DNA of 64,000 nt from Pelobacter propionicus DSM 2379 (lineage in GTDB: Bacteria > Desulfobacterota > Desulfuromonadia > Geobacterales > Pseudopelobacteraceae), in assembly GCF_000015045.1 (NCBI RefSeq), contig NC_008607.1, forward strand, positions 124,001-188,000, in the 5' to 3' direction. Both the position numbers and the translations under genes were made by a program. This document shows, piece by piece, positions 1 to 64,000 of the stretch (position 1 is the stretch's first letter; the number at the start of each line of letters is the position of its first letter). The notes under the pieces are model-generated. The model saw only the letters and a program-made list of their open reading frames with translations, was not told the DNA's origin and did not search any database.

Positions 1-379
1 CCTGATCACCCCTCCCCATGTGCTCACCATGAATGCCCCAACCACATATCACCTTGAGCGCCTTCGATGCAGCCTCCAGGATATGTCGATCGTTGTCAGG
101 GCCAACCGGATCTACCTGCTTCTTCATGAGCTCTGGTGAGGTTTCCCTGAACGCGAAGATATTGATGATTTCGACTCCGCCACACCCCGGAGTCCTGCGC
201 GCTCTTCTCTCGCAGCGCTCAACCGTCGGGTCATTCTTTTCCTGGTCAGCCGTAGAGGGATTGAGCATCAACCAACAAAGAAGCGGTAGATCCGGATTCC
301 AAATTTGACGAAGCCGATACCGATACCGCAAGCATGGAGAGAAAACCGTTTCCCTTTGCTCAAAGAGGGGACTATGCAT
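1..379 (-). CDS. DUF1643 family protein (partial, runs off left edge)
   Basis: The minus-strand frame from ATG at 379 stays open for 126 codons to the window edge, so the C-terminus is missing. It carries the family hallmarks: a LNPSTADQ motif near residue 38, then DPTVERC, INIFAFR and DPVGPDND, then CGWGIHG. DUF1643 proteins are small, of unknown biochemical function, and common on plasmids and phages. The upstream AGGTGA is a weak ribosome site. The gene reads in the same direction as the hypothetical gene that ends upstream of it at 402. Family assignment is confident; function is unknown. Confidence 0.85.
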   Translation of the reverse strand, partial: MHSPLFEQRETVFSPCLRYRYRLRQIWNPDLPLLCWLMLNPSTADQEKNDPTVERCERRARRTPGCGGVEIINIFAFRETSPELMKKQVDPVGPDNDRHILEAASKALKVICGWGIHGEHMGRGDQ

Positions 380-401
380 GTTCGGGATTTCACCTATAAT
401 T

Positions 402-881
402 TCATCGCGCTAACTTTTCTAGACAGAACCGAGCTACCCTCACAGCGTTTCGCTTCGTGATGTATCCAAGCAGTTTGTTTCCATCTGCCCAGGACATGTA
501 CTCTTCCAGCATCTGTACTGACGACAAAAACCAGTAAAACCGGCTTGTTTCAGACACAAAGGGTGGTGGACTATCCTTCTGGCAAAATGATTCGAATGCC
601 GATTCCAGGTCTTTGACCATCAGGAACCGCTGCTGGTACCAGTCCTCGGTGCGGTACTTGCCGGCAAAGGCGGCGATGCTACCAAAAGAACTGTAATCTT
701 CTGCCAGGAATCGTTTGACAATATCATGGGTTAGGGTGACACCCTCATATTTTCTGACGAATCTCGGGTTTGTCAGGCATCGCTGAGCCATGTCGGCGCA
801 ATCGGCCTCGCTCAAGCCTATTTCGTTCTCCCCTGACAATTCGCGCACTGCGTCGAGAATGGTTTCTTCAGTTTGGCTCAT
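402..881 (-). CDS. hypothetical protein (159 aa)
   Basis: I do not recognise this protein. It is soluble, mostly helical by composition and acidic at its N-terminus (SQTEETILDAV). It has no signal peptide or membrane segment. The frame could extend to a TTG at 905, but ATG at 881 is preceded by GAGGGGAAGGAA, a strong ribosome site, so I start there. It lies just upstream of the DUF1643 gene in the same direction and may share a transcript with it. Confidence 0.6.
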   Translation of the reverse strand: MSQTEETILDAVRELSGENEIGLSEADCADMAQRCLTNPRFVRKYEGVTLTHDIVKRFLAEDYSSFGSIAAFAGKYRTEDWYQQRFLMVKDLESAFESFCQKDSPPPFVSETSRFYWFLSSVQMLEEYMSWADGNKLLGYITKRNAVRVARFCLEKLAR

Positions 882-1032
882 TTCCTTCCCCTCTCGCCTT
901 TCCAAACATATTGTATGCCGCTTGCTGGCAGACTAATACCCAAAGTCTCAGCCATCTCTTTCTGGCTCTTGCCGAAATACTTGCAAAGCTATTTCAGTCG
1001 TTGTGCAATACTTGCAAGATCAGAAATATACA

Positions 1033-1299
1033 TCAAGACAACGCATCTTTTAGACGAGAGACAGCATCATCGATTAAACGCTGTCTCCACCCCCTACCCT
1101 GATATTTATCCGAAGAGTCACAACAGAACGAAAATGCACCGAATCCAAGCGCAAAAGCCCTTTTTCGAAGATTTACCGTGACTGCCCCACAACCAAAACT
1201 ATGTGGAGGCAACAAAACCACACAATCCTCATTACCAGGTTCATTTTCGACACTCCAACCATCAGGGAGCACAATATTGTCGTTATTGCATTTCTCCAC
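1033..1299 (-). CDS. hypothetical protein (about 88 aa)
   Basis: Small unrecognised protein with a LPDGW motif near the N-terminus, a central GAVTVNLRKRAFALGF strand-rich stretch and a C-terminal helix after YQGRGWRQRL. The frame reaches a TTG at 1329, inside the upstream gene. GTG at 1299 has GGAG eight bases ahead and is the better start. It is arranged head-to-tail with the gene ending at 1322, suggesting a two-gene unit. Function unknown. Confidence 0.5.
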   Translation of the reverse strand: MEKCNNDNIVLPDGWSVENEPGNEDCVVLLPPHSFGCGAVTVNLRKRAFALGFGAFSFCCDSSDKYQGRGWRQRLIDDAVSRLKDALS

Positions 1300-1321
1300 A
1301 GTATGTCTCCCACCAACAGAG

Positions 1322-1576
1322 CTATTCAATCAGTTTTTGCAGACGACGCGCAATTTCACCTGACTGAAGCAAACATGCGAATGATTTTTCCAGAAAATAC
1401 GAAACAATCTCAGTGTCCTTGGCATCATCGGGCAATTCGTCGTTAAACAGCGACTTAATGCCCATCATTTTGGAAAGAGTCACTTTATTCACTGAAACTC
1501 TCTTTGTAACGAATTCATCAACACGATCTGTCAAAGCGCCACCATTAATGCTTTTATCACTGGCTTCTGTGTCCAT
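1322..1576 (-). CDS. hypothetical protein (84 aa)
   Basis: Small charged, helical protein with no signal peptide or membrane helix. It begins at ATG 1576, behind a modest AGGT ribosome site. It is transcribed divergently from the tyrosine recombinase; the 217-base gap between them holds a long palindrome. The stretch TKRVSVNKVTLSKMMGIKSLF could be a short DNA-binding helix pair, but this is not convincing. No family recognised. Confidence 0.5.
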   Translation of the reverse strand: MDTEASDKSINGGALTDRVDEFVTKRVSVNKVTLSKMMGIKSLFNDELPDDAKDTEIVSYFLEKSFACLLQSGEIARRLQKLIE

Positions 1577-1754
1577 ATACCTAATTTCCCCGCTTTCATC
1601 GGACTTGACAGCCTTTTGTCATATCATACACAATCAGACCATACATCGTCAATAACGTTAATGTTTGCTGTTGCTATATTTTGAAATACAACACAATTTA
1701 TAACCCATATACAGCCCAACCGCCTTATCTCTTGACGTCCGCACCGGCTTTGAT

Positions 1755-1783
1755 ATATAACACAACAGCTTGTTGTGTTATAT
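1755..1783. promoter_or_regulatory. perfect 13-bp palindrome upstream of the recombinase
   Basis: Arms 1755-1767 and 1771-1783 are exact reverse complements separated by GCT. The core is CACAACA-GCT-TGTTGTG. The right arm runs up to the GGAGG ribosome site of the recombinase (start 1794), so a protein bound here would block its transcription or translation initiation. A similar CAACA-N3-TGTTG core lies at 45667-45679 ahead of the sigma-like gene. An operator is the simplest reading; a recombination core site is the alternative. Confidence 0.6.
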
Positions 1784-1793
1784 GGAGGACGCC

Positions 1794-2750
1794 ATGAAAC
1801 TCGATTCAGGGAACATTACGGACGATTTACAGCGGTGGGTCGTTGCATACATGCAGGAAATAACAAACAAAAACCTCTCAGGGCGAACCAGAGACATTTA
1901 TGCAGGGATCCTGGATGATTTCGTGGAACATTCGCGTCAATTTCAGGGAGAACTTGGAATTGAGGACATAAATCGCATCTTTCTCAATGGTTATTTAGCG
2001 GAAAGAGGAAACACCGGCAGAAGATTCAGCGCAACAACAAAAAAACTCCATATCACGGTATTAAAGACGTTTTTTCTTTATATCACCGAGAACAATGACA
2101 ACAACCATGATTTTGAAAAGATGTTCAAGAAAATGAACATTAAGTCCGAATCAAACGAGAAACCAGCTCTTAACGAGGACGATGTTCAGCGTCTTCTCAA
2201 TTACCTTGAAAAAATCAAGAGAGCGCGCCGAAACCAGAACACAAACATACGAAACACCCTACTTTGCAAAATAATGCTCTTCGGAGGACTCAGGGCCGTC
2301 GAATTAACGCATTTGCGCCTCAAAGACATGGTTTACGACAAGGAGGACGATATCTACTCATTATTGATAGAAGGGAAGGGGGGTAAACAACGAACAGTGT
2401 ATATCCCTCGAACATTGATCGAGGACGAGGTGGAGACGCTGAAAGAAGAGTACGGAGAAGAGTGGCTAATCTGCTCAACCCGTAATGGCACCATTGTCGA
2501 CCGCACCAATCTTTACCAGATCATCACCGGAATATACAAAAGGGCAGGGGTGGATCATACAGGCCTGCATATCCTCAGGCACACCTTCGCTCGGCGCCTG
2601 GTCAACAACAACACGAACCTGGAAACAATTAGAGACCTACTCGGACACTCAAATATCGCCATCACAGCGAAGTTTTACGCGAAAACGAATGAGAACAACA
2701 AGAAAGCCGCGATATCGCGCTTAATGAAAGAAGAAAACGAAGGAGAGTAG
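1794..2750 (+). CDS. tyrosine recombinase / phage-type integrase (318 aa)
   Basis: Site-specific DNA recombinase of the XerC/XerD/lambda-integrase superfamily. The N-terminal SAM-like core-binding domain covers about residues 10-110. The catalytic domain follows, with the first Arg in GLRAVELTHL, the HxxR pair in LHILRHTFARRL, and LGHSNIAITAKFYAKT holding the late His and the nucleophilic Tyr. All catalytic residues are present, so the enzyme should be active. ATG at 1794 has GGAGG seven bases upstream; the two earlier in-frame ATGs lie in the palindrome. It could integrate the element, resolve plasmid multimers or move a cassette. Only a tRNA-like remnant nearby (about 3606-3668) hints at integration. 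Confidence 0.9.
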   Translation: MKLDSGNITDDLQRWVVAYMQEITNKNLSGRTRDIYAGILDDFVEHSRQFQGELGIEDINRIFLNGYLAERGNTGRRFSATTKKLHITVLKTFFLYITENNDNNHDFEKMFKKMNIKSESNEKPALNEDDVQRLLNYLEKIKRARRNQNTNIRNTLLCKIMLFGGLRAVELTHLRLKDMVYDKEDDIYSLLIEGKGGKQRTVYIPRTLIEDEVETLKEEYGEEWLICSTRNGTIVDRTNLYQIITGIYKRAGVDHTGLHILRHTFARRLVNNNTNLETIRDLLGHSNIAITAKFYAKTNENNKKAAISRLMKEENEGE

Positions 2751-2851
2751 CCTTGGAGAAGTATCTAGGAAGAGATTGGCAGACCAGGATGTCCCTGGAG
2801 ACCAAGAAACGGCTCAACAGGCGAATAAGATAGGAGATTTCATGGACCTAG

Positions 2852-3532
2852 TTACAGACGATATTCCAGCGCAGAAAGGATGTCGCATTGAGGATTAAGT
2901 AATTCGGAAACCGGCAGTTTTTTGTTACCAATCGCCCTAAGGAGCAGCGCTGCGACTCGCCCTTTAAGGCTTATGAGGCCACTGCGAAAACGGGTCGCAT
3001 CGCCTCTACCCAATATGATTTTTCGAAGGTGAGGCAAATTTGGAATTTTGTTGGCGCCATCAGAGCCACAGAAAAGAAGCGTCGGCCCCCCAAAGCAAAT
3101 ACTTCCGTCAATACTGCAGGCAGAAAGATAGTCCTTGCCGAGCAGGATCAGGAGCAAATCGCATGGCTTTTTGACCACAGCCCTGAAATCACCTGGCACA
3201 TTAAGTTGTCCCGCCCAAGACCGGAGTTTTTTTTGCCCCATGCCGGCAAAGGTACACTCATACGGCACTATTGTTTTCCCCGCCGGTATCAGGCCATATC
3301 CAGCAGAAAGGATCCAGAGATCTACATTTCCCACGAAGCCTGACACCCCTTGCATCAGGCATACATGCTGCTGCCCCTTATACATGGCAGCAGCCGTGGT
3401 TGCCCACCCCCTCAGCAAAGCCTCCTTCTCCAAAAATCCGCAGTCGTTGAGCTCCTCAAGGTCCGGCTTTGAAAGCTTCCCTGGTGCGCCAATTTTTTTC
3501 CCTGTACAGGAAGTGATGATTCTTACAGTCAT
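2852..3532 (-). CDS. DUF6884/YaaA-like protein (226 aa)
   Basis: The protein opens with TVRIITSCTGKK, typical of DUF6884/YaaA-like proteins. Near the middle it has WILSAGYGLIPAGKTIVPYE, matching the family pattern 'ILSAkYGLl...i.PYe', and later a FCGSDGANKIPN stretch. ATG at 3532 is preferred to the upstream frame extension at 3571 because the conserved fold begins there. The family is common on mobile elements and is sometimes near DNA-modification genes, but its reaction is unproven. It ends convergently with the recombinase, with about 100 bases between them. Confidence 0.6.
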   Translation of the reverse strand: MTVRIITSCTGKKIGAPGKLSKPDLEELNDCGFLEKEALLRGWATTAAAMYKGQQHVCLMQGVSGFVGNVDLWILSAGYGLIPAGKTIVPYECTFAGMGQKKLRSWAGQLNVPGDFRAVVKKPCDLLLILLGKDYLSACSIDGSICFGGPTLLFCGSDGANKIPNLPHLRKIILGRGDATRFRSGLISLKGRVAALLLRAIGNKKLPVSELLNPQCDILSALEYRL

Positions 3533-3605
3533 GGTCAATGCTGATCCGGGGTATACCTGGTTTGTTATCATCCGCGTTACCTCTAGGAGGAGAGATCGTT
3601 AATTC

Positions 3606-3668
3606 CATCTGGCGGCCGGACTTAAACCAGCGCCCGGGAACGCTCTGCCGACTAAACCACGCCATCAT
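3606..3668 (-). other. tRNA-like remnant lacking the anticodon arm
   Basis: Read on the minus strand, a 5-bp acceptor-like pairing (TGGCG with CGCCA) encloses a D-arm-like GTTTAGTCGGCAGAGC. This is followed by only about ten bases and then a canonical T-arm, GCTGG-TTTAAGT-CCGGC. A normal tRNA needs about 23 bases where these ten sit, so the anticodon stem-loop is missing. It cannot decode. It may be a decayed tRNA carried in by recombination, or part of an attachment site for the recombinase about 850 bases away. Confidence 0.45.
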
Positions 3669-3699
3669 CCCCCGTGTCTTGGTTGACACAGGAGTATGC

Positions 3700-4326
3700 T
3701 TACCGCCGAAGATCATTTGGCCCAACTACAACCATATCTTGATTGTTGAACAGCATCCAGGCGGCCTCAGTCTCGTCCGGATCTGGTGCTTGCGCATTTG
3801 CAAGAACGATATCCGTGACACTCTGGACAAACTCGTAGTAGTACAATCCCCTCTTACCCAGGGTCACCGCCTTCATCGTCGATACACTCTTTCTCTGCGC
3901 CAGGAGATAAGGAGGAGCCCAATCTACAGTTGTGCTTCCACCGTCCAAGGCATCAAGCTGGCTCGCCTTGAGCGGGAGCAGATACGTTGTGAAGTCAAGG
4001 ATGTGGTAACCAATCTCAAGCCACGCATGATAAATGAAGCCACCTGGCTGAGGGATTATGCCCGGAACGGGAGCATGTGCAACCACATCAGAATTGCCAT
4101 CACCAACCCGCCATGCCGCATAACCAGCCTTGAGCACCGAAGCAACCCTAAGCCGATCAAGTATGCTTTGCGCCAGAATCGCGTGAGTGTAGCAGTCGGT
4201 CCCCAAGCTGCCTGATGCCGCACCTGCAAGACGCCGTATGGCGCTGGAGACTCCGGCAATGACACCACTTTCCACCAGCACTTCAACGACCCGACTTACA
4301 TCTACCCTTCTCTTTGCTTGGCCCAT
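3700..4326 (-). CDS. transglutaminase/papain-fold-like protein (208 aa)
   Basis: An unnamed protein with the Cys-His-Asp layout of transglutaminase-like cysteine hydrolases. GTDCYTHAILAQSILD near residue 42 supplies the putative Cys at the start of a helix. FIYHAWLEIGYHILDFTTY near residue 97 supplies His and Asp. There is no signal peptide, so it probably acts in the cytoplasm. ATG at 4326 follows AGAGAACAAA. A 19-bp-armed palindrome lies 45 bases upstream and may control it. It could be a protease, amidase or cross-linking enzyme; the substrate is unknown. Confidence 0.5.
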   Translation of the reverse strand: MGQAKRRVDVSRVVEVLVESGVIAGVSSAIRRLAGAASGSLGTDCYTHAILAQSILDRLRVASVLKAGYAAWRVGDGNSDVVAHAPVPGIIPQPGGFIYHAWLEIGYHILDFTTYLLPLKASQLDALDGGSTTVDWAPPYLLAQRKSVSTMKAVTLGKRGLYYYEFVQSVTDIVLANAQAPDPDETEAAWMLFNNQDMVVVGPNDLRR

Positions 4327-4370
4327 TTTGTTCTCTCTTGTGTTGATGTGATAAAAACACCTTATTCCTG

Positions 4371-4411
4371 CTTGTTGTAATTGTCAACTAAAAGTTGACA
4401 ATTACAACAAG
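4371..4411. promoter_or_regulatory. 19-bp perfect inverted repeat with 3-base loop
   Basis: Arms 4371-4389 and 4393-4411 (CTTGTTGTAATTGTCAACT and its exact complement) flank AAA. There is no T-run on either side, so an intrinsic terminator is unlikely. It lies upstream of the transglutaminase-like gene (start 4326). A dimeric regulator site, a cruciform, or a recombinase or rolling-circle nick site are all possible. Confidence 0.5.
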
Positions 4412-4547
4412 AGAGGATCCTTATGTTTAGAGGACTGAAACAACAAATTATTTATTGTTAGTGGTTACCCGATGGATATTCTGTTGGGGAGAACTCAGCG
4501 CGACATGGAAGTTCATATTCATACAACAAACCCTTCTCAGTATTTTA

Positions 4548-5222
4548 TTAATACTCGCGCAATATATACCCTTTACCTCTGACAGTATGGATCATTTTGG
4601 TTGGATAACCAACGTCAACCTTCCTACGAAGATATGTCACATACACGTCAATTATGTTACTGAATTTTCCTTCAAAAGTATTTACCCAACAATTACTTGC
4701 GATCATGGAGCGAGTCAATATTTGATTTGGATTCCGTATCATGTACTCCATGAGACAGTATTCTTTTTCAGACAAGGATATCTCGTTTCCGCTACGCCAA
4801 AATCTGTGGGTAACTGGATCTAATTTAAGTTCTCCAAAAACAACCTCAGATCCTCGGTTTCGGCCGGCCCTTCTTAATAATGCCGCAATGCGGGCCCGTA
4901 GCTCACGAAAAGCAAATGGCTTTCCCATATAGTCATCGGAGCCAGCTTCAAGGCCAGCAACAACCTCTTCAGGCAATTTTCGAGCTGTCAGGATCAATAC
5001 CGGCACCTGATTACCCGTTGAGCGCAATTCCTTCAAAACACTCAAACCATCAATTTCAGGTATACCCAAGTCCAGAATCACCAATGCATATTCACCTGTT
5101 TGAGCCAGACGCAAACCTTCAGCACCATCACCGACAATCACCACCTGGCAATTCCCCTCCTCCAGACCGCGCTTGATGAAACCTGCAATTTTCCTTTCGT
5201 CTTCGATCAGAAGATATTTCAC
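4548..5222 (-). CDS. OmpR/PhoB-family response regulator (224 aa)
   Basis: Two-component transcription factor. The N-terminal receiver has the acidic pair IEDERK near residue 8, the phospho-acceptor Asp in LVILDLGIPEIDG near residue 51 and the conserved Lys in MGKPFAF. The C-terminal winged helix has the typical VYVTYLRRKVD and HTVRGKGYILREY. It is full length and apparently functional. No histidine kinase lies within this window, so it is an orphan here and would need a chromosomal or distant partner. It is transcribed divergently from the 90-aa gene and IHF at 5410-5984. Confidence 0.92.
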   Translation of the reverse strand: MKYLLIEDERKIAGFIKRGLEEGNCQVVIVGDGAEGLRLAQTGEYALVILDLGIPEIDGLSVLKELRSTGNQVPVLILTARKLPEEVVAGLEAGSDDYMGKPFAFRELRARIAALLRRAGRNRGSEVVFGELKLDPVTHRFWRSGNEISLSEKEYCLMEYMIRNPNQILTRSMIASNCWVNTFEGKFSNIIDVYVTYLRRKVDVGYPTKMIHTVRGKGYILREY

Positions 5223-5409
5223 TTTCTCTCCATAGCAGTTATATTAAGGATAAACGACATCTTGCTTAATTCTAATTCTTCTCCACCTGCTCCACTGGCG
5301 CCATCCTCTGCTCAGCCAGACAGCTTTCCAGTTTGTTATTACAGATCCCTTACCAACTAAAGGCATATTATTAGTAAGGCACTTGAATTTACAGTAAGTT
5401 GAGATAAAT

Positions 5410-5682
5410 ATGAACCGAAATGTCATACGTGTTGCTGCTGTATTCAGTCCGAATGGGACAATAAAACCCGTCTGGTTCGACTGGCAGGGAGAGCGGCATA
5501 CCATTCAAGAGATTACCTACCGGTGGGAGAGCAATCTGGGAAGGGCTCAGCGTCTACATTTCACTACAACGGCAGACACCGGGCTTTATGAGTTGGTATA
5601 CAACACGCTAGAACAGATTTGGACTGTGCGTGAGTTTGATAATCTATTGAGACCAAACGAAAGGACATGCGGTAACAAATGA
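5410..5682 (+). CDS. conserved small hypothetical protein (90 aa)
   Basis: Small soluble protein opening NRNVIRVAAVFSPNGTIKPV and continuing WFDWQGERHTIQEITYRW, a layout I associate with a short conserved family in anaerobic bacteria. Composition predicts a compact beta fold. Its stop codon overlaps the IHF start by four bases (ATGA at 5679-5682), so the two are translationally coupled. Function unknown; a nucleoid or DNA-related role is only guilt by association. Confidence 0.7.
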   Translation: MNRNVIRVAAVFSPNGTIKPVWFDWQGERHTIQEITYRWESNLGRAQRLHFTTTADTGLYELVYNTLEQIWTVREFDNLLRPNERTCGNK

Positions 5683-5984
5683 CAAAAGCGGATATCACCG
5701 AAAAAGTGAGTAACACTATAGGAGTCCCCAAGAGGGAAGCAGCAGATTTAGTCGAAACCGTCCTCTCCATCATGAAAGACACTCTTGCCTCCGGAGAGAG
5801 GATCAAGATTTCGGGCTTTGGTTGCTTCAACGTAAAGCAGAAGACAGACAGACGTGGGCGCAACCCACAAACAGGTGAGAGACTCACCATCTCTGCCCGG
5901 CGCGTTCTCACATTCAAGCCAAGTTCTATTTTACGCGATGCGATTAATTCCGTGACCGACGACAGCAGCAGCCAAACCAATTAA
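5679..5984 (+). CDS. integration host factor / HU-family DNA-bending protein (IHF alpha-like)
   Basis: 101-aa DNABII protein. It begins TKADITEKVSNTIGVPKREA, has the core GERIKISGFGCFNV, the DNA-minor-groove arm RRGRNPQTGERLTI and the closing TFKPSSILRDAIN, all standard. The arm retains the Asn-Pro that intercalates and kinks DNA. A plasmid copy could assist the tyrosine recombinase, initiator-origin complexes or relaxosome assembly. Its 3' end overlaps the convergent ASCH gene by 54 bases. Confidence 0.93.
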   Translation: MTKADITEKVSNTIGVPKREAADLVETVLSIMKDTLASGERIKISGFGCFNVKQKTDRRGRNPQTGERLTISARRVLTFKPSSILRDAINSVTDDSSSQTN

Positions 5985-6611
5985 AGACCTCCGCTTCACG
6001 CCCTTTTCACCCTTCATTTGCTGCCACAGTAAGTTCTCAGTGAGAGTGTCCAATCTATGATCCGATAGGATGCTGTGAACAGCATTGATGTTGACCATCG
6101 GCCGTGCACAAGCCGAGCACAAATCGGGCTCTACCCAAAAATGATCACAGGTTCGTTCAACGCAAATCGAAAAATCCGTGCATCCACACACCCGACAGAC
6201 CCCAGAAACATCGTAAAGCCCCTGCCTACCCCGGACAAGAAGTGGAACACGAAGCGGATTAACCTTGTCTAGACGCCAGGCATACCGACCAAGGGTATAA
6301 TCACCGGCAGCCAGCTCCAGTGCTGACAAGTTCTCAACGAACGCCGATGTGATCCTGATGCAATCGACCAATTCACATACCGCCATGACACACCCTGACG
6401 GAAAACGCCTATCAAGCATGTTGCGGCCCTGAAGGAATCGAGAGATCTCCACATTGTTGAGCGCCATATGCAGTGCTGCCCTTGGAGCAATTTGTGACGC
6501 ACATATAGCCAATGGGCCACGATGTTTCGTTGCCCAAGACCGCGTTTCAATCAATTTTCCACCGACAGCAACCAAATAAGCCCAGTGTGGCCACAAAGAA
6601 AGAGCTTTCAT
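5931..6611 (-). CDS. ASCH-domain protein with Cys-rich C-terminal module
   Basis: The first 130 residues form an ASCH (PUA-like, predicted RNA-binding) domain, with KALSLWPHWAYLVAVGGKLI, ETRSW and then GPLAICASQ. A second module around residues 145-185 has the spaced Cys/His pattern CRVCGCTDFSIC, then C, HFWVEPDLCSAC, probably a zinc knuckle seen in phage-type proteins. Its ATG overlaps the stop of the DUF5131 gene (ATGA at 6608-6611), so the two are coupled and probably work together. The C-terminal 54 bases run antisense into the IHF gene. Confidence 0.75.
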   Translation of the reverse strand: MKALSLWPHWAYLVAVGGKLIETRSWATKHRGPLAICASQIAPRAALHMALNNVEISRFLQGRNMLDRRFPSGCVMAVCELVDCIRITSAFVENLSALELAAGDYTLGRYAWRLDKVNPLRVPLLVRGRQGLYDVSGVCRVCGCTDFSICVERTCDHFWVEPDLCSACARPMVNINAVHSILSDHRLDTLTENLLWQQMKGEKGVKRRSLIGLAAAVVGHGINRIA

Positions 6612-7681
6612 ATGACCACCGGGAGATCATTGTGTTCCTGGCCATCCAGCAGGCGTCCGGCTCCCCTCTTTCCAACTTTTATCGAGCGATTACCGTCTTG
6701 CCATCTATACCAGCTCGCCGCGGGAAGATCGTTGGGTAGCAAGAGCGAATTCATCACTTCCTGACCGTGCGGTAACCATTCGCCCCAGGCCTTGAAAAAA
6801 AAGGGGAGATCATCATGTCCACACTGATCTCGTAATTGCCTGAACCAGTCCGGATGAGATGGGCGTGCAGAATTTCCAGATTCACCGCCAGCGAGCACAC
6901 CATGAACCAGGTCCTTAGATCCAAGCAAACTGATCGCCCCCAACAGGGGTTCAGCAAGGACTAAACGGGTGCGGAACGGCGTTTTCAGAAAATCGGGGAT
7001 CCGCTTATCCACAGCTTGTTGATTTTCGGTGGTGACACATCCAATCAAATTTGGCAAGGGAAAGAGCTTTTCTATGTACCCCCATTCGCCATGGTCCTTG
7101 AGAATTCTCCCCATGCTGTCGGCAGGTCCATAACAAAGCCCCATGACCTGCTCGCTGAAAGAAATTTCCGGGGCCTTGCAAAAAATGAACTCGTTTCCTG
7201 CTTTTGCCCATGCCTGCAGAAGCTCTGCCGGCTTCCTGGAGGAGAAGTACCGTCGCTGTCGGCTAGACCGCTTTGTGGGGGCAACAAACCGGTGTGGTCG
7301 ATTGGAAAAAACCCTACAGGCCAGCACTACGGCCATAGCTCGATCAATGTCTGCATCAGACACGGATTCATGAAAAAGATCAGACCAGATTGCAAAAATC
7401 TGTGGCACCCTTGAGTGTAGCGGAACTTCCAGCAACTGAGCATTAAACCTGACTGTTCCATTCCACTGGCCAGCCTCTGTGAGCAAGTCTTCGTGAAGCG
7501 CTCGAATCGAGGCGTAAGGATGACCACAGCGGAGCCTGGCCTCCCGGCGCATCCAGCAGTTTTCACACCCTGCCGATACAGGCGTGCATCCAGAAACCAA
7601 ATGCCATCGCTTTGTCCAAAACATACCCAAGGGAATAACTTTTGACAGGTCTTGAGACAGCGAAGAACAACAAGATATCAT
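6608..7681 (-). CDS. DUF5131 (phage Gp37/Gp68-like) family protein
   Basis: The family signature is the N-terminal HLVSGCTPVSAGCENCW, a Cys cluster (C-x6-C-x2-C) reminiscent of a metal-binding site. IFAIWSDLFHESV follows, and late in the protein VLAGGESGNSARPSHPDWFR and FFFKAWGEWLP. The role of these proteins is not established; they are widespread in phages and mobile elements. ATG at 7681 has AAAAGG ahead, but a start at 7624, nearer the usual family start, is possible. It is translationally coupled to the ASCH gene. Confidence 0.8.
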   Translation of the reverse strand: MISCCSSLSQDLSKVIPLGMFWTKRWHLVSGCTPVSAGCENCWMRREARLRCGHPYASIRALHEDLLTEAGQWNGTVRFNAQLLEVPLHSRVPQIFAIWSDLFHESVSDADIDRAMAVVLACRVFSNRPHRFVAPTKRSSRQRRYFSSRKPAELLQAWAKAGNEFIFCKAPEISFSEQVMGLCYGPADSMGRILKDHGEWGYIEKLFPLPNLIGCVTTENQQAVDKRIPDFLKTPFRTRLVLAEPLLGAISLLGSKDLVHGVLAGGESGNSARPSHPDWFRQLRDQCGHDDLPFFFKAWGEWLPHGQEVMNSLLLPNDLPAASWYRWQDGNRSIKVGKRGAGRLLDGQEHNDLPVVI

Positions 7682-7818
7682 TTGCAAACATCCTTTTCAG
7701 AGCGTAATCAACATAGTTAAATCACTAACTATTGTTATTTTAGTACAACGTAAGCTTGTTGTTGTCAGCTTTTAGCAGAAACTTACTTAGATATGATTGA
7801 ATGTCATCTTATAGTAAG

Positions 7819-9324
7819 TTATTGAGCAGCATTAGGTTTTACTGATATTGTAAAGTCATACAATAGCATTTTTGTAGCTCTGGTTACTGCCACATACAGC
7901 ATGTTGATTTCTTCGACAAGTTCAGATATTTCTGTTTTGTTGTTTGGGTCGTTTTTGTTTGTAGCTAATTTTTGCATAATCTTTTTTCCAGTTATTAAGT
8001 CCTTGCAAAGCCTTACAGTTGGATACTCTAGACCTTTTGAACGGTGAACGGTACTGAATATAACTTCGGCCTCTTGCTTAGGTACAGCTAGTTTTTTAAT
8101 CTCCTTAATAAGAATAAAAAGACTGCCCTTATATCGCTCAACTAGACTCATAACCAAACCAAGATCTTGGTCTTTGGTCAGTGCTTGATACTTTTTGAGA
8201 TCTTCATAGTTTTCGAAGTTTGCAATGAAAGGGTCTCTGATCCTTTCTGGCTTTCCAAGATGAAGATTTAGCACATCGTAAATAGATGCGCCGCCAGAAA
8301 GGAAGGAATAGGATTTAATATCTCCTTCAAAAGCTGCTTTCTTTTTCTGCTCTATAACAACGTCGATCGCTTCATTCAGCAAACCGATGTTGCTGCGCGC
8401 AATATAGGCTTGTGCATGAGAATCCACTTCGATATCGCCTCCAAGTCCCCTTATATTGAAACCATCAAGTGACAAGCCCAGCAGTTTTTTTAGCCTTAAA
8501 GCTCTCATTGCTGTGTTTGCAATGTCTTCACCAAATCGGAAGCTGGCTGATAGTCGTAATAAAGGAAAGTTTACTTTAGAAAGACTGTCTACAGCTCCAT
8601 TAAAACCATATATCGATTGGTGGCTATCACCTACGATGATCTTGGTTGATGCAGTCTGATTCAAAAATATACTCAACTGAACTGGGTTGGCGTCTTGGCC
8701 TTCATCAAACAGGATATGCGTAAATTCAGAAAGGTCAGGGCATGTAAGATGGTACTTCTTGATATATGATTCATGAGTTATCGGTATTTTGCCATGCCAC
8801 ATATCAGAAAGAAGTATTTCAACAGCATTCTCAATGTTATCGAGATAGCGACCAACAAAACTCCTTGAGTTTGAGCATTCTTTAACCATACCATAGTAGT
8901 CAACATGAAATATCTTTGTCTTGTCAGAATTGCAATACGCACTCATAAGATCACAGACATGTTTTGCAAACAGCATACGATCCATCTCATCCCTGAATTT
9001 AACCTTTGGATCGTGCCAGTTGAGCACATCGAATGGACGCAGACTGCCATTTTGATGCAGTTGATATCCTTTCCCGGCGACGACCGCCTGATAAGCCAGA
9101 GAGTGGGATGTATGGACAGTTACATTGGTCAGACCAGCCTTTTTGAACTTCCTTGTGGCCTCTGCCCGTACTGTGCTATTGAAAGCTAGATACAATGTGT
9201 TTGCACTCGGCCGAGCCTTGATGTACTCCAAACACGTCGAGGTTTTCCCGCTGCCGGCGCAAGCATTGACCCTGGCATTACCATGATGCTCCACAATAGC
9301 TTTTTGTTCTTCGGTCATCCTCAT
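7819..9324 (-). CDS. UvrD-family (FBH1-like) SF1 DNA helicase (501 aa)
   Basis: ATP-dependent 3'-5' SF1A helicase. Q-motif and Walker A appear as RMTEEQKAIVEHHGNARVN then CAGSGKTST. The DEGQD Walker B (ILFDEGQDANP) is near residue 208, motif III is GDSHQSIYGFNGA, and the C-terminal motifs are FSTVHRSKGLEYPTV and LYVAVTRATKMLL. At about 500 aa, with the 1B/2B insertions reduced, it resembles the compact FBH1-like group rather than full-length UvrD or Rep. Its ATG overlaps the stop of the upstream two-TM gene (9321-9324), pointing to a functional pair. Codons are more AT-rich than in neighbouring genes. Confidence 0.88.
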   Translation of the reverse strand: MRMTEEQKAIVEHHGNARVNACAGSGKTSTCLEYIKARPSANTLYLAFNSTVRAEATRKFKKAGLTNVTVHTSHSLAYQAVVAGKGYQLHQNGSLRPFDVLNWHDPKVKFRDEMDRMLFAKHVCDLMSAYCNSDKTKIFHVDYYGMVKECSNSRSFVGRYLDNIENAVEILLSDMWHGKIPITHESYIKKYHLTCPDLSEFTHILFDEGQDANPVQLSIFLNQTASTKIIVGDSHQSIYGFNGAVDSLSKVNFPLLRLSASFRFGEDIANTAMRALRLKKLLGLSLDGFNIRGLGGDIEVDSHAQAYIARSNIGLLNEAIDVVIEQKKKAAFEGDIKSYSFLSGGASIYDVLNLHLGKPERIRDPFIANFENYEDLKKYQALTKDQDLGLVMSLVERYKGSLFILIKEIKKLAVPKQEAEVIFSTVHRSKGLEYPTVRLCKDLITGKKIMQKLATNKNDPNNKTEISELVEEINMLYVAVTRATKMLLYDFTISVKPNAAQ

Positions 9325-9746
9325 AGCTGCAGCATCCCTCCGAAAGCCTTGTAGAGCGCCTCCAGGTCGTGCTTTGTCTGTGCCTGACGTTCACGAGTGG
9401 ATTTGAAATTTTTCCAGTAGATTTTCACAAGGAGCACAGCAACCGGCACTACGAAACAGGCAAACAACTGAAGCACACTAGAAACTCCCGGATCCAGAAC
9501 AACAAGAAGGCCAGAAACCGCAACAAGGGTATACGCTACCAGAACGAACAGATATCCAAAACGCTCTCCGGAGTACTGTTGTTCAATCTTCTTGCCAACC
9601 ATTGTTGCCGCTTTACCAACATCAGATATTTTGTAATGGCCTACCTTCCAGCGCTGCCAAAGTCGGTTTTGTGCATAGTTGACGCCATAATCACGAGCCT
9701 CTTCTAAAAACGACAGGACAAGCTCCGTTTCTTTCTTTAAGCACAT
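9321..9746 (-). CDS. two-TM membrane protein coupled to the helicase (SLATT-like layout)
   Basis: About 141 aa. A helical soluble N-terminus of roughly 60 residues is followed by two adjacent membrane helices (FGYLFVLVAYTLVAVSGLLV and VLQLFACFVVPVAVLLVKIY) and a charged C-terminal helix. This N-helix, 2TM, C-helix order resembles SLATT-type effectors of bacterial conflict systems, although I see no diagnostic sequence motif. ATG at 9746 has GGAAGAA directly ahead and is preferred to TTG at 9758. The gene overlaps the helicase start by four bases. Confidence 0.6.
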   Translation of the reverse strand: MCLKKETELVLSFLEEARDYGVNYAQNRLWQRWKVGHYKISDVGKAATMVGKKIEQQYSGERFGYLFVLVAYTLVAVSGLLVVLDPGVSSVLQLFACFVVPVAVLLVKIYWKNFKSTRERQAQTKHDLEALYKAFGGMLQL

Positions 9747-9880
9747 TTCTTCCGCCAAAAGATCGACCCCAATCCAGCGCTGATTCCGCGCCTTGTGTTG
9801 TGATATCCCGCCGTCAACAAAACAGGCCGCAAGGGATTTTGTATTGGATTCCTCTCCCCATTACAAAAGACACACAAGGA

Positions 9881-10441
9881 CTACACGCCCCTTGATGCCT
9901 GCAATTCATCCAACCAGGTAAGCATGGATCTTATCTGGCGGTGGTGCTCTTCTACTCGCCTTTCAAGCTCTTTACTGGTGAAGGATGTGATTTTTCCGAA
10001 AGCATCATTGATTTCGGCCAATTGATCCACGCTCAGCTCAATAAGTGGACAATCATACTCAGTGATGTTATTGCCGGTTTTCATGGAAATCATGACAAAT
10101 TCAGTTGGCCCAAACATGAAGCAGCGCTTGTATCGATCAAGCAACAACCTCTCTTTTGCAGGCGCATCTCGCAGATCAAAATCCATGTAGTCCAACCTGG
10201 ACAAAATAGGGGCAACGATCGCATGGCGTGCATAGGCCAACCACCCATATGAATAACCAGTTCCAGAACAGAGGCCATCGTCGTAGACAATATCCTCGCC
10301 GCACCTGGTCCACCACAAGGCCACATATCGCTCCTCACCCGGGTAACAGATGGCCTCTTCAAGAGTTGGCGGCACAGGAATATTCAGCGGCTGAAGACAG
10401 TTTTTTCTTTTTTGGGCAAAGGGAATGACATTCGACTTCAT
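9881..10441 (-). CDS. hypothetical protein (186 aa)
   Basis: Unrecognised soluble protein. Its N-terminus, MKSNVIPFAQKRKN, is a typical short basic lead. A conserved-looking aromatic stretch, RYVALWWTRCGEDIVYDDG, follows. The C-terminus, from about residue 140, is a charged coiled-coil-like helix (SKELERRVEEHHRQIRSM). The start at 10441 is chosen because the longer frame to 10471 adds a poorly supported leader. It stands between the helicase pair and the 73-aa gene, same strand. Confidence 0.6.
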   Translation of the reverse strand: MKSNVIPFAQKRKNCLQPLNIPVPPTLEEAICYPGEERYVALWWTRCGEDIVYDDGLCSGTGYSYGWLAYARHAIVAPILSRLDYMDFDLRDAPAKERLLLDRYKRCFMFGPTEFVMISMKTGNNITEYDCPLIELSVDQLAEINDAFGKITSFTSKELERRVEEHHRQIRSMLTWLDELQASRGV

Positions 10442-10593
10442 ATTCACGTTTCTCCCTCCATGAGAGGGCACGTTCCAGCTTTCCCGTCACGAGACAGGTA
10501 GCCGCCACTTCGTCGCACTATTTGATCTCTGTCAGTCCATATTCGTTTCATGCCCAACCCCGCAAAGTTAAAATCACGTCAACATGTCAACAA

Positions 10594-10815
10594 TTAGCGC
10601 ACTTCCTTGTACTTCTGATTCAAATATTCCCAGATCTTACCATCATCACTTAGATGAATGTAGCGCCTGGTCTCTATGTGCTTGTAAGAGTGGACAACCG
10701 TACCATCAGGAAGCCGGTTCGACCACATGAACATGAATTGAGAACATTCGTCCTTGATATGATTTTCCAACGGTTTCCAGTGTGGTTCAAATGTCATATC
10801 TTGTGATGCAAACAT
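10594..10815 (-). CDS. small hypothetical protein (73 aa)
   Basis: Small soluble protein rich in aromatic and charged residues, with no recognised family. The start at 10815 is supported by a strong GGAGGAAGG ribosome site immediately upstream. It lies downstream of the decayed RHS gene and upstream of the 186-aa hypothetical, all on the minus strand. Confidence 0.6.
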   Translation of the reverse strand: MFASQDMTFEPHWKPLENHIKDECSQFMFMWSNRLPDGTVVHSYKHIETRRYIHLSDDGKIWEYLNQKYKEVR

Positions 10816-10879
10816 AGCCTTCCTCCTCTTTCTCCCACCCTACCCTCTTAAAGAATAGGTTTCACTCCACTGAGCCCCC

Positions 10880-11410
10880 CTATTTTATCAACATCGGGAA
10901 AGATGGACAAAACAGGGAACGCCGCCCCGCACCATCCCCAGGTGCTCATCTACTACCGACACATGGATGAAATACGTCGTCACGCCACCCTAAACAGCGG
11001 CGGCAATATCCTCGTCATCGTAGACGTAACTGGTTGTGATTCCGCCAGCCGTCTTTATAAATCCTTCGCCCAAACGGATCATAAGCGTAACCGGCCACGA
11101 TTGAGCTGTTCGAGGCTCCGATCAGTTGGCCGGCGCTGTTCCACGAGTATGCTCACACTCCGGCAGTCACCATGTTGCCGTAGGTGTCATAGCCAAAGCC
11201 GAATGTCCCAGCCAGGTTGCTGGAGATAGAGGTGAGCCTATCTGGGATATACTCGTGACACCGCCCACAGGAGAGGTGATCTTGGTGCGCTGATATGCCC
11301 CATCCATGCCGTGGACCATAGTGGAGGTCAGGTTGGCCAAATATGGAGCTTGATTTAAATCGATGCTGCGTGAGGAAAGTGGCGCAGGGAGATCTGCCAG
11401 TCACCAACAT
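10880..11410 (-). pseudogene. decayed RHS/YD-repeat protein fragment
   Basis: No intact frame exists, but three minus-strand frames read in turn give recognisable RHS pieces in the right order: DGAYQRTKITSPVGGVTSI, FGYDTYGNMVTAGV, SWNSAGQLIGAS, AGYAYDPFGRR, and VDEHLGMVRGGVP. Stops and frameshifts interrupt them. This is the C-terminal conserved repeat region of an RHS-type toxin or wall protein; neither N-terminal nor toxin-tip sequence survives nearby. A GC-rich hairpin (11412-11430) lies at its upstream boundary. Confidence 0.7.
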
Positions 11411-11411
11411 C

Positions 11412-11430
11412 CCCCCTAACCACGAGGGGG
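11412..11430 (-). terminator. GC-rich hairpin after the outer-membrane operon
   Basis: CCCCCT (11412-11417) pairs with AGGGGG (11425-11430) around a seven-base loop, 28 bases past the stop of the barrel-protein gene. There is no T-run, so termination strength is uncertain. Confidence 0.35.
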
Positions 11431-11457
11431 AGGGGGGACCAGACCATCAAAGGTGAA

Positions 11458-12249
11458 TCAAAACCGAATGCCCACCTTGGCACCGAACACGTCAGATACG
11501 GACTTCGGCTGATATGCCCCCCCAGAAGAATAGGGGGACCGGCCGAATTCTGTGCGCTCGTAGTATGCGGAAAGTCGAATTTTGTCGTACCACCCACCGA
11601 GCTCAACATAAGGTGTGATTTCCTTGCGAGGATGGACTTTGACATCGTACTCACTCACCTTGTTTGTCACTGAAATGGGGATTTTTGCGGAAGCCTCGCC
11701 AAAGAATCCCCACTTGTCGTTTTTCCAGCGATTTGTTTCCAGGCGCAGACCGGCATATCCGTAGATCATGCTCCATTTTTCCTTGTAGCCTGATGAGGTG
11801 AAACTATATCCAGTGTCAGGATCAATACCCCCAGCATCCTTGATATCACGGGACCAGGCCCTGTATCCAAATCCCAACATGGGATCCACAACCACCCTAT
11901 CAAACCAGAACCTCCAGGCAGCATCGCCCTCTGCCTTCCAGTTGAAGTATTTGACGTTTGTATCAACCGGAATGCCGGTCATAGTGTGACCGTCATAATC
12001 GACATCCCCATATAGGAACTCTCCCCTGAACCTCAAGGGCATCTTTCCCGCCATAGAACGGTAACGATAGTCAACCCCGAGTCCAAAACGGACTCCATCT
12101 TCTTCAAGTATTTTCGAGCCTGCATCGTACTCTCTCCAGTTGAAGCTTTCGACTGGCACATACAACCAGGTTTCATGTCTTGACAACTCTCCTGCATGAC
12201 ATGTTGCTGATGCGGTCACTAAAAGTGCCGCAATCACTGTTTTCTTCAT
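11458..12249 (-). CDS. outer-membrane beta-barrel protein (263 aa)
   Basis: A cleavable signal peptide (KKTVIAALLVTASATCHA) is followed by alternating amphipathic strands rich in Trp and Tyr. The last residues, VFGAKVGIRF, end in Phe, the usual BAM-recognition signal, so it should insert in the outer membrane as a small barrel of perhaps 8-12 strands. No specific family is recognised, though it has an omptin/OmpA-like look. It is last in the three-gene operon driven by the 38-bp box at 13395-13432 and so appears to be co-regulated with conjugation. Surface exclusion, mating-pair contact or protection are possible roles. Confidence 0.75.
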   Translation of the reverse strand: MKKTVIAALLVTASATCHAGELSRHETWLYVPVESFNWREYDAGSKILEEDGVRFGLGVDYRYRSMAGKMPLRFRGEFLYGDVDYDGHTMTGIPVDTNVKYFNWKAEGDAAWRFWFDRVVVDPMLGFGYRAWSRDIKDAGGIDPDTGYSFTSSGYKEKWSMIYGYAGLRLETNRWKNDKWGFFGEASAKIPISVTNKVSEYDVKVHPRKEITPYVELGGWYDKIRLSAYYERTEFGRSPYSSGGAYQPKSVSDVFGAKVGIRF

Positions 12250-12283
12250 TTCAGTCCATACCCCCTATTGATATTTGGGTTTT

Positions 12284-12529
12284 CTACCCAATTTCGCCAC
12301 GTATCCGCCGAATTCCATCGCGCAAGCATTTTTGATACTCATCTTCTGCAGCACTCTGAATTTCCTGGCGATCCATCCCGGACCCAAAGCTCGCAACAAG
12401 ATCCACAAACGTCTCATGGACAGGAAGAAAAACATCAACACGATCTTTTGAGCTGATAACCCTCACTCGGTACGGATTTCCGCGAAACCTCTCCACAAAA
12501 CTCACTTCCTGCAGCACTTCACAGCACAT
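12284..12529 (-). CDS. hypothetical protein of the transfer-box operon (81 aa)
   Basis: Small soluble protein with two Cys near the N-terminus (CCEVLQEVSFVERF) and a helical acidic C-terminal half. It has no signal peptide. It begins four bases after the SH3 protein stop and ends 35 bases before the barrel-protein start, so it is the middle gene of an operon behind a transfer-regulon box. Function unknown. Confidence 0.55.
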   Translation of the reverse strand: MCCEVLQEVSFVERFRGNPYRVRVISSKDRVDVFLPVHETFVDLVASFGSGMDRQEIQSAAEDEYQKCLRDGIRRIRGEIG

Positions 12530-12533
12530 CTCT

Positions 12534-13286
12534 TTACCCCTTTCCGCTTTCCACGTTCAGACGACTTTTGTCGATCGTGATGTAGATAACTCGTTGACTG
12601 GATTCCAGGATGTTACTGCCCACCTTGCCGAAGAGAGCCTTGGCCTTTTCAGCCAGATCCGCAGGAATCCTGAATACAACGCGGCCATCCCTTTCGGCCA
12701 TCCGGACGGTTCCTAAGCCATTGAATTGAACGCTTTCGCCACCAATTTCGACTGCGGTAATCAACCGGAAATCAGGAATCTGGTTCACCAGGATCATCTG
12801 TTTGTTGAGCATGAAGATTTGCCCTGCGCGCGAGGTGCTTTCAGCCTTGAGCCTGTCGATTTCTTGTTTCAGAGATTCAGAGTCATCGCTTTTGGCAACC
12901 AAAGCGACAACCTTACCCTGGGGTTTGTTGTTCTCTTCGGGTTTGTCAGTATCACGTGGGTTTGTATCGCCTACGACAGGCGCTACCGGTGCAACAGTTT
13001 TCTGATCAGGGGTTTCAGGATACTGCTCTTTCTCGGGCCCGACATATTTTGAGTAGACATAACCTTCCATGCCATCGGCGAGGACCCTGACCTTTAGCCA
13101 TTTACCGTTCTTGGCTTTACCGAGGATCTCGACTTTTTCACCCTCCGGGTAAGCCTCAAGCGAAAGCGATTTGCTTGAGGCTTTCTTCCTGAGCTTGAGC
13201 ATGTTTCCGCTTATCACCCCTGTCTCCCCCCAAGCGGCAGAGCACCCCATGGCCAGCGCCAGCAACACAATCATTGTCTTTTTCAT
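12534..13286 (-). CDS. secreted SH3b-domain protein (250 aa)
   Basis: The signal peptide MIVLLALAMGCSAAWG is followed by a bacterial SH3 domain at about residues 22-85, with NMLKLRKKASSKSLSL, GEKVEILGKAKNGKWLKVRV and GYVYSKYVG. A Pro/Asp-rich linker, a short coiled coil (ESLKQEIDRLKAES) and a C-terminal beta domain follow. SH3b domains bind cell-wall peptides, so this is probably a periplasmic peptidoglycan-associated protein. It is first in the operon behind the 38-bp box at 13395-13432, about 110 bases upstream. ATG at 13286 is preferred to the frame start at 13292. Confidence 0.8.
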   Translation of the reverse strand: MKKTMIVLLALAMGCSAAWGETGVISGNMLKLRKKASSKSLSLEAYPEGEKVEILGKAKNGKWLKVRVLADGMEGYVYSKYVGPEKEQYPETPDQKTVAPVAPVVGDTNPRDTDKPEENNKPQGKVVALVAKSDDSESLKQEIDRLKAESTSRAGQIFMLNKQMILVNQIPDFRLITAVEIGGESVQFNGLGTVRMAERDGRVVFRIPADLAEKAKALFGKVGSNILESSQRVIYITIDKSRLNVESGKG

Positions 13287-13394
13287 AAACACTCCTTGCA
13301 GCTGGGCTTTTCATCGCATATTTGAGTCATTGCGATGAATTGCACCCTGCGAAATGAGATTTCTAGATTTTGAGGGAAATCCTCTCTACCTTAA

Positions 13395-13432
13395 TATCTG
13401 GCAAGGACTTAGATTATTTGGTGCAATTAAAT
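13395..13432 (-). promoter_or_regulatory. transfer-regulon box, copy 1
   Basis: On the minus strand it reads ATTTAATTGCACCAAATAAT, then CTAAGTCCTTGCCAGATA, identical to copies 3 and 4. The following TATTAA is a plausible -10. No -35 hexamer sits 17 bases upstream, suggesting activator- or alternative-sigma-dependent initiation. It drives the SH3/hypothetical/outer-membrane operon. Confidence 0.8.
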
Positions 13433-13560
13433 CGAGGTGAGGCAAAAAAGAAGAGAATAATGAAAAAAAAACCGGATGATGACCATCCGGTGAGAGGAAA
13501 CAAACTATGAACGCGTTGAGAGTACCACGGTATTGATTACAGCAAACCGGCCCCCCTACC

Positions 13561-13851
13561 CTACCCTACCCTTCTGTGATTCTCAAAAAAGGCCGTGACA
13601 TCCTGATACCCATTTCTTTGCCTTAAGCGGTAGACGCGATTCGCTTCTTTCAATGCAGCGTCCAATGAGTCGCAATAGTTTTTTAGCACACGTGGCTTAC
13701 AACCAATACGGTTCCACGATCTAATCAAAATTGGCCCAAATAGGCCTGGGCTAACCTCGATCAGATAGTATCTCTTTCTATTCAGTTCGTGGTTTACTGA
13801 TGACAACTCACGGATGCCATAGTCCTGAAATAGCACTCCAATAGATGCCAT
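13561..13851 (-). CDS. hypothetical protein (96 aa)
   Basis: Small basic soluble protein with the stretch YYLIEVSPGLFGPILIRSWNR, followed by a helical segment (LDAALKEANRVYRLRQRNGY). The layout, a strand pair around an invariant-looking Trp then a helix, recalls WGR-type small DNA-associated modules, but the match is loose. It begins two bases after the upstream DUF457-like gene stops, so the two are co-transcribed. The 268-base gap downstream holds the transfer-regulon box facing away from it. Confidence 0.55.
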   Translation of the reverse strand: MASIGVLFQDYGIRELSSVNHELNRKRYYLIEVSPGLFGPILIRSWNRIGCKPRVLKNYCDSLDAALKEANRVYRLRQRNGYQDVTAFFENHRRVG

Positions 13852-13853
13852 TT

Positions 13854-14351
13854 TTACCTCCCGGCCAGCGCCCCCAGCAAACCTACAATCATGCTAAGCT
13901 CAAGCTGGATATGTTGTGTATTCAGAAACCCTCTGAAACAGGTTATCGCTAAAAATACCACAATCAACCCAGCTGTAGTCAAGTCCTCACTTGGCGTAAA
14001 TGTTGTATACAGATTGAGCGCAACCCTCCTATTGCTCGTGGGCTTCAATCCAACAGGGATACCGGTTATGCTCAGACCATCCAGGAGAAGGTGAAAGATC
14101 ACTCCGAGCAACATGAAGAAGATCAGGTACAACACGATCGAGGGGGTGCGATACTCAAGAGCATAAAGTACTGCAGCCATGACCAGATATGGATACGGCC
14201 AGTGAGTCACAGTCCTGTGTTTGATCAACCCATTCAATTCAAGCACGTCCGGCAGCACTGAACCGGCCGCAGCCAGCCACGCAGACAAGAAACCGCCTGT
14301 AATCGAGTAGATGGCAATTCCGGTTATCATTTGGTGATTACGCCACCGCAT
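13854..14351 (-). CDS. DUF457/YdjM-like membrane-bound predicted metal hydrolase (165 aa)
   Basis: Integral membrane protein with about four helices. The metal-ligand pattern is NHQMITG near the N-terminus, GSVLPDVLELNGLIKHRTVT around residue 45, and FHLLLDGLSITG around residue 105. These His/Asp sites match the YdjM/DUF457 family of predicted membrane metal-dependent hydrolases, whose substrate is unknown. ATG at 14351 has AGGACGAGAA ahead and avoids overlap with the M23 gene, 11 bases upstream. It is probably co-transcribed with that peptidase. Confidence 0.75.
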   Translation of the reverse strand: MRWRNHQMITGIAIYSITGGFLSAWLAAAGSVLPDVLELNGLIKHRTVTHWPYPYLVMAAVLYALEYRTPSIVLYLIFFMLLGVIFHLLLDGLSITGIPVGLKPTSNRRVALNLYTTFTPSEDLTTAGLIVVFLAITCFRGFLNTQHIQLELSMIVGLLGALAGR

Positions 14352-14362
14352 TTCTCGTCCTG

Positions 14363-14947
14363 TCACATTCCATGCAACCAACCATCCCTGTCGACTCCAG
14401 CTTGTAATCCTGCATTTCTGTTCACTTCACCCAACTGTTCGTCTACCCATCCATCATCATGATTTGCCGATGGAGCGCTATTTGCCATTTCCGGGGGAGA
14501 CAGGAAGGTCCCGGCGCCAGGCCACTGCCGGATTTCGTAATGAAGATGAGGACCGGTACTTCTTCCAGTGCTTCCAGACAGCGCAATGACATCCCGCGGT
14601 GTAACCGTCATGCCGACCCTCACATGAATTCGCGACAGATGACCGTACATCGTCACGTAACCATTTCCATGATCCACGGCAACCAGGTAACCATACCCCT
14701 TGTAAACCCCAGCAAAGCTCACCGTTCCGGACTCAGTGGGATTCACAGGAGTCCCTGTCGGGACGGCAATATCAAATCCGTTATGCCACCTTGATCGACC
14801 AGATCCAAATGGATCACGCCTCCACCCTCGAACCGAAGTTATCCGTCCAAACGGGACAGGCTGTGCAGCTTCGGCAACATCCGTCAGGATCAAAAGCAGA
14901 CCCACAAGAAGCAGAACAGCAATACTGTGTCTTTTTTTCTCTTGCAT
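14363..14947 (-). CDS. secreted M23 (LytM-type) peptidoglycan endopeptidase (194 aa)
   Basis: The N-terminal signal helix (IAVLLLVGLLLILTDVAEAA) is followed by a zinc metallopeptidase core. The ligands are intact: HNGFDIAVP for the first His and Asp, and PHLHYEIR for the HxH. The GHLSRIHV His is also present. It should cleave peptide cross-links in the wall and so make room for the transfer channel, complementing the lytic transglycosylase at 48200. It has no transfer box of its own. At 194 aa it is essentially one domain without LysM or coiled-coil partners. Confidence 0.85.
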   Translation of the reverse strand: MQEKKRHSIAVLLLVGLLLILTDVAEAAQPVPFGRITSVRGWRRDPFGSGRSRWHNGFDIAVPTGTPVNPTESGTVSFAGVYKGYGYLVAVDHGNGYVTMYGHLSRIHVRVGMTVTPRDVIALSGSTGRSTGPHLHYEIRQWPGAGTFLSPPEMANSAPSANHDDGWVDEQLGEVNRNAGLQAGVDRDGWLHGM

Positions 14948-15002
14948 ATTTTTAAAAAGTTACCAAAATAGAATGAAGTCTACCTCAGACAAGGAAAAGC
15001 AA

Positions 15003-15302
15003 ATGACTTTCATGGAAAAAGCCCACAAAGAAATACAGATGATTGACCTCTTCATGATCATCATGACTGTGGTGTGGTCCATCGTTCTCGTGCTCAATAT
15101 CGGAGGAGTCATTGATGCCAACCTCTGGGGCATCCATTTCGTCTTTGGTGCATACTGGTTTCTGTGGGCAGCCGGACTCCACACAAGGTGGAACAGAACC
15201 GGACTCGAACTGGAGCAAATGGCAAAAGAAGTCAATTGTTGCTATCTATTTGATAGAAACGATGCCAGCTCCCCCCTCTATAGCCACGATCAGCACTACT
15301 AG
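15003..15302 (+). CDS. small two-TM membrane protein (99 aa)
   Basis: A short basic N-terminus is followed by two hydrophobic helices (FMIIMTVVWSIVLVLNIGGV and WGIHFVFGAYWFLWAAGL) and a charged tail. The 2TM fold resembles the '2TM domain' family. ATG at 15003 has GGA seven bases ahead; an alternative ATG at 14972 would add ten residues. It is transcribed divergently from the M23 gene and ends tail-to-tail with the 116-aa gene (four-base overlap). Function unknown. Confidence 0.55.
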   Translation: MTFMEKAHKEIQMIDLFMIIMTVVWSIVLVLNIGGVIDANLWGIHFVFGAYWFLWAAGLHTRWNRTGLELEQMAKEVNCCYLFDRNDASSPLYSHDQHY

Positions 15303-15649
15303 CTCGTGGCTATAGCCCCTGTTTGTTTAAGCGCAGCAAGAGCACCCTTCATTTCGTATAACTTCGGAAGATCCATCTCCACCAGCACATGTTCATGATC
15401 CACAAGACGATCCGTTAAAAAGGTCACGAGCACCCGTGGTGACTCGATCAATTGTTTCAACAAATCGTCGTGAATAGGCAGAGCAACTTCCCCGGCAACA
15501 GCCAAGACACCTTCATTAACCAGGTGACAATCCGCTTTTCTTGAAACCTTGATTGGCCCGTCTAATGCCCAAACAAGAGCCTGAATTCCGTCGTCCATCA
15601 CGACATACTTGAATGGATAATGATGCTTCCCCATACCTTGATTCCCCAT
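15299..15649 (-). CDS. hypothetical protein, last gene of the traG operon (116 aa)
   Basis: Soluble protein with a PilZ-like or beta-barrel-like feel (YVVMDDGIQALVWALDGPIK, GEVALPIHDDLLKQLIE) but no identified motif. It begins three bases after the traG stop, so it is the distal gene of the trbI-traG operon. It may start at 15649 or at ATG 15634. A role in transfer is inferred only from position. Confidence 0.55.
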   Translation of the reverse strand: MGNQGMGKHHYPFKYVVMDDGIQALVWALDGPIKVSRKADCHLVNEGVLAVAGEVALPIHDDLLKQLIESPRVLVTFLTDRLVDHEHVLVEMDLPKLYEMKGALAALKQTGAIATS

Positions 15650-15652
15650 ATC

Positions 15653-18600
15653 CTATCTCCTCCTCTTTTGAACCGAAAACCCTTTCGAGGGTGACACTGT
15701 ACCAGCGTCTGCCGCAGTCGGTTTACTGCTATCTCTTCCTTTGAAAAATTCAGAGGGCATAATATTTTCATAAACATACCCTCGCGATGTATCCTTTGCG
15801 TTTGGTGACGCTACCTGCCCCCAAAAAACCAAGTCAGGGGCTACGGGAGATTGGTTTATTTTTTCCATTTCACTGCCCGCTGTTCCCATATTACCTTTCA
15901 CCGTATCCATATAACGCTGATATCCAGTTACATTGGGCACAGAAACACCCTGATGTGGATTGGCAGACATGATCTGTTGGCGAAGATTTGCCGGAGGACC
16001 GGCCGGCCGCGGCATTGCATGTTGGGTGTGATTCAAACTCGCTGTTGCCCCTGCAATAGTTCCCTGGACGCTCTCCCTGCTTGGCATAGTTGCGGTTGGC
16101 CCGGCAACAGCAGGAAGCCCCTCACCAGAGAGGCGCAAGCCGCGTTCCCCAATAAACTGGTTTTGCAGCTGCGATAATTGGCCTATTGAATCCTGAGTCC
16201 CCGCAGACGAAAGATTTTGAATATGATTTGCTGCCTTTACATCTCCCTCTATCCCACCTCCGAACTTATTACCCAACCAACTGACAAAACCCGCATCCAT
16301 CGACGTTTTTGATGCTCCAGACATTCGCACAGAGGACGTTCTCGCCTCTTCGAGCGTCTTGGTCCGCTGTTCAGAAGCTGATACTTGGTCGAGCGCGCTT
16401 TTCGTATTGGTAACCGCATGCGCCTCGCCAACTGACCGTTGGTTCTCAACGGACTTGTCGGTACTCCTCGCTGAAGACGTGCTGTCTTTCCAGGTTTCCC
16501 CAGCTTTTTGGGCAATCTGACGCGATTCATTATCGCCGAATGTCATGGTATAGACCTGGTTATCAGAAGTTTTGACAGAAACCGATTTTTCACTTCCCAT
16601 GCTACCGGTAACGCCTCCACCAGAACCAAGGAATTCAAGGGCTGCTTGGGCCTTTGCGACCACTTGTGACCACGCCCTACTACCTTTTTCGATTGTATTT
16701 CCGTGGCTATCTTTAATTGCATGCGCCTTGTCAACATTCTGTGAAATAGCTGTACCAATCGCTTTCGCAGTTTCATGCATACCCGACTTAACTGTTGAGG
16801 AGCGCTGAGCAAGCGAACTGAGGGCCGATCGAGTCGACGTGTTTGAAAGCGCATCCATAATATTCGATCCAGCGCTCTGGAGGTGGCTGGCGGTTTCAGC
16901 ACGCGAATCCGCAATACGCGATGTATATCCCTGCTCCTCAGCAGCAGATAGATCAAAGCTCTGATTGAATCCTGTCACTGCCTGCAAATTGCCATTCGAC
17001 CCCCAGGTCATTCTCATTGAACCCTTTTCGCCAGTAGTAGTCACGTCGTTACCGGTAACAACCTGCGCCATATTGAATCCACCAACGTTGCCGATGGAGT
17101 TCCCCTTCATACCGTCAATTGTCTTCCCGGCAAAAAAGGCATCTGCGGCCTGATCACCACTCCATCCGTTCTGGGCGGCCTGGGCCTGCAAACCTTGCAT
17201 TGTCGTATTGAATGCCCCGGGGTTCATCTTGAACATGCTCTGAATTCCCCTTAATGCTGAGTTCTGCATGCCCATCTGCCGGCCGATCTGCATACCGGTC
17301 TCCCAGTTTCCTACAGCACCCATATTGCCGGAAGTTTCCATCTGTCCCATCCCGGTCTGCAGACCATAGTAGTTGGGTATGCCTCCTGACTCAAAAACGC
17401 CTCCACTTGATTTAAGCCCATTCGAAGTGCTTCCTACCATATTTCCGTAAGCACCCTCTTCCCTGATAGCCATTGGTGAACTCGCCCATGCTGCCGTAGG
17501 AGCTCCAGCTGCAGACAGGCCTGTCACGGCTTGAGATTGGCCTACTATGTCCTCGGTGCGGCTTGCACCAATTCCACCCGCTGCGGCAATATGCCCCTGG
17601 AGGCTACTACCCATCTGAGTGATTGCATTTCCACCAAATTTAACTAACATACCGGTGAGCGCAGTCGACAGCACCAGGCCACTCATTCGCAGAGTCCCAA
17701 ACATGGCCAAGGCTTTTACCGACGCATTGGGAAAGAAATACAGAGCATCGAGACCCAGACCCTCATTCCTCACCTGACTGAAAACGCTATTTGCATACTC
17801 CATCGCAAATCCATGCAATATGGCATCAACCACGCCCCATGCCGTTAACCAGATGAAGAAACCAAACAAGATCGATGCAATTTTGCCCGACATCGGTGTA
17901 GGAAGAAAAATAATCAGTATCGGAATAAGAGCGATAGCAACAGCAGTCAAAACACCACGCAGAACCGGATAGTATTCATTGAATGACTTCATGGAACCGG
18001 AAACGTTTGTGAGGAATTGATAATTGCTTACTACTTGAGTGTTGCCGCTTTGGTAAGAGCTGTCTAGGCGGTTTTTGATAAATACCTGCTTTACAAATTC
18101 ATCAAGGGTAAGCGCTGAAAGACCAACAGTATCTTTTGCGTCTGTTACAGCCTGTTTGCATTGATTAAACTGTGCAGCATCAGATACATCATATCCCAAT
18201 TCAGTGCATACAGTTTCCATGTTGCCAGATAGTTCGGCAGGTGTCATATCAGCAACAATGGCTGTCCATGCATCAGTGCAATTTAGCGAATCGCCTTGAG
18301 AGTCGGTTGGTGATAAGTACAAAGTGTATATTGCAGGATTAGCTGCTTTTACGAGACTTGTTGAGAAGCTAGCAGGAGTGCGGCGCAATTCATCAATTGT
18401 CAGGTTAGATGCAGGATTATTGACAGCAAAGGTTACACAGTCTTTTAAATAATAATTCAGGTTTTGTTCAAGATATATGTTTGTCTTTGAAGATAATGGT
18501 CTGGTCGTAAGAGCATATAGTCCCAGAAAGCCTTTCCCGCCTGCTTGGGTTTGATATGAACCAATTGACCCAGAGGTAGAGACAATTTCAATAAGACCTC

Positions 18601-19027
18601 TTTCAATCAAATTGAATGTTCCTGCTACAAGAACAACTCCTTCTGGAACCTGAGTCACAAGCTCTGTTTTATTCATTACTTCGTCATAAACCTGCAAACT
18701 GCCCTTTGGGACGAAAAACGCAATGTACATGACAATTCCGATCGCCATAGGAACAGACCATCCCAGTATGCTTGTCTGGCCGCCGGATGCGATTTTCGTA
18801 TACACGGCTAAGCCAGTAAAGACTGCCGCCGAGATAATTACTGTATAAAACAAAGACTGATAACTGTTGTTTCCGAATATTGTAGCAATGAGCTTAAAAG
18901 CAGATACAACAGGCCCGAAACTTCCATAGCAGTAATATTCCATGGTTGTTGCCAAAGCAAGTGACGGTACTAAGCTTATTGCTACAAGTAAAGTCAGAAT
19001 AACAAATGTTTTGTTTTTGAGTCTCAT
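15653..19027 (-). CDS. traG: TraG, F-type mating-pair stabilisation / T4SS inner-membrane protein (1124 aa)
   Basis: The N-terminal 480 residues hold a signal-like segment and several membrane helices (LFYTVIISAAVFTGLAVYTK, MAIGIVMYIAFFVP, GVLTAVAIALIPILIIFLPT, ILFGFFIWLTAWGVVDAI), matching the TraG N-terminal domain. The remaining 640 residues are Ser/Gly/Gln/Ala-rich, low in hydrophobics and periplasmic. In F, TraG supports pilus assembly and, through its periplasmic part, mating-pair stabilisation and entry exclusion. It is longer than the 938-aa F protein. It follows the 246-aa membrane protein in the operon behind box copy 2. Confidence 0.88.
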   Translation of the reverse strand: MRLKNKTFVILTLLVAISLVPSLALATTMEYYCYGSFGPVVSAFKLIATIFGNNSYQSLFYTVIISAAVFTGLAVYTKIASGGQTSILGWSVPMAIGIVMYIAFFVPKGSLQVYDEVMNKTELVTQVPEGVVLVAGTFNLIERGLIEIVSTSGSIGSYQTQAGGKGFLGLYALTTRPLSSKTNIYLEQNLNYYLKDCVTFAVNNPASNLTIDELRRTPASFSTSLVKAANPAIYTLYLSPTDSQGDSLNCTDAWTAIVADMTPAELSGNMETVCTELGYDVSDAAQFNQCKQAVTDAKDTVGLSALTLDEFVKQVFIKNRLDSSYQSGNTQVVSNYQFLTNVSGSMKSFNEYYPVLRGVLTAVAIALIPILIIFLPTPMSGKIASILFGFFIWLTAWGVVDAILHGFAMEYANSVFSQVRNEGLGLDALYFFPNASVKALAMFGTLRMSGLVLSTALTGMLVKFGGNAITQMGSSLQGHIAAAGGIGASRTEDIVGQSQAVTGLSAAGAPTAAWASSPMAIREEGAYGNMVGSTSNGLKSSGGVFESGGIPNYYGLQTGMGQMETSGNMGAVGNWETGMQIGRQMGMQNSALRGIQSMFKMNPGAFNTTMQGLQAQAAQNGWSGDQAADAFFAGKTIDGMKGNSIGNVGGFNMAQVVTGNDVTTTGEKGSMRMTWGSNGNLQAVTGFNQSFDLSAAEEQGYTSRIADSRAETASHLQSAGSNIMDALSNTSTRSALSSLAQRSSTVKSGMHETAKAIGTAISQNVDKAHAIKDSHGNTIEKGSRAWSQVVAKAQAALEFLGSGGGVTGSMGSEKSVSVKTSDNQVYTMTFGDNESRQIAQKAGETWKDSTSSARSTDKSVENQRSVGEAHAVTNTKSALDQVSASEQRTKTLEEARTSSVRMSGASKTSMDAGFVSWLGNKFGGGIEGDVKAANHIQNLSSAGTQDSIGQLSQLQNQFIGERGLRLSGEGLPAVAGPTATMPSRESVQGTIAGATASLNHTQHAMPRPAGPPANLRQQIMSANPHQGVSVPNVTGYQRYMDTVKGNMGTAGSEMEKINQSPVAPDLVFWGQVASPNAKDTSRGYVYENIMPSEFFKGRDSSKPTAADAGTVSPSKGFSVQKRRR

Positions 19028-19046
19028 TCAAACGCTCCGTTTGCTA

Positions 19047-19787
19047 TCAGAAAGCTTTTGTTTCAAGTTTAATTGCACCAGCCTTCACAAGGCGCTTGTT
19101 TCTCAGAGATGCCCAATAGTATGCCCCAAATGGAATCAAGACAAATATTAGTGTTGAGATGACAACAAAGTTCGACGATGTTAAGAATATTGATTTGAAA
19201 CCAAGCAACCATGAATATACATTAGATACTTGTTCTGATGTCATTTTCATATAGTAGAACTTAGACGTAATCCACAAAACATTTTTTTCTGTAAATACAA
19301 AGAAATATATAGAGTTGAATATGATGTAAATCAGTACGACCTTGATGAATGCCCCGAACAACATACCTCCTAACAGGTTGCGTACCATTGATTTTGTATA
19401 CTCACCGATATAGGAAGTTGCAGATTTGGCAATAAAGGCCGCATACCCCAGACTGAAGCATAAGGCCAACAACAAAGCAGACAGCTGATCAAAGAAGCAT
19501 GGATTTGAGTTCCCAAAAATCGGGATATAGCGTTCAATGGCGCCGATCGCCACAGGAGTCAGCAATGCTGAGATTACCCCCGAAATAAACGAGGAGCGAA
19601 ATCCGACTTCCATAAACTCAATTCGCTGTTTGGTTGTAAGAAACCTAGAGTTGATCATGCAGCCGCCAAGCTCATTGGCGAACTGCTGGTCAATGTATGA
19701 AATGGCTTCAAGAAGGCCTTTGGGATGAATTTCTGATCCCGCCGGCAACGGCATGATATCGGGTTGGCTTGAATTATCTTTCGCCAT
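19047..19787 (-). CDS. T4SS-operon membrane protein (246 aa, about 4 TM)
   Basis: Integral membrane protein. A cytoplasmic leader of about 50 residues is followed by hydrophobic segments near residues 75-95, 105-130, 150-175 and 210-232 (for example LSALLLALCFSLGYAAFIA and FVVISTLIFVLIPFGAYYW). I recognise no F homologue by sequence. It sits between the 92-aa membrane protein and TraG in the box-2 operon, so it is probably a transfer-channel or pilus component specific to this system. Confidence 0.7.
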   Translation of the reverse strand: MAKDNSSQPDIMPLPAGSEIHPKGLLEAISYIDQQFANELGGCMINSRFLTTKQRIEFMEVGFRSSFISGVISALLTPVAIGAIERYIPIFGNSNPCFFDQLSALLLALCFSLGYAAFIAKSATSYIGEYTKSMVRNLLGGMLFGAFIKVVLIYIIFNSIYFFVFTEKNVLWITSKFYYMKMTSEQVSNVYSWLLGFKSIFLTSSNFVVISTLIFVLIPFGAYYWASLRNKRLVKAGAIKLETKAF

Positions 19788-19795
19788 GCGTCACC

Positions 19796-20074
19796 TCACC
19801 AGCGTATTGAACTGGCCATGCCGATTACACCAGACCCATAAGCCACACATGCAGCAAGGACGATGCAGACCGCCGCCAATGTTGGGTTTCTCTGTCGAAC
19901 ACCGACATAAAACGCCATGCACAGCAACACGTAGAAAAAAAATCTTGCCCAAAACCCAAGCAGAATCGTTGAGAAGATTTTTTGCCAAAAAGCTGTGTAG
20001 TCTTCCGGCTTCATGTAATGCAAAGGATTCAGCTTTTCGATTACAGAACTGTTATGCGAGAGCTCTTGCGGCAT
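19796..20074 (-). CDS. T4SS-operon small membrane protein (92 aa)
   Basis: Two hydrophobic helices (ILLGFWARFFFYVLLCMAFY and AAVCIVLAACVAYGSGVI) follow a 35-residue hydrophilic N-terminus. It may play the part of F TrbE or TraQ, small membrane proteins acting in pilin insertion or assembly, but no sequence motif supports either. It is located eight bases upstream of the 246-aa membrane protein and downstream of the TraF-type peptidase. Confidence 0.65.
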   Translation of the reverse strand: MPQELSHNSSVIEKLNPLHYMKPEDYTAFWQKIFSTILLGFWARFFFYVLLCMAFYVGVRQRNPTLAAVCIVLAACVAYGSGVIGMASSIRW

Positions 20075-20093
20075 ACAACCTCCACTATTTTGT

Positions 20094-20585
20094 TCAAAAT
20101 ACTGGGTGAGCTTTTTTCAAAACTTTGCTTTTCGGCAAAAATCCGTAGTACCTGCCATCGTATGAATCTTTATGGTCACCCATCGGTAAGAACATTCCCG
20201 GAGGAACTGGACCGTTCCAGACGAAGTTGACAAGCTTTTTTCCATTCAGAGCCTTATCTTTTGCTCGACCAATAAATGCATTGTTACAGTAAAGCTCTTT
20301 TTTTTCATTTACTGTAAGCACATCACCTTCGTCGCATTTCACCAGTTTTATCATTGTTTGCTCTATAAACTGTGTTGCAACGTCGCTGTGCCTAAAAAGA
20401 ACGTAGTCGCCGTACTTTATCTTTGCAGTGTCTTTATCAAGCCAATACAGTCTGTGGCTCAGAGATTTGGTGATGCTCACAACAAAGAATCGAGGAAAGG
20501 TTAAGCTGAAAAATACAGCGAGTACAGATAAAGAAACTATTAGAATTACACGTTGTCGCGAATCAAGGTTTGATAATCGGAACAT
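20094..20585 (-). CDS. traF: TraF-type S26 signal peptidase (163 aa)
   Basis: Membrane-bound serine protease of the S26C (IncP TraF / leader peptidase) type, expected to process the pilin. The N-terminal membrane anchor is VILIVSLSVLAVFFSLTF. The nucleophile Ser is in ITKSLSHRLYWL, the general-base Lys in MIKLVKCDEGD, and the box E motif is PMGDHKDSYDGRYYGFL. All catalytic elements are present. The start overlaps the end of TrbI by 23 bases. F itself lacks this gene, but many F-like mobile systems have it. This is not the thioredoxin-like TraF at 52472. Confidence 0.88.
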   Translation of the reverse strand: MFRLSNLDSRQRVILIVSLSVLAVFFSLTFPRFFVVSITKSLSHRLYWLDKDTAKIKYGDYVLFRHSDVATQFIEQTMIKLVKCDEGDVLTVNEKKELYCNNAFIGRAKDKALNGKKLVNFVWNGPVPPGMFLPMGDHKDSYDGRYYGFLPKSKVLKKAHPVF

Positions 20586-20955
20586 TCTTCACCACCAAGT
20601 CCCCCATGAGCACCACCTTGTTCTTGGGTATAGAAGATACGGCGAGTTCGAGCTTATCCATCTCACGCTTTAAGCCCGCGTCATCAAGCCTTCCAGCGAT
20701 ATAATCAGCCTTCTTCTCTTCCACAAACGACTTGATATCGATGGCCACCACCTTCTGTGCCAGGTAGTGATCGTATCCCCAGATCGATGCTGCAGACGAC
20801 ACAAGGCTCACTACCAGAGCCAGCACAATGGCTCCGGACTTAGTCACATAACTCGGTGGCGCCGAGGGCGGGACCGACGGAAGACCGGGGGGCACCGGCG
20901 CATGATTCATGATTGGCGTTGTTGTTTCCAAAATGGGCTGAGCTTGTCCTGTCAT
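20563..20955 (-). CDS. trbI: TrbI, F-type T4SS protein (130 aa)
   Basis: Single-pass protein: a Pro-rich cytoplasmic N-terminus of about 38 residues, one membrane helix (GAIVLALVVSLVSSAASIWG) and a periplasmic domain ending in KVVLMGDLVVKNVPIIKP. This matches the F-type TrbI family, which influences pilus outgrowth and retraction. It is first in the operon behind box copy 2, whose -10-like hexamer lies about 60 bases upstream. Confidence 0.8.
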   Translation of the reverse strand: MTGQAQPILETTTPIMNHAPVPPGLPSVPPSAPPSYVTKSGAIVLALVVSLVSSAASIWGYDHYLAQKVVAIDIKSFVEEKKADYIAGRLDDAGLKREMDKLELAVSSIPKNKVVLMGDLVVKNVPIIKP

Positions 20956-21020
20956 ATTTCCTCCAGTATCGTGAAATTATGAAGGGAGGCATTTTGACGC
21001 AAATATCCCCTCTACCCTAA

Positions 21021-21058
21021 TATCTGGCAGGGACTTAGATTATTTGGTGCAATTAAAT
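21021..21058 (-). promoter_or_regulatory. transfer-regulon box, copy 2
   Basis: Differs from copies 1, 3 and 4 at one position (CCCTGCC for CCTTGCC on the minus strand). It is followed by TATTAG as a candidate -10 and GTAGAGGGGAT as the probable start region. It drives trbI to traG. Confidence 0.82.
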
Positions 21059-21155
21059 CTCTATATGACGAATGAACAGCAGGACAACCAGGTGCTTGTT
21101 GTGGCAAGGCATTGAAATAATAAGAGAAGGAAGGAAATTGCACTGGGAGAGAATT

Positions 21156-21198
21156 ATTGCTGGATCTGACCACTCTATCTGGAAACAGATCCAGCAAT
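21156..21198 (-). terminator. 13-bp inverted repeat spanning the trbC stop
   Basis: ATTGCTGGATCTG (21156-21168) and its exact complement (21186-21198) enclose 17 bases that contain the trbC stop codon. In the transcript this gives a strong hairpin at the 3' end of the traA-trbC operon. No T-run follows, so it may be a 3'-end processing barrier rather than a classic terminator. Confidence 0.45.
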
Positions 21199-22158
21199 CT
21201 TGCTCAAATTGTATTCAAGCGAGGCGTCACCATACGCAACCGCAAAGGATCCGACCACAACATCATCATTACCTTCGCTCTGCTCAGGCAAATTAACCTT
21301 TACTCCTTTTGCATATACAGTGGCCGGCACTTCCCGGATTCCATATCGCCGAAAAAGTATCGGATCGATCAGCACATTGGTATTCACCATATCACATTGC
21401 TCACCGGCCGCCAGATTACACGTTGCAGACCTCTTCAACACGTCGGCAACGAAACTTGTTGTCGGCCCTATCTTCTGCATGCCACCAATGAACCCCCTCA
21501 TCACTAAAACAACCTTTTTGGGGTCATTGTATTGGCCAGCCGACACCGCATAATTACGAATCGTTTCCATGGGCATTGAAGACGAAATAAAAACGTAGAT
21601 GCGCTCATCATCCTGCAGGCGAGCCCGCTTTGGAGACTCCTGTTTGGCGAGCGCCTTGACTTGCTTCGCCCCCCCCCTGTCGGCAGGGATCGCCTCCAAC
21701 TGTTCATGGAACATCTCCCTCTTTATCCTCGCCGTTTCTCTGGCGAGTTTTGCCTGGTATTCAGGGGACCTGTAAACGGCTATCGTCTCAGCTGCTTTCG
21801 CCTGCATTTCCTTCTCAAAAGCGTTTTTGGGCAAAACCATGGACTTTGCCATCTCCTTCGCCTTCACCATAGTTCCCACTAGATCAGGCATAGACATTGG
21901 CTGAACAGTTTGTCTCTTCCATACTGCCCCATCCCGTAAAACCGTGACCTCTCCATCAAGGTCCACAAAAACCCGGCCTGGCCTCCCCTGACACCGACCC
22001 ATAGCAGCGAGCTGAATAGTCTTTGCGGGCTTGTCCATTGTCTTGACCATGTAACATTCATCAGGGGTCTCAATAAAGCCTGCCGCACCAGCCAAGGTGG
22101 GTACAAGCGTGAGAGCAAAAACCATTATTGATCTGTTAAGTTGTACGCGACGCAGCAC
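21175..22158 (-). CDS. trbC: TrbC, F-type pilus assembly protein (327 aa)
   Basis: Periplasmic thioredoxin-fold-like assembly factor. After the signal peptide (IMVFALTLVPTLAGA), the C-terminal half has the TrbC family run YVFISSSMPMETIRNYAV, then VVLVMRGFIGG and VLIDPILFRRYGIREVPATV. The N-terminal 160 residues are a helical extension. I start at GTG 22158, which has AAGGAGG five bases upstream. The N-terminus overlaps the traU 3' end by 34 bases, so translation is coupled. It is last in the pilus operon. Confidence 0.88.
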   Translation of the reverse strand: MLRRVQLNRSIMVFALTLVPTLAGAAGFIETPDECYMVKTMDKPAKTIQLAAMGRCQGRPGRVFVDLDGEVTVLRDGAVWKRQTVQPMSMPDLVGTMVKAKEMAKSMVLPKNAFEKEMQAKAAETIAVYRSPEYQAKLARETARIKREMFHEQLEAIPADRGGAKQVKALAKQESPKRARLQDDERIYVFISSSMPMETIRNYAVSAGQYNDPKKVVLVMRGFIGGMQKIGPTTSFVADVLKRSATCNLAAGEQCDMVNTNVLIDPILFRRYGIREVPATVYAKGVKVNLPEQSEGNDDVVVGSFAVAYGDASLEYNLSKIAGSVSR

Positions 22159-23114
22159 ACCCGCCTCCTTGTTGCTACCCACAGAAACTCATCAACTTTT
22201 CCTGCACCGCCAACAATCGGGTTTTTGCCAGGGCCCCAAAGAAGTGCAGTCCTTCCTATCGGTACACACTGATTGCCGACTACCGGCCGAGCAATCTGAA
22301 ATTTATAGTGAGACTTAACCATGAACGGAGTCAAAACACCTCTACTCGAACACTCGTCAATTCCCGTGTCCCACAAGGCGCCTTCCCTCCCGAGCTTGAA
22401 AATCATCCTGGACGCAGTAGCAGCAGCAGCCGTCACAGGATCGTCAATTACAGTTGTACCGGTCAGTGGATATGACGAGCCCCACGATCCGAAGCACCAA
22501 AACAGCGAGTCAATGGGATAGCCCGCACCCGCCGCAACAGCATCAGATATGCATGACATCTGGGTTACCGGGTTTCCGAACGCAAGAGCTTCTGGATTGA
22601 TCAGCATGGCCAGAAGATCTTCAGACCACATATCATCAACTTCTGTCATGTAGGCAAGGTCAAAGGAATCCTGTTCCAAACATGGCATATCAAGGAAAAG
22701 CCCCACAATTCCATACACGGGAAACGTGTACTGATGCACATGATGAAACGACTCACGAACATGTTGACCTGTTGCTCCGCGTGTATCCCCTGCGTTATAG
22801 CCTGGAGACGTATTGTTCAATTTTGTTCCCAACGCAGGAAAATAATAGGGAGTCTTCACCGATTCAATCAGCCAAGCATGCTCATTGAATGAGGCAGTTA
22901 CCCCTATCCTTACGCCGCTGGTCCCGACGCAAGTACAGACTGGTGTTGTCACATTTCCCGCCGCCGGCTCCCCAGCATCTCCCCAGGAAACCCCACCTGT
23001 TGTCATAGGAAACATGCAGCGCCAACAAACATCCGTTACTGGATTAATAACTCCGGCAAACGAATTTGCCGCGGCACAAAGCAACAAGATCGCAAAAACC
23101 ACTATTCTGGTCAT
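22125..23114 (-). CDS. traU: TraU, F-type pilus assembly protein (329 aa)
   Basis: Secreted Cys-rich protein. The signal peptide (RIVVFAILLLCAAANSFA) is followed by VTDVCWRCMFPM, a TraU hallmark, and many paired Cys (VCTC, CRVC-like clusters, ARRRVCCVAYNLTD). The C-terminal GPVVGNQCVPIG-like segment also fits. TraU works with TraW and TrbC in the periplasm for pilus assembly and DNA transfer. ATG at 23114 has AAGGA ahead and is preferred to the upstream frame extension. Confidence 0.9.
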   Translation of the reverse strand: MTRIVVFAILLLCAAANSFAGVINPVTDVCWRCMFPMTTGGVSWGDAGEPAAGNVTTPVCTCVGTSGVRIGVTASFNEHAWLIESVKTPYYFPALGTKLNNTSPGYNAGDTRGATGQHVRESFHHVHQYTFPVYGIVGLFLDMPCLEQDSFDLAYMTEVDDMWSEDLLAMLINPEALAFGNPVTQMSCISDAVAAGAGYPIDSLFWCFGSWGSSYPLTGTTVIDDPVTAAAATASRMIFKLGREGALWDTGIDECSSRGVLTPFMVKSHYKFQIARPVVGNQCVPIGRTALLWGPGKNPIVGGAGKVDEFLWVATRRRVCCVAYNLTDQ

Positions 23115-23659
23115 TTGTTCAGATCCTTTTGGTTTTCCCACTCTTCCCTGGTCATAATATTGAACGGTTTATTATTGTCGCTCACGCATATGACCTTTAC
23201 ACCGTTAGGTCCGTGATACTCAGCAACAACCCGTTTTCCATCACGCCACGCTTCAATATTCTTTTTGACAACGACTTCTCCGCCATCGCCAAAATCGCCC
23301 CCTATCAATCGTGGGACTGTTTTTGCATACGTTTCCGTGTAATCACGAGAAATTTGTGGTGTATTCTCAACCGTCAACAGCACACCATTCTTTTTTCGAG
23401 GAATCCATTTCTCCAAATACATTGGCGATGAAAGCAAGTGGTTCATGATTCCAGGAGATATTACCCCTGTTTTTGGCTTTCCTACTTTCGAAACGACATC
23501 TGCTGCCATTGCCGCAACACCTAGATACCCGGCATAAGGAACCCCAGCCAAACTGTTAATGCTTGAAACAGTCCTTGCATCTTGATAGCGTGTTGTGTTT
23601 CCAGCACAACCAGAAACCAGAGCAACAAGAGCAGAATACGCAATGAATTTCTTAAGCAT
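23111..23659 (-). CDS. lipoprotein of the pilus operon (182 aa)
   Basis: The lipobox LVALVSGCAG near residue 18 predicts a lipid-anchored periplasmic protein. The remainder has AGVPYAGYLGVAAMAADV and then a beta-rich half. No F gene matches. It lies between traW and traU and overlaps both ends by a few bases, so it probably belongs to the assembly machinery, perhaps partnering TraU. ATG at 23659 is used instead of the preceding TTG. Confidence 0.7.
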   Translation of the reverse strand: MLKKFIAYSALVALVSGCAGNTTRYQDARTVSSINSLAGVPYAGYLGVAAMAADVVSKVGKPKTGVISPGIMNHLLSSPMYLEKWIPRKKNGVLLTVENTPQISRDYTETYAKTVPRLIGGDFGDGGEVVVKKNIEAWRDGKRVVAEYHGPNGVKVICVSDNNKPFNIMTREEWENQKDLNK

Positions 23660-24261
23660 CAATCCTTCCCTCCATTAATAAAGATCTCTTCCACCTCCAT
23701 GCATCTTCCACTTGCTTTTACCACGGATGGGACCGATCTAAGCTGAAAACGTGCCACCAGTGGTTTTGTTGCGTAATAAACAGGTCTAGCGAGATCTTTT
23801 GAAGTAGATATCGCATCACCTTGGGTTAAGAATAAAGATACATTGATCTTGTTTTTTAAACTAGAAGACTTGAACCATCTGACCTGTTTAGGATCATCGC
23901 CATTAATAACTACGAGAGTTTTCTCAAATGATATAAAGTCTAGCGGATTGAAGGTATATCCTTTCGGGTACAGAAGTTCTCCTTTATTATTTAAAATATC
24001 TGATTCGACGGTATAGCTCATATCAACCAGAAATTTGCTTGCACCTCTAGCTCTAGGAAGCTCAATTAAATTGCTAGGACGGTATTTATTCGGTTTTATT
24101 GACTGTATATGTTTTTTCCAATCAGCTTTTTGTACACGCTCTTCAAGTTCTTCTAGTGCGTCTCTTTCTGATATTTGGTATGTCATGCCAGTAACTATTT
24201 CACTACCAATGGCATTACAGGTATGAGCGATTATTATCGCAGCAAACAGTAAATGTTTCAC
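23659..24261 (-). CDS. traW: TraW, F-type pilus assembly protein (200 aa)
   Basis: Periplasmic protein with a signal peptide (KHLLFAAIIIAHTCNA). The TraW family run includes ALEELEERVQ, the central YPKGYTFNPLDFISFEKTLV and VINGDDPKQVRWFKS. The family cooperates with TrbC in building the pilus channel. It overlaps traN at its 5' end (24258-24261) and the lipoprotein gene at its 3' end. Short coupling overlaps of this kind run through most of this operon. Confidence 0.88.
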   Translation of the reverse strand: MKHLLFAAIIIAHTCNAIGSEIVTGMTYQISERDALEELEERVQKADWKKHIQSIKPNKYRPSNLIELPRARGASKFLVDMSYTVESDILNNKGELLYPKGYTFNPLDFISFEKTLVVINGDDPKQVRWFKSSSLKNKINVSLFLTQGDAISTSKDLARPVYYATKPLVARFQLRSVPSVVKASGRCMEVEEIFINGGKD

Positions 24262-26303
24262 TGGATTTGATCCTTCCGGTTCTGTATTGTTGTCTGAATT
24301 TTAGTTTGTGCATTTGTGATATTGGTTGCCATATCTTTCTGCAGAACAGCATAGTATTCTGAAAAATCTATCTTTGAGAAATCCAGAGACTCAAACTCTT
24401 CAGGAGTAAATCCTCTGCAATTTGGCTTTTTAGGCGTTCCCCATGAACCATCCAGACCAAATGTTGTCAACTGGGGGCGTCCCTGCTCGTGGATGATTCG
24501 TGCCATCATGGAATTAAAACAACAATACCCTTTTGCTTTCTGCACACATCCTATAAACCACTTCTTTTGACAGTAGCTGTCTATGTAATGACACTGATCA
24601 GCCTTTACCTGACCAGCAGTCTGAATGTCTTTAGCGTCACAACCTGAACCCATCAACACTTTCATTACAACCATGATCACTACAGCTACGATTATTGTCG
24701 CTGGATTTAATAACGCTGTTGCATAAGCCTGCACACTTGCCAGCATACTACCAGCGAGACTTGCTCCAGTAGCACTTGCAGCTGCACCAGTAGCCACACC
24801 AGTAGCAGTAGCACCAGTTAGCGTTGTAGCTGTTCCAGCAACTGAGACTGTTATACTTCCGGTTGTCACACCTGTAACCGCAGCAGATCCAGTCGATAAC
24901 ATATATGTATAATACGCAACTTGACCTAGTTCATACATGGTCTGTATTGCAGAAATAGCAGAACTGATTGTATTACCAGTATCCTCAGTCATCACTTCGT
25001 CGCTTTGGCAACAGTTATTGATATAACCAACCTTCATGCCTGGTGGGCGACATCTTGAGCCTTTACCTGCAAAAATCATCAACTGACCAGAACACGATCC
25101 ATCCGCATTCCGTGCGTCGTCCTGGTACATCGATTCATCCATTTCTGTTTCATCTTCACCACCAGTAGGACTAGTTGAATCAAAGCAGGTATTCGAGTTG
25201 CACTGCATTTTCCCTTCTATGTCTGCACAGGCGTATGCGCTTCCCAGAGGGCATGTGTTGTTTCCGATGTTGCATGAGTCAACAGTGGGATCATAAGCTC
25301 CTGAGCTACAAACAGGAGATGACTCACATTTGGATGTTGCCGAATTATAAGTTGTCCCTGATATACAAACAGGAGGAAGCGTAGAGGGGGCAGGATCTAT
25401 CTGGCACACATCAAGCGATGTGTTGAGCACAGCGCCAGCCGTACACGTCGCCGTTTGGTAAGTGGGGGTACAATCTGCGCTTCCAACTGGACAATATTCA
25501 GTCCCTTGGGTTGTCGTGACACAAGCCTTGATTTCATCTTCACCAATATCACCATCAGAGTTCAAATCCTGGCCACATACCCTGCCCTGTAGAAGAGTGC
25601 TCGTTGTCGTTGGCGTTGTTACGTTGGCCGTTAGATCTGTTGCACAATCAAGTTTCCCATTGAACTCGACAATTTGCGAAATGCGTTGACCATTTTCTCC
25701 ATTGGCCCAGATACCATCAAGCCCCATGACAACACCTTGAGGCGAAGCAATCTTAGAAGTATTAGGCGGCACACCTAATGCCCAGCTGGTATAAGGTAGA
25801 GCGGCACCACTGAAGTCGGTGAAAGCTTGACCAACGCCATATTCTTTCCACGCTTCAACATAGGTCGATTTATTTGAGCTGGAGGCATCAAGAAATTGCT
25901 TATAATGCTGAATAATAAAATCACGCTTTGTTTGACTATCAATTAGTACTGGGCGAGCGTCACCAAAAAGTTTATTGTTTATTTGGAGTTTAAGCGATGA
26001 CGTATCATTACCAGTATATTCGTAATCTCTATCTATCCATGAACTAAACGCGAAAAATGCGTCAGGTATGTTTTGAGAACCAGTCTGTGCTGATTTAGCA
26101 ATCGCATACGTTTTTGTTCCATCATAAATGAAATGCACCAGGGCAGACGAATATTTTATGTTTGTACCTGGAACAACATCTTCACAGCTTGTTGCCATTG
26201 CAGTTTGCGGGATGCCTGTTGCGATAAATACCGCTGCCGCATAAGCACTTGAAACAGCAAATGCTAGTATTTCTTTAGTGATTTTTCTTAGTTTCATGTT
26301 CAT
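24258..26303 (-). CDS. traN: TraN-like mating-pair stabilisation adhesin (681 aa)
   Basis: Secreted Cys-rich protein. After a signal peptide, the first half is variable and the C-terminal third is typical of TraN: CHYIDSYCQKKWFIGCVQ, KGYCCFNSMMARIIHEQGRP, NCRGFTPEEFESLDFSKID. In F, TraN is an outer-membrane tip protein that contacts recipient OmpA or LPS. There is an internal hydrophobic Ala/Thr/Val stretch (about residues 440-550) that is longer than a single helix and is unusual. The gene just upstream is another secreted Cys-rich protein that may supply part of the same function. Confidence 0.88.
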   Translation of the reverse strand: MNMKLRKITKEILAFAVSSAYAAAVFIATGIPQTAMATSCEDVVPGTNIKYSSALVHFIYDGTKTYAIAKSAQTGSQNIPDAFFAFSSWIDRDYEYTGNDTSSLKLQINNKLFGDARPVLIDSQTKRDFIIQHYKQFLDASSSNKSTYVEAWKEYGVGQAFTDFSGAALPYTSWALGVPPNTSKIASPQGVVMGLDGIWANGENGQRISQIVEFNGKLDCATDLTANVTTPTTTSTLLQGRVCGQDLNSDGDIGEDEIKACVTTTQGTEYCPVGSADCTPTYQTATCTAGAVLNTSLDVCQIDPAPSTLPPVCISGTTYNSATSKCESSPVCSSGAYDPTVDSCNIGNNTCPLGSAYACADIEGKMQCNSNTCFDSTSPTGGEDETEMDESMYQDDARNADGSCSGQLMIFAGKGSRCRPPGMKVGYINNCCQSDEVMTEDTGNTISSAISAIQTMYELGQVAYYTYMLSTGSAAVTGVTTGSITVSVAGTATTLTGATATGVATGAAASATGASLAGSMLASVQAYATALLNPATIIVAVVIMVVMKVLMGSGCDAKDIQTAGQVKADQCHYIDSYCQKKWFIGCVQKAKGYCCFNSMMARIIHEQGRPQLTTFGLDGSWGTPKKPNCRGFTPEEFESLDFSKIDFSEYYAVLQKDMATNITNAQTKIQTTIQNRKDQIQ

Positions 26304-26310
26304 ATTTGTC

Positions 26311-28287
26311 TCACTGCAATGGTTTTTCTACGCCACTTGTGCAAATAGTGTCTTTTCCGGCCAACCTCATTGCTTGGACAGCGGTTGCAGCTTCATCTAT
26401 ACTGCTTCCACACGCGCAGTTACTTATTATAACCTCACCTGGTAATTCAATTGGGCACACACTGTTTACACATATTCTATAGAGATAGTCATAAGCGTTT
26501 GCATTATTTCTCCTGAGTGTGCTCCCTAGTCCAGAAGTCGTTACTTCATTATCTTCTTTTGGAGCTTTTGTCTTACATGACTGCTCACACGCTGAACCTG
26601 TTGGAGTGCTTATAAGTGTTAGGTTAACTGTTTGGTTTGTCCAGTTTCCACTTGCGTCTTTGGTATTATCAGTGAAGGTTACGGAATTTCCTGACTGCAC
26701 AAATGACTGCTCCAACGATCCGTAACGAGTGCCTATATCAGAAAAGTCATAGGCCACCGGATTTTCGCAAAAATAGGTTCTTTTCTTTTCCCACCACGGC
26801 CGACAGATATCAAAATTGCCTACTTGTCCGTTAAATGTGCGACACCCGGAAAGACCAGAAAGACCCGTGACGTTATAGTTGTTTACAGTAACAACGCCAT
26901 CTATTTCCTCATTTTGGAGACGGCAATTAGTATCAGCAGCATAAACAGAGCAACCATCTGAAACGGTCTCTGAATATTCATCTCTTTTTTCACGTACGAT
27001 CGGGATATTTGAAGTTATTTGAGAACCAGAATGTGGCAATTTTGTGTAGCACCAAACCCTGACAAATGCATGAGTTGAGTCATTGCCAGAGCCATTACAT
27101 CCAGGGTGTGGGCTTAGTGGATCTACAGTACCTTTAACATCCATTGATATACATGATTGGCCTGCTGATACCGGGTAAAGGCTGTGTACTATATCAGTTA
27201 AATGAGACATAACTGTTTTCTTACAGTTAGTATAGCCCATACCACCGCCGTATATTGTTTTGCAAGCAAATGATTGTGTCGCCCAGTTACATTCTTTTGA
27301 GCTTCCATCTGCATCGTAGTCTATTATAAAAGCGACATCGTAGCCAATATCTTCAGAAACGGTGCTTACAGAGCCATTTCTCTTTATGCTGCATTGCGTA
27401 ACAGTTCTTTGTGTTGCTGTTGCTGCAGAAGAGTTATAAATCATCGAATACAGACTATCAGGGTCGCTTGCAGATACAGCCACCAGATTGTTAACTTCAG
27501 ATGATAGTGCCGTAGGATTATTATAATAATCCTGAGCTGTTGCCGGTGTAGGTAAAATTGTTGTTGCGTTTGTAGTACTCATAGTGGCATTGTTTGTGAG
27601 ACGCCCGTAATAACTGATGCTTACTGGCGTGACAGATACATTGGTCACCATGAAACCGATGTTTGCCTTCTGAATTGCAGAAACTCCCCCTCCCCCAAGA
27701 TCCTTCAGAATAATGTTCGCATTGCTCCACACCAGATTGGATCCACATGAGGAGTTTATGCAGTAACATCCACCCAAATCAGAGGATTGAGCACTTACAT
27801 CAGAGAGCTGACCATTTGAATCCGAGATCCATTTGTAATATGAGCACCCAGACCACGTTCCCGTTGTGCATGTGACATACCCATTCCCGCAAACACCCGA
27901 AATGGGTCGAGGGACCTGGTACACGTAATCCGTTGTGCCGTCCATATTCGTATCGATCGAAAACATGGCCAGCTGCAAGTCACCGGTTGGAGAAGGCTGA
28001 ATTACTAGATCCAAGAACTTGTTTGACGATGGAGTAGCCAGATCTGCAGAAAATGACGTTGACCCATCGATTGTTTTTAGGAGGGTAGCGTTGCTGGTAA
28101 GGGGCGTCGAGATGTTGTCATTGAAGCCAATTTTGTTGCCAAATAACCCTTGAATGGTAGCACCAGATGACGTACCAGCTGCCTGCGCATCCTCCATAGG
28201 TCCCGCCTGACATGTGTTTGTGATGATGGCAGATGCTACCAAGCTAAGAGCGATATTTTGCAACCATTTTTCGAATAGCGTCTGCAT
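26311..28287 (-). CDS. secreted Cys-rich TraN-like partner protein (658 aa)
   Basis: Signal peptide (LSLVASAIITNTCQA), then a long beta-rich exported domain and a Cys-rich second half. The motif FDICRPWWEKKRTYFC near residue 505 recalls the Cys-Trp-Trp-Glu-Lys segment in the middle of the very large TraN proteins of IncC/SXT elements. It therefore may be the N-terminal half of a split TraN, the C-terminal half being the next gene, eight bases away. ATG at 28287 overlaps the traC 3' end by 44 bases. Confidence 0.6.
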   Translation of the reverse strand: MQTLFEKWLQNIALSLVASAIITNTCQAGPMEDAQAAGTSSGATIQGLFGNKIGFNDNISTPLTSNATLLKTIDGSTSFSADLATPSSNKFLDLVIQPSPTGDLQLAMFSIDTNMDGTTDYVYQVPRPISGVCGNGYVTCTTGTWSGCSYYKWISDSNGQLSDVSAQSSDLGGCYCINSSCGSNLVWSNANIILKDLGGGGVSAIQKANIGFMVTNVSVTPVSISYYGRLTNNATMSTTNATTILPTPATAQDYYNNPTALSSEVNNLVAVSASDPDSLYSMIYNSSAATATQRTVTQCSIKRNGSVSTVSEDIGYDVAFIIDYDADGSSKECNWATQSFACKTIYGGGMGYTNCKKTVMSHLTDIVHSLYPVSAGQSCISMDVKGTVDPLSPHPGCNGSGNDSTHAFVRVWCYTKLPHSGSQITSNIPIVREKRDEYSETVSDGCSVYAADTNCRLQNEEIDGVVTVNNYNVTGLSGLSGCRTFNGQVGNFDICRPWWEKKRTYFCENPVAYDFSDIGTRYGSLEQSFVQSGNSVTFTDNTKDASGNWTNQTVNLTLISTPTGSACEQSCKTKAPKEDNEVTTSGLGSTLRRNNANAYDYLYRICVNSVCPIELPGEVIISNCACGSSIDEAATAVQAMRLAGKDTICTSGVEKPLQ

Positions 28288-30694
28288 ACGACAGCCCCCC
28301 GTCAACCATTGATTCTATTTCTGCAACCTCTTCCCCATCTGAAGTGTATGCGTAGTAGGAGAAAGGATCGAGCACAAGACGGCCAAGTCCCTTACCAAAA
28401 GGAGTGTGCATGAATATTTCTGAGTAATTTGGCTTGTTAGTCGTAACGCTCTTGAGAAGTGCCATAGTAAAGTTGTCATAATCCAGCAATTTCAAATTAT
28501 GCGCTTTCTCGTAATCATCGCTTTTTAGATAGAACTTATAGGCACTATTATTAAAGATAACCTCTCCCACTGCTCCAAACCTGTTAAGATCCAGTATTGA
28601 CTGACTGATAACAAAGCAACCGGCAGAATGCTTTCTCAACATGCGGTAGAAGCCTTCGATTGTGCCTTTAATATGGCTCGACTCACCAAGATACTGATGA
28701 GCTTCGTCCATCAGGATAAATCTCTTATCTTTGCCACTTGAGTGGTATGCATCAAGAGCAACTTCATTTATAACCAGCTGCGTTACAACTCTATACAGAT
28801 TGGCAAGGCTTTTGATGCTTCCAAGTTCAAGCACAACCATTTCATCTGATGCGATATCAAATGTGGCCTTCCCGTTAAAGTATTTTGCATACACACCATC
28901 ACCAGACCAATGGGCAAGGTTAAACGCCAGTTTGTCGGCAGCTTCACGTATTTCAAAGCTTTCACTGCCAACAAGTTTTTTAAAGTCTCTTAAGTATTGA
29001 AAAACTGTCGTAATACCAGCGTCATTTCCTTCGTTTGCATAGGCCCACTCAACAGCCTGTCCTATTAAGTTCACATCAAGTTCTGACGGCATCGATGCAC
29101 CAGACGAGAATGCCATTTGCGTAACTACAGGAATAATGGTCTGCAGCGCTGTTTCGTCGCTAACATGGGTAAAGGGGTTAAGGTTATCCATCGAATCCTC
29201 GGACAACTCCATGTATCTGGCGTTAAACATCTTCGCCAGTTTTTTCATTGAACGCCCAATGTCCATAATCCTGATGATATTGCCTTCAGCTCTCATATTG
29301 CAGAGTAACGAGTTTGCAAACACCGACTTACCCGATCCCGATCCAGCAACACAGAAACCGTTGAAGTTGTCTGCACCCTTTGCGAAGAGATCGAAACCAA
29401 ACAGCTCGCCCTTGCGTCCCACAAGCAGCATCGAAGGAGAGCCAAAACCTGAAAAGTCTCCCTGGCACGGTATTGTTGCGGCGATTGTTTCTGCCGGTAC
29501 AATAAAATCGCGCTCAAGATAGCCTGCGTTGTTCCCCACATTGTAAAACCCATGGGGAAGCGAAGCCAGAAACAGCGGTACCAGGATCCCCCTATCTTCC
29601 TGCATCACAAATCCGTTGGATTCCCAGATTACCTTTGCCCGCGTCAGGGATTCATTCACCTTCCACTCGTCATCTGAATAGACCCACAGGGCTGGAATGA
29701 TCCGAAGAAACTTTTTACCACGCTCAAGCTCATCAACAGCCCAGAGGTATTCCCCTTTTGTCCTTTCCAGTGCCGGTGCGAACGAACCAACTCCCTGCTG
29801 TTTCAGAATGAAGTTACACTTTGTATGCAGTTTGTTTTTCTGGGGTTCCATCAGTACAGTCATGCAATAGAGAAAGGGGGTCTTGAACTGTTCACCGTCT
29901 GACATCAACCCCTTTATCCCCCCAAACAATTTGTTTATACTCAATGTCTCTATTTCATGAGGCCAGGTTTTAGGCGTAATACATCTGAATATCTTTCCAT
30001 CTACGTTTAGGGTGTTTTCATTACGTGTAAGCTTGGTGCCAAGAAGCATTTGTTTTCGTATCGGTATATTTTCGTCATATAAACTATTGTTAGCTGAAGG
30101 TTTATCGTTGAACAAACGACGTCCCCAATCCAGAAGCAGTTCTGGTTCAAGACAAACTGGATGGAGCGAAGCACCAGTCAGTATTTCGTTTATCATTGAC
30201 CACGTTTGATTCAAATCCACGCCTTCTGCCCACTTTTGAGGAAACTTTATGGAAATAAATAGTCTGAACCTCTTAACTGGAATCCCCGACATATTTTTAA
30301 GTCCTGAAGTACCTGATCTGTAAAAATCGCTCAGAGATTCAGTGATCAATTCAACAACATCGTGGTCTAGTTTTTTTCTTTGCTTATATTCGTGGAGGAT
30401 AGGTTCGATATAAGAATCACCAAAGAGGATAAATTGATAGACTGCTTCTGGAGGGATATCACCTCCGAACAACCCTTCGAGTGTTGAGACAGTATTTTCC
30501 CCAGCAAAGAAGAGCGGTGAACACTCCCACGCATAACCTAAGCAATCATCAGCAAGTAGGTAGAGATGTGAATCACGATCATATGCGATCCACGGCAAAT
30601 AATCAGAAATCTTCTCGCGCTCAGCAAGCAAACGCATCTCTCTTTTCGTCGCCCCGCCCTTCTTACCAAACAGTAATGAAGTCAAACGTTTCAT
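28244..30694 (-). CDS. traC: TraC, VirB4-like T4SS ATPase (816 aa)
   Basis: Cytoplasmic motor for pilus assembly. The N-terminal TraC/VirB4 domain is followed by the RecA-like ATPase: Walker A CVAGSGSGKSVFANSLL near residue 460, Walker B FILMDEAHQYLGES near residue 665, and the sensor GCFVISQSILDLNRFG. The length is close to F TraC (875 aa). It overlaps traV by four bases at its start and the TraN-partner gene at its end. Full length, with catalytic motifs intact. Confidence 0.94.
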   Translation of the reverse strand: MKRLTSLLFGKKGGATKREMRLLAEREKISDYLPWIAYDRDSHLYLLADDCLGYAWECSPLFFAGENTVSTLEGLFGGDIPPEAVYQFILFGDSYIEPILHEYKQRKKLDHDVVELITESLSDFYRSGTSGLKNMSGIPVKRFRLFISIKFPQKWAEGVDLNQTWSMINEILTGASLHPVCLEPELLLDWGRRLFNDKPSANNSLYDENIPIRKQMLLGTKLTRNENTLNVDGKIFRCITPKTWPHEIETLSINKLFGGIKGLMSDGEQFKTPFLYCMTVLMEPQKNKLHTKCNFILKQQGVGSFAPALERTKGEYLWAVDELERGKKFLRIIPALWVYSDDEWKVNESLTRAKVIWESNGFVMQEDRGILVPLFLASLPHGFYNVGNNAGYLERDFIVPAETIAATIPCQGDFSGFGSPSMLLVGRKGELFGFDLFAKGADNFNGFCVAGSGSGKSVFANSLLCNMRAEGNIIRIMDIGRSMKKLAKMFNARYMELSEDSMDNLNPFTHVSDETALQTIIPVVTQMAFSSGASMPSELDVNLIGQAVEWAYANEGNDAGITTVFQYLRDFKKLVGSESFEIREAADKLAFNLAHWSGDGVYAKYFNGKATFDIASDEMVVLELGSIKSLANLYRVVTQLVINEVALDAYHSSGKDKRFILMDEAHQYLGESSHIKGTIEGFYRMLRKHSAGCFVISQSILDLNRFGAVGEVIFNNSAYKFYLKSDDYEKAHNLKLLDYDNFTMALLKSVTTNKPNYSEIFMHTPFGKGLGRLVLDPFSYYAYTSDGEEVAEIESMVDGGLSYADAIRKMVAKYRS

Positions 30695-31176
30695 TCTGCC
30701 ATCTCCTCTACACTGTCACCCAGCACCCAACGGGGTTCGTCAACGAAAAAATACGTGTGACGCATCATATAAAACTCACCCTCTTGCCCCTTGTAAGGGA
30801 GCATAAGAATCCGCATTACCTTGGGCGGCGCTACAACTGGCATTTTGGGTTCCTGCAACAGATTATCGAGCCTTTTGTACAGGGATGTTTTATATGCACC
30901 TTCAGCTGATTCCTGCGGATAAAGGCCTACACGTTGCTCGCCAGACTGATACTTCGCAGTTTGACAGCTTTCCCCTTCACAGGGAGGCGGATTTTTTTGC
31001 TCTTTAACTCCCCCATCCAGACCTGCAAGAGATTCGACATGCGTCCCCCTAACACTTGAGCACTTACCAGCATACCCTCCCTTGCAAGGAAATTCCGAAT
31101 CATAGGGACTGAGTATGCTGCAACCGCAACCCGTGAGAGTCAACAGGATCATAAGTGCTATTCGTACCCTTTTCAT
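30691..31176 (-). CDS. traV: TraV, outer-membrane core lipoprotein (161 aa)
   Basis: Signal and lipobox LLTLTGCGCS, then SILSPYDSEFPCKGGYAGKC, the TraV signature with its two conserved Cys. Near the C-terminus, VMRILMLPYKGQEG is a typical VirB7/TraV terminal strand. TraV anchors the TraK-TraB core complex to the outer membrane. It overlaps traB and traC by four bases each. Confidence 0.88.
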   Translation of the reverse strand: MKRVRIALMILLTLTGCGCSILSPYDSEFPCKGGYAGKCSSVRGTHVESLAGLDGGVKEQKNPPPCEGESCQTAKYQSGEQRVGLYPQESAEGAYKTSLYKRLDNLLQEPKMPVVAPPKVMRILMLPYKGQEGEFYMMRHTYFFVDEPRWVLGDSVEEMAE

Positions 31177-32579
31177 TTCGTCCCTCCGAGCCCGTTAATC
31201 GGTTTAATATTCAGTACAACACCCTCGCTTATTGCCACTGTTACAGTTTTCGAGGGCAAGATTGCCACAGTTGGCATAGTCTGCTTTGCAAGGTCCAAAT
31301 AAAACTTCTGGATTTCTTTAAACCCGTTAGAAAGGCCCCCACCTACACCTGCCATTGCTGCGTCCTTGGGGTCGATTGACTGTGTAGTACCAAGAGCACT
31401 GACCGAAGTGGTCGTAGCGGCAGCCTTGAGTGCATCGCCGATTCCACCAGCAAAACCAGCAATCAGTGATCGAGCGACCATAGTTCCCATTTTCGCAACC
31501 ACTTTTCCACCAATACCAGCCACACCATCGCTATCAATAAGCCAGCCTTTCACCTTCTGATCAATCACCGCCCTGCCCTTTTTGTCCAGGCAGGACATGG
31601 ACACAATCGTCATTTCGGCACGTTCTGTTGCGAGGTTTGCTTTTCCGTCTGCAATGATGTAGCAACCTTTCACAGCCGCTTTTGCTTCATTGGGCAAAAA
31701 TGCTGGCGTCTTCACACGAAGGAGGACCGGCATTGGATTGCCCTTTGCCGATTCTGTCGTGGGTATGTAGGCACCCGACAGAAGGGTTGCTTCCATGTAT
31801 GAAGGAGGCAAATAAACCGTTGTCGTAGCTTTTTTTTTACCGTACTTATCAGACCTGGACTTTGAATCGCCTGCTCGCTTTTCATAAGAAACTATCGATA
31901 TTTCACCCATCTCCTGACGAGTAATCATTGCTGCTCCCGGGACTCCTGGACCTCCAGGAGTCCCGGGAGGAACACCGGGAATACCACCGGTAGTTGGCAT
32001 TCCCGGTATTGAGTTTCGACCTTTACTGGAGCCGGGTGGCAATGGTGGCAGTGACATGCCGGCCACCTGATTATTACCCACCCCACCAGGTCCCGATTGG
32101 GCATTACCTTGTTGCCCACCCTGCGGCTGATTACCGAGCCGTTGACCATTAGGTCCAACCTGATTCTGACCTGATTTTATCGGCCCAATTTTTGGTGCAA
32201 GGGAACCAGGGACTACTCCCGTCCCATCTTTACCCGCTGGATCTGTAAACGGATCCGCACCATCAGGCAACGGGTCGCCGTTTTCATCCACAGGCTTTCC
32301 GTTTTTGATTGCATCGATTTGCTTTTTTAACCTCTCAACTTCTGCTTGGTTATCAAGTTCTCGTTTCTTCTCCAACATTCCGGTTTCAATAGAAATATCT
32401 TTTCTCTTCTTTGGTTCCTCTGTATTCACAGGCTTGATCTTGGCTCTGGACTGAGACCATCCAAACAACGCGATAACAGCAACAGATGTAAAAGCTAGCG
32501 CCAGTACTATTGTTTTACGCTGCTTAGGCAGAAGCGTATTCCACCAGCCGGATATCTGTGAGAGAATCTTATTTTTCAT
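31173..32579 (-). CDS. traB: TraB, VirB10-like envelope-spanning protein (468 aa)
   Basis: Near residue 25 is a single inner-membrane helix (TIVLALAFTSVAVIALFGW), then a short coiled coil and a Pro/Gly-rich linker of about 130 residues (GIPGVPPGTPGGPGVPGAA). The C-terminal VirB10/TrbI beta-barrel domain follows, with AYIPTTESAKGNPMPVLLRV, GCYIIADGKANLATERAEM and VAGIGGKVV. It links the inner and outer membranes in the T4SS core. It is full length compared with F TraB (475 aa). Confidence 0.92.
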   Translation of the reverse strand: MKNKILSQISGWWNTLLPKQRKTIVLALAFTSVAVIALFGWSQSRAKIKPVNTEEPKKRKDISIETGMLEKKRELDNQAEVERLKKQIDAIKNGKPVDENGDPLPDGADPFTDPAGKDGTGVVPGSLAPKIGPIKSGQNQVGPNGQRLGNQPQGGQQGNAQSGPGGVGNNQVAGMSLPPLPPGSSKGRNSIPGMPTTGGIPGVPPGTPGGPGVPGAAMITRQEMGEISIVSYEKRAGDSKSRSDKYGKKKATTTVYLPPSYMEATLLSGAYIPTTESAKGNPMPVLLRVKTPAFLPNEAKAAVKGCYIIADGKANLATERAEMTIVSMSCLDKKGRAVIDQKVKGWLIDSDGVAGIGGKVVAKMGTMVARSLIAGFAGGIGDALKAAATTTSVSALGTTQSIDPKDAAMAGVGGGLSNGFKEIQKFYLDLAKQTMPTVAILPSKTVTVAISEGVVLNIKPINGLGGTK

Positions 32580-33574
32580 TCGTCTTCCTCCCCACCTTTT
32601 TTGGCCGTTTTTGTTTCTTCGTTTGACTCTTTTACTGGTTCAGCTTCTTGTTCAGCATCTTCTTGTATAGGTTCGTTTTTTAGCATCAGAGTCTCTTTTC
32701 CTGAATATAGTGAGTTTTGAAGTTTTTCTTGTCTTTGTTCAACAACGAATATTCTCACCGTTTCACCAGGCCTAAGGACATGCTTCTCTATAGAAATTGC
32801 AACAGGATTGTCTGCAAATTGTTTTTTAGTAAATATTTTTTCAGACAGCTTGAAAGGTACTTGACCCTGCTTCAATATCGCTTCGTATTCTTTTACCCGT
32901 AAGCCCTCTCCTTCGACGTTCACATTCTTTTTATGAATAATTGTAATCTCTTGCCAATTTCCTATTTGCTTACCCACCTCTTCGATACTGTATGATTCAG
33001 CAATCTGGTCTGTATATACATCCTTGATTGATTTGATAACTTTTTTTTCAAACGGCAAGCCATCGTACATTTCTGCATTAGCCTTGATCTTCTTTTCAAG
33101 ACCACTGGATAATCTTACTGTCTGTGGCGGTACATCAGGTTTTGGCACTATAATCAAGTTGTATGTGTTTTCTCCACACACCACATACATTTCACTTGGC
33201 TTCGATGCGTGCAGCATAGCATCGCCTTCTTTGACGAATTTGAAGTTTACAAATGCATCTTTACCTGTAACCTTTGCTGCGATACCGTTTTCGCGAAGAA
33301 ATACCAGGTCCTTGATCTCTTCATGGCAGACGATTCTATTAACGTCTCTGTTATTCATAAATACGACAGTAGATACTTCCGGGATAACAACTACTGGAGT
33401 GTTATCTACTTTCAAATCTGCCTTACCCTCATTGCCGGTTTCACGCAACGACACCAGTTTATGACCGACCTTCCCCTCTCTATGAACTGTCTTGGGGAAT
33501 TTTGCTTCTGAGGCGCACGTCATTGAAGGTATCAAGAGCAGAGCAATCAGGGCGTACATGCTATTTTTTCGCAT
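32576..33574 (-). CDS. traK: TraK, VirB9/secretin-like core protein (332 aa)
   Basis: Signal peptide (MYALIALLLIPSMTCA), then a TraK-type beta domain with NNRDVNRIVCHEEIKDLVF and VKEGDAMLHASKPSEMYVV. The second domain ends with LRPGETVRIFVVEQRQEKLQ. An extra acidic tail (AEQEAEPVKESNEETK) extends it well past the 242-aa F protein. TraK forms the outer ring with TraB and TraV. It overlaps traB by four bases and traE by 14. Confidence 0.88.
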   Translation of the reverse strand: MRKNSMYALIALLLIPSMTCASEAKFPKTVHREGKVGHKLVSLRETGNEGKADLKVDNTPVVVIPEVSTVVFMNNRDVNRIVCHEEIKDLVFLRENGIAAKVTGKDAFVNFKFVKEGDAMLHASKPSEMYVVCGENTYNLIIVPKPDVPPQTVRLSSGLEKKIKANAEMYDGLPFEKKVIKSIKDVYTDQIAESYSIEEVGKQIGNWQEITIIHKKNVNVEGEGLRVKEYEAILKQGQVPFKLSEKIFTKKQFADNPVAISIEKHVLRPGETVRIFVVEQRQEKLQNSLYSGKETLMLKNEPIQEDAEQEAEPVKESNEETKTAKKGGEEDE

Positions 33575-34160
33575 TGGCGGCTTCCTCGTACTTGTATTTG
33601 TCGTATTCGCTTTTTTCCATAAACCTTAGAATACAGAACTTGCCAGACTCGATTTTGTAATCAAGCAGATATATTTTTATGGAATTGTCTGTGACTTTTC
33701 CATTTATGATCATTGTCTTGGAACCGGTTATTTCCAGCTGGTGCTTCTCCTCGTTGTTAACCAGTTTTGTTATATAAAAACCGCTTGCGGCCTTTGACTC
33801 TTCGATACGCTCGGCAAGGTTGTATAGTACTCTTTGAGCTTCCGCAAATTCTGATGGATCATACATCGCCAATAGGTCATTAAAGTTTGTTCTTACATTA
33901 GACGGGTGATACGTCAGAAACATGTTTGAAACATCTCTTGCAAACTGCTTTACGTATTCATCTGATGCTTTAGTCCCACTCAGCCACATTTTATCGTTTA
34001 TAACAGATGGTATTATTACAACTTTTTCCATCTGTTGAGCATTTCTGATCATGTATGTGTTGACAACCGTAGTTATTCCCAACACTACAACTACGAATTT
34101 TAATAGTCTGTTTTGTCCATACAAATTAGATGCATTACTCAAGTAATTAGTCATCTTCAT
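33561..34160 (-). CDS. traE: TraE, VirB5/VirB8-position inner-membrane protein (199 aa)
   Basis: The N-terminal membrane helix (RLLKFVVVVLGITTVVNTYM) is followed by a periplasmic domain with the TraE features VKQFARDVSNMFLTYHPSNV and YDPSEFAEAQRVLY. TraE is an inner-membrane T4SS component (VirB8-like fold). Its start overlaps traL by four bases, keeping the canonical A-L-E-K-B order. Confidence 0.9.
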   Translation of the reverse strand: MKMTNYLSNASNLYGQNRLLKFVVVVLGITTVVNTYMIRNAQQMEKVVIIPSVINDKMWLSGTKASDEYVKQFARDVSNMFLTYHPSNVRTNFNDLLAMYDPSEFAEAQRVLYNLAERIEESKAASGFYITKLVNNEEKHQLEITGSKTMIINGKVTDNSIKIYLLDYKIESGKFCILRFMEKSEYDKYKYEEAANAKK

Positions 34161-34423
34161 TCTACAAACTCCTTTATGAAATGGTCAGGATAGTTCTTGA
34201 AGTTAATTAGACCGATATAGTAAAGCATATGTTTCGTGAATCCCCTAGGATAGTTCCGCTTTACTTTAGTGCACATGCACGGAATAATAATAAGCCCTAG
34301 CCATGCCCAACCACCTACCGATTGAGCTATCACTATGGACATAAGGAAGAACATCAAGTCATCCATTTCAAACCAGAGTACTCGATATGGCAGTGATAAA
34401 TATTGAGGAAACCTATATTTCAT
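34157..34423 (-). CDS. traL: TraL, VirB3-like inner-membrane protein (88 aa)
   Basis: Small VirB3-family protein: RFPQYLSLPYRVLWFEMDDL, then two closely spaced membrane segments (MFFLMSIVIAQSVGGWAWLG, LIIIPCM), and HMLYYIGL-type residues before the end. It is the conserved partner of TraC in the inner-membrane complex. A strong hairpin separates it from traA. Confidence 0.88.
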   Translation of the reverse strand: MKYRFPQYLSLPYRVLWFEMDDLMFFLMSIVIAQSVGGWAWLGLIIIPCMCTKVKRNYPRGFTKHMLYYIGLINFKNYPDHFIKEFVE

Positions 34424-34447
34424 ACACTTAGCCTCAATTTCTTAATG

Positions 34448-34474
34448 AATGCGGGGTGGAAACCACCCCGCATT
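34448..34474 (-). promoter_or_regulatory. 12-bp hairpin between traA and traL
   Basis: AATGCGGGGTGG (34448-34459) pairs exactly with 34463-34474 around a three-base loop, 25 bases past the traA stop. It has no T-run. In other pilus operons such hairpins act as partial attenuators or 3' stabilisers that let pilin mRNA exceed that of the assembly genes; that role is inferred here. Confidence 0.6.
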
Positions 34475-34498
34475 TAGTGCTTTGGAGAGCGGATTGGA

Positions 34499-34819
34499 CT
34501 AGAAGATCAAACCGAAGGCAGTGGTGATTGCGCCGGCACTGAAGAACATGATGGCGCCAATAATGGAGAACAGACCAGGGATGATGCGCTGCTGCATGAT
34601 GAAGTACGCCGCAACGCACAGGCCGATGAATCCTACCAGGTAGGTCACGCCTTTGTTGATCATCTCGTTGACAAGCAGGTTGTACACCGGGTACATGATG
34701 TCGGTATTTGCCGGAGCAGTCAGTGCGAAGGCGGATCCGGCCACCAACAGGGCAAACATAACGGCGAGAGACGGAACGAACATCTTACGGTTTCTGAGGT
34801 TTTTAAGGGCTTTGAGCAT
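34499..34819 (-). CDS. traA: TraA, F-type pilin precursor (106 aa)
   Basis: A long basic leader (residues 1-33, NRKMFVPSLAVMFALLVAGS, cut near SAFA-LTAP) precedes a mature pilin of about 73 residues. The mature part has two hydrophobic helices (YLVGFIGLCVAAYFIM and PGLFSIIGAIMFFSAGAI) joined by the basic turn QQRI. This is the expected F-pilin topology: both ends periplasmic, with a positively charged cytoplasmic loop. Leader cleavage is probably by LepB or the TraF-type peptidase. Confidence 0.9.
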   Translation of the reverse strand: MLKALKNLRNRKMFVPSLAVMFALLVAGSAFALTAPANTDIMYPVYNLLVNEMINKGVTYLVGFIGLCVAAYFIMQQRIIPGLFSIIGAIMFFSAGAITTAFGLIF

Positions 34820-34858
34820 GTTTCTTTTTTCTCCTTGTTGAGTAGTAGTGGTTGATGG

Positions 34859-35620
34859 TTAAGATTGACCGCTCTCCAAAAGCATTTTCAATCTCTTGAA
34901 ATCTACTCCGCGAACCAATGAGCCATTAACGAACACAGTGGGTGTGCCGCTTATTCCCAGTTCTTCTCCAAGCTTAATGTTTTTGTTTACCTGATCTTTT
35001 GCACTGGCGATGGCTTCAGGAACGGGCTTTTTATCAAATTCTCCGCTGAACACTCTTTTCAATGCTTCCTGCTTGTCTGTTTGCGAAAGAACATAAGCTG
35101 ATTTCGCATGAGCGTTCGGATGCATTTTTAAAGGAAACAGGAATACATATCTTGTTATGTTTTTCTGCTCGTCCAGAAACTTGCCCATTTTCTTGCAGTA
35201 CGGGCAGTCTGGGTCAGTGAACTCGATGACTACGTTCTTTCCATTGCCTATTTTAACAGCGTTATCAAGCGGCATTTTCTGAACTTTTTTACTTAGAACT
35301 GTTTCGTACTCCTTCATTATTTCTTGCCGTTGTTCTGCTGTGATATTCTTCCCTTTTTTCACATCATACATTTCACCCACAATCATGTAACCACCTGGAG
35401 ACCAATACATGATCTGTTGTCCGGCTACTAACTTGAACAAGCCGGGTATTTCTGATTCACTGATTTGTGGAGCAGAAATATTTGGAAGTTGTTTTTTTAG
35501 TTCTTCGATGGCTCTGGCCACATTTGGGTCCGGTTTGTTTTCAGCACGTATCACTCCCACCCCCACCCCAGCTACTGCGGCGCATAATGCGAAGCCGGCT
35601 GCCACTGTTTTTCGTTTCAT
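34859..35620 (-). CDS. dsbC: DsbC-like periplasmic disulfide isomerase (253 aa)
   Basis: Signal peptide (AGFALCAAVAGVGVGVI), then a DsbC/G N-terminal dimerisation domain and a thioredoxin domain. The active site CPYC lies in TDPDCPYCKKMGKFLDEQ, and the cis-Pro loop is in ELGISGTPTVFVNG. It should correct disulfides in the Cys-rich TraN, TraU, TraV and TraH proteins made from the same regulon. It lies second in the pilus operon, after the OmpA-like gene. Confidence 0.92.
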   Translation of the reverse strand: MKRKTVAAGFALCAAVAGVGVGVIRAENKPDPNVARAIEELKKQLPNISAPQISESEIPGLFKLVAGQQIMYWSPGGYMIVGEMYDVKKGKNITAEQRQEIMKEYETVLSKKVQKMPLDNAVKIGNGKNVVIEFTDPDCPYCKKMGKFLDEQKNITRYVFLFPLKMHPNAHAKSAYVLSQTDKQEALKRVFSGEFDKKPVPEAIASAKDQVNKNIKLGEELGISGTPTVFVNGSLVRGVDFKRLKMLLESGQS

Positions 35621-35632
35621 TCAAGTCCCTCT

Positions 35633-36208
35633 CTATTTTGGTTCGTTGTGCCATATTTCGACGCGACGGTTTAACGGCTTTTTCTTGTATTTACCTGATT
35701 CTCCAAATCCACTGATTTTCAAAACACTGACTCCTTTTGAAATCAGATAGTCTGCAACTGTCCTTGCGCGTTTTTTAGACAGCGACAAATTATATTTGCT
35801 GCGGCCTATTGTGCATGTAAATCCGTCTATAACGATTTTTTTATTTTTGAAATCTAAAGTATTAAGCTGACTTTTCGATGCCTTGCTCAATCTATGAGAG
35901 TCAAATGTAAAGTTAACAACACCAAGAAGACTTGGCGTCTTTGTTTTATCTTCATTTTGCGGTTTGACATCACCAGCACTGATTTGATCTTCAGTGTTTG
36001 TCGAATAACGAACAGTTACGTTGTATATTGGATTTAGCTGACTATCTTTGCAGTCGCCGCAAACAACGAATACATCGTCGTTCATGCTTTTTGCTTCTTC
36101 GTCGTAGTTGTAGATGTAATCATGTTCTTTAATTAATTCAGTAGCCGACAGAGCTGGACTAGCCTGTGCTACCAAAACTACTGCCATCGTAATAAGTGTT
36201 TTTTTCAT
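35633..36208 (-). CDS. OmpA-like peptidoglycan-binding protein (191 aa)
   Basis: Signal peptide (LITMAVVLVAQASPALSA), a short N-terminal strand region, then an OmpA C-terminal domain at about 90-185. That domain has VNFTFDSHRLSKASKSQL, KIVIDGFTCTIGRSKYNLSL, SKKRARTVADYLISKGV and NRRVEIW. The peptidoglycan Arg/Asp positions are kept. It is first in the main pilus operon, only 19 bases after the box-3 core, so its message should have a very short leader. It may tie the transfer channel to the wall. Confidence 0.88.
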   Translation of the reverse strand: MKKTLITMAVVLVAQASPALSATELIKEHDYIYNYDEEAKSMNDDVFVVCGDCKDSQLNPIYNVTVRYSTNTEDQISAGDVKPQNEDKTKTPSLLGVVNFTFDSHRLSKASKSQLNTLDFKNKKIVIDGFTCTIGRSKYNLSLSKKRARTVADYLISKGVSVLKISGFGESGKYKKKPLNRRVEIWHNEPK

Positions 36209-36226
36209 AAGTGCCCTCTACCCTAA

Positions 36227-36264
36227 TATCTGGCAAGGACTTAGATTATTTGGTGCAATTAAAT
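36227..36264 (-). promoter_or_regulatory. transfer-regulon box, copy 3
   Basis: Identical to copies 1 and 4 over the 38-bp core. It is followed by TATTAG (candidate -10), then GTAGAGGGCACTT and the ATG. If initiation is seven bases past TATTAG, the leader is only about a dozen bases and carries the GAGGG ribosome site. It drives the OmpA-like, dsbC and traA-trbC genes. Confidence 0.82.
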
Positions 36265-36405
36265 CGATCTTTTTTTTATCTTACTGATATCGCTGGGGAA
36301 AAATCTTTAGGTAGGTTTCTGAGGTGATTTGAAGATGATTTTTGAACGGGCGATCATACTCGTGACAGCGTAATTCTGGGCATATATCTACTCCTGGTAA
36401 TTGAG

Positions 36406-36520
36406 TTTCCCTAATCCGTCCACCTGTCTGGCCCCAACAGACCTAATCCGTCCATCAATAGCCCTATTTTGTCCATGCCGCTTCCTAATTTGTCCATCTT
36501 GCCCCCTAATTTGTCCATGT
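36406..36520 (+). repeat. iteron family A, array 1 (five copies) beside parA
   Basis: Five direct repeats of about 17 bases, consensus CCCTAATTTGTCCATG, begin near 36408, 36440, 36461, 36483 and 36503, spaced 20-32 bases. The same repeat recurs at 40824-41043 next to the second Rep gene. The array lies 530 bases upstream of parA in a gene-free 839-base region. It is either part of an origin or an initiator-titration/handcuffing site. Confidence 0.75.
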
Positions 36521-36698
36521 AAAAACGCCTATCACCCCGATATAATTAAGCAATCCAGTTCCTAAACGTTTTTAAAGGGTTTATAAAAAAGGTTTCAAAT
36601 AATTAAACAACAACACGCGTGGCTGTTTTTCTCATAAAGACCGTAACCCCAAAATCGGCCCTGGACGCAGAAATAGCCTTCTCTCTTTGATTGGGCAT

Positions 36699-36729
36699 GT
36701 ATGAAAGTATGTATGTCATACTCTCATAC
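36699..36729. promoter_or_regulatory. 13-bp inverted repeat upstream of parA
   Basis: GTATGAAAGTATG (36699-36711) and CATACTCTCATAC (36717-36729) are complementary but for one base, around a five-base spacer. It lies about 320 bases ahead of parA. A partition operator/centromere or the binding site of the RHH protein at 37812 is plausible. Confidence 0.45.
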
Positions 36730-37047
36730 ACAATGTTTGACCGTTTTATTTTTGTAATTCTATGCTGTATGTTTGCGTTTTCGTTATTACGATCAACACA
36801 AATACATTCACTCTCTGCCACCACAAAACATTATCCAGATCCAAACCCAGGAACACCGTGTGGCGTCATCACGTGCTTTCATTAGTGAGGTATTCTTGTA
36901 CGTCTGTATTATTGTATTACACACATACGCGCACACATGCGTTTTTTCGTGCTTGCTTTTAGATTGTGTGTGTTTTGGTGGTTATATCTTGATAAATTTC
37001 AGATTGTATGGAATTCTTATCGAGCGATTCTTGACAAGGAGACAAAC

Positions 37048-37815
37048 ATGCGTGTGATTGCTGTGCTCAATGAAAAGGGTGGGGTGGGAAAGACAACCAC
37101 GTCCTACAATCTTGGCGGCGCCTTGGCTATATCCGGAAAAAAGGTATTGCTGGTCGACATCGATCCGCAGTGCAACCTGACGCAGTTCTGTGGCCTGAAG
37201 CCTAACGACAACTTCCCGGGTGACAAAACAATCAACGAGGTGCTCCTGGACCAGATCTCCGCAAAAGAGGTGATCGTCAGCAGAAATAAAAATCTCTGGG
37301 TACTACCAGCAAGTCAAAAACTGTCCGACACCGAGCACATAATTTATACCAAATTAGGCCGAGAGCTAATTTTGGCGGATGCCATGCAGGATTGCGGTAA
37401 TTTTGACTTTATTCTGATTGATTGCCCTCCATCGCTCAGCCTTTTAACGATAAATGCCCTTTGTTTCGCCACAGAGATTATTGTCGCGCTGCAGCCTGAA
37501 CCCGCGTCACTGGTAGGCCTGGCAAAACTCCTGGACACCTATGGGAAGATCAAGACAAGGATGAATAAGGATCTGGAAATATCGGGAATTGTATGCTCAA
37601 TGGTCGAAAGCGGGAAATTGCTGCACCGTGAAATCATTGCAGATATTCGCTCGAAGCTAGGCGATAGAGTTTTCCAGACAGTAATACCGCGTCGTGTTGC
37701 CTACACTGAAGCGTCTGGTCAAGGGAAGCTGATTAACGAGTACCGGCCCAAAAGCGATGAAACCAAAATAGTCGCAAACCTTGCAAAGGAAGTAATCAAA
37801 AGGAAACGCAAATGA
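37048..37815 (+). CDS. parA: ParA-family Walker partition ATPase (255 aa)
   Basis: Deviant Walker A EKGGVGKTTTSYNLGGAL at residues 8-25, A' LLVDIDPQCNLTQFCG, Walker B FILIDCPPSLSLLTINA and the later LDTYGKIKTRMN. It is short (type Ib/Soj-like) with no N-terminal HTH, so it should not repress its own promoter alone. ATG at 37048 has AAGGAG eight bases ahead; the longer frame from 36937 lacks support. Its stop overlaps the start of the RHH partner (37812-37815). It segregates plasmid copies over the nucleoid. Confidence 0.94.
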   Translation: MRVIAVLNEKGGVGKTTTSYNLGGALAISGKKVLLVDIDPQCNLTQFCGLKPNDNFPGDKTINEVLLDQISAKEVIVSRNKNLWVLPASQKLSDTEHIIYTKLGRELILADAMQDCGNFDFILIDCPPSLSLLTINALCFATEIIVALQPEPASLVGLAKLLDTYGKIKTRMNKDLEISGIVCSMVESGKLLHREIIADIRSKLGDRVFQTVIPRRVAYTEASGQGKLINEYRPKSDETKIVANLAKEVIKRKRK

Positions 37816-38345
37816 CATCTAAAACTATCCAAAAATCAAGAATGGGCGAATCACCCCTTAACAGGGGGTTGCTTGAATCCACTTTGCTTGAGGGCCCTGT
37901 TGCAGACAACGAGAGCCCCGTAGAGATGGTTTCAAATCGGCAAACACCTCCTGATACTAATTCAGGCAAGGAGACCTCCCAGGGGCCCCACAAAGACACT
38001 GCTGACAAGGCAATTTCTGCTTCACAGAAGCAGGGATCGCAAAAAAAAGAAATGATAGAAGGGGAGGGTGGAGAGGAACCATCGGTGAGTTCCAATCCAT
38101 TTGGGTACAACCTTGAAAAACCATGGCCACTGGTCAGTTACAAAAAACCATACATCATACCTGTACCGGAGATTCAGAGGAAAGCATCATCTGCAATTTC
38201 AATAAGAGTTTCATATGATCTCAATATGACTATAGAAAAACACAGGCTATCGCTAGGGATATTGAACTTATCTGAGTGGGTTCGTGAGGCCCTTGAACGG
38301 CAGCTTTCCGTGGAGCAGGATTATCTTTCTCGAAAAAAACCGTAA
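37812..38345 (+). CDS. ParA partner with C-terminal ribbon-helix-helix-like domain (177 aa)
   Basis: The first 115 residues are Ser/Pro/Glu-rich and apparently disordered. The last 50 read SAISIRVSYDLNMTIEKHRL, then NLSEWVREALERQL: a strand and two helices with a RHH character. This suits the centromere-binding partner of a short ParA (ParG/Omega-like), whose flexible N-terminus stimulates the ATPase. It is coupled to parA by ATGA. It shows no resemblance to HTH-type ParB. Confidence 0.7.
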   Translation: MTSKTIQKSRMGESPLNRGLLESTLLEGPVADNESPVEMVSNRQTPPDTNSGKETSQGPHKDTADKAISASQKQGSQKKEMIEGEGGEEPSVSSNPFGYNLEKPWPLVSYKKPYIIPVPEIQRKASSAISIRVSYDLNMTIEKHRLSLGILNLSEWVREALERQLSVEQDYLSRKKP

Positions 38346-38416
38346 CAATAAGTGATTTTCTCTTCGCGGCTTGCATTTCAGAGTAGCATGAGAGCTTTTC
38401 AGCTTAACCACGAACG

Positions 38417-39706
38417 TCACAAAAAAACCTTTTCTGCAAGTTGCAAGTACCCCATAATCTGCGTCTTCATTGGACCGATATATAATTCAGATTTCTCTAT
38501 CCGCTCAATAATTTCAGCCTGTCTTAATGCAGGCAAACCCAAATAGTATTCATAATATTTATCTTGCATCTGCAAGATCTTTGAATCCTCAGCTTCGTTT
38601 CTAGCTATATATGCATTGGTAATGTCGTCTTTCAAAGATTCTTTCAAAAGCCTCTTCTCTTGCAACAGTCTCTCTATTTCTTTGCGCTCACGGATTTCGA
38701 GGCCATAGTCATTCTCAAGTACTGTACGAAGATACCCGCCAGGGGAGGGGATAGGGGCTTGTTTTTTATCGTTAAATCGTTCAACAAAATATTGAATATT
38801 CGAAATTACATTTTCTTCACCACGCAGGTCTAACATCTTTTTCAACAATGGAACCACACCGCGGAGGGAACCAATCCCTTCAGGGAGCATAGCGCACAAC
38901 TCGGCAATCTGCTCAAGTTGATATGCTTCCGGAACAACCTCTACCTCTTCTATTCGAGAAAACGTGAAATCGAAGCCTGTTAAAGCTCCACGATTCCCAC
39001 GTTTGAGTAGCCTTACCTCAACCCTTACATCCGTTTTCTCATTGACTTCATTTACTGCCGGTTCAACAACGTGACGACGAAGATCCGTGGGAGCACTATA
39101 TTCTCCAACTTTAAGCCCCATGTAGTCTCGGAATTCTTCAAGGGAAAATTCTCGATGTTCATCAATGTGAGTCACACCAAGTTCATAAAGAGCTATCGAA
39201 TACAGAGACTTTAAACCACGAATGATTTTCAAGTCTATCTGAGTGTAAATACTGGGATTATTAAGAGCCTCATTGATCGTCGGTGCAAAAAAGAATGTTA
39301 CGCATCCAAATCGATTAATTCGCGCTTCAGATATCGGTACAAAACTGCGCCACTCCTGGAATTTGTCTTCATGGAACATATCATATTGCCAGGGTCTTTC
39401 CTGTAAACTCGTGAGAGCATTTTTAAGGAGATGGTTATGTGTAGCTCTCGTCCTGGTGAAGTTCCGTAGAAATTTTATGCTGGTTTGAAATTTGCCGTCT
39501 GGCGGTACGATACCGGATTTCATCTGTGCTCTTGCAACCATGAGTAGAGCACTGAAAACCTTCTCTTCGGTCGGCGTGGAGGCATGCGTACGATGAATGA
39601 TCGCATTATGTTTTTTAAGGATATAGTCTTCTGGGGCCATCTCCATCCCAGGAAGGTATTCCTGAACATCATTTTTTGCCCGAGGGGTTGGTTTGTCGTC
39701 TGCCAT
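38417..39706 (-). CDS. repA: Rep_3-family replication initiator 1 (429 aa)
   Basis: Two winged-helix domains of the RepE/Pi/Rep_3 type. Winged helix 1 covers about 30-165, with KHNAIIHRTHASTPTEEKVF. The second begins near 165 with SLYSIALYELGVTH, FSLEEFRDYMGLKVGEY and LRRHVVEPAVNEVNEKTDVR. A C-terminal helical extension of about 150 residues follows. ATG at 39706 has GGAGG six bases ahead. It reads away from the iteron-B array, as expected for an autoregulated initiator. It is related to the second Rep at 41212. Confidence 0.88.
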   Translation of the reverse strand: MADDKPTPRAKNDVQEYLPGMEMAPEDYILKKHNAIIHRTHASTPTEEKVFSALLMVARAQMKSGIVPPDGKFQTSIKFLRNFTRTRATHNHLLKNALTSLQERPWQYDMFHEDKFQEWRSFVPISEARINRFGCVTFFFAPTINEALNNPSIYTQIDLKIIRGLKSLYSIALYELGVTHIDEHREFSLEEFRDYMGLKVGEYSAPTDLRRHVVEPAVNEVNEKTDVRVEVRLLKRGNRGALTGFDFTFSRIEEVEVVPEAYQLEQIAELCAMLPEGIGSLRGVVPLLKKMLDLRGEENVISNIQYFVERFNDKKQAPIPSPGGYLRTVLENDYGLEIRERKEIERLLQEKRLLKESLKDDITNAYIARNEAEDSKILQMQDKYYEYYLGLPALRQAEIIERIEKSELYIGPMKTQIMGYLQLAEKVFL

Positions 39707-40091
39707 AAAATACCTCCATTTGAAGCAGACATATATCACCTCTGGAAAACGATCTCAACGACTTTCCACTTCATATCAAAGTTTTCCATACGTACCTCGG
39801 ACCCAAGTACAGCAACAGCAAATCAAGACATCTGCAGGAGTTTCCCTACTGATAAATAGCGATACCAAAACGTATGGAAAGAAGTGATACCACTCCTTTG
39901 ACAAATGAAATGTTTCCTTTTTACCACAACAAGTTACGCAACAATCGGTTCTTTCTTACTTTAAACGAACAAAAGACCATGGGCAAAATCATTCTACGCC
40001 AAGACAGAAGGTGTGAATGTTTTTTATTTATAATTGCGGGAAGTTACATCTTATTGATGTGATGCAAGGTTATCGTGGAAGGGACTTTCAA

Positions 40092-40527
40092 GGTATCACT
40101 TTTTTCCAGATGTAAAACCAAGATATCTTATTTTTCCATAGTTGCAGATATTACCTTTTAATAACGGATAGTTACATACATTCCAGGAGACATAACAAGG
40201 TATCTAGAGAGGGCCCAGCAAGGTATCTTTTTTTTCCACAGATGCCCCATGATCACTATCATAATTTTCCATAGCTAGAAATTAACCGTGTTAAGTCGAT
40301 AGGTTATAACCGAATATTTGACCATGTACGCGTACAGAAGGAAAACACAAGGTATCTTTTTTTTCCATTAATGGAAAAAGCCGTGTCACTATCACTTTTT
40401 TACAGATATCACTTTTTACCACAGGTCAGAGTATCAATTTCTTCCAGAGCATCAATTACATTTTTCCACCCAGTGTATCAATTTTTTCCATAGCTGGTAT
40501 CACTGTTTTCCTTTTTGCTATCACTAT
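40092..40527 (+). repeat. iteron family B: probable replication origin for Rep 1
   Basis: About a dozen direct, partly degenerate repeats of consensus GGTATCACTTTTTTCCATAG lie between 40092 and 40527, with further single copies (one inverted) at 39770-39885. The tract is AT-rich, has no convincing gene and separates the two divergent rep genes. The best copies start near 40092, 40120, 40221, 40351 and 40474. Confidence 0.82.
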
Positions 40528-40823
40528 TTTCCTTTTCCTTTTCGCAACGTACCGATTTTCAAAGAACAACAACTCTCCTTGTATTGTAATGTTTTGTGAT
40601 GTTTCAAAATACATAACAACACAATAAAAACGCTGAAGCTGCCTAGTACACCTGACACATTGGAACCACACTAAATAATGCCCATCAATGACTTCATAGC
40701 AATCCACTGCATTAATCCTGCAGTCCGCATCAATGGTCTTCTCGGTAAGTTCCGATCTTCATATCAAGTTTTGCAATAAGCGGAGCCCAATCATGGACAC
40801 TTCAACGAGCTCCACAAACACTT

Positions 40824-41043
40824 CATGGACAAATTAGGGAAACCAGCCTGGCTAATAACAATTCTTATCGATATATGGCGCCAATGTACCCCTAAAACGT
40901 CCATTAACACCCCTGCAATAGCCCCTATTTTGTCCACATTTAAACCTGGATCCCTAAAATGTCCATGAAAGAACATGAAAAACGCCTTGCCGTGTCCATA
41001 ATGGACTCAGAACACAAATCACTGCCCCTAAAATGTCCATGAT
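40824..41043 (+). repeat. iteron family A, array 2, upstream of Rep 2
   Basis: Five copies of the CCCTAAAATGTCCATG-type repeat: one inverted near 40824-40840 and direct copies near 40889, 40922, 40952 and 41028. It lies 170-390 bases upstream of the second rep gene. This is the same family as the array at 36406-36520, and distinct from the iteron-B repeats that fill the adjoining stretch. Confidence 0.75.
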
Positions 41044-41211
41044 ATAACAAACCACAAATGAGCCGCGAAGAAAACAACCGATCAATTGGGCATTTACGCG
41101 CGTCAATAGTTAGTAGTCGCACCAGTGTAAATAGTAACCAATGAAAACATACACAACAAATGACTAGACAGGGGGGGTATGTCATGACATAATTCCGGCC
41201 GGAGGTGAATT

Positions 41212-42411
41212 TTGGAAGAACAAATGTCATTGGTGATCGGTGGAGTACCCATAACACCAGATTCATCATACGAGCTCAAGAAACATAGCGCGGTGACCCA
41301 GATCAGCAATCGCATATCACTCATGCAACGGAAAAGTTACAATCTGCTTCTTTATTTTGCACGAGAACAGGCTCTTAAAAATCCTGACCTGGAAATGTAC
41401 TCCGTGAACATCAATAAACTGAGATCCATTGGAGGGGTACTGATAAAAGACACAAAACATATCCGGGAATCGCTACGAGAATTAATGACCGTGGTTGTCG
41501 ACCACAACATCCTCGGAAAAGACAAGCAAGGAGATTGGGGTGCCTTTGTTTTGCTACCGGAAGTTAACGTCAAGAATAGTGAAATCACCTTTGCTCTCCC
41601 CCCCTCGATAAAAAATGCCCTACTCAACCCCAGAATGTACGCCCGCATAAATTTGGCGATTACACGAGGCCTGTCTTCCAAGTACGCACTAGCGCTGTAC
41701 GAGATGGCGCGAGACTACATTGCGGTCACAATACCTCGCATGACCCTGAAAACATTTCGGAAACTAATGGGAGTCGAAGACAGTCTCTATGTTAATTTTC
41801 CTGATCTGAGGCGTCGCGTTATCGAGCCCGCCATGAAAGAGATAAATACAAAAACTGACCTGCGAATTGAGATCGAATATATAAAGGACGGTAGAAAAAT
41901 ACTTGGAATACAATTTACAGCTACAGAGCAAAGAGATAAGCTGGATGATATGCTTATAGATGATGCACTGACACAAGTAATAGAACGAATATGCAATGTT
42001 CCAGAGCTATCAGATAATGATAAATTCATGCTATTGGTGCGAGGAAAATTAAAAGATCATGGACTTGATTATGTATTATCAAATATTGAGTATGCGTTGA
42101 CTAGAGCAAAACAGAACAAGGAAGCATATACAGTTGCTGCACTAGAAGAGGACTTCGCTGCTGGCGATAGAGCTAAGGCAACCTATATTAACAAAAGAGA
42201 AGTGGCTATCGCTGCACAAAGAGAAAAGGAATCTAGTGATGTAGAGACTGAATTCGAAATAAGAAAGAAAAAGTACATTGACTATTTCAATGCTCTAGAC
42301 GAAGACGATCAGCTGGAAATTATCTCACAGATCAGCGGTCATTATTACTCCGGCACAAGAGAATCAAGAATAGTGTCGTACTTGCAAAACAAAAGGGATA
42401 TTGTGCTCTGA
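41212..42411 (+). CDS. Rep_3-family replication initiator 2 (399 aa)
   Basis: The two winged-helix domains parallel Rep 1: YELKKHSAVTQISNRISLMQ near residue 24, SKYALALYEMARDYIAV, then MTLKTFRKLMGVEDSL and LRRRVIEPAMKEINTKTDLR. A helical C-terminal third follows. A TTG start at 41212 sits six bases after GGAGG; the ATG at 41224 is too far from any ribosome site, so TTG is chosen. Homology with Rep 1 is clear but distant, so they are probably two compatible replicons rather than a recent duplication. Confidence 0.87.
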   Translation: MEEQMSLVIGGVPITPDSSYELKKHSAVTQISNRISLMQRKSYNLLLYFAREQALKNPDLEMYSVNINKLRSIGGVLIKDTKHIRESLRELMTVVVDHNILGKDKQGDWGAFVLLPEVNVKNSEITFALPPSIKNALLNPRMYARINLAITRGLSSKYALALYEMARDYIAVTIPRMTLKTFRKLMGVEDSLYVNFPDLRRRVIEPAMKEINTKTDLRIEIEYIKDGRKILGIQFTATEQRDKLDDMLIDDALTQVIERICNVPELSDNDKFMLLVRGKLKDHGLDYVLSNIEYALTRAKQNKEAYTVAALEEDFAAGDRAKATYINKREVAIAAQREKESSDVETEFEIRKKKYIDYFNALDEDDQLEIISQISGHYYSGTRESRIVSYLQNKRDIVL

Positions 42412-42435
42412 ATGTCCCAGCAATAGTGTCTTAAC

Positions 42436-42481
42436 ACGAAGAAAGGCGGCATGGTCTGATATCCACGCCGCCTTTCTTCGT
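42436..42481. terminator. bidirectional terminator between rep 2 and parR-like gene
   Basis: A 15-bp perfect stem (ACGAAGAAAGGCGGC, 42436-42450, with 42467-42481) encloses 16 bases. The TTTCTTCGTTAA on one side and the A-rich tract on the other suit termination of both convergent genes. Confidence 0.85.
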
Positions 42482-42501
42482 TAATACAGTTTTGCTGTTT
42501 G

Positions 42502-42780
42502 TTAATCTGGAGTAAAACTCAAGAAGTCATCAATATTAAGCTTTCTATTTTCTTTAGTCACGGGGGCTTCCTTTTTAGCAGCACTCTTCTCTCGCTTAGG
42601 AGAGGGATCGGGTGATATCCCTTTAGACATGATCTCTATGGAGGCCTGTCCGTCTTTTGTGCGCAGATAATGGCTCAGCGCGTCAGTTACCAATCTAGCC
42701 ATTTTACGGCCTTTCCTGGTCTGCTCTAAGGCCTTTACTGTAAGCGGATCAGTAATGTCGACCTTAATCACGAATTTCAT
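42502..42780 (-). CDS. ParR-like partner of the actin-like partition protein (92 aa)
   Basis: Small basic protein. KFVIKVDITDPLTVKALEQT, then RKGRKMARLVTDALSHYLRT, resembles a ribbon-helix-helix DNA-binding N-terminus. A disordered basic linker and a short C-terminal acidic motif (LNIDDFLSFTPD), suitable for binding the filament end, follow. Its ATG overlaps the stop of the actin-like gene by one base. It should bind the repeat cluster at 43727-43852. Confidence 0.68.
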   Translation of the reverse strand: MKFVIKVDITDPLTVKALEQTRKGRKMARLVTDALSHYLRTKDGQASIEIMSKGISPDPSPKREKSAAKKEAPVTKENRKLNIDDFLSFTPD

Positions 42781-43703
42781 TACCCCTCCAGGAATGACCT
42801 GAACCCACGAGCATTGGCGTATTCCGGCTCAGGCAGGATTTTAACCTCGATTTTATCTGAACCGATCTTACCTCTCAAATGATTGCTCCCCCCGCCAAAG
42901 AATATAATGGTTTCAAGTGGGCGAGTAATGCTGATATTGGCTCGCACATCTTCCATAATCTCCGCAAGAATGGCTTCCATGTATTCACCTGCCGCAGATT
43001 TTATTTCAGGCAGCAAGTCGATTTTGTCAGTACCATTAGTAATATAACCCTGCTCCATAAGCCTTGAAAGTTCAACAGGAGTCATTGACAACCCTGTAGT
43101 AAAGTCGGCAATCTTTGGCATTAAATAGTTTGATGCCAGCTGAGATATGCCACGTTTATATAAGGTGTCAGTAAATACAACTTTCGATCTTTTAGGATCG
43201 AACAAAGTATAGATCAGAGTGTTAAACCCCAGGTCAATGCCCAATACAAGGCCTGTTTTCTCCTTACCATCTGTTATCATATATGAACGAATCCCACCAA
43301 TACCTTGCGGAAGAACAGTAACATCCTTGACTCGCTCCGATATAAGAGAAGTTTTAAGCGCATCAACAGCACCACCTTTTATCTTTGACTGCTCTTCATA
43401 AAATTGCACAGGGAGACCGACCCCAACCTTTACTGCTCCCTTTACGCCTGCTTCATCAAGACACTTCTCCAGAAAAAAACGATAGTGCTTGACCAGATGT
43501 TGAGGTGTCCGCAAATAAGCAACACCACCTGGATTATCCAGGGCATCCTCTCCGATCAACGGATCTTCTCCGCCTCCCCTGTTCTGGTAAACAGAGAGGA
43601 CCCGCCCCTTTTTCCCTCCTGATATCCATTTGGCAGAGGAAAAACCCAGATCACAGACGAAGCATTTCACATCATTTTTCGGTTCAGCTATCGGTTCAGC
43701 CAT
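42780..43703 (-). CDS. parM: ParM/Alp-family actin-like plasmid segregation ATPase (307 aa)
   Basis: Actin/Hsp70-superfamily fold. Phosphate 1 loop FVCDLGFSSAKWISGGK, phosphate 2 loop LVLGIDLGFNTLIYTLFD near residue 165, and adenosine loop IFFGGGSNHLRGKI near residue 265. The family polymerises into dynamic filaments that push plasmid copies apart. ATG at 43703 follows GGAGATAATTG. It is followed by the small RHH protein, giving the usual parMR order behind a repeat-rich centromere. This is the second partition system in the window. Confidence 0.88.
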   Translation of the reverse strand: MAEPIAEPKNDVKCFVCDLGFSSAKWISGGKKGRVLSVYQNRGGGEDPLIGEDALDNPGGVAYLRTPQHLVKHYRFFLEKCLDEAGVKGAVKVGVGLPVQFYEEQSKIKGGAVDALKTSLISERVKDVTVLPQGIGGIRSYMITDGKEKTGLVLGIDLGFNTLIYTLFDPKRSKVVFTDTLYKRGISQLASNYLMPKIADFTTGLSMTPVELSRLMEQGYITNGTDKIDLLPEIKSAAGEYMEAILAEIMEDVRANISITRPLETIIFFGGGSNHLRGKIGSDKIEVKILPEPEYANARGFRSFLEG

Positions 43704-43726
43704 CAATTATCTCCTTTGTTAACCTA

Positions 43727-43852
43727 TTGGTATGCCTACAGGTATACTAACTAGTATACTTGGGCGAAAAAGTCAAGTCAGAAAACAAATAAAGTATACC
43801 TAGAAGCATACTTCTAGGTATACCAACAAGCGTACCCATAGATATACAAGAA
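43727..43852. repeat. GTATAC-type repeats upstream of parMR (candidate parC)
   Basis: At least seven short repeats around GGTATACY/RGTATACC, in both orientations, lie in 126 bases, for example near 43730, 43740, 43754, 43793, 43806, 43815, 43833 and 43847. They sit directly upstream of parM, where ParR-binding centromere repeats normally lie and also serve as the promoter operator. Confidence 0.7.
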
Positions 43853-43856
43853 TGTG

Positions 43857-44516
43857 CTAAGTATCTGACATGATTCTATCAATCGCGTCAGATAGCCGAA
43901 TTATACCTTTGTGAATCCACCAAACTCGCTCCATGTCCTTCAGAGCTTCGCCCCGAGTGCGCCCAATCCCCTCAACGTCATCTTCGCCATAGATTGAGGC
44001 CACGAAATGCTGTCCGGTATTGCTCCAGGCAATTGACACTACCTGCTTAGTTTCTGGCTGAAGCAGGCCAGTTTTAAGCCTAATAATCGGTTGGTTCGTG
44101 ATGGCGCTGATTGGGAAGATCTTTTCGTACTGATCGGGGAAATCGCGTCTGAATGCCCTATGGATTTGATCAGCCATTTCGTCACCAGGAGGTGGGGCAC
44201 TGGCCTGGAGTGCGTCCGTAACCACAACAGGATCAAAACCCCAAACATGACACCACATGTAAAACGAAAACTGTTTGGTAATGAAAACATCTGCGACCTG
44301 CTCCGGTAGATTATTTTTGCGAGACCGACCTCGACTCATGGGGGGAAAGATGCCTTCCCTGCGGAGCACCGTGTAAAAATAATCAGCCTTGGTGCTGCCG
44401 GTAACGCGTGCGATTTCCATGATACTCAAACCCGATTTATATGCTTCAAAAATCAGATCGCAATACTTCTGTCTTGCCTCCTCTGTCCTGCCCTTGATAC
44501 CGAAGTCTGCCGCCAT
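43857..44516 (-). CDS. hypothetical protein with N-terminal HTH-like region (219 aa)
   Basis: Residues 10-60 (RQKYCDLIFEAYKSGLSIME, then IARVTGSTKADYFYTVLRRE) resemble a helix-turn-helix of the resolvase/Trp-repressor type. The remaining 160 residues are unrecognised, ending in a beta-helix piece with ALKDMERVWWIHKGII. ATG at 44516 is chosen, with GGGAGG upstream. It lies beyond the parMR centromere, same strand. It may regulate copy number or partition, but that is only position. Confidence 0.5.
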   Translation of the reverse strand: MAADFGIKGRTEEARQKYCDLIFEAYKSGLSIMEIARVTGSTKADYFYTVLRREGIFPPMSRGRSRKNNLPEQVADVFITKQFSFYMWCHVWGFDPVVVTDALQASAPPPGDEMADQIHRAFRRDFPDQYEKIFPISAITNQPIIRLKTGLLQPETKQVVSIAWSNTGQHFVASIYGEDDVEGIGRTRGEALKDMERVWWIHKGIIRLSDAIDRIMSDT

Positions 44517-44556
44517 GTGCCTCATTCCTCCCAAATTCCCGATTATATTTTATGAA

Positions 44557-44652
44557 AGTATTATACGTATAAAATATAATACTTATTTTCAGCCAGAGAT
44601 CAAAAAAATAAAATATTTTATTTATTCTAAATATAATACTTATTTTTACCCC
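44557..44652 (-). promoter_or_regulatory. AT-rich direct repeat region upstream of the HTH protein
   Basis: AAATATAATACTTATTTT occurs twice (about 44571-44589 and 44631-44649), separated by an A/T tract. The spacing and composition suggest tandem promoters or operators for the gene at 43857-44516. The rest of the 508-base gap (44653-45024) shows a (GTT)n run at 44909-44929 and the terminator described separately; I see no gene. Confidence 0.4.
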
Positions 44653-44963
44653 CTTTCTCCAGGGAGCATCGTCTGAATGTCTTCGGAAGATTATTTCACT
44701 CGACCCTGCATACCAAATCCGACCAGTCAAGAAGCGCCCCTGCAAGCGATAAGCGTGGATATAAAAACCACCAGGTCCAAGCGCCTCAACAGGGGCTGTC
44801 AATTCAAATCCGCGGCATCACGATTTCGTCTTGTGGGATAAATGTCATAAGGCGGCGGGGTGGTCCAGAAACAAAACACGTCATCACGAGCGCAGAAGAG
44901 GGGGTAGGGGTTGTTGTTGTTGTTGTTGCACGAGGCAGGTGGGTGTCAGGGTTGCTGTGGAAA

Positions 44964-44993
44964 GGGGCCTTAAAACTTAAATTTTAGGGCCCC
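44964..44993 (-). terminator. probable terminator after the sigma-like gene
   Basis: GGGGCCTTAAAA (44964-44975) pairs with TTTTAGGGCCCC (44982-44993) with a single mismatch and a six-base loop, 32 bases past the stop of the minus-strand gene. On that strand it is followed by CTTTCC. Confidence 0.55.
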
Positions 44994-45024
44994 TCTGGTG
45001 GTGAGTAAGCTTGGATTGGCTATC

Positions 45025-45642
45025 TCAGGCGGCAGACTGTCTTCGAGGTGAGGATTCGCTGTGAGGCCTGATTGGTGTGGCAGAAGATAGATTTTCGATT
45101 GATACGATCTGTAAGGAGAAGAGCCTGGCGATCTTGCTGCGTACTCGCTTGAACATGGCCACTGCGGATGGTTCCGTAATACCGATTAAAGCCCCGGCTT
45201 CGTCCATGCTGTGATAACCGGACTTGCTCAGTCCAAGGAGAGCGGTTAAAAACCTCTGCTCTTTTGGTGTCAGGTAAGGCTTGACGGCCCAAAATACGGA
45301 TTCGGATTTGGCCTGAGTCGACTTGTCAGCCGGTGGTGCATTCCCTGTAAATGCCTCATTGATTTCGCAGCAGAGGTACGAGGGGATCGACTCTGACCCC
45401 CTGTGGTTGCCTGGATTAGGAACTATCTCACGTATCAGTAGTTTGTATTGCGCCCAAAATGTCATCTCGAACTTTGCGGCCAGGGGCTCCGTGGAAATAA
45501 ACACAGATGAGAGCGCTGCCTGGTTCGCGCAGCTGATCAGGTCCTCAACGTCATAAGGGCAGCAGCCGAGAAACTGTTTTGAGAACCCGATGATGGCTTT
45601 TCGGTTCTGCTCGACCCATACAATTGCGTCGTCAAACGTCAT
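45025..45642 (-). CDS. sigma-70-like transcription factor (205 aa)
   Basis: Looks like a divergent ECF-type sigma factor. Region 2-like YDVEDLISCANQAALSSV, with FEMTFWAQYKLLIREI, covers about residues 30-80. After a linker, region 4-like LTPKEQRFLTALLGL, then SMDEAGALIGITEPSAVAMF and KRVRSKIARL, covers about 125-180. A 25-residue Ser/Pro/Arg tail follows. ATG at 45642 has GGGGGAGG six bases upstream. A CAACA-N3-TGTTG palindrome lies 25 bases ahead and two perfect CRP-type sites lie 200-320 bases ahead. It is a candidate for the factor reading the five 38-bp boxes, but that is inference. Confidence 0.6.
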   Translation of the reverse strand: MTFDDAIVWVEQNRKAIIGFSKQFLGCCPYDVEDLISCANQAALSSVFISTEPLAAKFEMTFWAQYKLLIREIVPNPGNHRGSESIPSYLCCEINEAFTGNAPPADKSTQAKSESVFWAVKPYLTPKEQRFLTALLGLSKSGYHSMDEAGALIGITEPSAVAMFKRVRSKIARLFSLQIVSIENLSSATPIRPHSESSPRRQSAA

Positions 45643-45666
45643 TGTCATCCTCCCCCGCAAAATACA

Positions 45667-45679
45667 CAACAAAATGTTG
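45667..45679. promoter_or_regulatory. CAACA-N3-TGTTG palindrome ahead of the sigma-like gene
   Basis: CAACA-AAA-TGTTG at 45667-45679, flanked on one side by ACA as in the recombinase palindrome at 1755-1783. It lies 25 bases upstream of the start codon, so it probably overlaps the promoter. The shared core suggests one repressor for both genes. Confidence 0.5.
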
Positions 45680-45847
45680 CTTACCACAGCCGCGACATTG
45701 TCGTCAAACAATTAAATCAGGTTAAGTGGGAGAAGTGTGGTGGCCTGGCTTTTAGGGCGAGAGCGAATAAAATAATGGTCGACAGCTAAAAAAACGTATG
45801 ATAGCAATGATATAAACGCTTCATAGATATTGGCCTTGTGTAAAGAA

Positions 45848-45863
45848 TGTGAAAAAATTCACA
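45848..45863. promoter_or_regulatory. CRP/FNR-type site 1
   Basis: TGTGA-AAAAAT-TCACA, an exact match to the CRP consensus TGTGA-N6-TCACA. It lies in the 401-base gap upstream of the sigma-like gene. Confidence 0.6.
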
Positions 45864-45945
45864 AGGGTACGCTAACTGAATATTGTGCATAAGTCGGTGT
45901 ACTTAGCAACAAAACGTTATGTATAAAAATATTGAGATGAAAGGG

Positions 45946-45961
45946 TGTGAATATTTTCACA
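45946..45961. promoter_or_regulatory. CRP/FNR-type site 2
   Basis: TGTGA-ATATTT-TCACA, again exact, 98 bases from site 1. It is extended by G and C to GTGTGA/TCACAC. The two together imply control by a CRP/FNR-family regulator. Confidence 0.6.
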
Positions 45962-46043
45962 CAACGGTCGCAAGATGTCTGTGCAGTAATATCGGGTAAG
46001 AGGAATGGAATGATGGCCAGGGGTAGGGTAGGGGCTGCAGATT

Positions 46044-47411
46044 TTATGAGGATTTATTAGCCTTCAGGCGCTTGTTGACGGCCGTTCTGGAGATGCCGAG
46101 CATATCTGCCATCACGCCTTGGTTACCAGATGCTCTGCGACAAGCTTCACTGATGAGGATATCTTGAACTTCTGATAGGGTGGGGAGTCTTGGTCCGGTG
46201 AATTTGACCAACTGGGTATCGTGAGGAAGGATGGTTGCGTAGTCTGATATTCTTTCTTTGAAGGTCTCCATGGAAAGAACACCAGACGAGTGAGACAGGA
46301 CAGCCTCGAAGACCATATCGCGCAATTCCTGCACATTGCGCGGAAACTCATATACCCCAAGAAGGGTTAGCAACTCTGGAGGTATTGTAGGCCTCGATTT
46401 GCCGTAGTTCCTCGAAGCCTCTTCCAAAAAGCAGTCCAATAATACCGGCAGATCTTCTCGTCTCTCTCGCAAAGCAGGAATTTCGACGGTATGCGAACTG
46501 AATTTCATCATGAGTTGTTTCATGCCCGAAATTTCATCGATCGGGACACCTGCAGACGCAACAATGCGACCCGTGAACCATTTGGACTTCAAGGATTGCA
46601 GTGGTGAGAACTGGGATGATTCCAGCAGATTAGTAAGGAAGCATTCGCCAGACCGGGTGAGATGCTCTATACCCTCCAAATAAATCGTCCCTCCTCCTGC
46701 CTTCTCCAGCAAACTATCACCTCTGCGGTATCCGCTTAGGGCATCGGGAAAAAAATCGCCATGTTCTAATATTTTACAGTAAACAAACTGACCTTCACGC
46801 TTACCGGTAGCGTGGAGGGCCTTAGCAAAAGTGGCCTTCCCTGTGCCATACTCCCCTGTAAAAAGAAGGGGTTCGGAAGATTGGGCAATTGCTTCCAAGT
46901 AACGAAAGATCCGTAACATTCGGAGGGATCTGGTCCATAATCCAGCAAACGATCCTCCCACAGAAACCATCTGACTGGTCTCATTCAGAAAACCAGAATT
47001 TAGTAGACGATTTTCCTGTAGGGTTTCCCGATGTTTTATCGCTCGCAACACGCCTGACAGAACTTGGTTTATATCAACTGATTTTACAAAATAGTCAAAA
47101 GCTCCGCGTTGCATACACCTGACGGCTATGTCAACTTGGTCGCTCCCGGTCAGCAAAATAACCGGAATGTCCGGATACTCTGTTTTGATGTTCATGAGCA
47201 ACTGATCACCCATGATACGGGGCATTGTAAAATCCAGAATGACGATCGTGACCGGTCGGGACACTAAAATTGACATAACTTCTTCTGGCTTGCTACAGGG
47301 GATCACGTTCGTAACCCCAAGCTTCCTCTTCAACTGAAACGAAAAGCTTTTGAGCCAAATTTCATCATCGTCAATTACTAAAACCGGATTTATCGGAAAA
47401 ACGCCACTCAT
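46044..47411 (-). CDS. NtrC-like response regulator with degenerate AAA+ domain (455 aa)
   Basis: The receiver domain (about 1-120) is sound: VLVIDDDEIW, phospho-Asp in VTIVILDFTMPRIMGD and Lys in YFVKSVDINQ. The AAA+ domain keeps Walker A (FTGEYGTGKATFAKAL), but the GAFTGA loop that contacts sigma-54 is replaced by a GYRRGDSL stretch and the Walker B LFLDE is IYLEG. A Fis-type HTH closes the protein (EACRRASGNQGVMADMLGIS). It is therefore probably not a sigma-54 activator and may not hydrolyse ATP; TyrR/HupR-like repression or sigma-70 activation is more likely. ATG at 47411. Confidence 0.8.
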   Translation of the reverse strand: MSGVFPINPVLVIDDDEIWLKSFSFQLKRKLGVTNVIPCSKPEEVMSILVSRPVTIVILDFTMPRIMGDQLLMNIKTEYPDIPVILLTGSDQVDIAVRCMQRGAFDYFVKSVDINQVLSGVLRAIKHRETLQENRLLNSGFLNETSQMVSVGGSFAGLWTRSLRMLRIFRYLEAIAQSSEPLLFTGEYGTGKATFAKALHATGKREGQFVYCKILEHGDFFPDALSGYRRGDSLLEKAGGGTIYLEGIEHLTRSGECFLTNLLESSQFSPLQSLKSKWFTGRIVASAGVPIDEISGMKQLMMKFSSHTVEIPALRERREDLPVLLDCFLEEASRNYGKSRPTIPPELLTLLGVYEFPRNVQELRDMVFEAVLSHSSGVLSMETFKERISDYATILPHDTQLVKFTGPRLPTLSEVQDILISEACRRASGNQGVMADMLGISRTAVNKRLKANKSS

Positions 47412-47536
47412 TAAACACCTGTAGTAAAGAGTCAAAAATAAAAATTGAGCGGGAATGTGCCACAGTGCGCCATTAATTTCAATACATTCTGCATATTTTA
47501 TGGTATCTAGTCCATTTAAGACAAAGAGCTATCAAT

Positions 47537-48109
47537 ATGCCACTACTGACTACCACAGAGATCATAGAGAGACTCAAGGACGTATTGAACGTTAAAAGTG
47601 ATGGCGAAGTCGCCGACTTTCTGCGTATTAAACGCCCTGCTCTATCCATGAAGAAGACTAGGAACAGTTCTATCGTGGATGACGTTCTGCACCTGGCGCA
47701 GCGAATGGAACTCGATCTGAACCAGATCCTGATCAAGGACAGTAAAGCCTTCCCGGTTTTTTTTCGAGACGAGAGTGGAAACAAAACTAATGAAATACAC
47801 CTGAGCAGGGCTTTCCTTGAAGCCAGGGGACTAGATCCTGAATCTCTGATCGTCATAAATCAAGAGGGCCAGCTTTTTGACAATCTCCACCTGGTCGATA
47901 CACGAGTGACTAGGATCAACTCAGATGGCATTTATGCTATTGCCACAGAAAATAATGTACTCCTGAAACAAGCGACCATCCGGCTGGATGGGTCCATCCT
48001 TTTTCCAAGCCGTATTCCAGAAATCCCCGCAGAAAACATAGATAAATCCTCAGCTAAAACCCTCCATGTCGTCGGTCGAACAGTACTGATGCTGGCCCCC
48101 CCAGATTAG
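47537..48109 (+). CDS. CI-like repressor with HTH and degenerate S24-type domain (190 aa)
   Basis: The N-terminal phage CI-type HTH is TTEIIERLKDVLNVKSDGEV, then ADFLRIKRPALSMKKTRN. A C-terminal beta domain (about 95-185) follows with the S24/LexA layout (SLIVINQEGQLFDNLHLVDT, DGIYAIATENNVLLKQATIR). The catalytic Ser-Met of S24 peptidases is not apparent, so RecA-stimulated self-cleavage is doubtful. It sits just upstream of box 4 and the third transfer operon. That is the position of the repressors that hold ICE and plasmid transfer off. Confidence 0.72.
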   Translation: MPLLTTTEIIERLKDVLNVKSDGEVADFLRIKRPALSMKKTRNSSIVDDVLHLAQRMELDLNQILIKDSKAFPVFFRDESGNKTNEIHLSRAFLEARGLDPESLIVINQEGQLFDNLHLVDTRVTRINSDGIYAIATENNVLLKQATIRLDGSILFPSRIPEIPAENIDKSSAKTLHVVGRTVLMLAPPD

Positions 48110-48129
48110 TCTCCCCAGAAAAAAAATCG

Positions 48130-48167
48130 ATTTAATTGCACCAAATAATCTAAGTCCTTGCCAGATA
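48130..48167 (+). promoter_or_regulatory. transfer-regulon box, copy 4
   Basis: Same 38-bp core as copies 1 and 3, here on the plus strand. TATACA follows as the -10-like hexamer. The probable leader starts with an 8-bp hairpin (GTATGAGG 48172-48179 with CCTCATAC 48188-48195). It drives the transglycosylase-to-TraH operon. Confidence 0.82.
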
Positions 48168-48199
48168 TACAGTATGAGGGGGATTTGCCTCATACACCT

Positions 48200-48724
48200 A
48201 TGCGACGACTAATTCCAATCATACTGAGCCTAATTTTGTCACCCAATGCCGGATGGGGATTTTGTTTCGAGGAAGCTGGGCAAACGTATGGAATCTCCCC
48301 CGAGATTCTCTACAACATTGCGAGTGTGGAATCAGGCTTCAACCCTTATGCAGTCAACAAGAACAAAAATGGGAGTTATGACTACGGTCTCATGCAGATC
48401 AATTCGATCTGGGCAAAGAAATTGGGGACCGAAAGATGGAAGGCGCTATCTGACCCATGCACCAATGTCATGACTGGAGCCTGGATTCTTTCCCAGTGTA
48501 TCTCAAGCTACGGATACACATGGAGAGGAATTGGCTGCTACAACAGCCGCACCCCTGAACTCAACAAGATCTATGCGCGGAAGATTTTCGCGTCAATTGT
48601 AAAGCATCGGAAACTGGCCACCCAAACATCGCTCATCGCGTCAGCAAAAAAACCAGAGGAACTGAGCGAACAAGGCCAGATTACTCCATGGGAAGAGATC
48701 ATCAGTCATGATGATTCCAAATGA
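48200..48724 (+). CDS. lytic transglycosylase, VirB1/Orf169-like (174 aa)
   Basis: Signal peptide (LIPIILSLILSPNAGWG), then a single SLT domain. Catalytic Glu in NIASVESGFNPYAVN, then DYGLMQINSIWAKKLG and RGIGCYNS. It cleaves glycan strands to let the T4SS cross the wall. ATG at 48200 gives a proper signal peptide; the longer frame (TTG at 48158) would begin inside the box. No good ribosome site lies directly ahead, and the GAGGGGG is part of a leader hairpin. It overlaps the NusA-like gene by 17 bases. Confidence 0.88.
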   Translation: MRRLIPIILSLILSPNAGWGFCFEEAGQTYGISPEILYNIASVESGFNPYAVNKNKNGSYDYGLMQINSIWAKKLGTERWKALSDPCTNVMTGAWILSQCISSYGYTWRGIGCYNSRTPELNKIYARKIFASIVKHRKLATQTSLIASAKKPEELSEQGQITPWEEIISHDDSK

Positions 48725-49436
48725 ACTGACCGATTGTTACAGCGATCTGCAACCAGCCGATATATACGGTGCGATCGAGATAGCCGCTATCACTGTGCTG
48801 TCTAGAGCCTTTGATATGGGGGTCACCGCAACATATTTACCTGACGATGGGTTGCAAATCACAGGCATGCCGCACATAGGTGATCCGGTTGAGATCACGC
48901 ACGACAGAATCGGGAAGAAACTCAGGCGCCATCTACTCTACGCGATCGAACACGAATTACAGACCAGGCAAACTGTGTACGAGGCTGAGCGCTTGCGTCA
49001 ATTGCAGGGGAAAGTCCTGACAGGGTTCCCATCCGGATTGGACCCGGATGGTAGTGTACGGGTAGAGATGGATTTGAGTAGTCAGTTTCGGCGGTACATC
49101 CTTCTGGGAACATGCCCACGGCGATACCAACCTCTTCACGAGAGGGATACTTACCTCCGCGGGAAAGAATATAGCTGGTACGTCTGCAGCGTGCTGCCTG
49201 TAACAAATCATCGGCAGACCAAAGTCCGTATCGTACTCAGCAGGACCAGTAAGCAGTTACCAGCAATACTGTTGCGACAGAGAAGCGGGATCGAGAGAAT
49301 CATCTGTCTCTCCCGGATACCAGGCGGGCCGGCTGATATCGTTACTGCGCAGAAAATTCCCAAGGACATAATCAATTCTGTCGGCAAGGAGACTGGGGAC
49401 ATATATCGTGTTCGGATTCTTAAAACCCAAATATAA
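48708..49436 (+). CDS. NusA-like protein (NTD-S1-KH1, no KH2) in a transfer operon (242 aa)
   Basis: By eye it aligns with NusA from end to end of three domains. The NTD (15-100) has IYGAIEIAAITVLSRAF and the helix EITHDRIGKKLRRHLLYAI, where NusA has 'TFDRITTQTAKQVIVQK'. QGKVLTG (100-106) opens an S1-like domain (100-165). KVRIVLSRTSKQLPAIL (172-188), then IERIICLSRIPGGPADIVTA, matches NusA 'LVLSRT..LL..LF' and 'VEIK..AR.PG.R.KIAV' entering KH1. The protein stops before KH2 and the acidic repeats. NusA binds RNA polymerase and nascent RNA. The gene overlaps both neighbours, so it is translated with the transfer proteins. No database search backs this call. Confidence 0.65.
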   Translation: MMIPNELTDCYSDLQPADIYGAIEIAAITVLSRAFDMGVTATYLPDDGLQITGMPHIGDPVEITHDRIGKKLRRHLLYAIEHELQTRQTVYEAERLRQLQGKVLTGFPSGLDPDGSVRVEMDLSSQFRRYILLGTCPRRYQPLHERDTYLRGKEYSWYVCSVLPVTNHRQTKVRIVLSRTSKQLPAILLRQRSGIERIICLSRIPGGPADIVTAQKIPKDIINSVGKETGDIYRVRILKTQI

Positions 49437-50820
49437 CAACAGCAGCACTGCAAATAAAAGGGCAGGGGAACTACTGATCGGGCAAGGTGTCAACCTGGAC
49501 AACCCAACAGTCCTCCAACCCATCTACGTGAGCGAAGAACATCGCCGGCGCGGAATGATGGTGGTCGGCACAACCGGTGTCGGCAAAACGAGACTGGAAG
49601 AGAATTTCATCGAGGACGATATCCTGACAGGTAAATCCGTTGTGTGTATCGATCCAAAAGGCGATCAAAGTCTGTTCGCGAAAATATACGACGTGGCTCG
49701 AAGAGCGAAGCGTCTTGATGAGATCCAGCTGGTCACTGTCATCTATCCTGAACATTCAGCTGTTATCGATCCCATGGCCTACTACTTCATGGTGGATGAG
49801 CTCGTGGGACACATCGTTGCCGCAATACCTCCGTCCAAGGAAGAGTTTTTCCGGCAACTGGCCACCGCGATTTCCACCGTCGCCATCACCGCAAACATCA
49901 TAATCGCCAACCACAGCGGTACTGTCCCAAACCAGAACCTTGACCACCTCAGGCAGTGTGTTCGGAGACAGAGCCTGGAAGAGACAAAGAACACTCTGCT
50001 TGGCATCGGTACGACCGAAGCGACTCGGATTGCAAGCATGATTGACGACCTCATGTGCAGCGACCAGGAACACTTCGCTAAAGTATCAATGTCTTTGTCG
50101 ACCACACTCATGACTCTCAGCAGTGGGAATATCGGGAAAATCATCGGGCAAGCCGATTCGAATCGGTTCATGAAGCGACTAGAGCAAGGGAAGCGAGTAA
50201 TCCTGGTGGTCCACACCGGGGCCCTCATGGTTCGGTCCGCGTCATCTGTGTTGGGCCGCTTGCTGATCTCCATGATACAGGGGCTTATCGGCCGGACATA
50301 CAACTCAAGCAAACAGAAGCTTGATATCCCTCTGTCGATTCACATCGACGAAGCCCACAACGTCCTTTATGACGGCTTTGAGAATCTAACCGCAATGGCC
50401 GGCTCCGCGAACGTCATGACTACTCTGTACATTCAGGACATAGCCCAACTCAAGGCCGCCATGAAAAGCGAGGACCTCGCCCAGGTGGTTCTCAATACAT
50501 GCAACACAAAAATATTCTTGCGGTGTCCTGATGCAGTGACCAGTGAATATGTGGTTAAGCATTTCGGAACTCGCAACGTCCTGAGCGGCATCTACGGGAC
50601 CAATCAGGTCACTACACGTGAAATTGAGCAAGAAGCCGTAAAGACCTACGAAGTGTTGTCGCTCCAACCCCGCGAATTCCTCATGACCTCATACAGCGGG
50701 CGTTTTAAGGGAACAACTGCTGAAATATCCGAATCACGACTCAAAATCATCTTCCCCTCTGCACCCGGTGATCTTTCCCAGGCACAGGAAGAGGAGAGGG
50801 AAGAGGAAGAGATCATCTGA
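49408..50820 (+). CDS. traD: TraD/VirD4-type coupling ATPase without membrane anchor (470 aa)
   Basis: Hexameric-motor family that feeds relaxase-DNA to the secretion channel. Walker A VVGTTGVGKTRLEEN is at about residue 50, then VVCIDPKGDQSLFAKIYDVA, Walker B LSIHIDEAHNVLYDG near residue 312, and the arginine-finger region KIFLRCPDAVTSEYV. The usual two N-terminal TM helices are absent: the protein opens FGFLKPKYNNS and reaches Walker A within 50 residues. It starts at GTG 49408 and overlaps the relaxase start (TGATG at 50818-50822). TraD rather than TraC is indicated by context and the short N-terminus. Confidence 0.85.
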   Translation: MFGFLKPKYNNSSTANKRAGELLIGQGVNLDNPTVLQPIYVSEEHRRRGMMVVGTTGVGKTRLEENFIEDDILTGKSVVCIDPKGDQSLFAKIYDVARRAKRLDEIQLVTVIYPEHSAVIDPMAYYFMVDELVGHIVAAIPPSKEEFFRQLATAISTVAITANIIIANHSGTVPNQNLDHLRQCVRRQSLEETKNTLLGIGTTEATRIASMIDDLMCSDQEHFAKVSMSLSTTLMTLSSGNIGKIIGQADSNRFMKRLEQGKRVILVVHTGALMVRSASSVLGRLLISMIQGLIGRTYNSSKQKLDIPLSIHIDEAHNVLYDGFENLTAMAGSANVMTTLYIQDIAQLKAAMKSEDLAQVVLNTCNTKIFLRCPDAVTSEYVVKHFGTRNVLSGIYGTNQVTTREIEQEAVKTYEVLSLQPREFLMTSYSGRFKGTTAEISESRLKIIFPSAPGDLSQAQEEEREEEEII

Positions 50821-52487
50821 TGGATCGGTCTTACATATTTCTTGGCGTAGCTACAGTATGCGGACTTGGGGTCGCATTGAGCGTCCGTTCTCTTTTTTCT
50901 GAGTCTGGCGTTGTGCGACATGAATCCGAAAAAACTACTCTGGATGTACCAGTGCCAGGTGGGGTTTTGAAAGATCAAGAGCATAACAGCGACATTGAGC
51001 GCCTCGAAGAAATCAGTTGGTTGTGGGCCGCCAAAGAGATCTACCTGTCAAAAATATCGTTTCTGTGGCGTGAAACGGAAGATGATGCGGAAAAAGCCAG
51101 GAACATTGTTCGGCCGACATTCAAGCATGCTGAAATCAGCAGATTTTATGACGAATTTGTTTCTAAACCGATCGTGAAGGGGAGCCGCCGTACAGTCATT
51201 TTAAAACTCTTGATGCTCCTCGACACCGATGGTGATTGCCCGTCAGTCATTGGCAAAGGCAAGGAGGCATACAAGCATGAGGCCGAAAAAGAAATTGGCG
51301 ATGAGCTTTACCAGTTCCTCTCGCGGGTTCCTCTGTGGAAACATTCTCTCCTTGTTGCCCGGAAGTACGTCGCCAAATTCCAGCATGATGTACTACTGCC
51401 TGACGCCTTAATTGTCTCACTTGGACACGATATCGGGAAGATCCCACGGTATTACGGGAAAATCTATAAGTCCGGTGATCATGCCGCCCTGTCGACCAAC
51501 ATACTTAATGGGGTACCGGAATATGCGGCCTTGCCCAACCGGACCGACTTGAACAAGATCATCATGAGTCACCACTTGCTCGTTACCGGGAACCCTCTTG
51601 CTGACCATCTCAAGGCTGCAGACGGTGAGGCCCGGACAATAGAAGGGGAAGGATTGATCGCGTGGCTTGATGCAAGAGATGGCGTCTCAAGCGTACTCAC
51701 CGGAATCGACCCATCCGGAGCAACAAGTGAAGAGGAACCCTCGGCGCCGGCACCAGAGTCTCCAATCAAAGCTGAAGATAAGATGAAACCAGCGAAGGAG
51801 AATCATGACCCTCTCACCATCCCTGGTCCAGAAAATGTTCCTGAGGAAAAGAACACCCCATGTAAGATTCCTGCTGCCACAAAAACTGCCTCGGCACCAG
51901 AAGCTCCTCCTCAACCATTAGTGCCAAATGTGTATGCGAACGAGAGTGGAGGCAGTCCGACAAAGGGGAAACACATCTGCAAAGAAATGGCATTGCCGGA
52001 GTGGTGGGATATGGAAAGACTACTGTCCGGCATCCATAAATCAGTCGATATGATGATCTCCAATAATAACACAGGGAAAACGACTTGGATGGCTGTGTCA
52101 GACAACTCCACAGGGTTGGTGTGGGTTGATGAAAGACTGGTTTGGGAAAACCTAAAAAAACTGGCGGCCAACAGAGACACAAAACTACTGCTCGCGGATG
52201 CAAACACAGCAGACCGACGCGATTACATCTATACGGCTATCCAGGAGCTCGGTCGCAAGCAAAAAGTCATGACCAGTCTTATGGGAAATGGTTACTACCA
52301 AGTCGCCGTCAACGTAATCACTGGTGGTGGCAGGAATATCACTATGTTCCTGATCCCGTTTCACCCCCTGGAATCGTTTGGCGAAACCCTAGCCGCAATG
52401 TCTAGCCGCAAAGGAGAGGCGATACAGAGGATGGTGAGCAAAATCGTCCCGAAACAGTTTGAGGTAAAGCAATGCGCAAACGTCTAG
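50820..52487 (+). CDS. traI: putative MOBH relaxase (TraI_2-like HD domain), membrane-anchored (555 aa)
   Basis: An N-terminal membrane helix (YIFLGVATVCGLGVALSV) is followed by an HD domain. WKHSLLVARKYV near residue 175 supplies the first His, LIVSLGHDIGKIPRYYG near 200 the HD pair, and later IIMSHHLL and LADHLKAADG. A Pro/Glu/Ala-rich linker (about 290-370) leads to a C-terminal winged-helix-like module. That module reads WWDMERLLSGIHKSVDMMIS, then GLVWVDERLVWENLKKL, and resembles the TraI_2 C-terminal domain. MOBH relaxases use metal-dependent HD chemistry rather than a Tyr. Position between the coupling ATPase and TraF supports the call; the fold could be another HD hydrolase. Confidence 0.68.
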   Translation: MDRSYIFLGVATVCGLGVALSVRSLFSESGVVRHESEKTTLDVPVPGGVLKDQEHNSDIERLEEISWLWAAKEIYLSKISFLWRETEDDAEKARNIVRPTFKHAEISRFYDEFVSKPIVKGSRRTVILKLLMLLDTDGDCPSVIGKGKEAYKHEAEKEIGDELYQFLSRVPLWKHSLLVARKYVAKFQHDVLLPDALIVSLGHDIGKIPRYYGKIYKSGDHAALSTNILNGVPEYAALPNRTDLNKIIMSHHLLVTGNPLADHLKAADGEARTIEGEGLIAWLDARDGVSSVLTGIDPSGATSEEEPSAPAPESPIKAEDKMKPAKENHDPLTIPGPENVPEEKNTPCKIPAATKTASAPEAPPQPLVPNVYANESGGSPTKGKHICKEMALPEWWDMERLLSGIHKSVDMMISNNNTGKTTWMAVSDNSTGLVWVDERLVWENLKKLAANRDTKLLLADANTADRRDYIYTAIQELGRKQKVMTSLMGNGYYQVAVNVITGGGRNITMFLIPFHPLESFGETLAAMSSRKGEAIQRMVSKIVPKQFEVKQCANV

Positions 52488-53314
52488 TTCTGACTGCAAT
52501 CCTGTTGTTGGCCACCACGAATACGTGCTTTGGCAGCTACTTCGAGGATTCAGGTAAGGGGTGGTGGTGGTATGACCGGGAACCACCAAAGCAGGATGAG
52601 GAGAAGAAAGAAGAAAAGCCGGCAGACTCCCCAAAGAAGGGGCGCAAATATAAGTCGCTCAAAGGGATTACAGAAGAAAAAATGTGGAATATGGATCCAC
52701 AAGACTTAGGCGAACTCTGGGATGATATGCGTGCCCGGGCATTCCGAAAACCGACTGAATCGAACGTTCGAGACTTTTGGAGAGTCAATGAAGTCACGCG
52801 GAAGAAAGCGTATGCTTTCACATCGGCAAGTGATTTTACCTGGCAGCGCAACCCTGAACTGACGACGAAGGGCGATTATCCGATATCAACGCCCGGGCGA
52901 AGCGCCCAAGTGGCGATGAGTGAAGCAGAGAAACGACAGACCTTGGCCAACAATCAACATAATTACGCGCTAGTGATGTTCTCAAAACCCGGTTGCCGAT
53001 ATTGCAGCGAACAGGAAGGAATCCTCAGGTGGTTCACTCAGAGTACCGGATGGACCGTGAAAACCGTGGATATTTCACAAAATCCAAGTATGGCGTCGAG
53101 ATTTGGTGTCACGATAACACCGACAATCATCCTGATCCAGAAAGGGAACCAGGATTTCTTTCCAGTCACTGCAGGCGTGGCATCTGCAGACGAAATAACT
53201 GAGCGTACATACAAGGCCGTCCGGTATCTCAACAAGGAGACCACTCCGGAGCAGTTTGACCTCTACGACTATCAGCGTGGAGGAGGTTACGACGTCGGGA
53301 AAAAAAGGCGCTGA
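52472..53314 (+). CDS. traF: TraF, F-type thioredoxin-fold pilus assembly protein (280 aa)
   Basis: Signal peptide (LVLTAILLLATTNTCFG), an acidic/basic linker, then the TraF domain. WWWYDREPP near the N-terminus is a family mark. The thioredoxin-like fold has CRYC in MFSKPGCRYCSEQEGI near residue 175 and FGVTITPTIILI for the cis-Pro loop. Unlike F TraF, it keeps a CxxC, so it may be redox active, as TrbB is in F. It overlaps the relaxase 3' end by 16 bases. Confidence 0.9.
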   Translation: MRKRLVLTAILLLATTNTCFGSYFEDSGKGWWWYDREPPKQDEEKKEEKPADSPKKGRKYKSLKGITEEKMWNMDPQDLGELWDDMRARAFRKPTESNVRDFWRVNEVTRKKAYAFTSASDFTWQRNPELTTKGDYPISTPGRSAQVAMSEAEKRQTLANNQHNYALVMFSKPGCRYCSEQEGILRWFTQSTGWTVKTVDISQNPSMASRFGVTITPTIILIQKGNQDFFPVTAGVASADEITERTYKAVRYLNKETTPEQFDLYDYQRGGGYDVGKKRR

Positions 53315-53323
53315 GGAGGGATT

Positions 53324-54811
53324 GTGAAAGTCCAGAAAACCACGATACGGAGAGCAGCTGTATGTGTCGCACTCATGTTGCTTACCCTTCCAACAATCGC
53401 ACGATCAGGGTGGGTGGATGACTGGATAACCAGTAAGCAGAGCGCGAGCCCTTCGTCGTTTCAAGGAGCAACTCGCGGTTATTATACCGGTGGCTCATTC
53501 CAAGCTCACTGGAAAGACAGCAACGACTATCTCATGACCGTCTCGACTCCGCATATCAAGTCGGGGTGTGGTGGGATTGATACATTCATGGGTGGTTTTG
53601 CGTTTATGGACGTTGACTACCTTGTGCAAAAGTTACAGCGGATAATGTCCGCAGCTCCGGCCGCAGCCTTCGACATTGCACTAAAGGCAGTTTCGCCACA
53701 GATCTCCGGGACACTGAAAGAGCTGGGGGCATGGGCTGACGCTCTCAATAATTTGCAGTTGGATGATTGCAAGGCGTCTAAAGCGCTTGTTGCAACAATA
53801 GCCTCCCCCGCCTCAAACCTACTGGGTGAAAAAATGCAGTCCGAGCTCAGTTCTGCACAATCAGATTTCTGGACTTCCAGCGGTATGGGTGACCTGTATA
53901 CGAAGGTCACAGGTCTGTTTAAGTCCGAACAGAAAGACGTTGCTTCTGGCAATGCCAGCACGGCACCTACCATTCAGGCAACAGCACAAGGCTCAATCGC
54001 TGGCTGCCCCCAGGAGATAGTTGACCTCTATGGCCAGGGCAGTTTCCTGGACAACATTGCTGCAAAGAAAAATCTACCCACAGCCTATGTGGAGCTGATT
54101 CGTGGTTTTGTCGGTGACGTAGAAATAATTCCTCCTGCGACAACTGGCAGTACATTTGTGGCCCGTGTTGTGGACTCATGCGATGACAACGCCAGCCCGG
54201 TGGCATTTCTGATGGGCCACACAAGCTCCAAGGCATCACCTACAGCGTCTTGTCAACAGATTACAGACACAAACAGGTCTTTGGTGACGTATTCGGTCAA
54301 CATGTTGACCAGCATCATCACCAAGATGAAAACGAAGGTAGCCTACTCACTGGCTGAGCAGGATTTCTTGGGAAGCATGCCTCCGGGTGTCTACAATTAC
54401 CTGAGAGCTGCAGCATCGACAAAAATGGAGTCGGCCACCGTGGCTGAGTTAGCAAATATCGCAAGCAATGCGCTCGCATACTACATGCTGTCGGACCTGT
54501 TCATCAAAATCCAGCAGCTGCCTGATGCTGTTGCGCATATAAACTCATCATCGGTTGGGGCAAAGTCTGGAGCCGACCCAGCAACATGCCAACTGAGCCT
54601 ATTGAATCCGACAAAAGCACAATTCGAAGTGGTCCTTGAAAGGATTCACCAGAAAATGCTTGAGATCAAGGAGAACTACACTGCTGTTATGGCCGAATCG
54701 AATACGATCGGAGACCTGCAAAGACGAATGCAGGCTGCTGACGAGACGGTGTATGCAGAATTGAAAGGACGCTTCACCAAAGGGATCGCTGATCACCTTG
54801 CAAGACGATAA
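53324..54811 (+). CDS. traH: TraH, F-type outer-membrane-associated assembly protein (495 aa)
   Basis: Signal peptide (AAVCVALMLLTLPTIARS), then the TraH layout: TRGYYTGGSFQAHWKDSND, STPHIKSGCGGIDTFMGGFA and FMDVDYLVQKLQRIMSAAPA near residues 50-115. A Cys-spaced middle and a C-terminal coiled coil (AMQRRMQAADETVYAELKGR-like end) follow. F TraH is 458 aa. GTG at 53324 has GGAGGGATT just ahead. It works with TraF, TraU and TrbI in pilus extension. Confidence 0.92.
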   Translation: MKVQKTTIRRAAVCVALMLLTLPTIARSGWVDDWITSKQSASPSSFQGATRGYYTGGSFQAHWKDSNDYLMTVSTPHIKSGCGGIDTFMGGFAFMDVDYLVQKLQRIMSAAPAAAFDIALKAVSPQISGTLKELGAWADALNNLQLDDCKASKALVATIASPASNLLGEKMQSELSSAQSDFWTSSGMGDLYTKVTGLFKSEQKDVASGNASTAPTIQATAQGSIAGCPQEIVDLYGQGSFLDNIAAKKNLPTAYVELIRGFVGDVEIIPPATTGSTFVARVVDSCDDNASPVAFLMGHTSSKASPTASCQQITDTNRSLVTYSVNMLTSIITKMKTKVAYSLAEQDFLGSMPPGVYNYLRAAASTKMESATVAELANIASNALAYYMLSDLFIKIQQLPDAVAHINSSSVGAKSGADPATCQLSLLNPTKAQFEVVLERIHQKMLEIKENYTAVMAESNTIGDLQRRMQAADETVYAELKGRFTKGIADHLARR

Positions 54812-54840
54812 CCACAAACCACAGAGGAGGAAACACCACC

Positions 54841-55317
54841 ATGGCAGGAGAACAGACGAAGGCAGCCACTCCCCCCAGGAATAACAGGCCCCCCAGAGAC
54901 GCCCGAACTGGCGCCAGCAGTACCAACGGAGAAGAACGGCCAAGGGAAACAGCGCAGGAGCGCAAGATGCGCCTCATCAAAGAGGACCGGTCCTGGAACG
55001 TTGTGCGCAACAAAACCCCTGATACCGCTGATACGGTCAATCTTCTGAATACATGTGACGAATTCATGTACCGTCTGCGAATGACGAACTTCGAACGCGG
55101 TAAACTGACGTATACCGATCTTCAGGAGTACGTTCAGCGGTACAACCAGGTCAAAGACAGTATCAATGATCTCAATATCGATCTGGCAAAGGCCCTGAGC
55201 CTCAACTACAGGCCGCCTCGCGGATTCTCGAACAAAAAGCAGACACCGGCACTCCAGCACGAGGAACAGATTCTGGTTGTTGGTGAGATGGCGGAAATGC
55301 CGGCAGCAACCGCATAG
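54841..55317 (+). CDS. hypothetical protein ending the third transfer operon (158 aa)
   Basis: Hydrophilic protein with a disordered Pro/Arg-rich N-terminal 45 residues and a central helical part (LLNTCDEFMYRLRMTNFERG, LTYTDLQEYVQRYNQVKDSI). It has no signal peptide or TM segment. ATG at 54841 follows AGAGGAGGAAACACCACC, a strong ribosome site. It lies 29 bases after traH and just before a terminator, so it belongs to the operon. A cytoplasmic relaxosome or regulatory partner is possible. Confidence 0.65.
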   Translation: MAGEQTKAATPPRNNRPPRDARTGASSTNGEERPRETAQERKMRLIKEDRSWNVVRNKTPDTADTVNLLNTCDEFMYRLRMTNFERGKLTYTDLQEYVQRYNQVKDSINDLNIDLAKALSLNYRPPRGFSNKKQTPALQHEEQILVVGEMAEMPAATA

Positions 55318-55344
55318 GTCTCCTGAACAAAATAGCATGAACGA

Positions 55345-55384
55345 AAGAAGGCTCCTGATCATCGACCGGGAGCCTTCTTGTTAT
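55345..55384. terminator. intrinsic terminator after the third transfer operon
   Basis: AAGAAGGCTCC (55345-55355) pairs with 55369-55379 around a 13-base loop and is followed by GTTAT. It lies 28 bases past the last operon gene and faces the convergent gene at 55409. Confidence 0.8.
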
Positions 55385-55408
55385 GGCGTGAATCCCAGTA
55401 GCGGTAGA

Positions 55409-56182
55409 TTATCTTTTGTCTGCAAGCCATTGAAGCGAAAAATCATCTGGCTTTTCGTAGGATACGGATCGAAGACCGTGTGCACCAGTCGCCACGTCCA
55501 GGGCCCAGGTATTCGTGACCTTGTACTTCCCGCAATTCCCACACACTTCTCGGATTATCACACCCGCTTCATTTGGCCACATACCAGGATAATCTTCACG
55601 CCCTCCAACGACCTTGTGAGGAGATTGCCAATCATGGTTTTTACCATCAACACAACCAGGTTCATCCGGATGAAGCGCCACAGTATCGAGATCTTCTTCC
55701 CCACTTTCATCGCAGGTAACCTTGACGCTAATCCACATGGTCGTTTCAACATATGGGTAATCAGACCGGTCGATTTTAGTGATCGCAACTTTCAGTGCTT
55801 CACTTGAACTTGGTGCCAATGTTGTCCCAGACTCAAATCCATCGACAATTATCCGCCATTCCCGGAACTCCTCACTTCTCGCCAAATCTGATCGAACTGA
55901 GCTTAGTTTCGTTTCTGCCAAATGAATTGCGTCGAGAAGTTTTATTTCTATATTGCGCCACTCTTCGGTTTGTAGATCTGCACACTCTTTTAGAGTCCGC
56001 CTTTCTCCACCTTGAGCTTCGATATACCACGGCACTTCTGAAGTATCGACTTCGTAATTGTGGTCTTCAAGCTCCATCTTTGCTGCCTTGAGATCTTTTT
56101 CGTAGTCCTTGATTCTCTCTCGTATCACAATGTTCCTCGTTATTGATTTTGTGTATTCAACAAACTCTACTACGTCCGACAC
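55409..56182 (-). CDS. hypothetical protein with C-terminal Cys/His module (257 aa)
   Basis: The N-terminal half is coiled-coil-like (RERIKDYEKDLKAAKMELED). The C-terminal half has a beta-rich part and a compact Cys/His segment: DEPGCVDGKNHDWQSPHKVV, GMWPNEAGVIIREVCGNCGK, TNTWALDVATGAHGL. The CxxC plus preceding Cys/His suggest zinc binding. I have a sense of this C-terminal motif as a conserved module of unknown role on mobile elements. It starts at 56182 and is convergent with the transfer operon. Confidence 0.6.
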   Translation of the reverse strand: MSDVVEFVEYTKSITRNIVIRERIKDYEKDLKAAKMELEDHNYEVDTSEVPWYIEAQGGERRTLKECADLQTEEWRNIEIKLLDAIHLAETKLSSVRSDLARSEEFREWRIIVDGFESGTTLAPSSSEALKVAITKIDRSDYPYVETTMWISVKVTCDESGEEDLDTVALHPDEPGCVDGKNHDWQSPHKVVGGREDYPGMWPNEAGVIIREVCGNCGKYKVTNTWALDVATGAHGLRSVSYEKPDDFSLQWLADKR

Positions 56183-56644
56183 AGACCTGGGATATATGTT
56201 CTTTGTACAACCGTTACTCTATAAAAAACGTAAAATTGCTATTACTCGGATACGTTAATAACGATCTTACGTATCACGAGATAAGAATCAACAAAAAAAT
56301 AATTCTATAATGATTAATTTAAATTGACTGCGCTTAACTATTCAAAAAATCATGTTTTTCCTTAATTCAGGAAGAATCAGTTCAGCGCCTTGCAATATCA
56401 AATCGATAACGAATAAAGGGGGGGCTGGGCACCTGTTCAAACGACTCCAGCAACCAATGACATTTCTGAGTTCTAGATGGACACAATGGGCATGACTTCA
56501 GCCTGACACAATCTGTGACTGTCACGCCATTATCACATGAAAACCCCAGTAACAACTATTTTGAGCTATAACAGTTTTAGTCTTTAACATCATAAGCAAA
56601 TAGCACATAATGTCATATAAATATACTGCTGGGAGAAAACCATC
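56183..56644. other. 462-base gene-free AT-rich region
   Basis: No credible gene. It contains small inverted repeats: GATACGT/ACGTATC around a 13-base spacer near 56250-56276, and GTGACTGTCAC near 56516-56526. The right end must hold the promoter of the RecD2-like gene. Because it adjoins the transfer operon it is a reasonable place to look for oriT, but nothing in the sequence proves that. Confidence 0.35.
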
Positions 56645-58933
56645 GTGTCACAAACAATCAAGGCCAAGGTCACCGGTTCTCGTGTCTACAACAATAACTG
56701 GGTAGTCCTATCATGCGAGCATGGTGGTCGTTCATTCCGTGCAACAGGAAACATACTACAGGATCCGGAATCTATTGTCGGCGTGGTCTGCTCGATGGAA
56801 GGCACATGGGACAGCCATGCCCGCTATGGTAAAAGTTTTCGTTTGTCCTCGCTGACACCAGATGGGTCAGAGATGTTCTTTTTTCTGACTCGGGTAGTTA
56901 AAGTTGGTGAAAAGCCAGCGCAGTCCATGATTGACATGTTTTCGGATGCTGAGTTGACATCAATTATGGAAACGCCTGCCAGACATAACGAACTCCTGAA
57001 TGTGAAGGGTATTGGTGGATCTCGCCTGGGCAAAATCATCGGTTCATGGCAGAAATACCGTCACATCAAGATGCTATCCGATTTTCTTTCGCCTTATGGA
57101 CTCTCCCCTGGCCTTATCACTCGTGTGTATAACCACTTTGAAGACCGTGCCATAGTGATTATCAAGGGGAATCCGTACTCACTTACCCATGTGAACGGAA
57201 TCGGTTTTAAAAAAGCAGATGATGTTGCGTTACGACTCGGCACCGATCCGCATGACCCTTTTCGCCTGGCAGCCTGTCTGCAATTCGTGATGGCATCAAT
57301 GGCCGATGACAGTGGGAACACTCTGGTCAAACCCGAAGACGTTATTAGTCAGGCCGCAAAGGAACTGGATAGCGAAAACGGCAGCAACATTGAGAGAATA
57401 GAACTTGCCGGCGAACTCGAACAGATGGAGGGGAGAGAAGAGATCGTTCGCTTGGGTGACATGCTTGCTCTGAAACGGCACCATGCCACGGAAAAGCGAA
57501 TATGCGAGGCTCTACGGCGCAGGGTTGAGTTGCCACCAGTACCCATCAAATCCCCTTCCGAAACCCAGCGGTTCATAGAATCAATAGAACAAAAAATAGG
57601 CATCACCTTTTCCGAAGAGCAGGTTGATTCGATCAAAATGGTTGCGGCCGGTCATCGCACTATTGCTGTCACTGGGTACGCCGGAACCGGCAAGAGCACA
57701 GTATCAAAAGCCTTGATTCAACTACTACTGTCCAAGTTCGACGAAGATCAGGTCTGCTGCATGGCGCTTTCCGGTATTGCCTCAGACAGAATCAGAACCC
57801 TCTCCGGATTCAACTCTTTCACGATACATTCGGCATTAGGTTGGAGGGGACAAGAGTTTGAACATGGCCCGGATAACCAGCTTGGTTACCAGGTAATCGT
57901 CTTGGATGAAGGCAGTATGGTGAACTCGTTTATCATGAGGAATTTGATTGAGGCGGTTGACCGGGATGCTGTCCTGATTCTGATGGGAGATCCTGGGCAG
58001 CTTCCCCCCATTGGCGCCGGCGATCCGTTTCGCAACATCATCGAGAGCGGCATTATTCCTGTGGCTCGATTGACCCGAATTTACCGTCAATCAGATGATT
58101 CCGTGCTTTCGTTTTTCGCTAACGATATCCGCAGAGGAGTGGTGCCAACAGGTTATCTCCAGGAAGAAGGATTCAAGGATTTTCAGTTTGTCCAAAAGAA
58201 TCTACCAGGGAATTACTTCCGGTTATCCGACAAGGACAAGGTTCCGTTGCGCGAAGAAAATAGCCAGCGGATCATTGAATTCATTGAAGCAAAAATGCGT
58301 GCGATTTCGCCTTACATTAAAAACCCAATCCTTGATTTTCAGCTTCTGTCGCCGATAAGGAAAGGTCCGCTAGGGACAGAGGCGCTTAATGATGTTGCCC
58401 AGCGCGTGTTCAATCCAGGAGAGCATGAGGGGAGAGCCGTGCAAGTCGGCAGTGTAACATTCAAACCTGGCGACAAGGTTGTCCATACACTGAACCGTGA
58501 TATGCAAATAGTAAAGGCTCACAGCTTGAGCGACTATCACAACAACATCGATTCATCGGAAACCAAAAGAGTTTTCAACGGATCAGTTGGTGTTATTCTT
58601 GACGGAGATTCCGATAATCGCGAGCTGCTCGTTGCATACCCCGAAGGATTTATTGCAAAATATGACTCGTTGCTGTTGAGCGCAGGGGTTTTAGAAATGG
58701 CCTATGCTCTTACCACTCACAAGTGTCAAGGCAGCGAATACCGCTTTGTCCTGATCCCAATCTCGTCAGCACACACGATCATGCTTACCGCACAGTGGCT
58801 CTACACTGCTGTCACGCGAGCAAAACAGAAGGTGCTGATGGTGGGTCAAAAATATATGTTCGAAAGGGCTTGCAAGAGCCTAACCGAGACAAGGAGAACA
58901 ACGGTTTTGGAAAAACTGATTTCCTTAGCATAA
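56645..58933 (+). CDS. RecD2-like SF1B DNA helicase (762 aa)
   Basis: 5'-3' helicase of the RecD2/TraA type. The N-terminal OB-like part (1-75) is followed by helix-hairpin-helix repeats (LLNVKGIGGSRLGKI, SLTHVNGIGFKKADDVAL). The helicase core has Walker A VTGYAGTGKSTVSKAL near residue 345, motif II VLDEGSMVNS, the GDPGQLPPIGAGDPF motif III, and motif VI YTAVTRAKQKVLMVG, with TTHKCQGSEY before it. GTG at 56645 has GGGAG nine bases ahead. It may unwind plasmid DNA during transfer, since the candidate relaxase has no helicase domain of its own, or act in repair. Confidence 0.9.
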   Translation: MSQTIKAKVTGSRVYNNNWVVLSCEHGGRSFRATGNILQDPESIVGVVCSMEGTWDSHARYGKSFRLSSLTPDGSEMFFFLTRVVKVGEKPAQSMIDMFSDAELTSIMETPARHNELLNVKGIGGSRLGKIIGSWQKYRHIKMLSDFLSPYGLSPGLITRVYNHFEDRAIVIIKGNPYSLTHVNGIGFKKADDVALRLGTDPHDPFRLAACLQFVMASMADDSGNTLVKPEDVISQAAKELDSENGSNIERIELAGELEQMEGREEIVRLGDMLALKRHHATEKRICEALRRRVELPPVPIKSPSETQRFIESIEQKIGITFSEEQVDSIKMVAAGHRTIAVTGYAGTGKSTVSKALIQLLLSKFDEDQVCCMALSGIASDRIRTLSGFNSFTIHSALGWRGQEFEHGPDNQLGYQVIVLDEGSMVNSFIMRNLIEAVDRDAVLILMGDPGQLPPIGAGDPFRNIIESGIIPVARLTRIYRQSDDSVLSFFANDIRRGVVPTGYLQEEGFKDFQFVQKNLPGNYFRLSDKDKVPLREENSQRIIEFIEAKMRAISPYIKNPILDFQLLSPIRKGPLGTEALNDVAQRVFNPGEHEGRAVQVGSVTFKPGDKVVHTLNRDMQIVKAHSLSDYHNNIDSSETKRVFNGSVGVILDGDSDNRELLVAYPEGFIAKYDSLLLSAGVLEMAYALTTHKCQGSEYRFVLIPISSAHTIMLTAQWLYTAVTRAKQKVLMVGQKYMFERACKSLTETRRTTVLEKLISLA

Positions 58934-59003
58934 AAACTGAAAAAAATAGTGCAGATTGCAGATACATTTATTAATACTACTATAGTTAAATGGGGGCTAA
59001 AAT

Positions 59004-60272
59004 ATGTTAAAATCATGGTTCTATCAACAATCAATTGCCACAAAAATGTTTATTTCAGTCGCTTTTGTGATGGTTTTCGCCATAGTAATGGGATCGTTTT
59101 CTATATATCAAATTAGTACATTTATCGATCTTCTTCAACAATATGCAACGAAGTACAACATTCCAAATGAAATAGTAGCCAAAGAGATTAGTCAATTCGA
59201 AACGCTCCGTAATCTAATAGCTGGTATGCTGGTCTTGGGTGTTATTGTCTGTTATTATGTAGCTCACTTTACTATCAAGAACGTCATCTGTAAGTCTCTC
59301 TGGTATGCTCAACAGGCTCTTGAAAGGATTGCTGATGGTGACCTCACTCAAAACATAAATGTGAAGAGTAACGAGGAAATCGGAATGCTTTTCGCTGCAA
59401 TGAAAAGGATCATTGAAAAGCTGAGGGAAGTTTCTTCCGATATTAATCGACTCACCCATACTCTTGCAGAAAACTCAAACAGCCTCTTGCAGACCACGCA
59501 GGAGATGAATCACAACGCCCACGAACAGGCTCACCAGACCAGCCAGGTGTCTAGCGCTTCTCTTGAGATGTCCCAAACTCTCCTGGACATTGCTGGCAGC
59601 GCTGAACAGGCAACAGTTGCCGCAACAGAAACCGCCGAGGCTGCAAATAATGGTCTTGCCGCAGTTGCCGAGGTTATGGGTGAAATGCAAAAAATCGCCA
59701 ATTCGGTTCAGGAATCATCAACAACCATTGGCAAGTTGGGTGAATCAAGTGTTCAGATCGGGAATATCGTGGGGACTATTGAGGACGTGGCGGACCAGAC
59801 CAACCTGCTGGCTCTTAATGCTGCCATCGAGGCGGCCCGGGCCGGTGAACAGGGACGAGGTTTCGCTGTTGTCGCTGACGAGGTGAGGGCGCTGGCTGAA
59901 CGCACAGCTCGGGCTACCAGAGAAATCGCCGAGATGATCAAAAACATTCAGAAGGATACGGAGCAGGCGGTTGCTGGCATGGCATCCAGTAAACGCGATG
60001 CAGACGGAGGCCTGGCAAGAACTGAAGAAGCAAATCAGGCCTTGGAAGCGATTGTGAGAGCATCAAGCAACAGCATGGACATAATCGTGAGGATTGCAAC
60101 AGCAACCGAAGAAGAGTCCGCTGTGACTGCCGAGGTTTCGTCAAGTATCGAGAAAATTGCCACCGGTACGCGGTCTACCGAAGAGTCTGCAGAACAAATT
60201 GAAGAATCTGCAAAGCTGCTGTCGGCCCTCTCTGCTGATCTTGAGAAATCGGCCGCGTGGTTCAGGGTTTGA
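59004..60272 (+). CDS. methyl-accepting chemotaxis protein, minimal sensor (422 aa)
   Basis: Two membrane helices (about 13-34, [20 protein letters not shown], and 70-92) enclose a periplasmic loop of only 35-40 residues, too small for a normal ligand domain. HAMP (about 95-150) and a long signalling coiled coil follow, with the hairpin tip [20 protein letters not shown] near residue 270. There is no CheR-tethering pentapeptide at the end. It would join the host chemosensory arrays and may alter their gain or respond to a membrane or cytoplasmic signal. It is unusual cargo for a conjugative plasmid. Confidence 0.92.
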
Positions 60273-60751
60273 TCCAACGAGTCTTCAATACGTCTGTCTA
60301 TTTATTCCTGTTTGTGTCAATCGGGATTCTTGCTCCTCAGGAGGTAAAGGAGATATCGCCTTTTGCTTGGGGGTGGGTCGAGGGAAAGCTAGGATGGGAT
60401 CTTACTGGCTTTTGGTTTTCCCCTTTCGGAGGAAACGGCAAATGCCGGATAACCAACTCTCAGGTGGCATGGAGACTACCTGAGAGCAAGATAGTCTTTG
60501 GTGAGGTATCGCCACCAGGAAGACGCCCATATCCTCATCTGTGGGTGGAGAATAGAGGTCAAATTGTAGATGGGGTTTGCCCGCCCGAAGTCCCTGGCTG
60601 CAGTAGCCGGCGCCGCTTTGCGACAATCAATCCAACTAGCCTGACAATCGAGGCGCAGAACCCTTTGTCCGAAAAGGACCAAAAGAGCATAGCCTGGGGA
60701 TTAGATTACTTGCAAGGTTTGAAATCCTCTTCCGTAGCGACTGGTGGTTAA
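60257..60751 (+). CDS. hypothetical protein overlapping the MCP 3' end (164 aa)
   Basis: An N-terminal hydrophobic helix ([18 protein letters not shown]) suggests a signal or anchor. The body has [40 protein letters not shown], two Cys ([12 protein letters not shown]) and a basic loop. It overlaps the MCP gene by 16 bases and the minus-strand small-protein gene tail-to-tail by four. I do not recognise it. A secreted or periplasmic domain with one disulfide is likely. Confidence 0.55.
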
Positions 60752-60969
60752 TCGCACTCGACGAAAGGGGAGCGCAACCTCAGCATTCTCTTGATGGCCT
60801 GCAGAAAACGGCTTTCCCTGTCGATCATCAAGACTGTGCAGACAACCAGACTCACCAGAGCCAGTAACCGGTAATCTCCTTGATACCCGAATCCGCTAGT
60901 TCCGTTTCCCGCATAAAGATAGGACACTGAGCTCGCCCAGGCCAACGCCAACAACACTTTCTTCAACAT
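60748..60969 (-). CDS. small membrane protein under a transfer box (73 aa)
   Basis: Signal-like N-terminus (KKVLLALAWASSVSYLYA), a short Gly-rich loop, a second hydrophobic helix (LLALVSLVVCTVLMI) and a basic cytoplasmic tail. It is preceded by box copy 5, so it appears to be expressed with the conjugation genes although it lies far from them. Entry exclusion, pilin chaperoning or immunity would fit its size and location; none is shown. Confidence 0.65.
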   Translation of the reverse strand: MLKKVLLALAWASSVSYLYAGNGTSGFGYQGDYRLLALVSLVVCTVLMIDRESRFLQAIKRMLRLRSPFVECD

Positions 60970-61021
60970 GCATAAACCCCTTGCCGGAGATTGAGAGCCA
61001 CGAAAAATGCTCTCATAATAA

Positions 61022-61059
61022 TATCTGGCAAGGGGTTTGATTATTTGGTGTAATTAAAT
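61022..61059 (-). promoter_or_regulatory. transfer-regulon box, copy 5 (most diverged)
   Basis: Reads ATTTAATTACACCAAATAAT, then CAAACCCCTTGCCAGATA, four differences from the consensus. TATTAT follows as a good -10, then a 7-bp leader hairpin (TGAGAGC/GCTCTCA, 60992-60998 with 61009-61015). It lies between mucR and the small membrane gene and drives the latter. Confidence 0.72.
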
Positions 61060-61068
61060 GCAGTTTTT

Positions 61069-61515
61069 TTACTTCTTGGTTTTTTTTGATGCTCTGACCG
61101 CTCTGGCTTTTTCTAGATTGGCGGCCAGGTTGTTCTCTTTGGCAGCAGCGCGGCGGGCCTCGGAGTAGTTCTTCGCAGTCAACGCCTGTGTTGGGGAAAT
61201 ATTGAACTGCTTGCGGTACTGGCCGGGCTTGAGATCGTGGGCCTGCTTCAAGTGCCTGGTCAAGGTCTTGAATCCGGTCTTGCCACAGATCATGCACCCG
61301 ATCTGATCATCCTTGAAAGCCTTGCGTATAGTCAGGGCGGGGGCCTGAGAGGCAGGTTCACTTGCTTCCAGCGCTTCCGGCGTTCCACCCTCCAGCGCCT
61401 TCAGAGACGAATAGACTGCATTGATCTCACCAAGCAGGTCTTCCTTCGACATCTGTGAGCCTGATGCGTGAGCTGAAACAATACTTGCAGTAAGTTCGAC
61501 AAGAGATTGAGTCAT
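61069..61515 (-). CDS. MucR/Ros-family zinc-finger transcription regulator (148 aa)
   Basis: The N-terminal helical oligomerisation part (TQSLVELTASIVSAHASGSQ) is followed by a single unusual zinc finger (CMICGKTGFKTLTRHLKQAH) at about residues 78-97. The basic wing (LKPGQYRKQFNI, NYSEARRAAA) comes next. The family binds AT-rich DNA, often silencing transferred genes. ATG at 61515 has AAGGAG eight bases upstream. It could modulate box 5, 10 bases past its stop, or silence wider parts of the plasmid. Confidence 0.88.
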   Translation of the reverse strand: MTQSLVELTASIVSAHASGSQMSKEDLLGEINAVYSSLKALEGGTPEALEASEPASQAPALTIRKAFKDDQIGCMICGKTGFKTLTRHLKQAHDLKPGQYRKQFNISPTQALTAKNYSEARRAAAKENNLAANLEKARAVRASKKTKK

Positions 61516-61595
61516 TGATATACTCCTTGACATATTATGAATTATAACAACTATGAAGACATTATATAAAACCACCATGCAATATCAACAAAAAA

Positions 61596-62510
61596 CTACT
61601 CTCTTCGTGAAAATCTATTGAACGCATCAATTTTTATTATCTCAACATCATCTGTTCCATTGGTATAGGCGATATTGTTAAGAAACGTAATCTCGTTATC
61701 AAGGTCTTTTTCAGAAACAACTGTCCACCAAGTTTTTATCTTTCCATCACCTCCAGGCTCCCAGTGGTATTTTCTATCCCTCAGCGAATCTTTTGCCGAA
61801 TATGCTGAGTTGTAGGCCATGATCTTAAAGCTTGGTTTTCTGGCATTTTCCAAAACTGTTTTAAATACAGATAACTTAGAAACTGGTAAATTCTCTAGGA
61901 GCAATCCTAACAGTCCTTCTGCATCATTGAGCGCACGATGTGCATCAATGAAACACGCTCCACATTTGTATAACAAATACTCTAAAGTCCGAGATGTAAC
62001 GAGCTCATTTTTCCAGTCTATCTGCGACATAGTGCATGCAAAAGGGAGCTTCTCAAACTCAGGAAACCTTCTCTCCAAAAAGGAACGGTCAAATTTGCAG
62101 TTGTGACAAAAACATAGACTTGCTTGACTTACAATCTTTCCAACAGCCGCATCATCTAGCGACTGGCCGGCAAGCATGTCGTCAGTGATACCCGTAACTG
62201 CCGTCACTTCCGGGTCCAGGGGACGGCACGGATCTTCGAAACCCGAATATGTGTCCACGATCCTGCTGATTTCCCCTGTCATGGCGTCATACTCGAACGC
62301 CACAATGCCAAGCTCGATAATCACATCATCAGAGAAGTTGAAGCCTGTTGTCTCTGTATCGATACACAGGCCTACCCGCCTCGTCTTCCCGGTGATTGGT
62401 TTTCCCGTGAGACCAGGGTGCTGCATGATGTCCAGGCGTCGAAGGATACGATATTTCTGTGATGCTTCGAGCAGTTTCAATGCATCCATTTCATGTTTCG
62501 GGACATTCAT
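61596..62510 (-). CDS. DnaQ-family 3'-5' exonuclease (304 aa)
   Basis: The DEDDh motifs are intact: Exo I LCIDTETTGFNF near residue 50, Exo II FCHNCKFDRSFLERRF near 135, and Exo III IDAHRALNDAEGLLGLL near 195. The C-terminal third adds a domain with LRDRKYHWEPGGDGKIKTWW, seen in some plasmid or phage exonucleases. ATG at 62510 has GGAGG six bases ahead. It could trim 3' ends in replication, repair or transfer. It is transcribed divergently from the hipB-like gene across a 122-base gap. Confidence 0.88.
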   Translation of the reverse strand: MNVPKHEMDALKLLEASQKYRILRRLDIMQHPGLTGKPITGKTRRVGLCIDTETTGFNFSDDVIIELGIVAFEYDAMTGEISRIVDTYSGFEDPCRPLDPEVTAVTGITDDMLAGQSLDDAAVGKIVSQASLCFCHNCKFDRSFLERRFPEFEKLPFACTMSQIDWKNELVTSRTLEYLLYKCGACFIDAHRALNDAEGLLGLLLENLPVSKLSVFKTVLENARKPSFKIMAYNSAYSAKDSLRDRKYHWEPGGDGKIKTWWTVVSEKDLDNEITFLNNIAYTNGTDDVEIIKIDAFNRFSRRE

Positions 62511-62632
62511 TTGCCGCCTCCTTCGCAGGTATTTTGCCTGTAGATCACCAATACCTTTCTGTGTACTGTTATTGCATTATATGCGAAACAAATACGGTTG
62601 CAAACCAAAAAAGCATCATATACAATGCAAGC

Positions 62633-62875
62633 ATGTTATTCGAGCTGGGAAAAAAAATCCGTGAAGAGCGGAAGCACAGAAAACTTTCACAAGCACAAGT
62701 CGCCGCAGCTCTTGGTATGAGTCGGACCACTATCAGCCAAATCGAGATGGGGACAGTGCAGGATATTGGGGTACGCAAGCTGATTCGGGTACTGGAGTAT
62801 CTGGGGCTTGAGTTGCAAGTACGGGCTGCTGGAGCGCCTCCGACGCTTGAAGAGTTGAGGAGCGAACAGCCATAG
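62633..62875 (+). CDS. hipB: HipB-like XRE-family antitoxin/repressor (80 aa)
   Basis: Single Cro/C1-type HTH: LFELGKKIREERKHRKLSQA, QVAAALGMSRTTISQIEMG, IRVLEYLGLELQVRA. The C-terminal tail (PPTLEELRSEQP) could contact the toxin. The start is ATG 62633, and the protein is the usual HipB length. It heads a set of four tightly spaced genes ending in hipA. HipB-type proteins bind their own promoter and hold HipA inactive. Confidence 0.82.
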   Translation: MLFELGKKIREERKHRKLSQAQVAAALGMSRTTISQIEMGTVQDIGVRKLIRVLEYLGLELQVRAAGAPPTLEELRSEQP

Positions 62876-62917
62876 AGTGGCGTCAATAGAATGGACGCAT
62901 GTCATGGAGCGTGCAAA

Positions 62918-63124
62918 ATGGAAAAATCGATGAAAGAACCTGGATGGAATGTGAGTTGTAATAGCCGCAATGGCATGGCCCACTGGTGGGAGAGCTCTCC
63001 TTTGAAACCTGAATTTGTTCGAAGCCACTGTGGCAAGGTAGAGAAAAAAGAGAATCTTCAAGGCCTGTCACATGAACTGCGTCGGTGCAAAGTCTGCGCA
63101 AAACACGGAGAAGAGACGGCATGA
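62918..63124 (+). CDS. small Cys-rich protein between hipB and hipA (68 aa)
   Basis: About 68 aa with a Cys/His arrangement typical of a zinc ribbon: a Cys near residue 14, HC at about 38-39, and CKVCAKHG near residue 60. It has no recognised family. ATG at 62918 has GGAG eight bases ahead; an earlier ATG at 62891 lacks one. Its stop overlaps the next start (ATGA at 63121-63124), so it is translated as part of the hip unit. Confidence 0.55.
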   Translation: MEKSMKEPGWNVSCNSRNGMAHWWESSPLKPEFVRSHCGKVEKKENLQGLSHELRRCKVCAKHGEETA

Positions 63125-63381
63125 GAAAGGCTGAAGTGAGCACCCCGGGACAGGCACTCGCATATCTTGTCGATTGCACGTTGGCAACCATTTCACACAT
63201 GGCAATGCTCAAGTCGAGAAAGAAAAGTGAATATGAACGCCAGATTGCTATCGCTCAGAACGGGGTCGACTGGATGGTGCAAATGAACATTGATCCATCC
63301 ACAACCAGAGCCGCGGAAATCATCAGCCAGGGATTGACGGTAGCGGATTGGGCCAAGGGCTTCACCTTGGGCGAATCATGA
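63121..63381 (+). CDS. small helical protein immediately before hipA (86 aa)
   Basis: Mostly helical soluble protein (STPGQALAYLVDCTLATISH; YERQIAIAQNGVDWMVQM). It is coupled on both sides by ATGA overlaps (63121-63124 and 63378-63381), with GGAGAAGAG ahead of its start. It does not resemble the HipS N-subdomain of the HipBST systems, because HipA here keeps its own N-domain. It may be an extra antitoxin or adaptor. Confidence 0.6.
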   Translation: MRKAEVSTPGQALAYLVDCTLATISHMAMLKSRKKSEYERQIAIAQNGVDWMVQMNIDPSTTRAAEIISQGLTVADWAKGFTLGES

Positions 63382-64000
63382 CAATCACGCCACACACCCT
63401 TGCTGTCTGGGCGGACGACCAGAGAGCCGGCCTCCTGGATCGATCTATTGATCAGCATCAGTATGTGTTCGCATACGACCCGGCTGCCGAGTCTCCGTCG
63501 GCTCAAGTCTCGCTGACCATGCCCGTGCGGCTGGAGAGCTGGGCGAGCCGTGACCTGCATCCGATATTCCAAATGAACCTACCTGAGGGGGCGCTCCTGG
63601 AGGCAATCCGGAGGACTGTTTCGAAACTGATCGGCGAAGACGATCTAACGATTCTTCGGGTGACTGGTGGCAACCAGGTCGGACGTAACCGTTTCTCTCT
63701 CGCGGCTGACCCGGCGCCCGGGATCGTAGAAACCAAAGAGTCATTGGATGAGTTGCTGTCGTATCCGGACACAGAAGAGTTGTTCAACGATCTGGTGGCG
63801 AAGTATGCCCTGCGCTCCGGGGTATCTGGTGTTCAGCCGAAGGTGATGCTCGATGCGACGGAACGAGGAACCGCCGCCGTCGGTGGCTACATCGTGAAGT
63901 CCTGGGGGAGCGAGTATCCCCAGTTGGCGGCGAATGAGTTCTTTTGCATGACCGCGGCAAAACGCGCAGGCCTCTCGGTCCCGGAATTCCATTTGTCTGA
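63378..64000 (+). CDS. hipA: HipA-like serine/threonine kinase toxin (partial, runs off right edge)
   Basis: The first 207 residues are visible and include the HipA N-subdomain (TLAVWADDQRAGLLDRS; LHPIFQMNLPEGALLEA, the conserved 'F.NLLPEG' region) and the start of the kinase core. ISRMLLGGSG-type segments are represented by RSGVSGVQPKVMLDA, the 'GvQpK' phosphate-binding motif. YIVKSWGSEYPQLAANEFFC supplies the ATP-binding Lys and helix. In E. coli HipA phosphorylates glutamyl-tRNA synthetase. The catalytic loop lies beyond the window, so activity cannot be judged. Confidence 0.88.
   Translation, partial: MTITPHTLAVWADDQRAGLLDRSIDQHQYVFAYDPAAESPSAQVSLTMPVRLESWASRDLHPIFQMNLPEGALLEAIRRTVSKLIGEDDLTILRVTGGNQVGRNRFSLAADPAPGIVETKESLDELLSYPDTEELFNDLVAKYALRSGVSGVQPKVMLDATERGTAAVGGYIVKSWGSEYPQLAANEFFCMTAAKRAGLSVPEFHLS

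Follow-up and report, generated by a model that had tools for sequence, protein, structure and literature searches.

We identify P0001, a sigma-like protein encoded on a plasmid of Pelobacter propionicus DSM 2379, as a good candidate, judged from sequence, for the switch that turns on DNA transfer. Its gene lies in the window, a 64,000-nucleotide stretch of contig NC_008607.1 (positions 124,001 to 188,000) that was analysed as a whole. Four observations underlie this proposal: the P0001 family is homologous to sigma factors, it is associated with an F-type transfer system, a 31-nt box is repeated upstream of operons on the plasmid, and across related elements the type of box follows the sigma tree. 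On balance, we favor the view that P0001 is a dedicated conjugation sigma factor that would read these boxes.

A sigma-like gene between partition and transfer genes

The first-pass annotation described a gene at 45025-45642 on the minus strand, placed between the partition genes and a transfer operon, with region 2 and region 4 signatures at the right spacing. All of this holds. The open reading frame is real and intact, running from ATG to stop over 205 aa, with GGGGGAGG a few bases 5' of the ATG. Next to an actin-like partition gene (42780-43706) lies a linked helix-turn-helix (HTH) gene, followed by the sigma-like gene, by genes for a response regulator and a CI-like regulator, and by the transglycosylase/TraD operon.

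43857-44516, minus strand: linked partner gene P0002, with N-terminal helix-turn-helix-like helices and a C-terminal HicB/UPF0150-like sheet, by prediction
45025-45642, minus strand: sigma-like gene P0001, 205 aa, with region 2-like residues ~14-73, a linker at 77-106, and region 4-like residues ~107-176
46044-47435, minus strand: NtrC-type response regulator, with a close homologue only on plasmid pSD among the elements compared
47537-48109, plus strand: CI-like helix-turn-helix regulator, with a homologue on pSD

In P0001, helices are predicted at 32-49 and 55-73 for region 2 and within 107-176 for region 4, and residues 77-106 are predicted to be disordered.

Several repeats are found in the same part of the plasmid. 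Two copies of AAATATAATACTTATTTT, at 44572-44594 and 44629-44651, stand 5' of the partner gene and are perhaps its own operator. Several GTATAC-containing repeats, noted by eye at 43730-43850, lie 5' of the actin-like partition gene and perhaps form its centromere. Iteron-like repeats occupy 40089-40493, flanked by the Rep3-type initiator genes at 38417-39739 and 41212-42411.

Sigma factor homology at the family level

As a single sequence, P0001 matches no Pfam or NCBIfam model up to E = 1, gives one weak match only in a PHROGs search (phrog_4161, E 0.0061), and retrieves nothing useful from the PDB by phmmer. Since P0001 alone is without a Pfam or NCBIfam match, its sigma reading depends on its relatives. 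A single-protein search found these in 38 of 277 genomes of Desulfuromonadia and found none in the viral contigs or phage records searched. A homologue with 47.7% identity is encoded on pSD of Geobacter anodireducens, the only other public plasmid found to carry a close homologue, and one further relative resides on the host's own chromosome. One relative (L036) extends into a C-terminal stretch that resembles, by eye, an XRE-type HTH.

A sigma-70 profile search, suggested by the first-pass annotation, succeeds for the family: in an alignment of 23 members, 22 match the sigma70-ECF model TIGR02937 (best E 1.2e-13), whereas P0001 alone does not. Sigma70_r4 is present in 20 of the 23 among the matches listed (Pfam, best 25 of 30). 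No Pfam region 2 model appears among the best 25 of 30 matches of the family alignment; a profile match to 9isn covers 32-175, and the P0001 helices are predicted at the expected place. Searched against the PDB, the profile from the same 23-member alignment finds RpoD region 4 at 9e-6 and, across both domains, a single ECF sigma factor (9isn) at 0.004. Invariant positions are kept across the family in both the region 2-like and region 4-like parts.

The AlphaFold2 model of P0001, of moderate quality (mean pLDDT 69.8, pTM 0.50), predicts two helical domains, sigma2-like and sigma4-like bundles, flanking a disordered linker. Among the 50 PDB matches listed by Foldseek for this model, nearly all are sigma-factor chains (best probability 0.98, best E 0.015). 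VIA-align of the region 4-like part gives, for example, 4g6d at Z 8.0 and an rmsd of 1.9 over 62 residues, where a Z of about 8 is common for helical folds and non-decisive for helical bundles. Profile matches, structure model, and Foldseek support the initial sigma-like reading of 45025-45642 at the level of the family. We consider homology of the family to sigma factors, and of P0001 through its family, to be well supported by these sequence comparisons.

Association with F-type transfer systems

The link between the sigma-like gene and the transfer boxes, which the first-pass annotation had only inferred, gains comparative support, in part from co-occurrence of the gene with the transfer system. 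We scored 46 of the 277 genomes as TraC-positive, on the basis of a match to the window's F-type TraC at E 1e-30 or better; this test did not start from the sigma-like gene. The sigma-like family is present in 36 of the 46 TraC-positive genomes versus 4 of the 231 TraC-negative ones, where family-positive denotes the 40 genomes with profile matches above ~60 bits, a cut-off set after viewing the list. The 10 TraC-positive genomes without the family count against a dedicated sigma factor.

The sigma-like gene and its partner are found together near an F-type tra operon on pSD, on a contig of G195, in the host's chromosomal element, and on two contigs of G257. Tra or other element genes occur near the family member in all 23 loci fetched from genome contigs, loci that were retrieved with family members as query, so that their tra association is biased in a way that the TraC test is not. 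One further gene, mid153, is absent from five of the 23 loci; we note that L089 is a short contig from which missing genes may have been cut off.

Type-A boxes upstream of plasmid operons

A 31-nt sequence, here called the type-A box, occurs in five copies in the window and in none of 100 shuffles.

13393-13423, minus strand: type-A box 5' of an SH3-domain gene (12534-13292)
21019-21049, minus strand: type-A box 5' of an operon with a TraG-like gene (15653-19027)
36225-36255, minus strand: type-A box 5' of the main tra operon (OmpA-like 35633-36208, DsbC-like, TraL, TraE, TraK, TrbI/TraB-like, TraC, and further genes)
48139-48169, plus strand: type-A box 5' of the transglycosylase/TraD-like operon
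61020-61050, minus strand: type-A box 5' of a small 73-aa gene
60748-60969, minus strand: gene for a small hydrophobic 73-aa protein, 3' of the fifth box; pSD has a counterpart at 14025-14255 that is missing from the listed annotation

No further copy occurs elsewhere in the host genome, and the host chromosome has none at up to 3 mismatches. The boxes do recur on pSD, in keeping with the expected co-occurrence of gene and box across plasmids: four diverged copies, with scores of 28.7-50.5 versus 8.4 for the next site, stand 5' of the tra operon, the transglycosylase/TraD operon, and two others. A contig of G257 bears one more, weaker copy. No type-A box was found on the other contigs searched from G257, G195, and G197, and viral contigs yielded no exact one.

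The first-pass annotation had read the box as a -10-like element without a -35. It is correct that no consensus -35 is present, but a fully conserved CACCAAA occupies the -35 place, 18 nt 5' of GATATT or AATATT, so that conserved blocks stand at both promoter positions across an 18-nt spacer. A promoter reading of the tra box is in some tension with its surroundings. The Shine-Dalgarno sequence begins ~6 nt after GATATT, leaving little room for a normal start site, and tra transcripts would therefore be almost leaderless. Just 3' of two boxes, by eye, there are short inverted repeats (48170-48200, TATGAGG/CCTCATA; 60985-61019, TGAGAGC/GGCTCTCA) that could form hairpins at transcript starts.

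Boxes conserved where the gene is missing had been named in advance as evidence against the link, and the comparison does not clearly provide them. On L064, a contig from the fragmented assembly of a 92%-complete genome, a strong type-A box (33.4 versus 5.9 for the next site) is accompanied by the partner gene, and no close homologue of the plasmid's sigma-like gene was found in that assembly. A second box type, described below, has at least one match in 32 of 239 gene-negative genomes.

Box types follow the sigma tree

Other members of the family sit beside other box types, which lends the gene-box link further comparative support. G195 carries a different 37-nt box in two copies, 5' of the tra and transglycosylase/TraD operons. 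Chromosomal elements carry a type-C box, ACCT(T/G)CCCCCC-N4/5-GAT(A/T)(A/T)T. In the 23 loci, 30 of 32 type-C boxes stand directly 5' of ompA-like or ParM genes, and the remaining two (L085, L087) point towards a trfA-like gene. The host genome has exactly three type-C matches, all on the chromosome, where they precede the ParM gene and the tra and transglycosylase operons of the host's own element.

A slightly wider type-C pattern matches 60 of the 277 genomes. With gene-positive defined as the 38 genomes from the P0001 search, at least two matches occur in 26 of 38 gene-positive versus 5 of 239 gene-negative genomes, and at least one match in 28 of 38 gene-positive ones, to be set against the gene-negative count given above. 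Six stretches with boxes from gene-negative genomes (L137-L142) were inspected: in four the box adjoins ParM, transglycosylase, or ompA/tra genes, and in two no element gene lies alongside. In type-C boxes only ~16 nt separate the beginning of the box from GATWAT, a distance that does not accommodate a classical -35, and a single mechanism would therefore have to cope with dissimilar layouts. A conserved block closer to the -10 suggests a different contact.

When box types are placed on the sigma tree, 8 changes are needed, which is the minimum, versus 20.5 when labels are shuffled; the tree holds 31 hand-picked rows with other members left out, and box types were labelled by eye, including a separate label for L093 and a type-D label for five elements with a C-rich block. 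Because the genes of an element are all co-inherited, agreement of box type with the sigma tree cannot alone name the reader.

A leader RNA in chromosomal members

Most chromosomal members have a two-hairpin leader that includes an intrinsic terminator and whose end lies 8-15 nt ahead of the sigma-like start codon. Examples are L003 (10972, minus strand; G000:C3:265897-265976), L065, L066, L077-L099, and others, and GGCACGGCC and GGCAAAGCCGG are invariant among them. A covariance model built from 19 copies of the leader gives 19 matches of at least 48 bits in 166 genomes, and a comparison of coordinates places every one of them immediately ahead of a sigma-like gene; the remaining matches score 36 bits or less. 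The leader was not found in the window or in the pSD and G195 stretches searched. Its terminator hairpin is clear, and an aptamer is unsupported by the covariation term from RNAalifold (only -1.08). No Rfam family reached the gathering threshold in any of six sources, and a more permissive search of one leader-bearing stretch gave no fitting family. We infer that these chromosomal members may control the sigma gene by attenuation. In L065, L066, L099, and L149, the leader also precedes the tra operon; these elements carry the sigma-like gene but no such box before tra, which speaks against the sigma-like protein as reader of the boxes.

Proposed role of P0001 and alternative readers

We propose that P0001 is a small member of the sigma-70 family with an ECF-like layout, made up of sigma2 and sigma4 alone, which the element would carry as its own transfer sigma factor. 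Once made, it would associate with host RNA polymerase and take it to the five boxes, so that the mating-pair, coupling-protein, and accessory operons come on in concert. Within a box, CACCAAA would serve at -35 and GATATT as -10, separated by an 18-nt spacer with CCTTGCCA at its end. In related conjugative elements of Desulfuromonadia, the sigma factor in use would be a diverged one, paired with a box that has diverged as well. Polymerase binding, direct reading of the boxes, and activation by P0001 are steps that we infer.

The linked genes are not fully separable as box readers, and the partner remains a serious rival. It might be a box-binding activator in the manner of SetCD/AcaCD, with the sigma-like protein acting together with it or elsewhere. 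The partner adjoins the sigma-like gene in 22 of the 23 loci, its predicted HTH-like helices and HicB-like sheet would be in keeping with such a role, and on L064 it is present at 41.7% identity together with the type-A box, with no sigma gene seen. Foldseek gave no confident whole-protein match for it. Weighing against this possibility, which we consider unlikely, a partner homologue went undetected in L143-L148, six elements that have both tra and the sigma-like gene, although divergent partners could have escaped; five of the six keep a C-rich block at the start of tra, and in L148 no clear tra start was found. We think that the partner is probably an accessory regulator. The adjacent NtrC-type or CI-like regulator could also bind the boxes, and both have pSD homologues (67% and 58% identity, respectively). 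We rank the response regulator low because close homologues are missing from most of the elements compared. NtrC-type regulators are expected to carry a GAFTGA motif, and this protein reads GYRRGDS at the corresponding segment; the box is also unlike the sigma-54 consensus. We regard a role for either regulator as improbable. With close homologues of the response regulator mostly missing and the partner undetected in some elements, no candidate is as constant as the sigma-like gene, although the searches themselves began from it.

A host sigma factor, for example of the FliA/sigma-28 type, might instead read the boxes, leaving the sigma-like protein unconnected to them. The FliA/sigma-28 consensus is TAAA-N15-GCCGATAA, which the box resembles with CAAA-N14-GCCAGATAT. 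This similarity does not extend to pSD, which has GCCAAATATT instead, or to other elements, whose boxes are quite different, and the lack of type-A boxes on the host chromosome makes a host reader a slim prospect. Slimmer still is the idea that P0001, though related to sigma factors, has lost the ability to bind RNA polymerase and works instead as a DNA-binding or anti-sigma-like regulator: its divergence is such that by itself it matches no sigma model, yet the family conserves invariant positions in both sigma-like parts, and we give this reading very little credence.

Returning to a dedicated sigma factor, the data raise a broader possibility on which we are evenly divided. A family of conjugative plasmids and integrative elements of Desulfuromonadia may be governed by its own sigma factor, co-diverging with an element-specific box so that two such elements could share a cell and still have distinct transfer regulons, and with the sigma gene gated by a dedicated two-hairpin leader in most chromosomal members. 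Most detailed knowledge of how conjugation is controlled comes from enterobacterial and Gram-positive elements. If true, a dedicated sigma factor acting at several boxes would explain how whole transfer regions switch on simultaneously in Geobacter-type elements, and would open a way to address gene flow between these environmental bacteria. The sigma and box sets would then represent an orthogonal sigma/promoter series made by evolution.

Comparison with known systems

The F-type tra clusters of G. lovleyi SZ, the P. propionicus chromosome, and the 202-kb pPRO1 were described in PMC3403914. These are very probably the same transfer systems as here, the window's contig being 202,397 bp long; the word 'sigma' does not occur in the main text of that paper. 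Among titles and abstract openings, a literature search retrieved no description of a sigma factor for these elements.

P0001 shares with ECF-type sigma-70 factors (TIGR02937) a small size and, by prediction, a flexible linker and a restriction to region 2-like and region 4-like parts. It differs in that P0001 itself falls below detection, no anti-sigma gene was recognised, and box layout varies among element types. Element-borne sigma factors are already known: SigN (ZpdN) of the Bacillus subtilis plasmid pBS32 has promoters on its own plasmid (PMC6751061). As described there, SigN induction leads to cell death after DNA damage, whereas the boxes reported here precede conjugation genes.

For SXT ICEs and IncA/C plasmids, SetCD/AcaCD are described as FlhDC-like master activators (PMC4207636). 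No FlhC or FlhD model appears in the general Pfam/NCBIfam results for P0001 or in the Pfam results for its family. By that description, the two systems differ in the type of protein, FlhDC-like there and sigma-like here, and would share an organization in which an element encodes its own master regulator and carries several copies of one box before its transfer operons.
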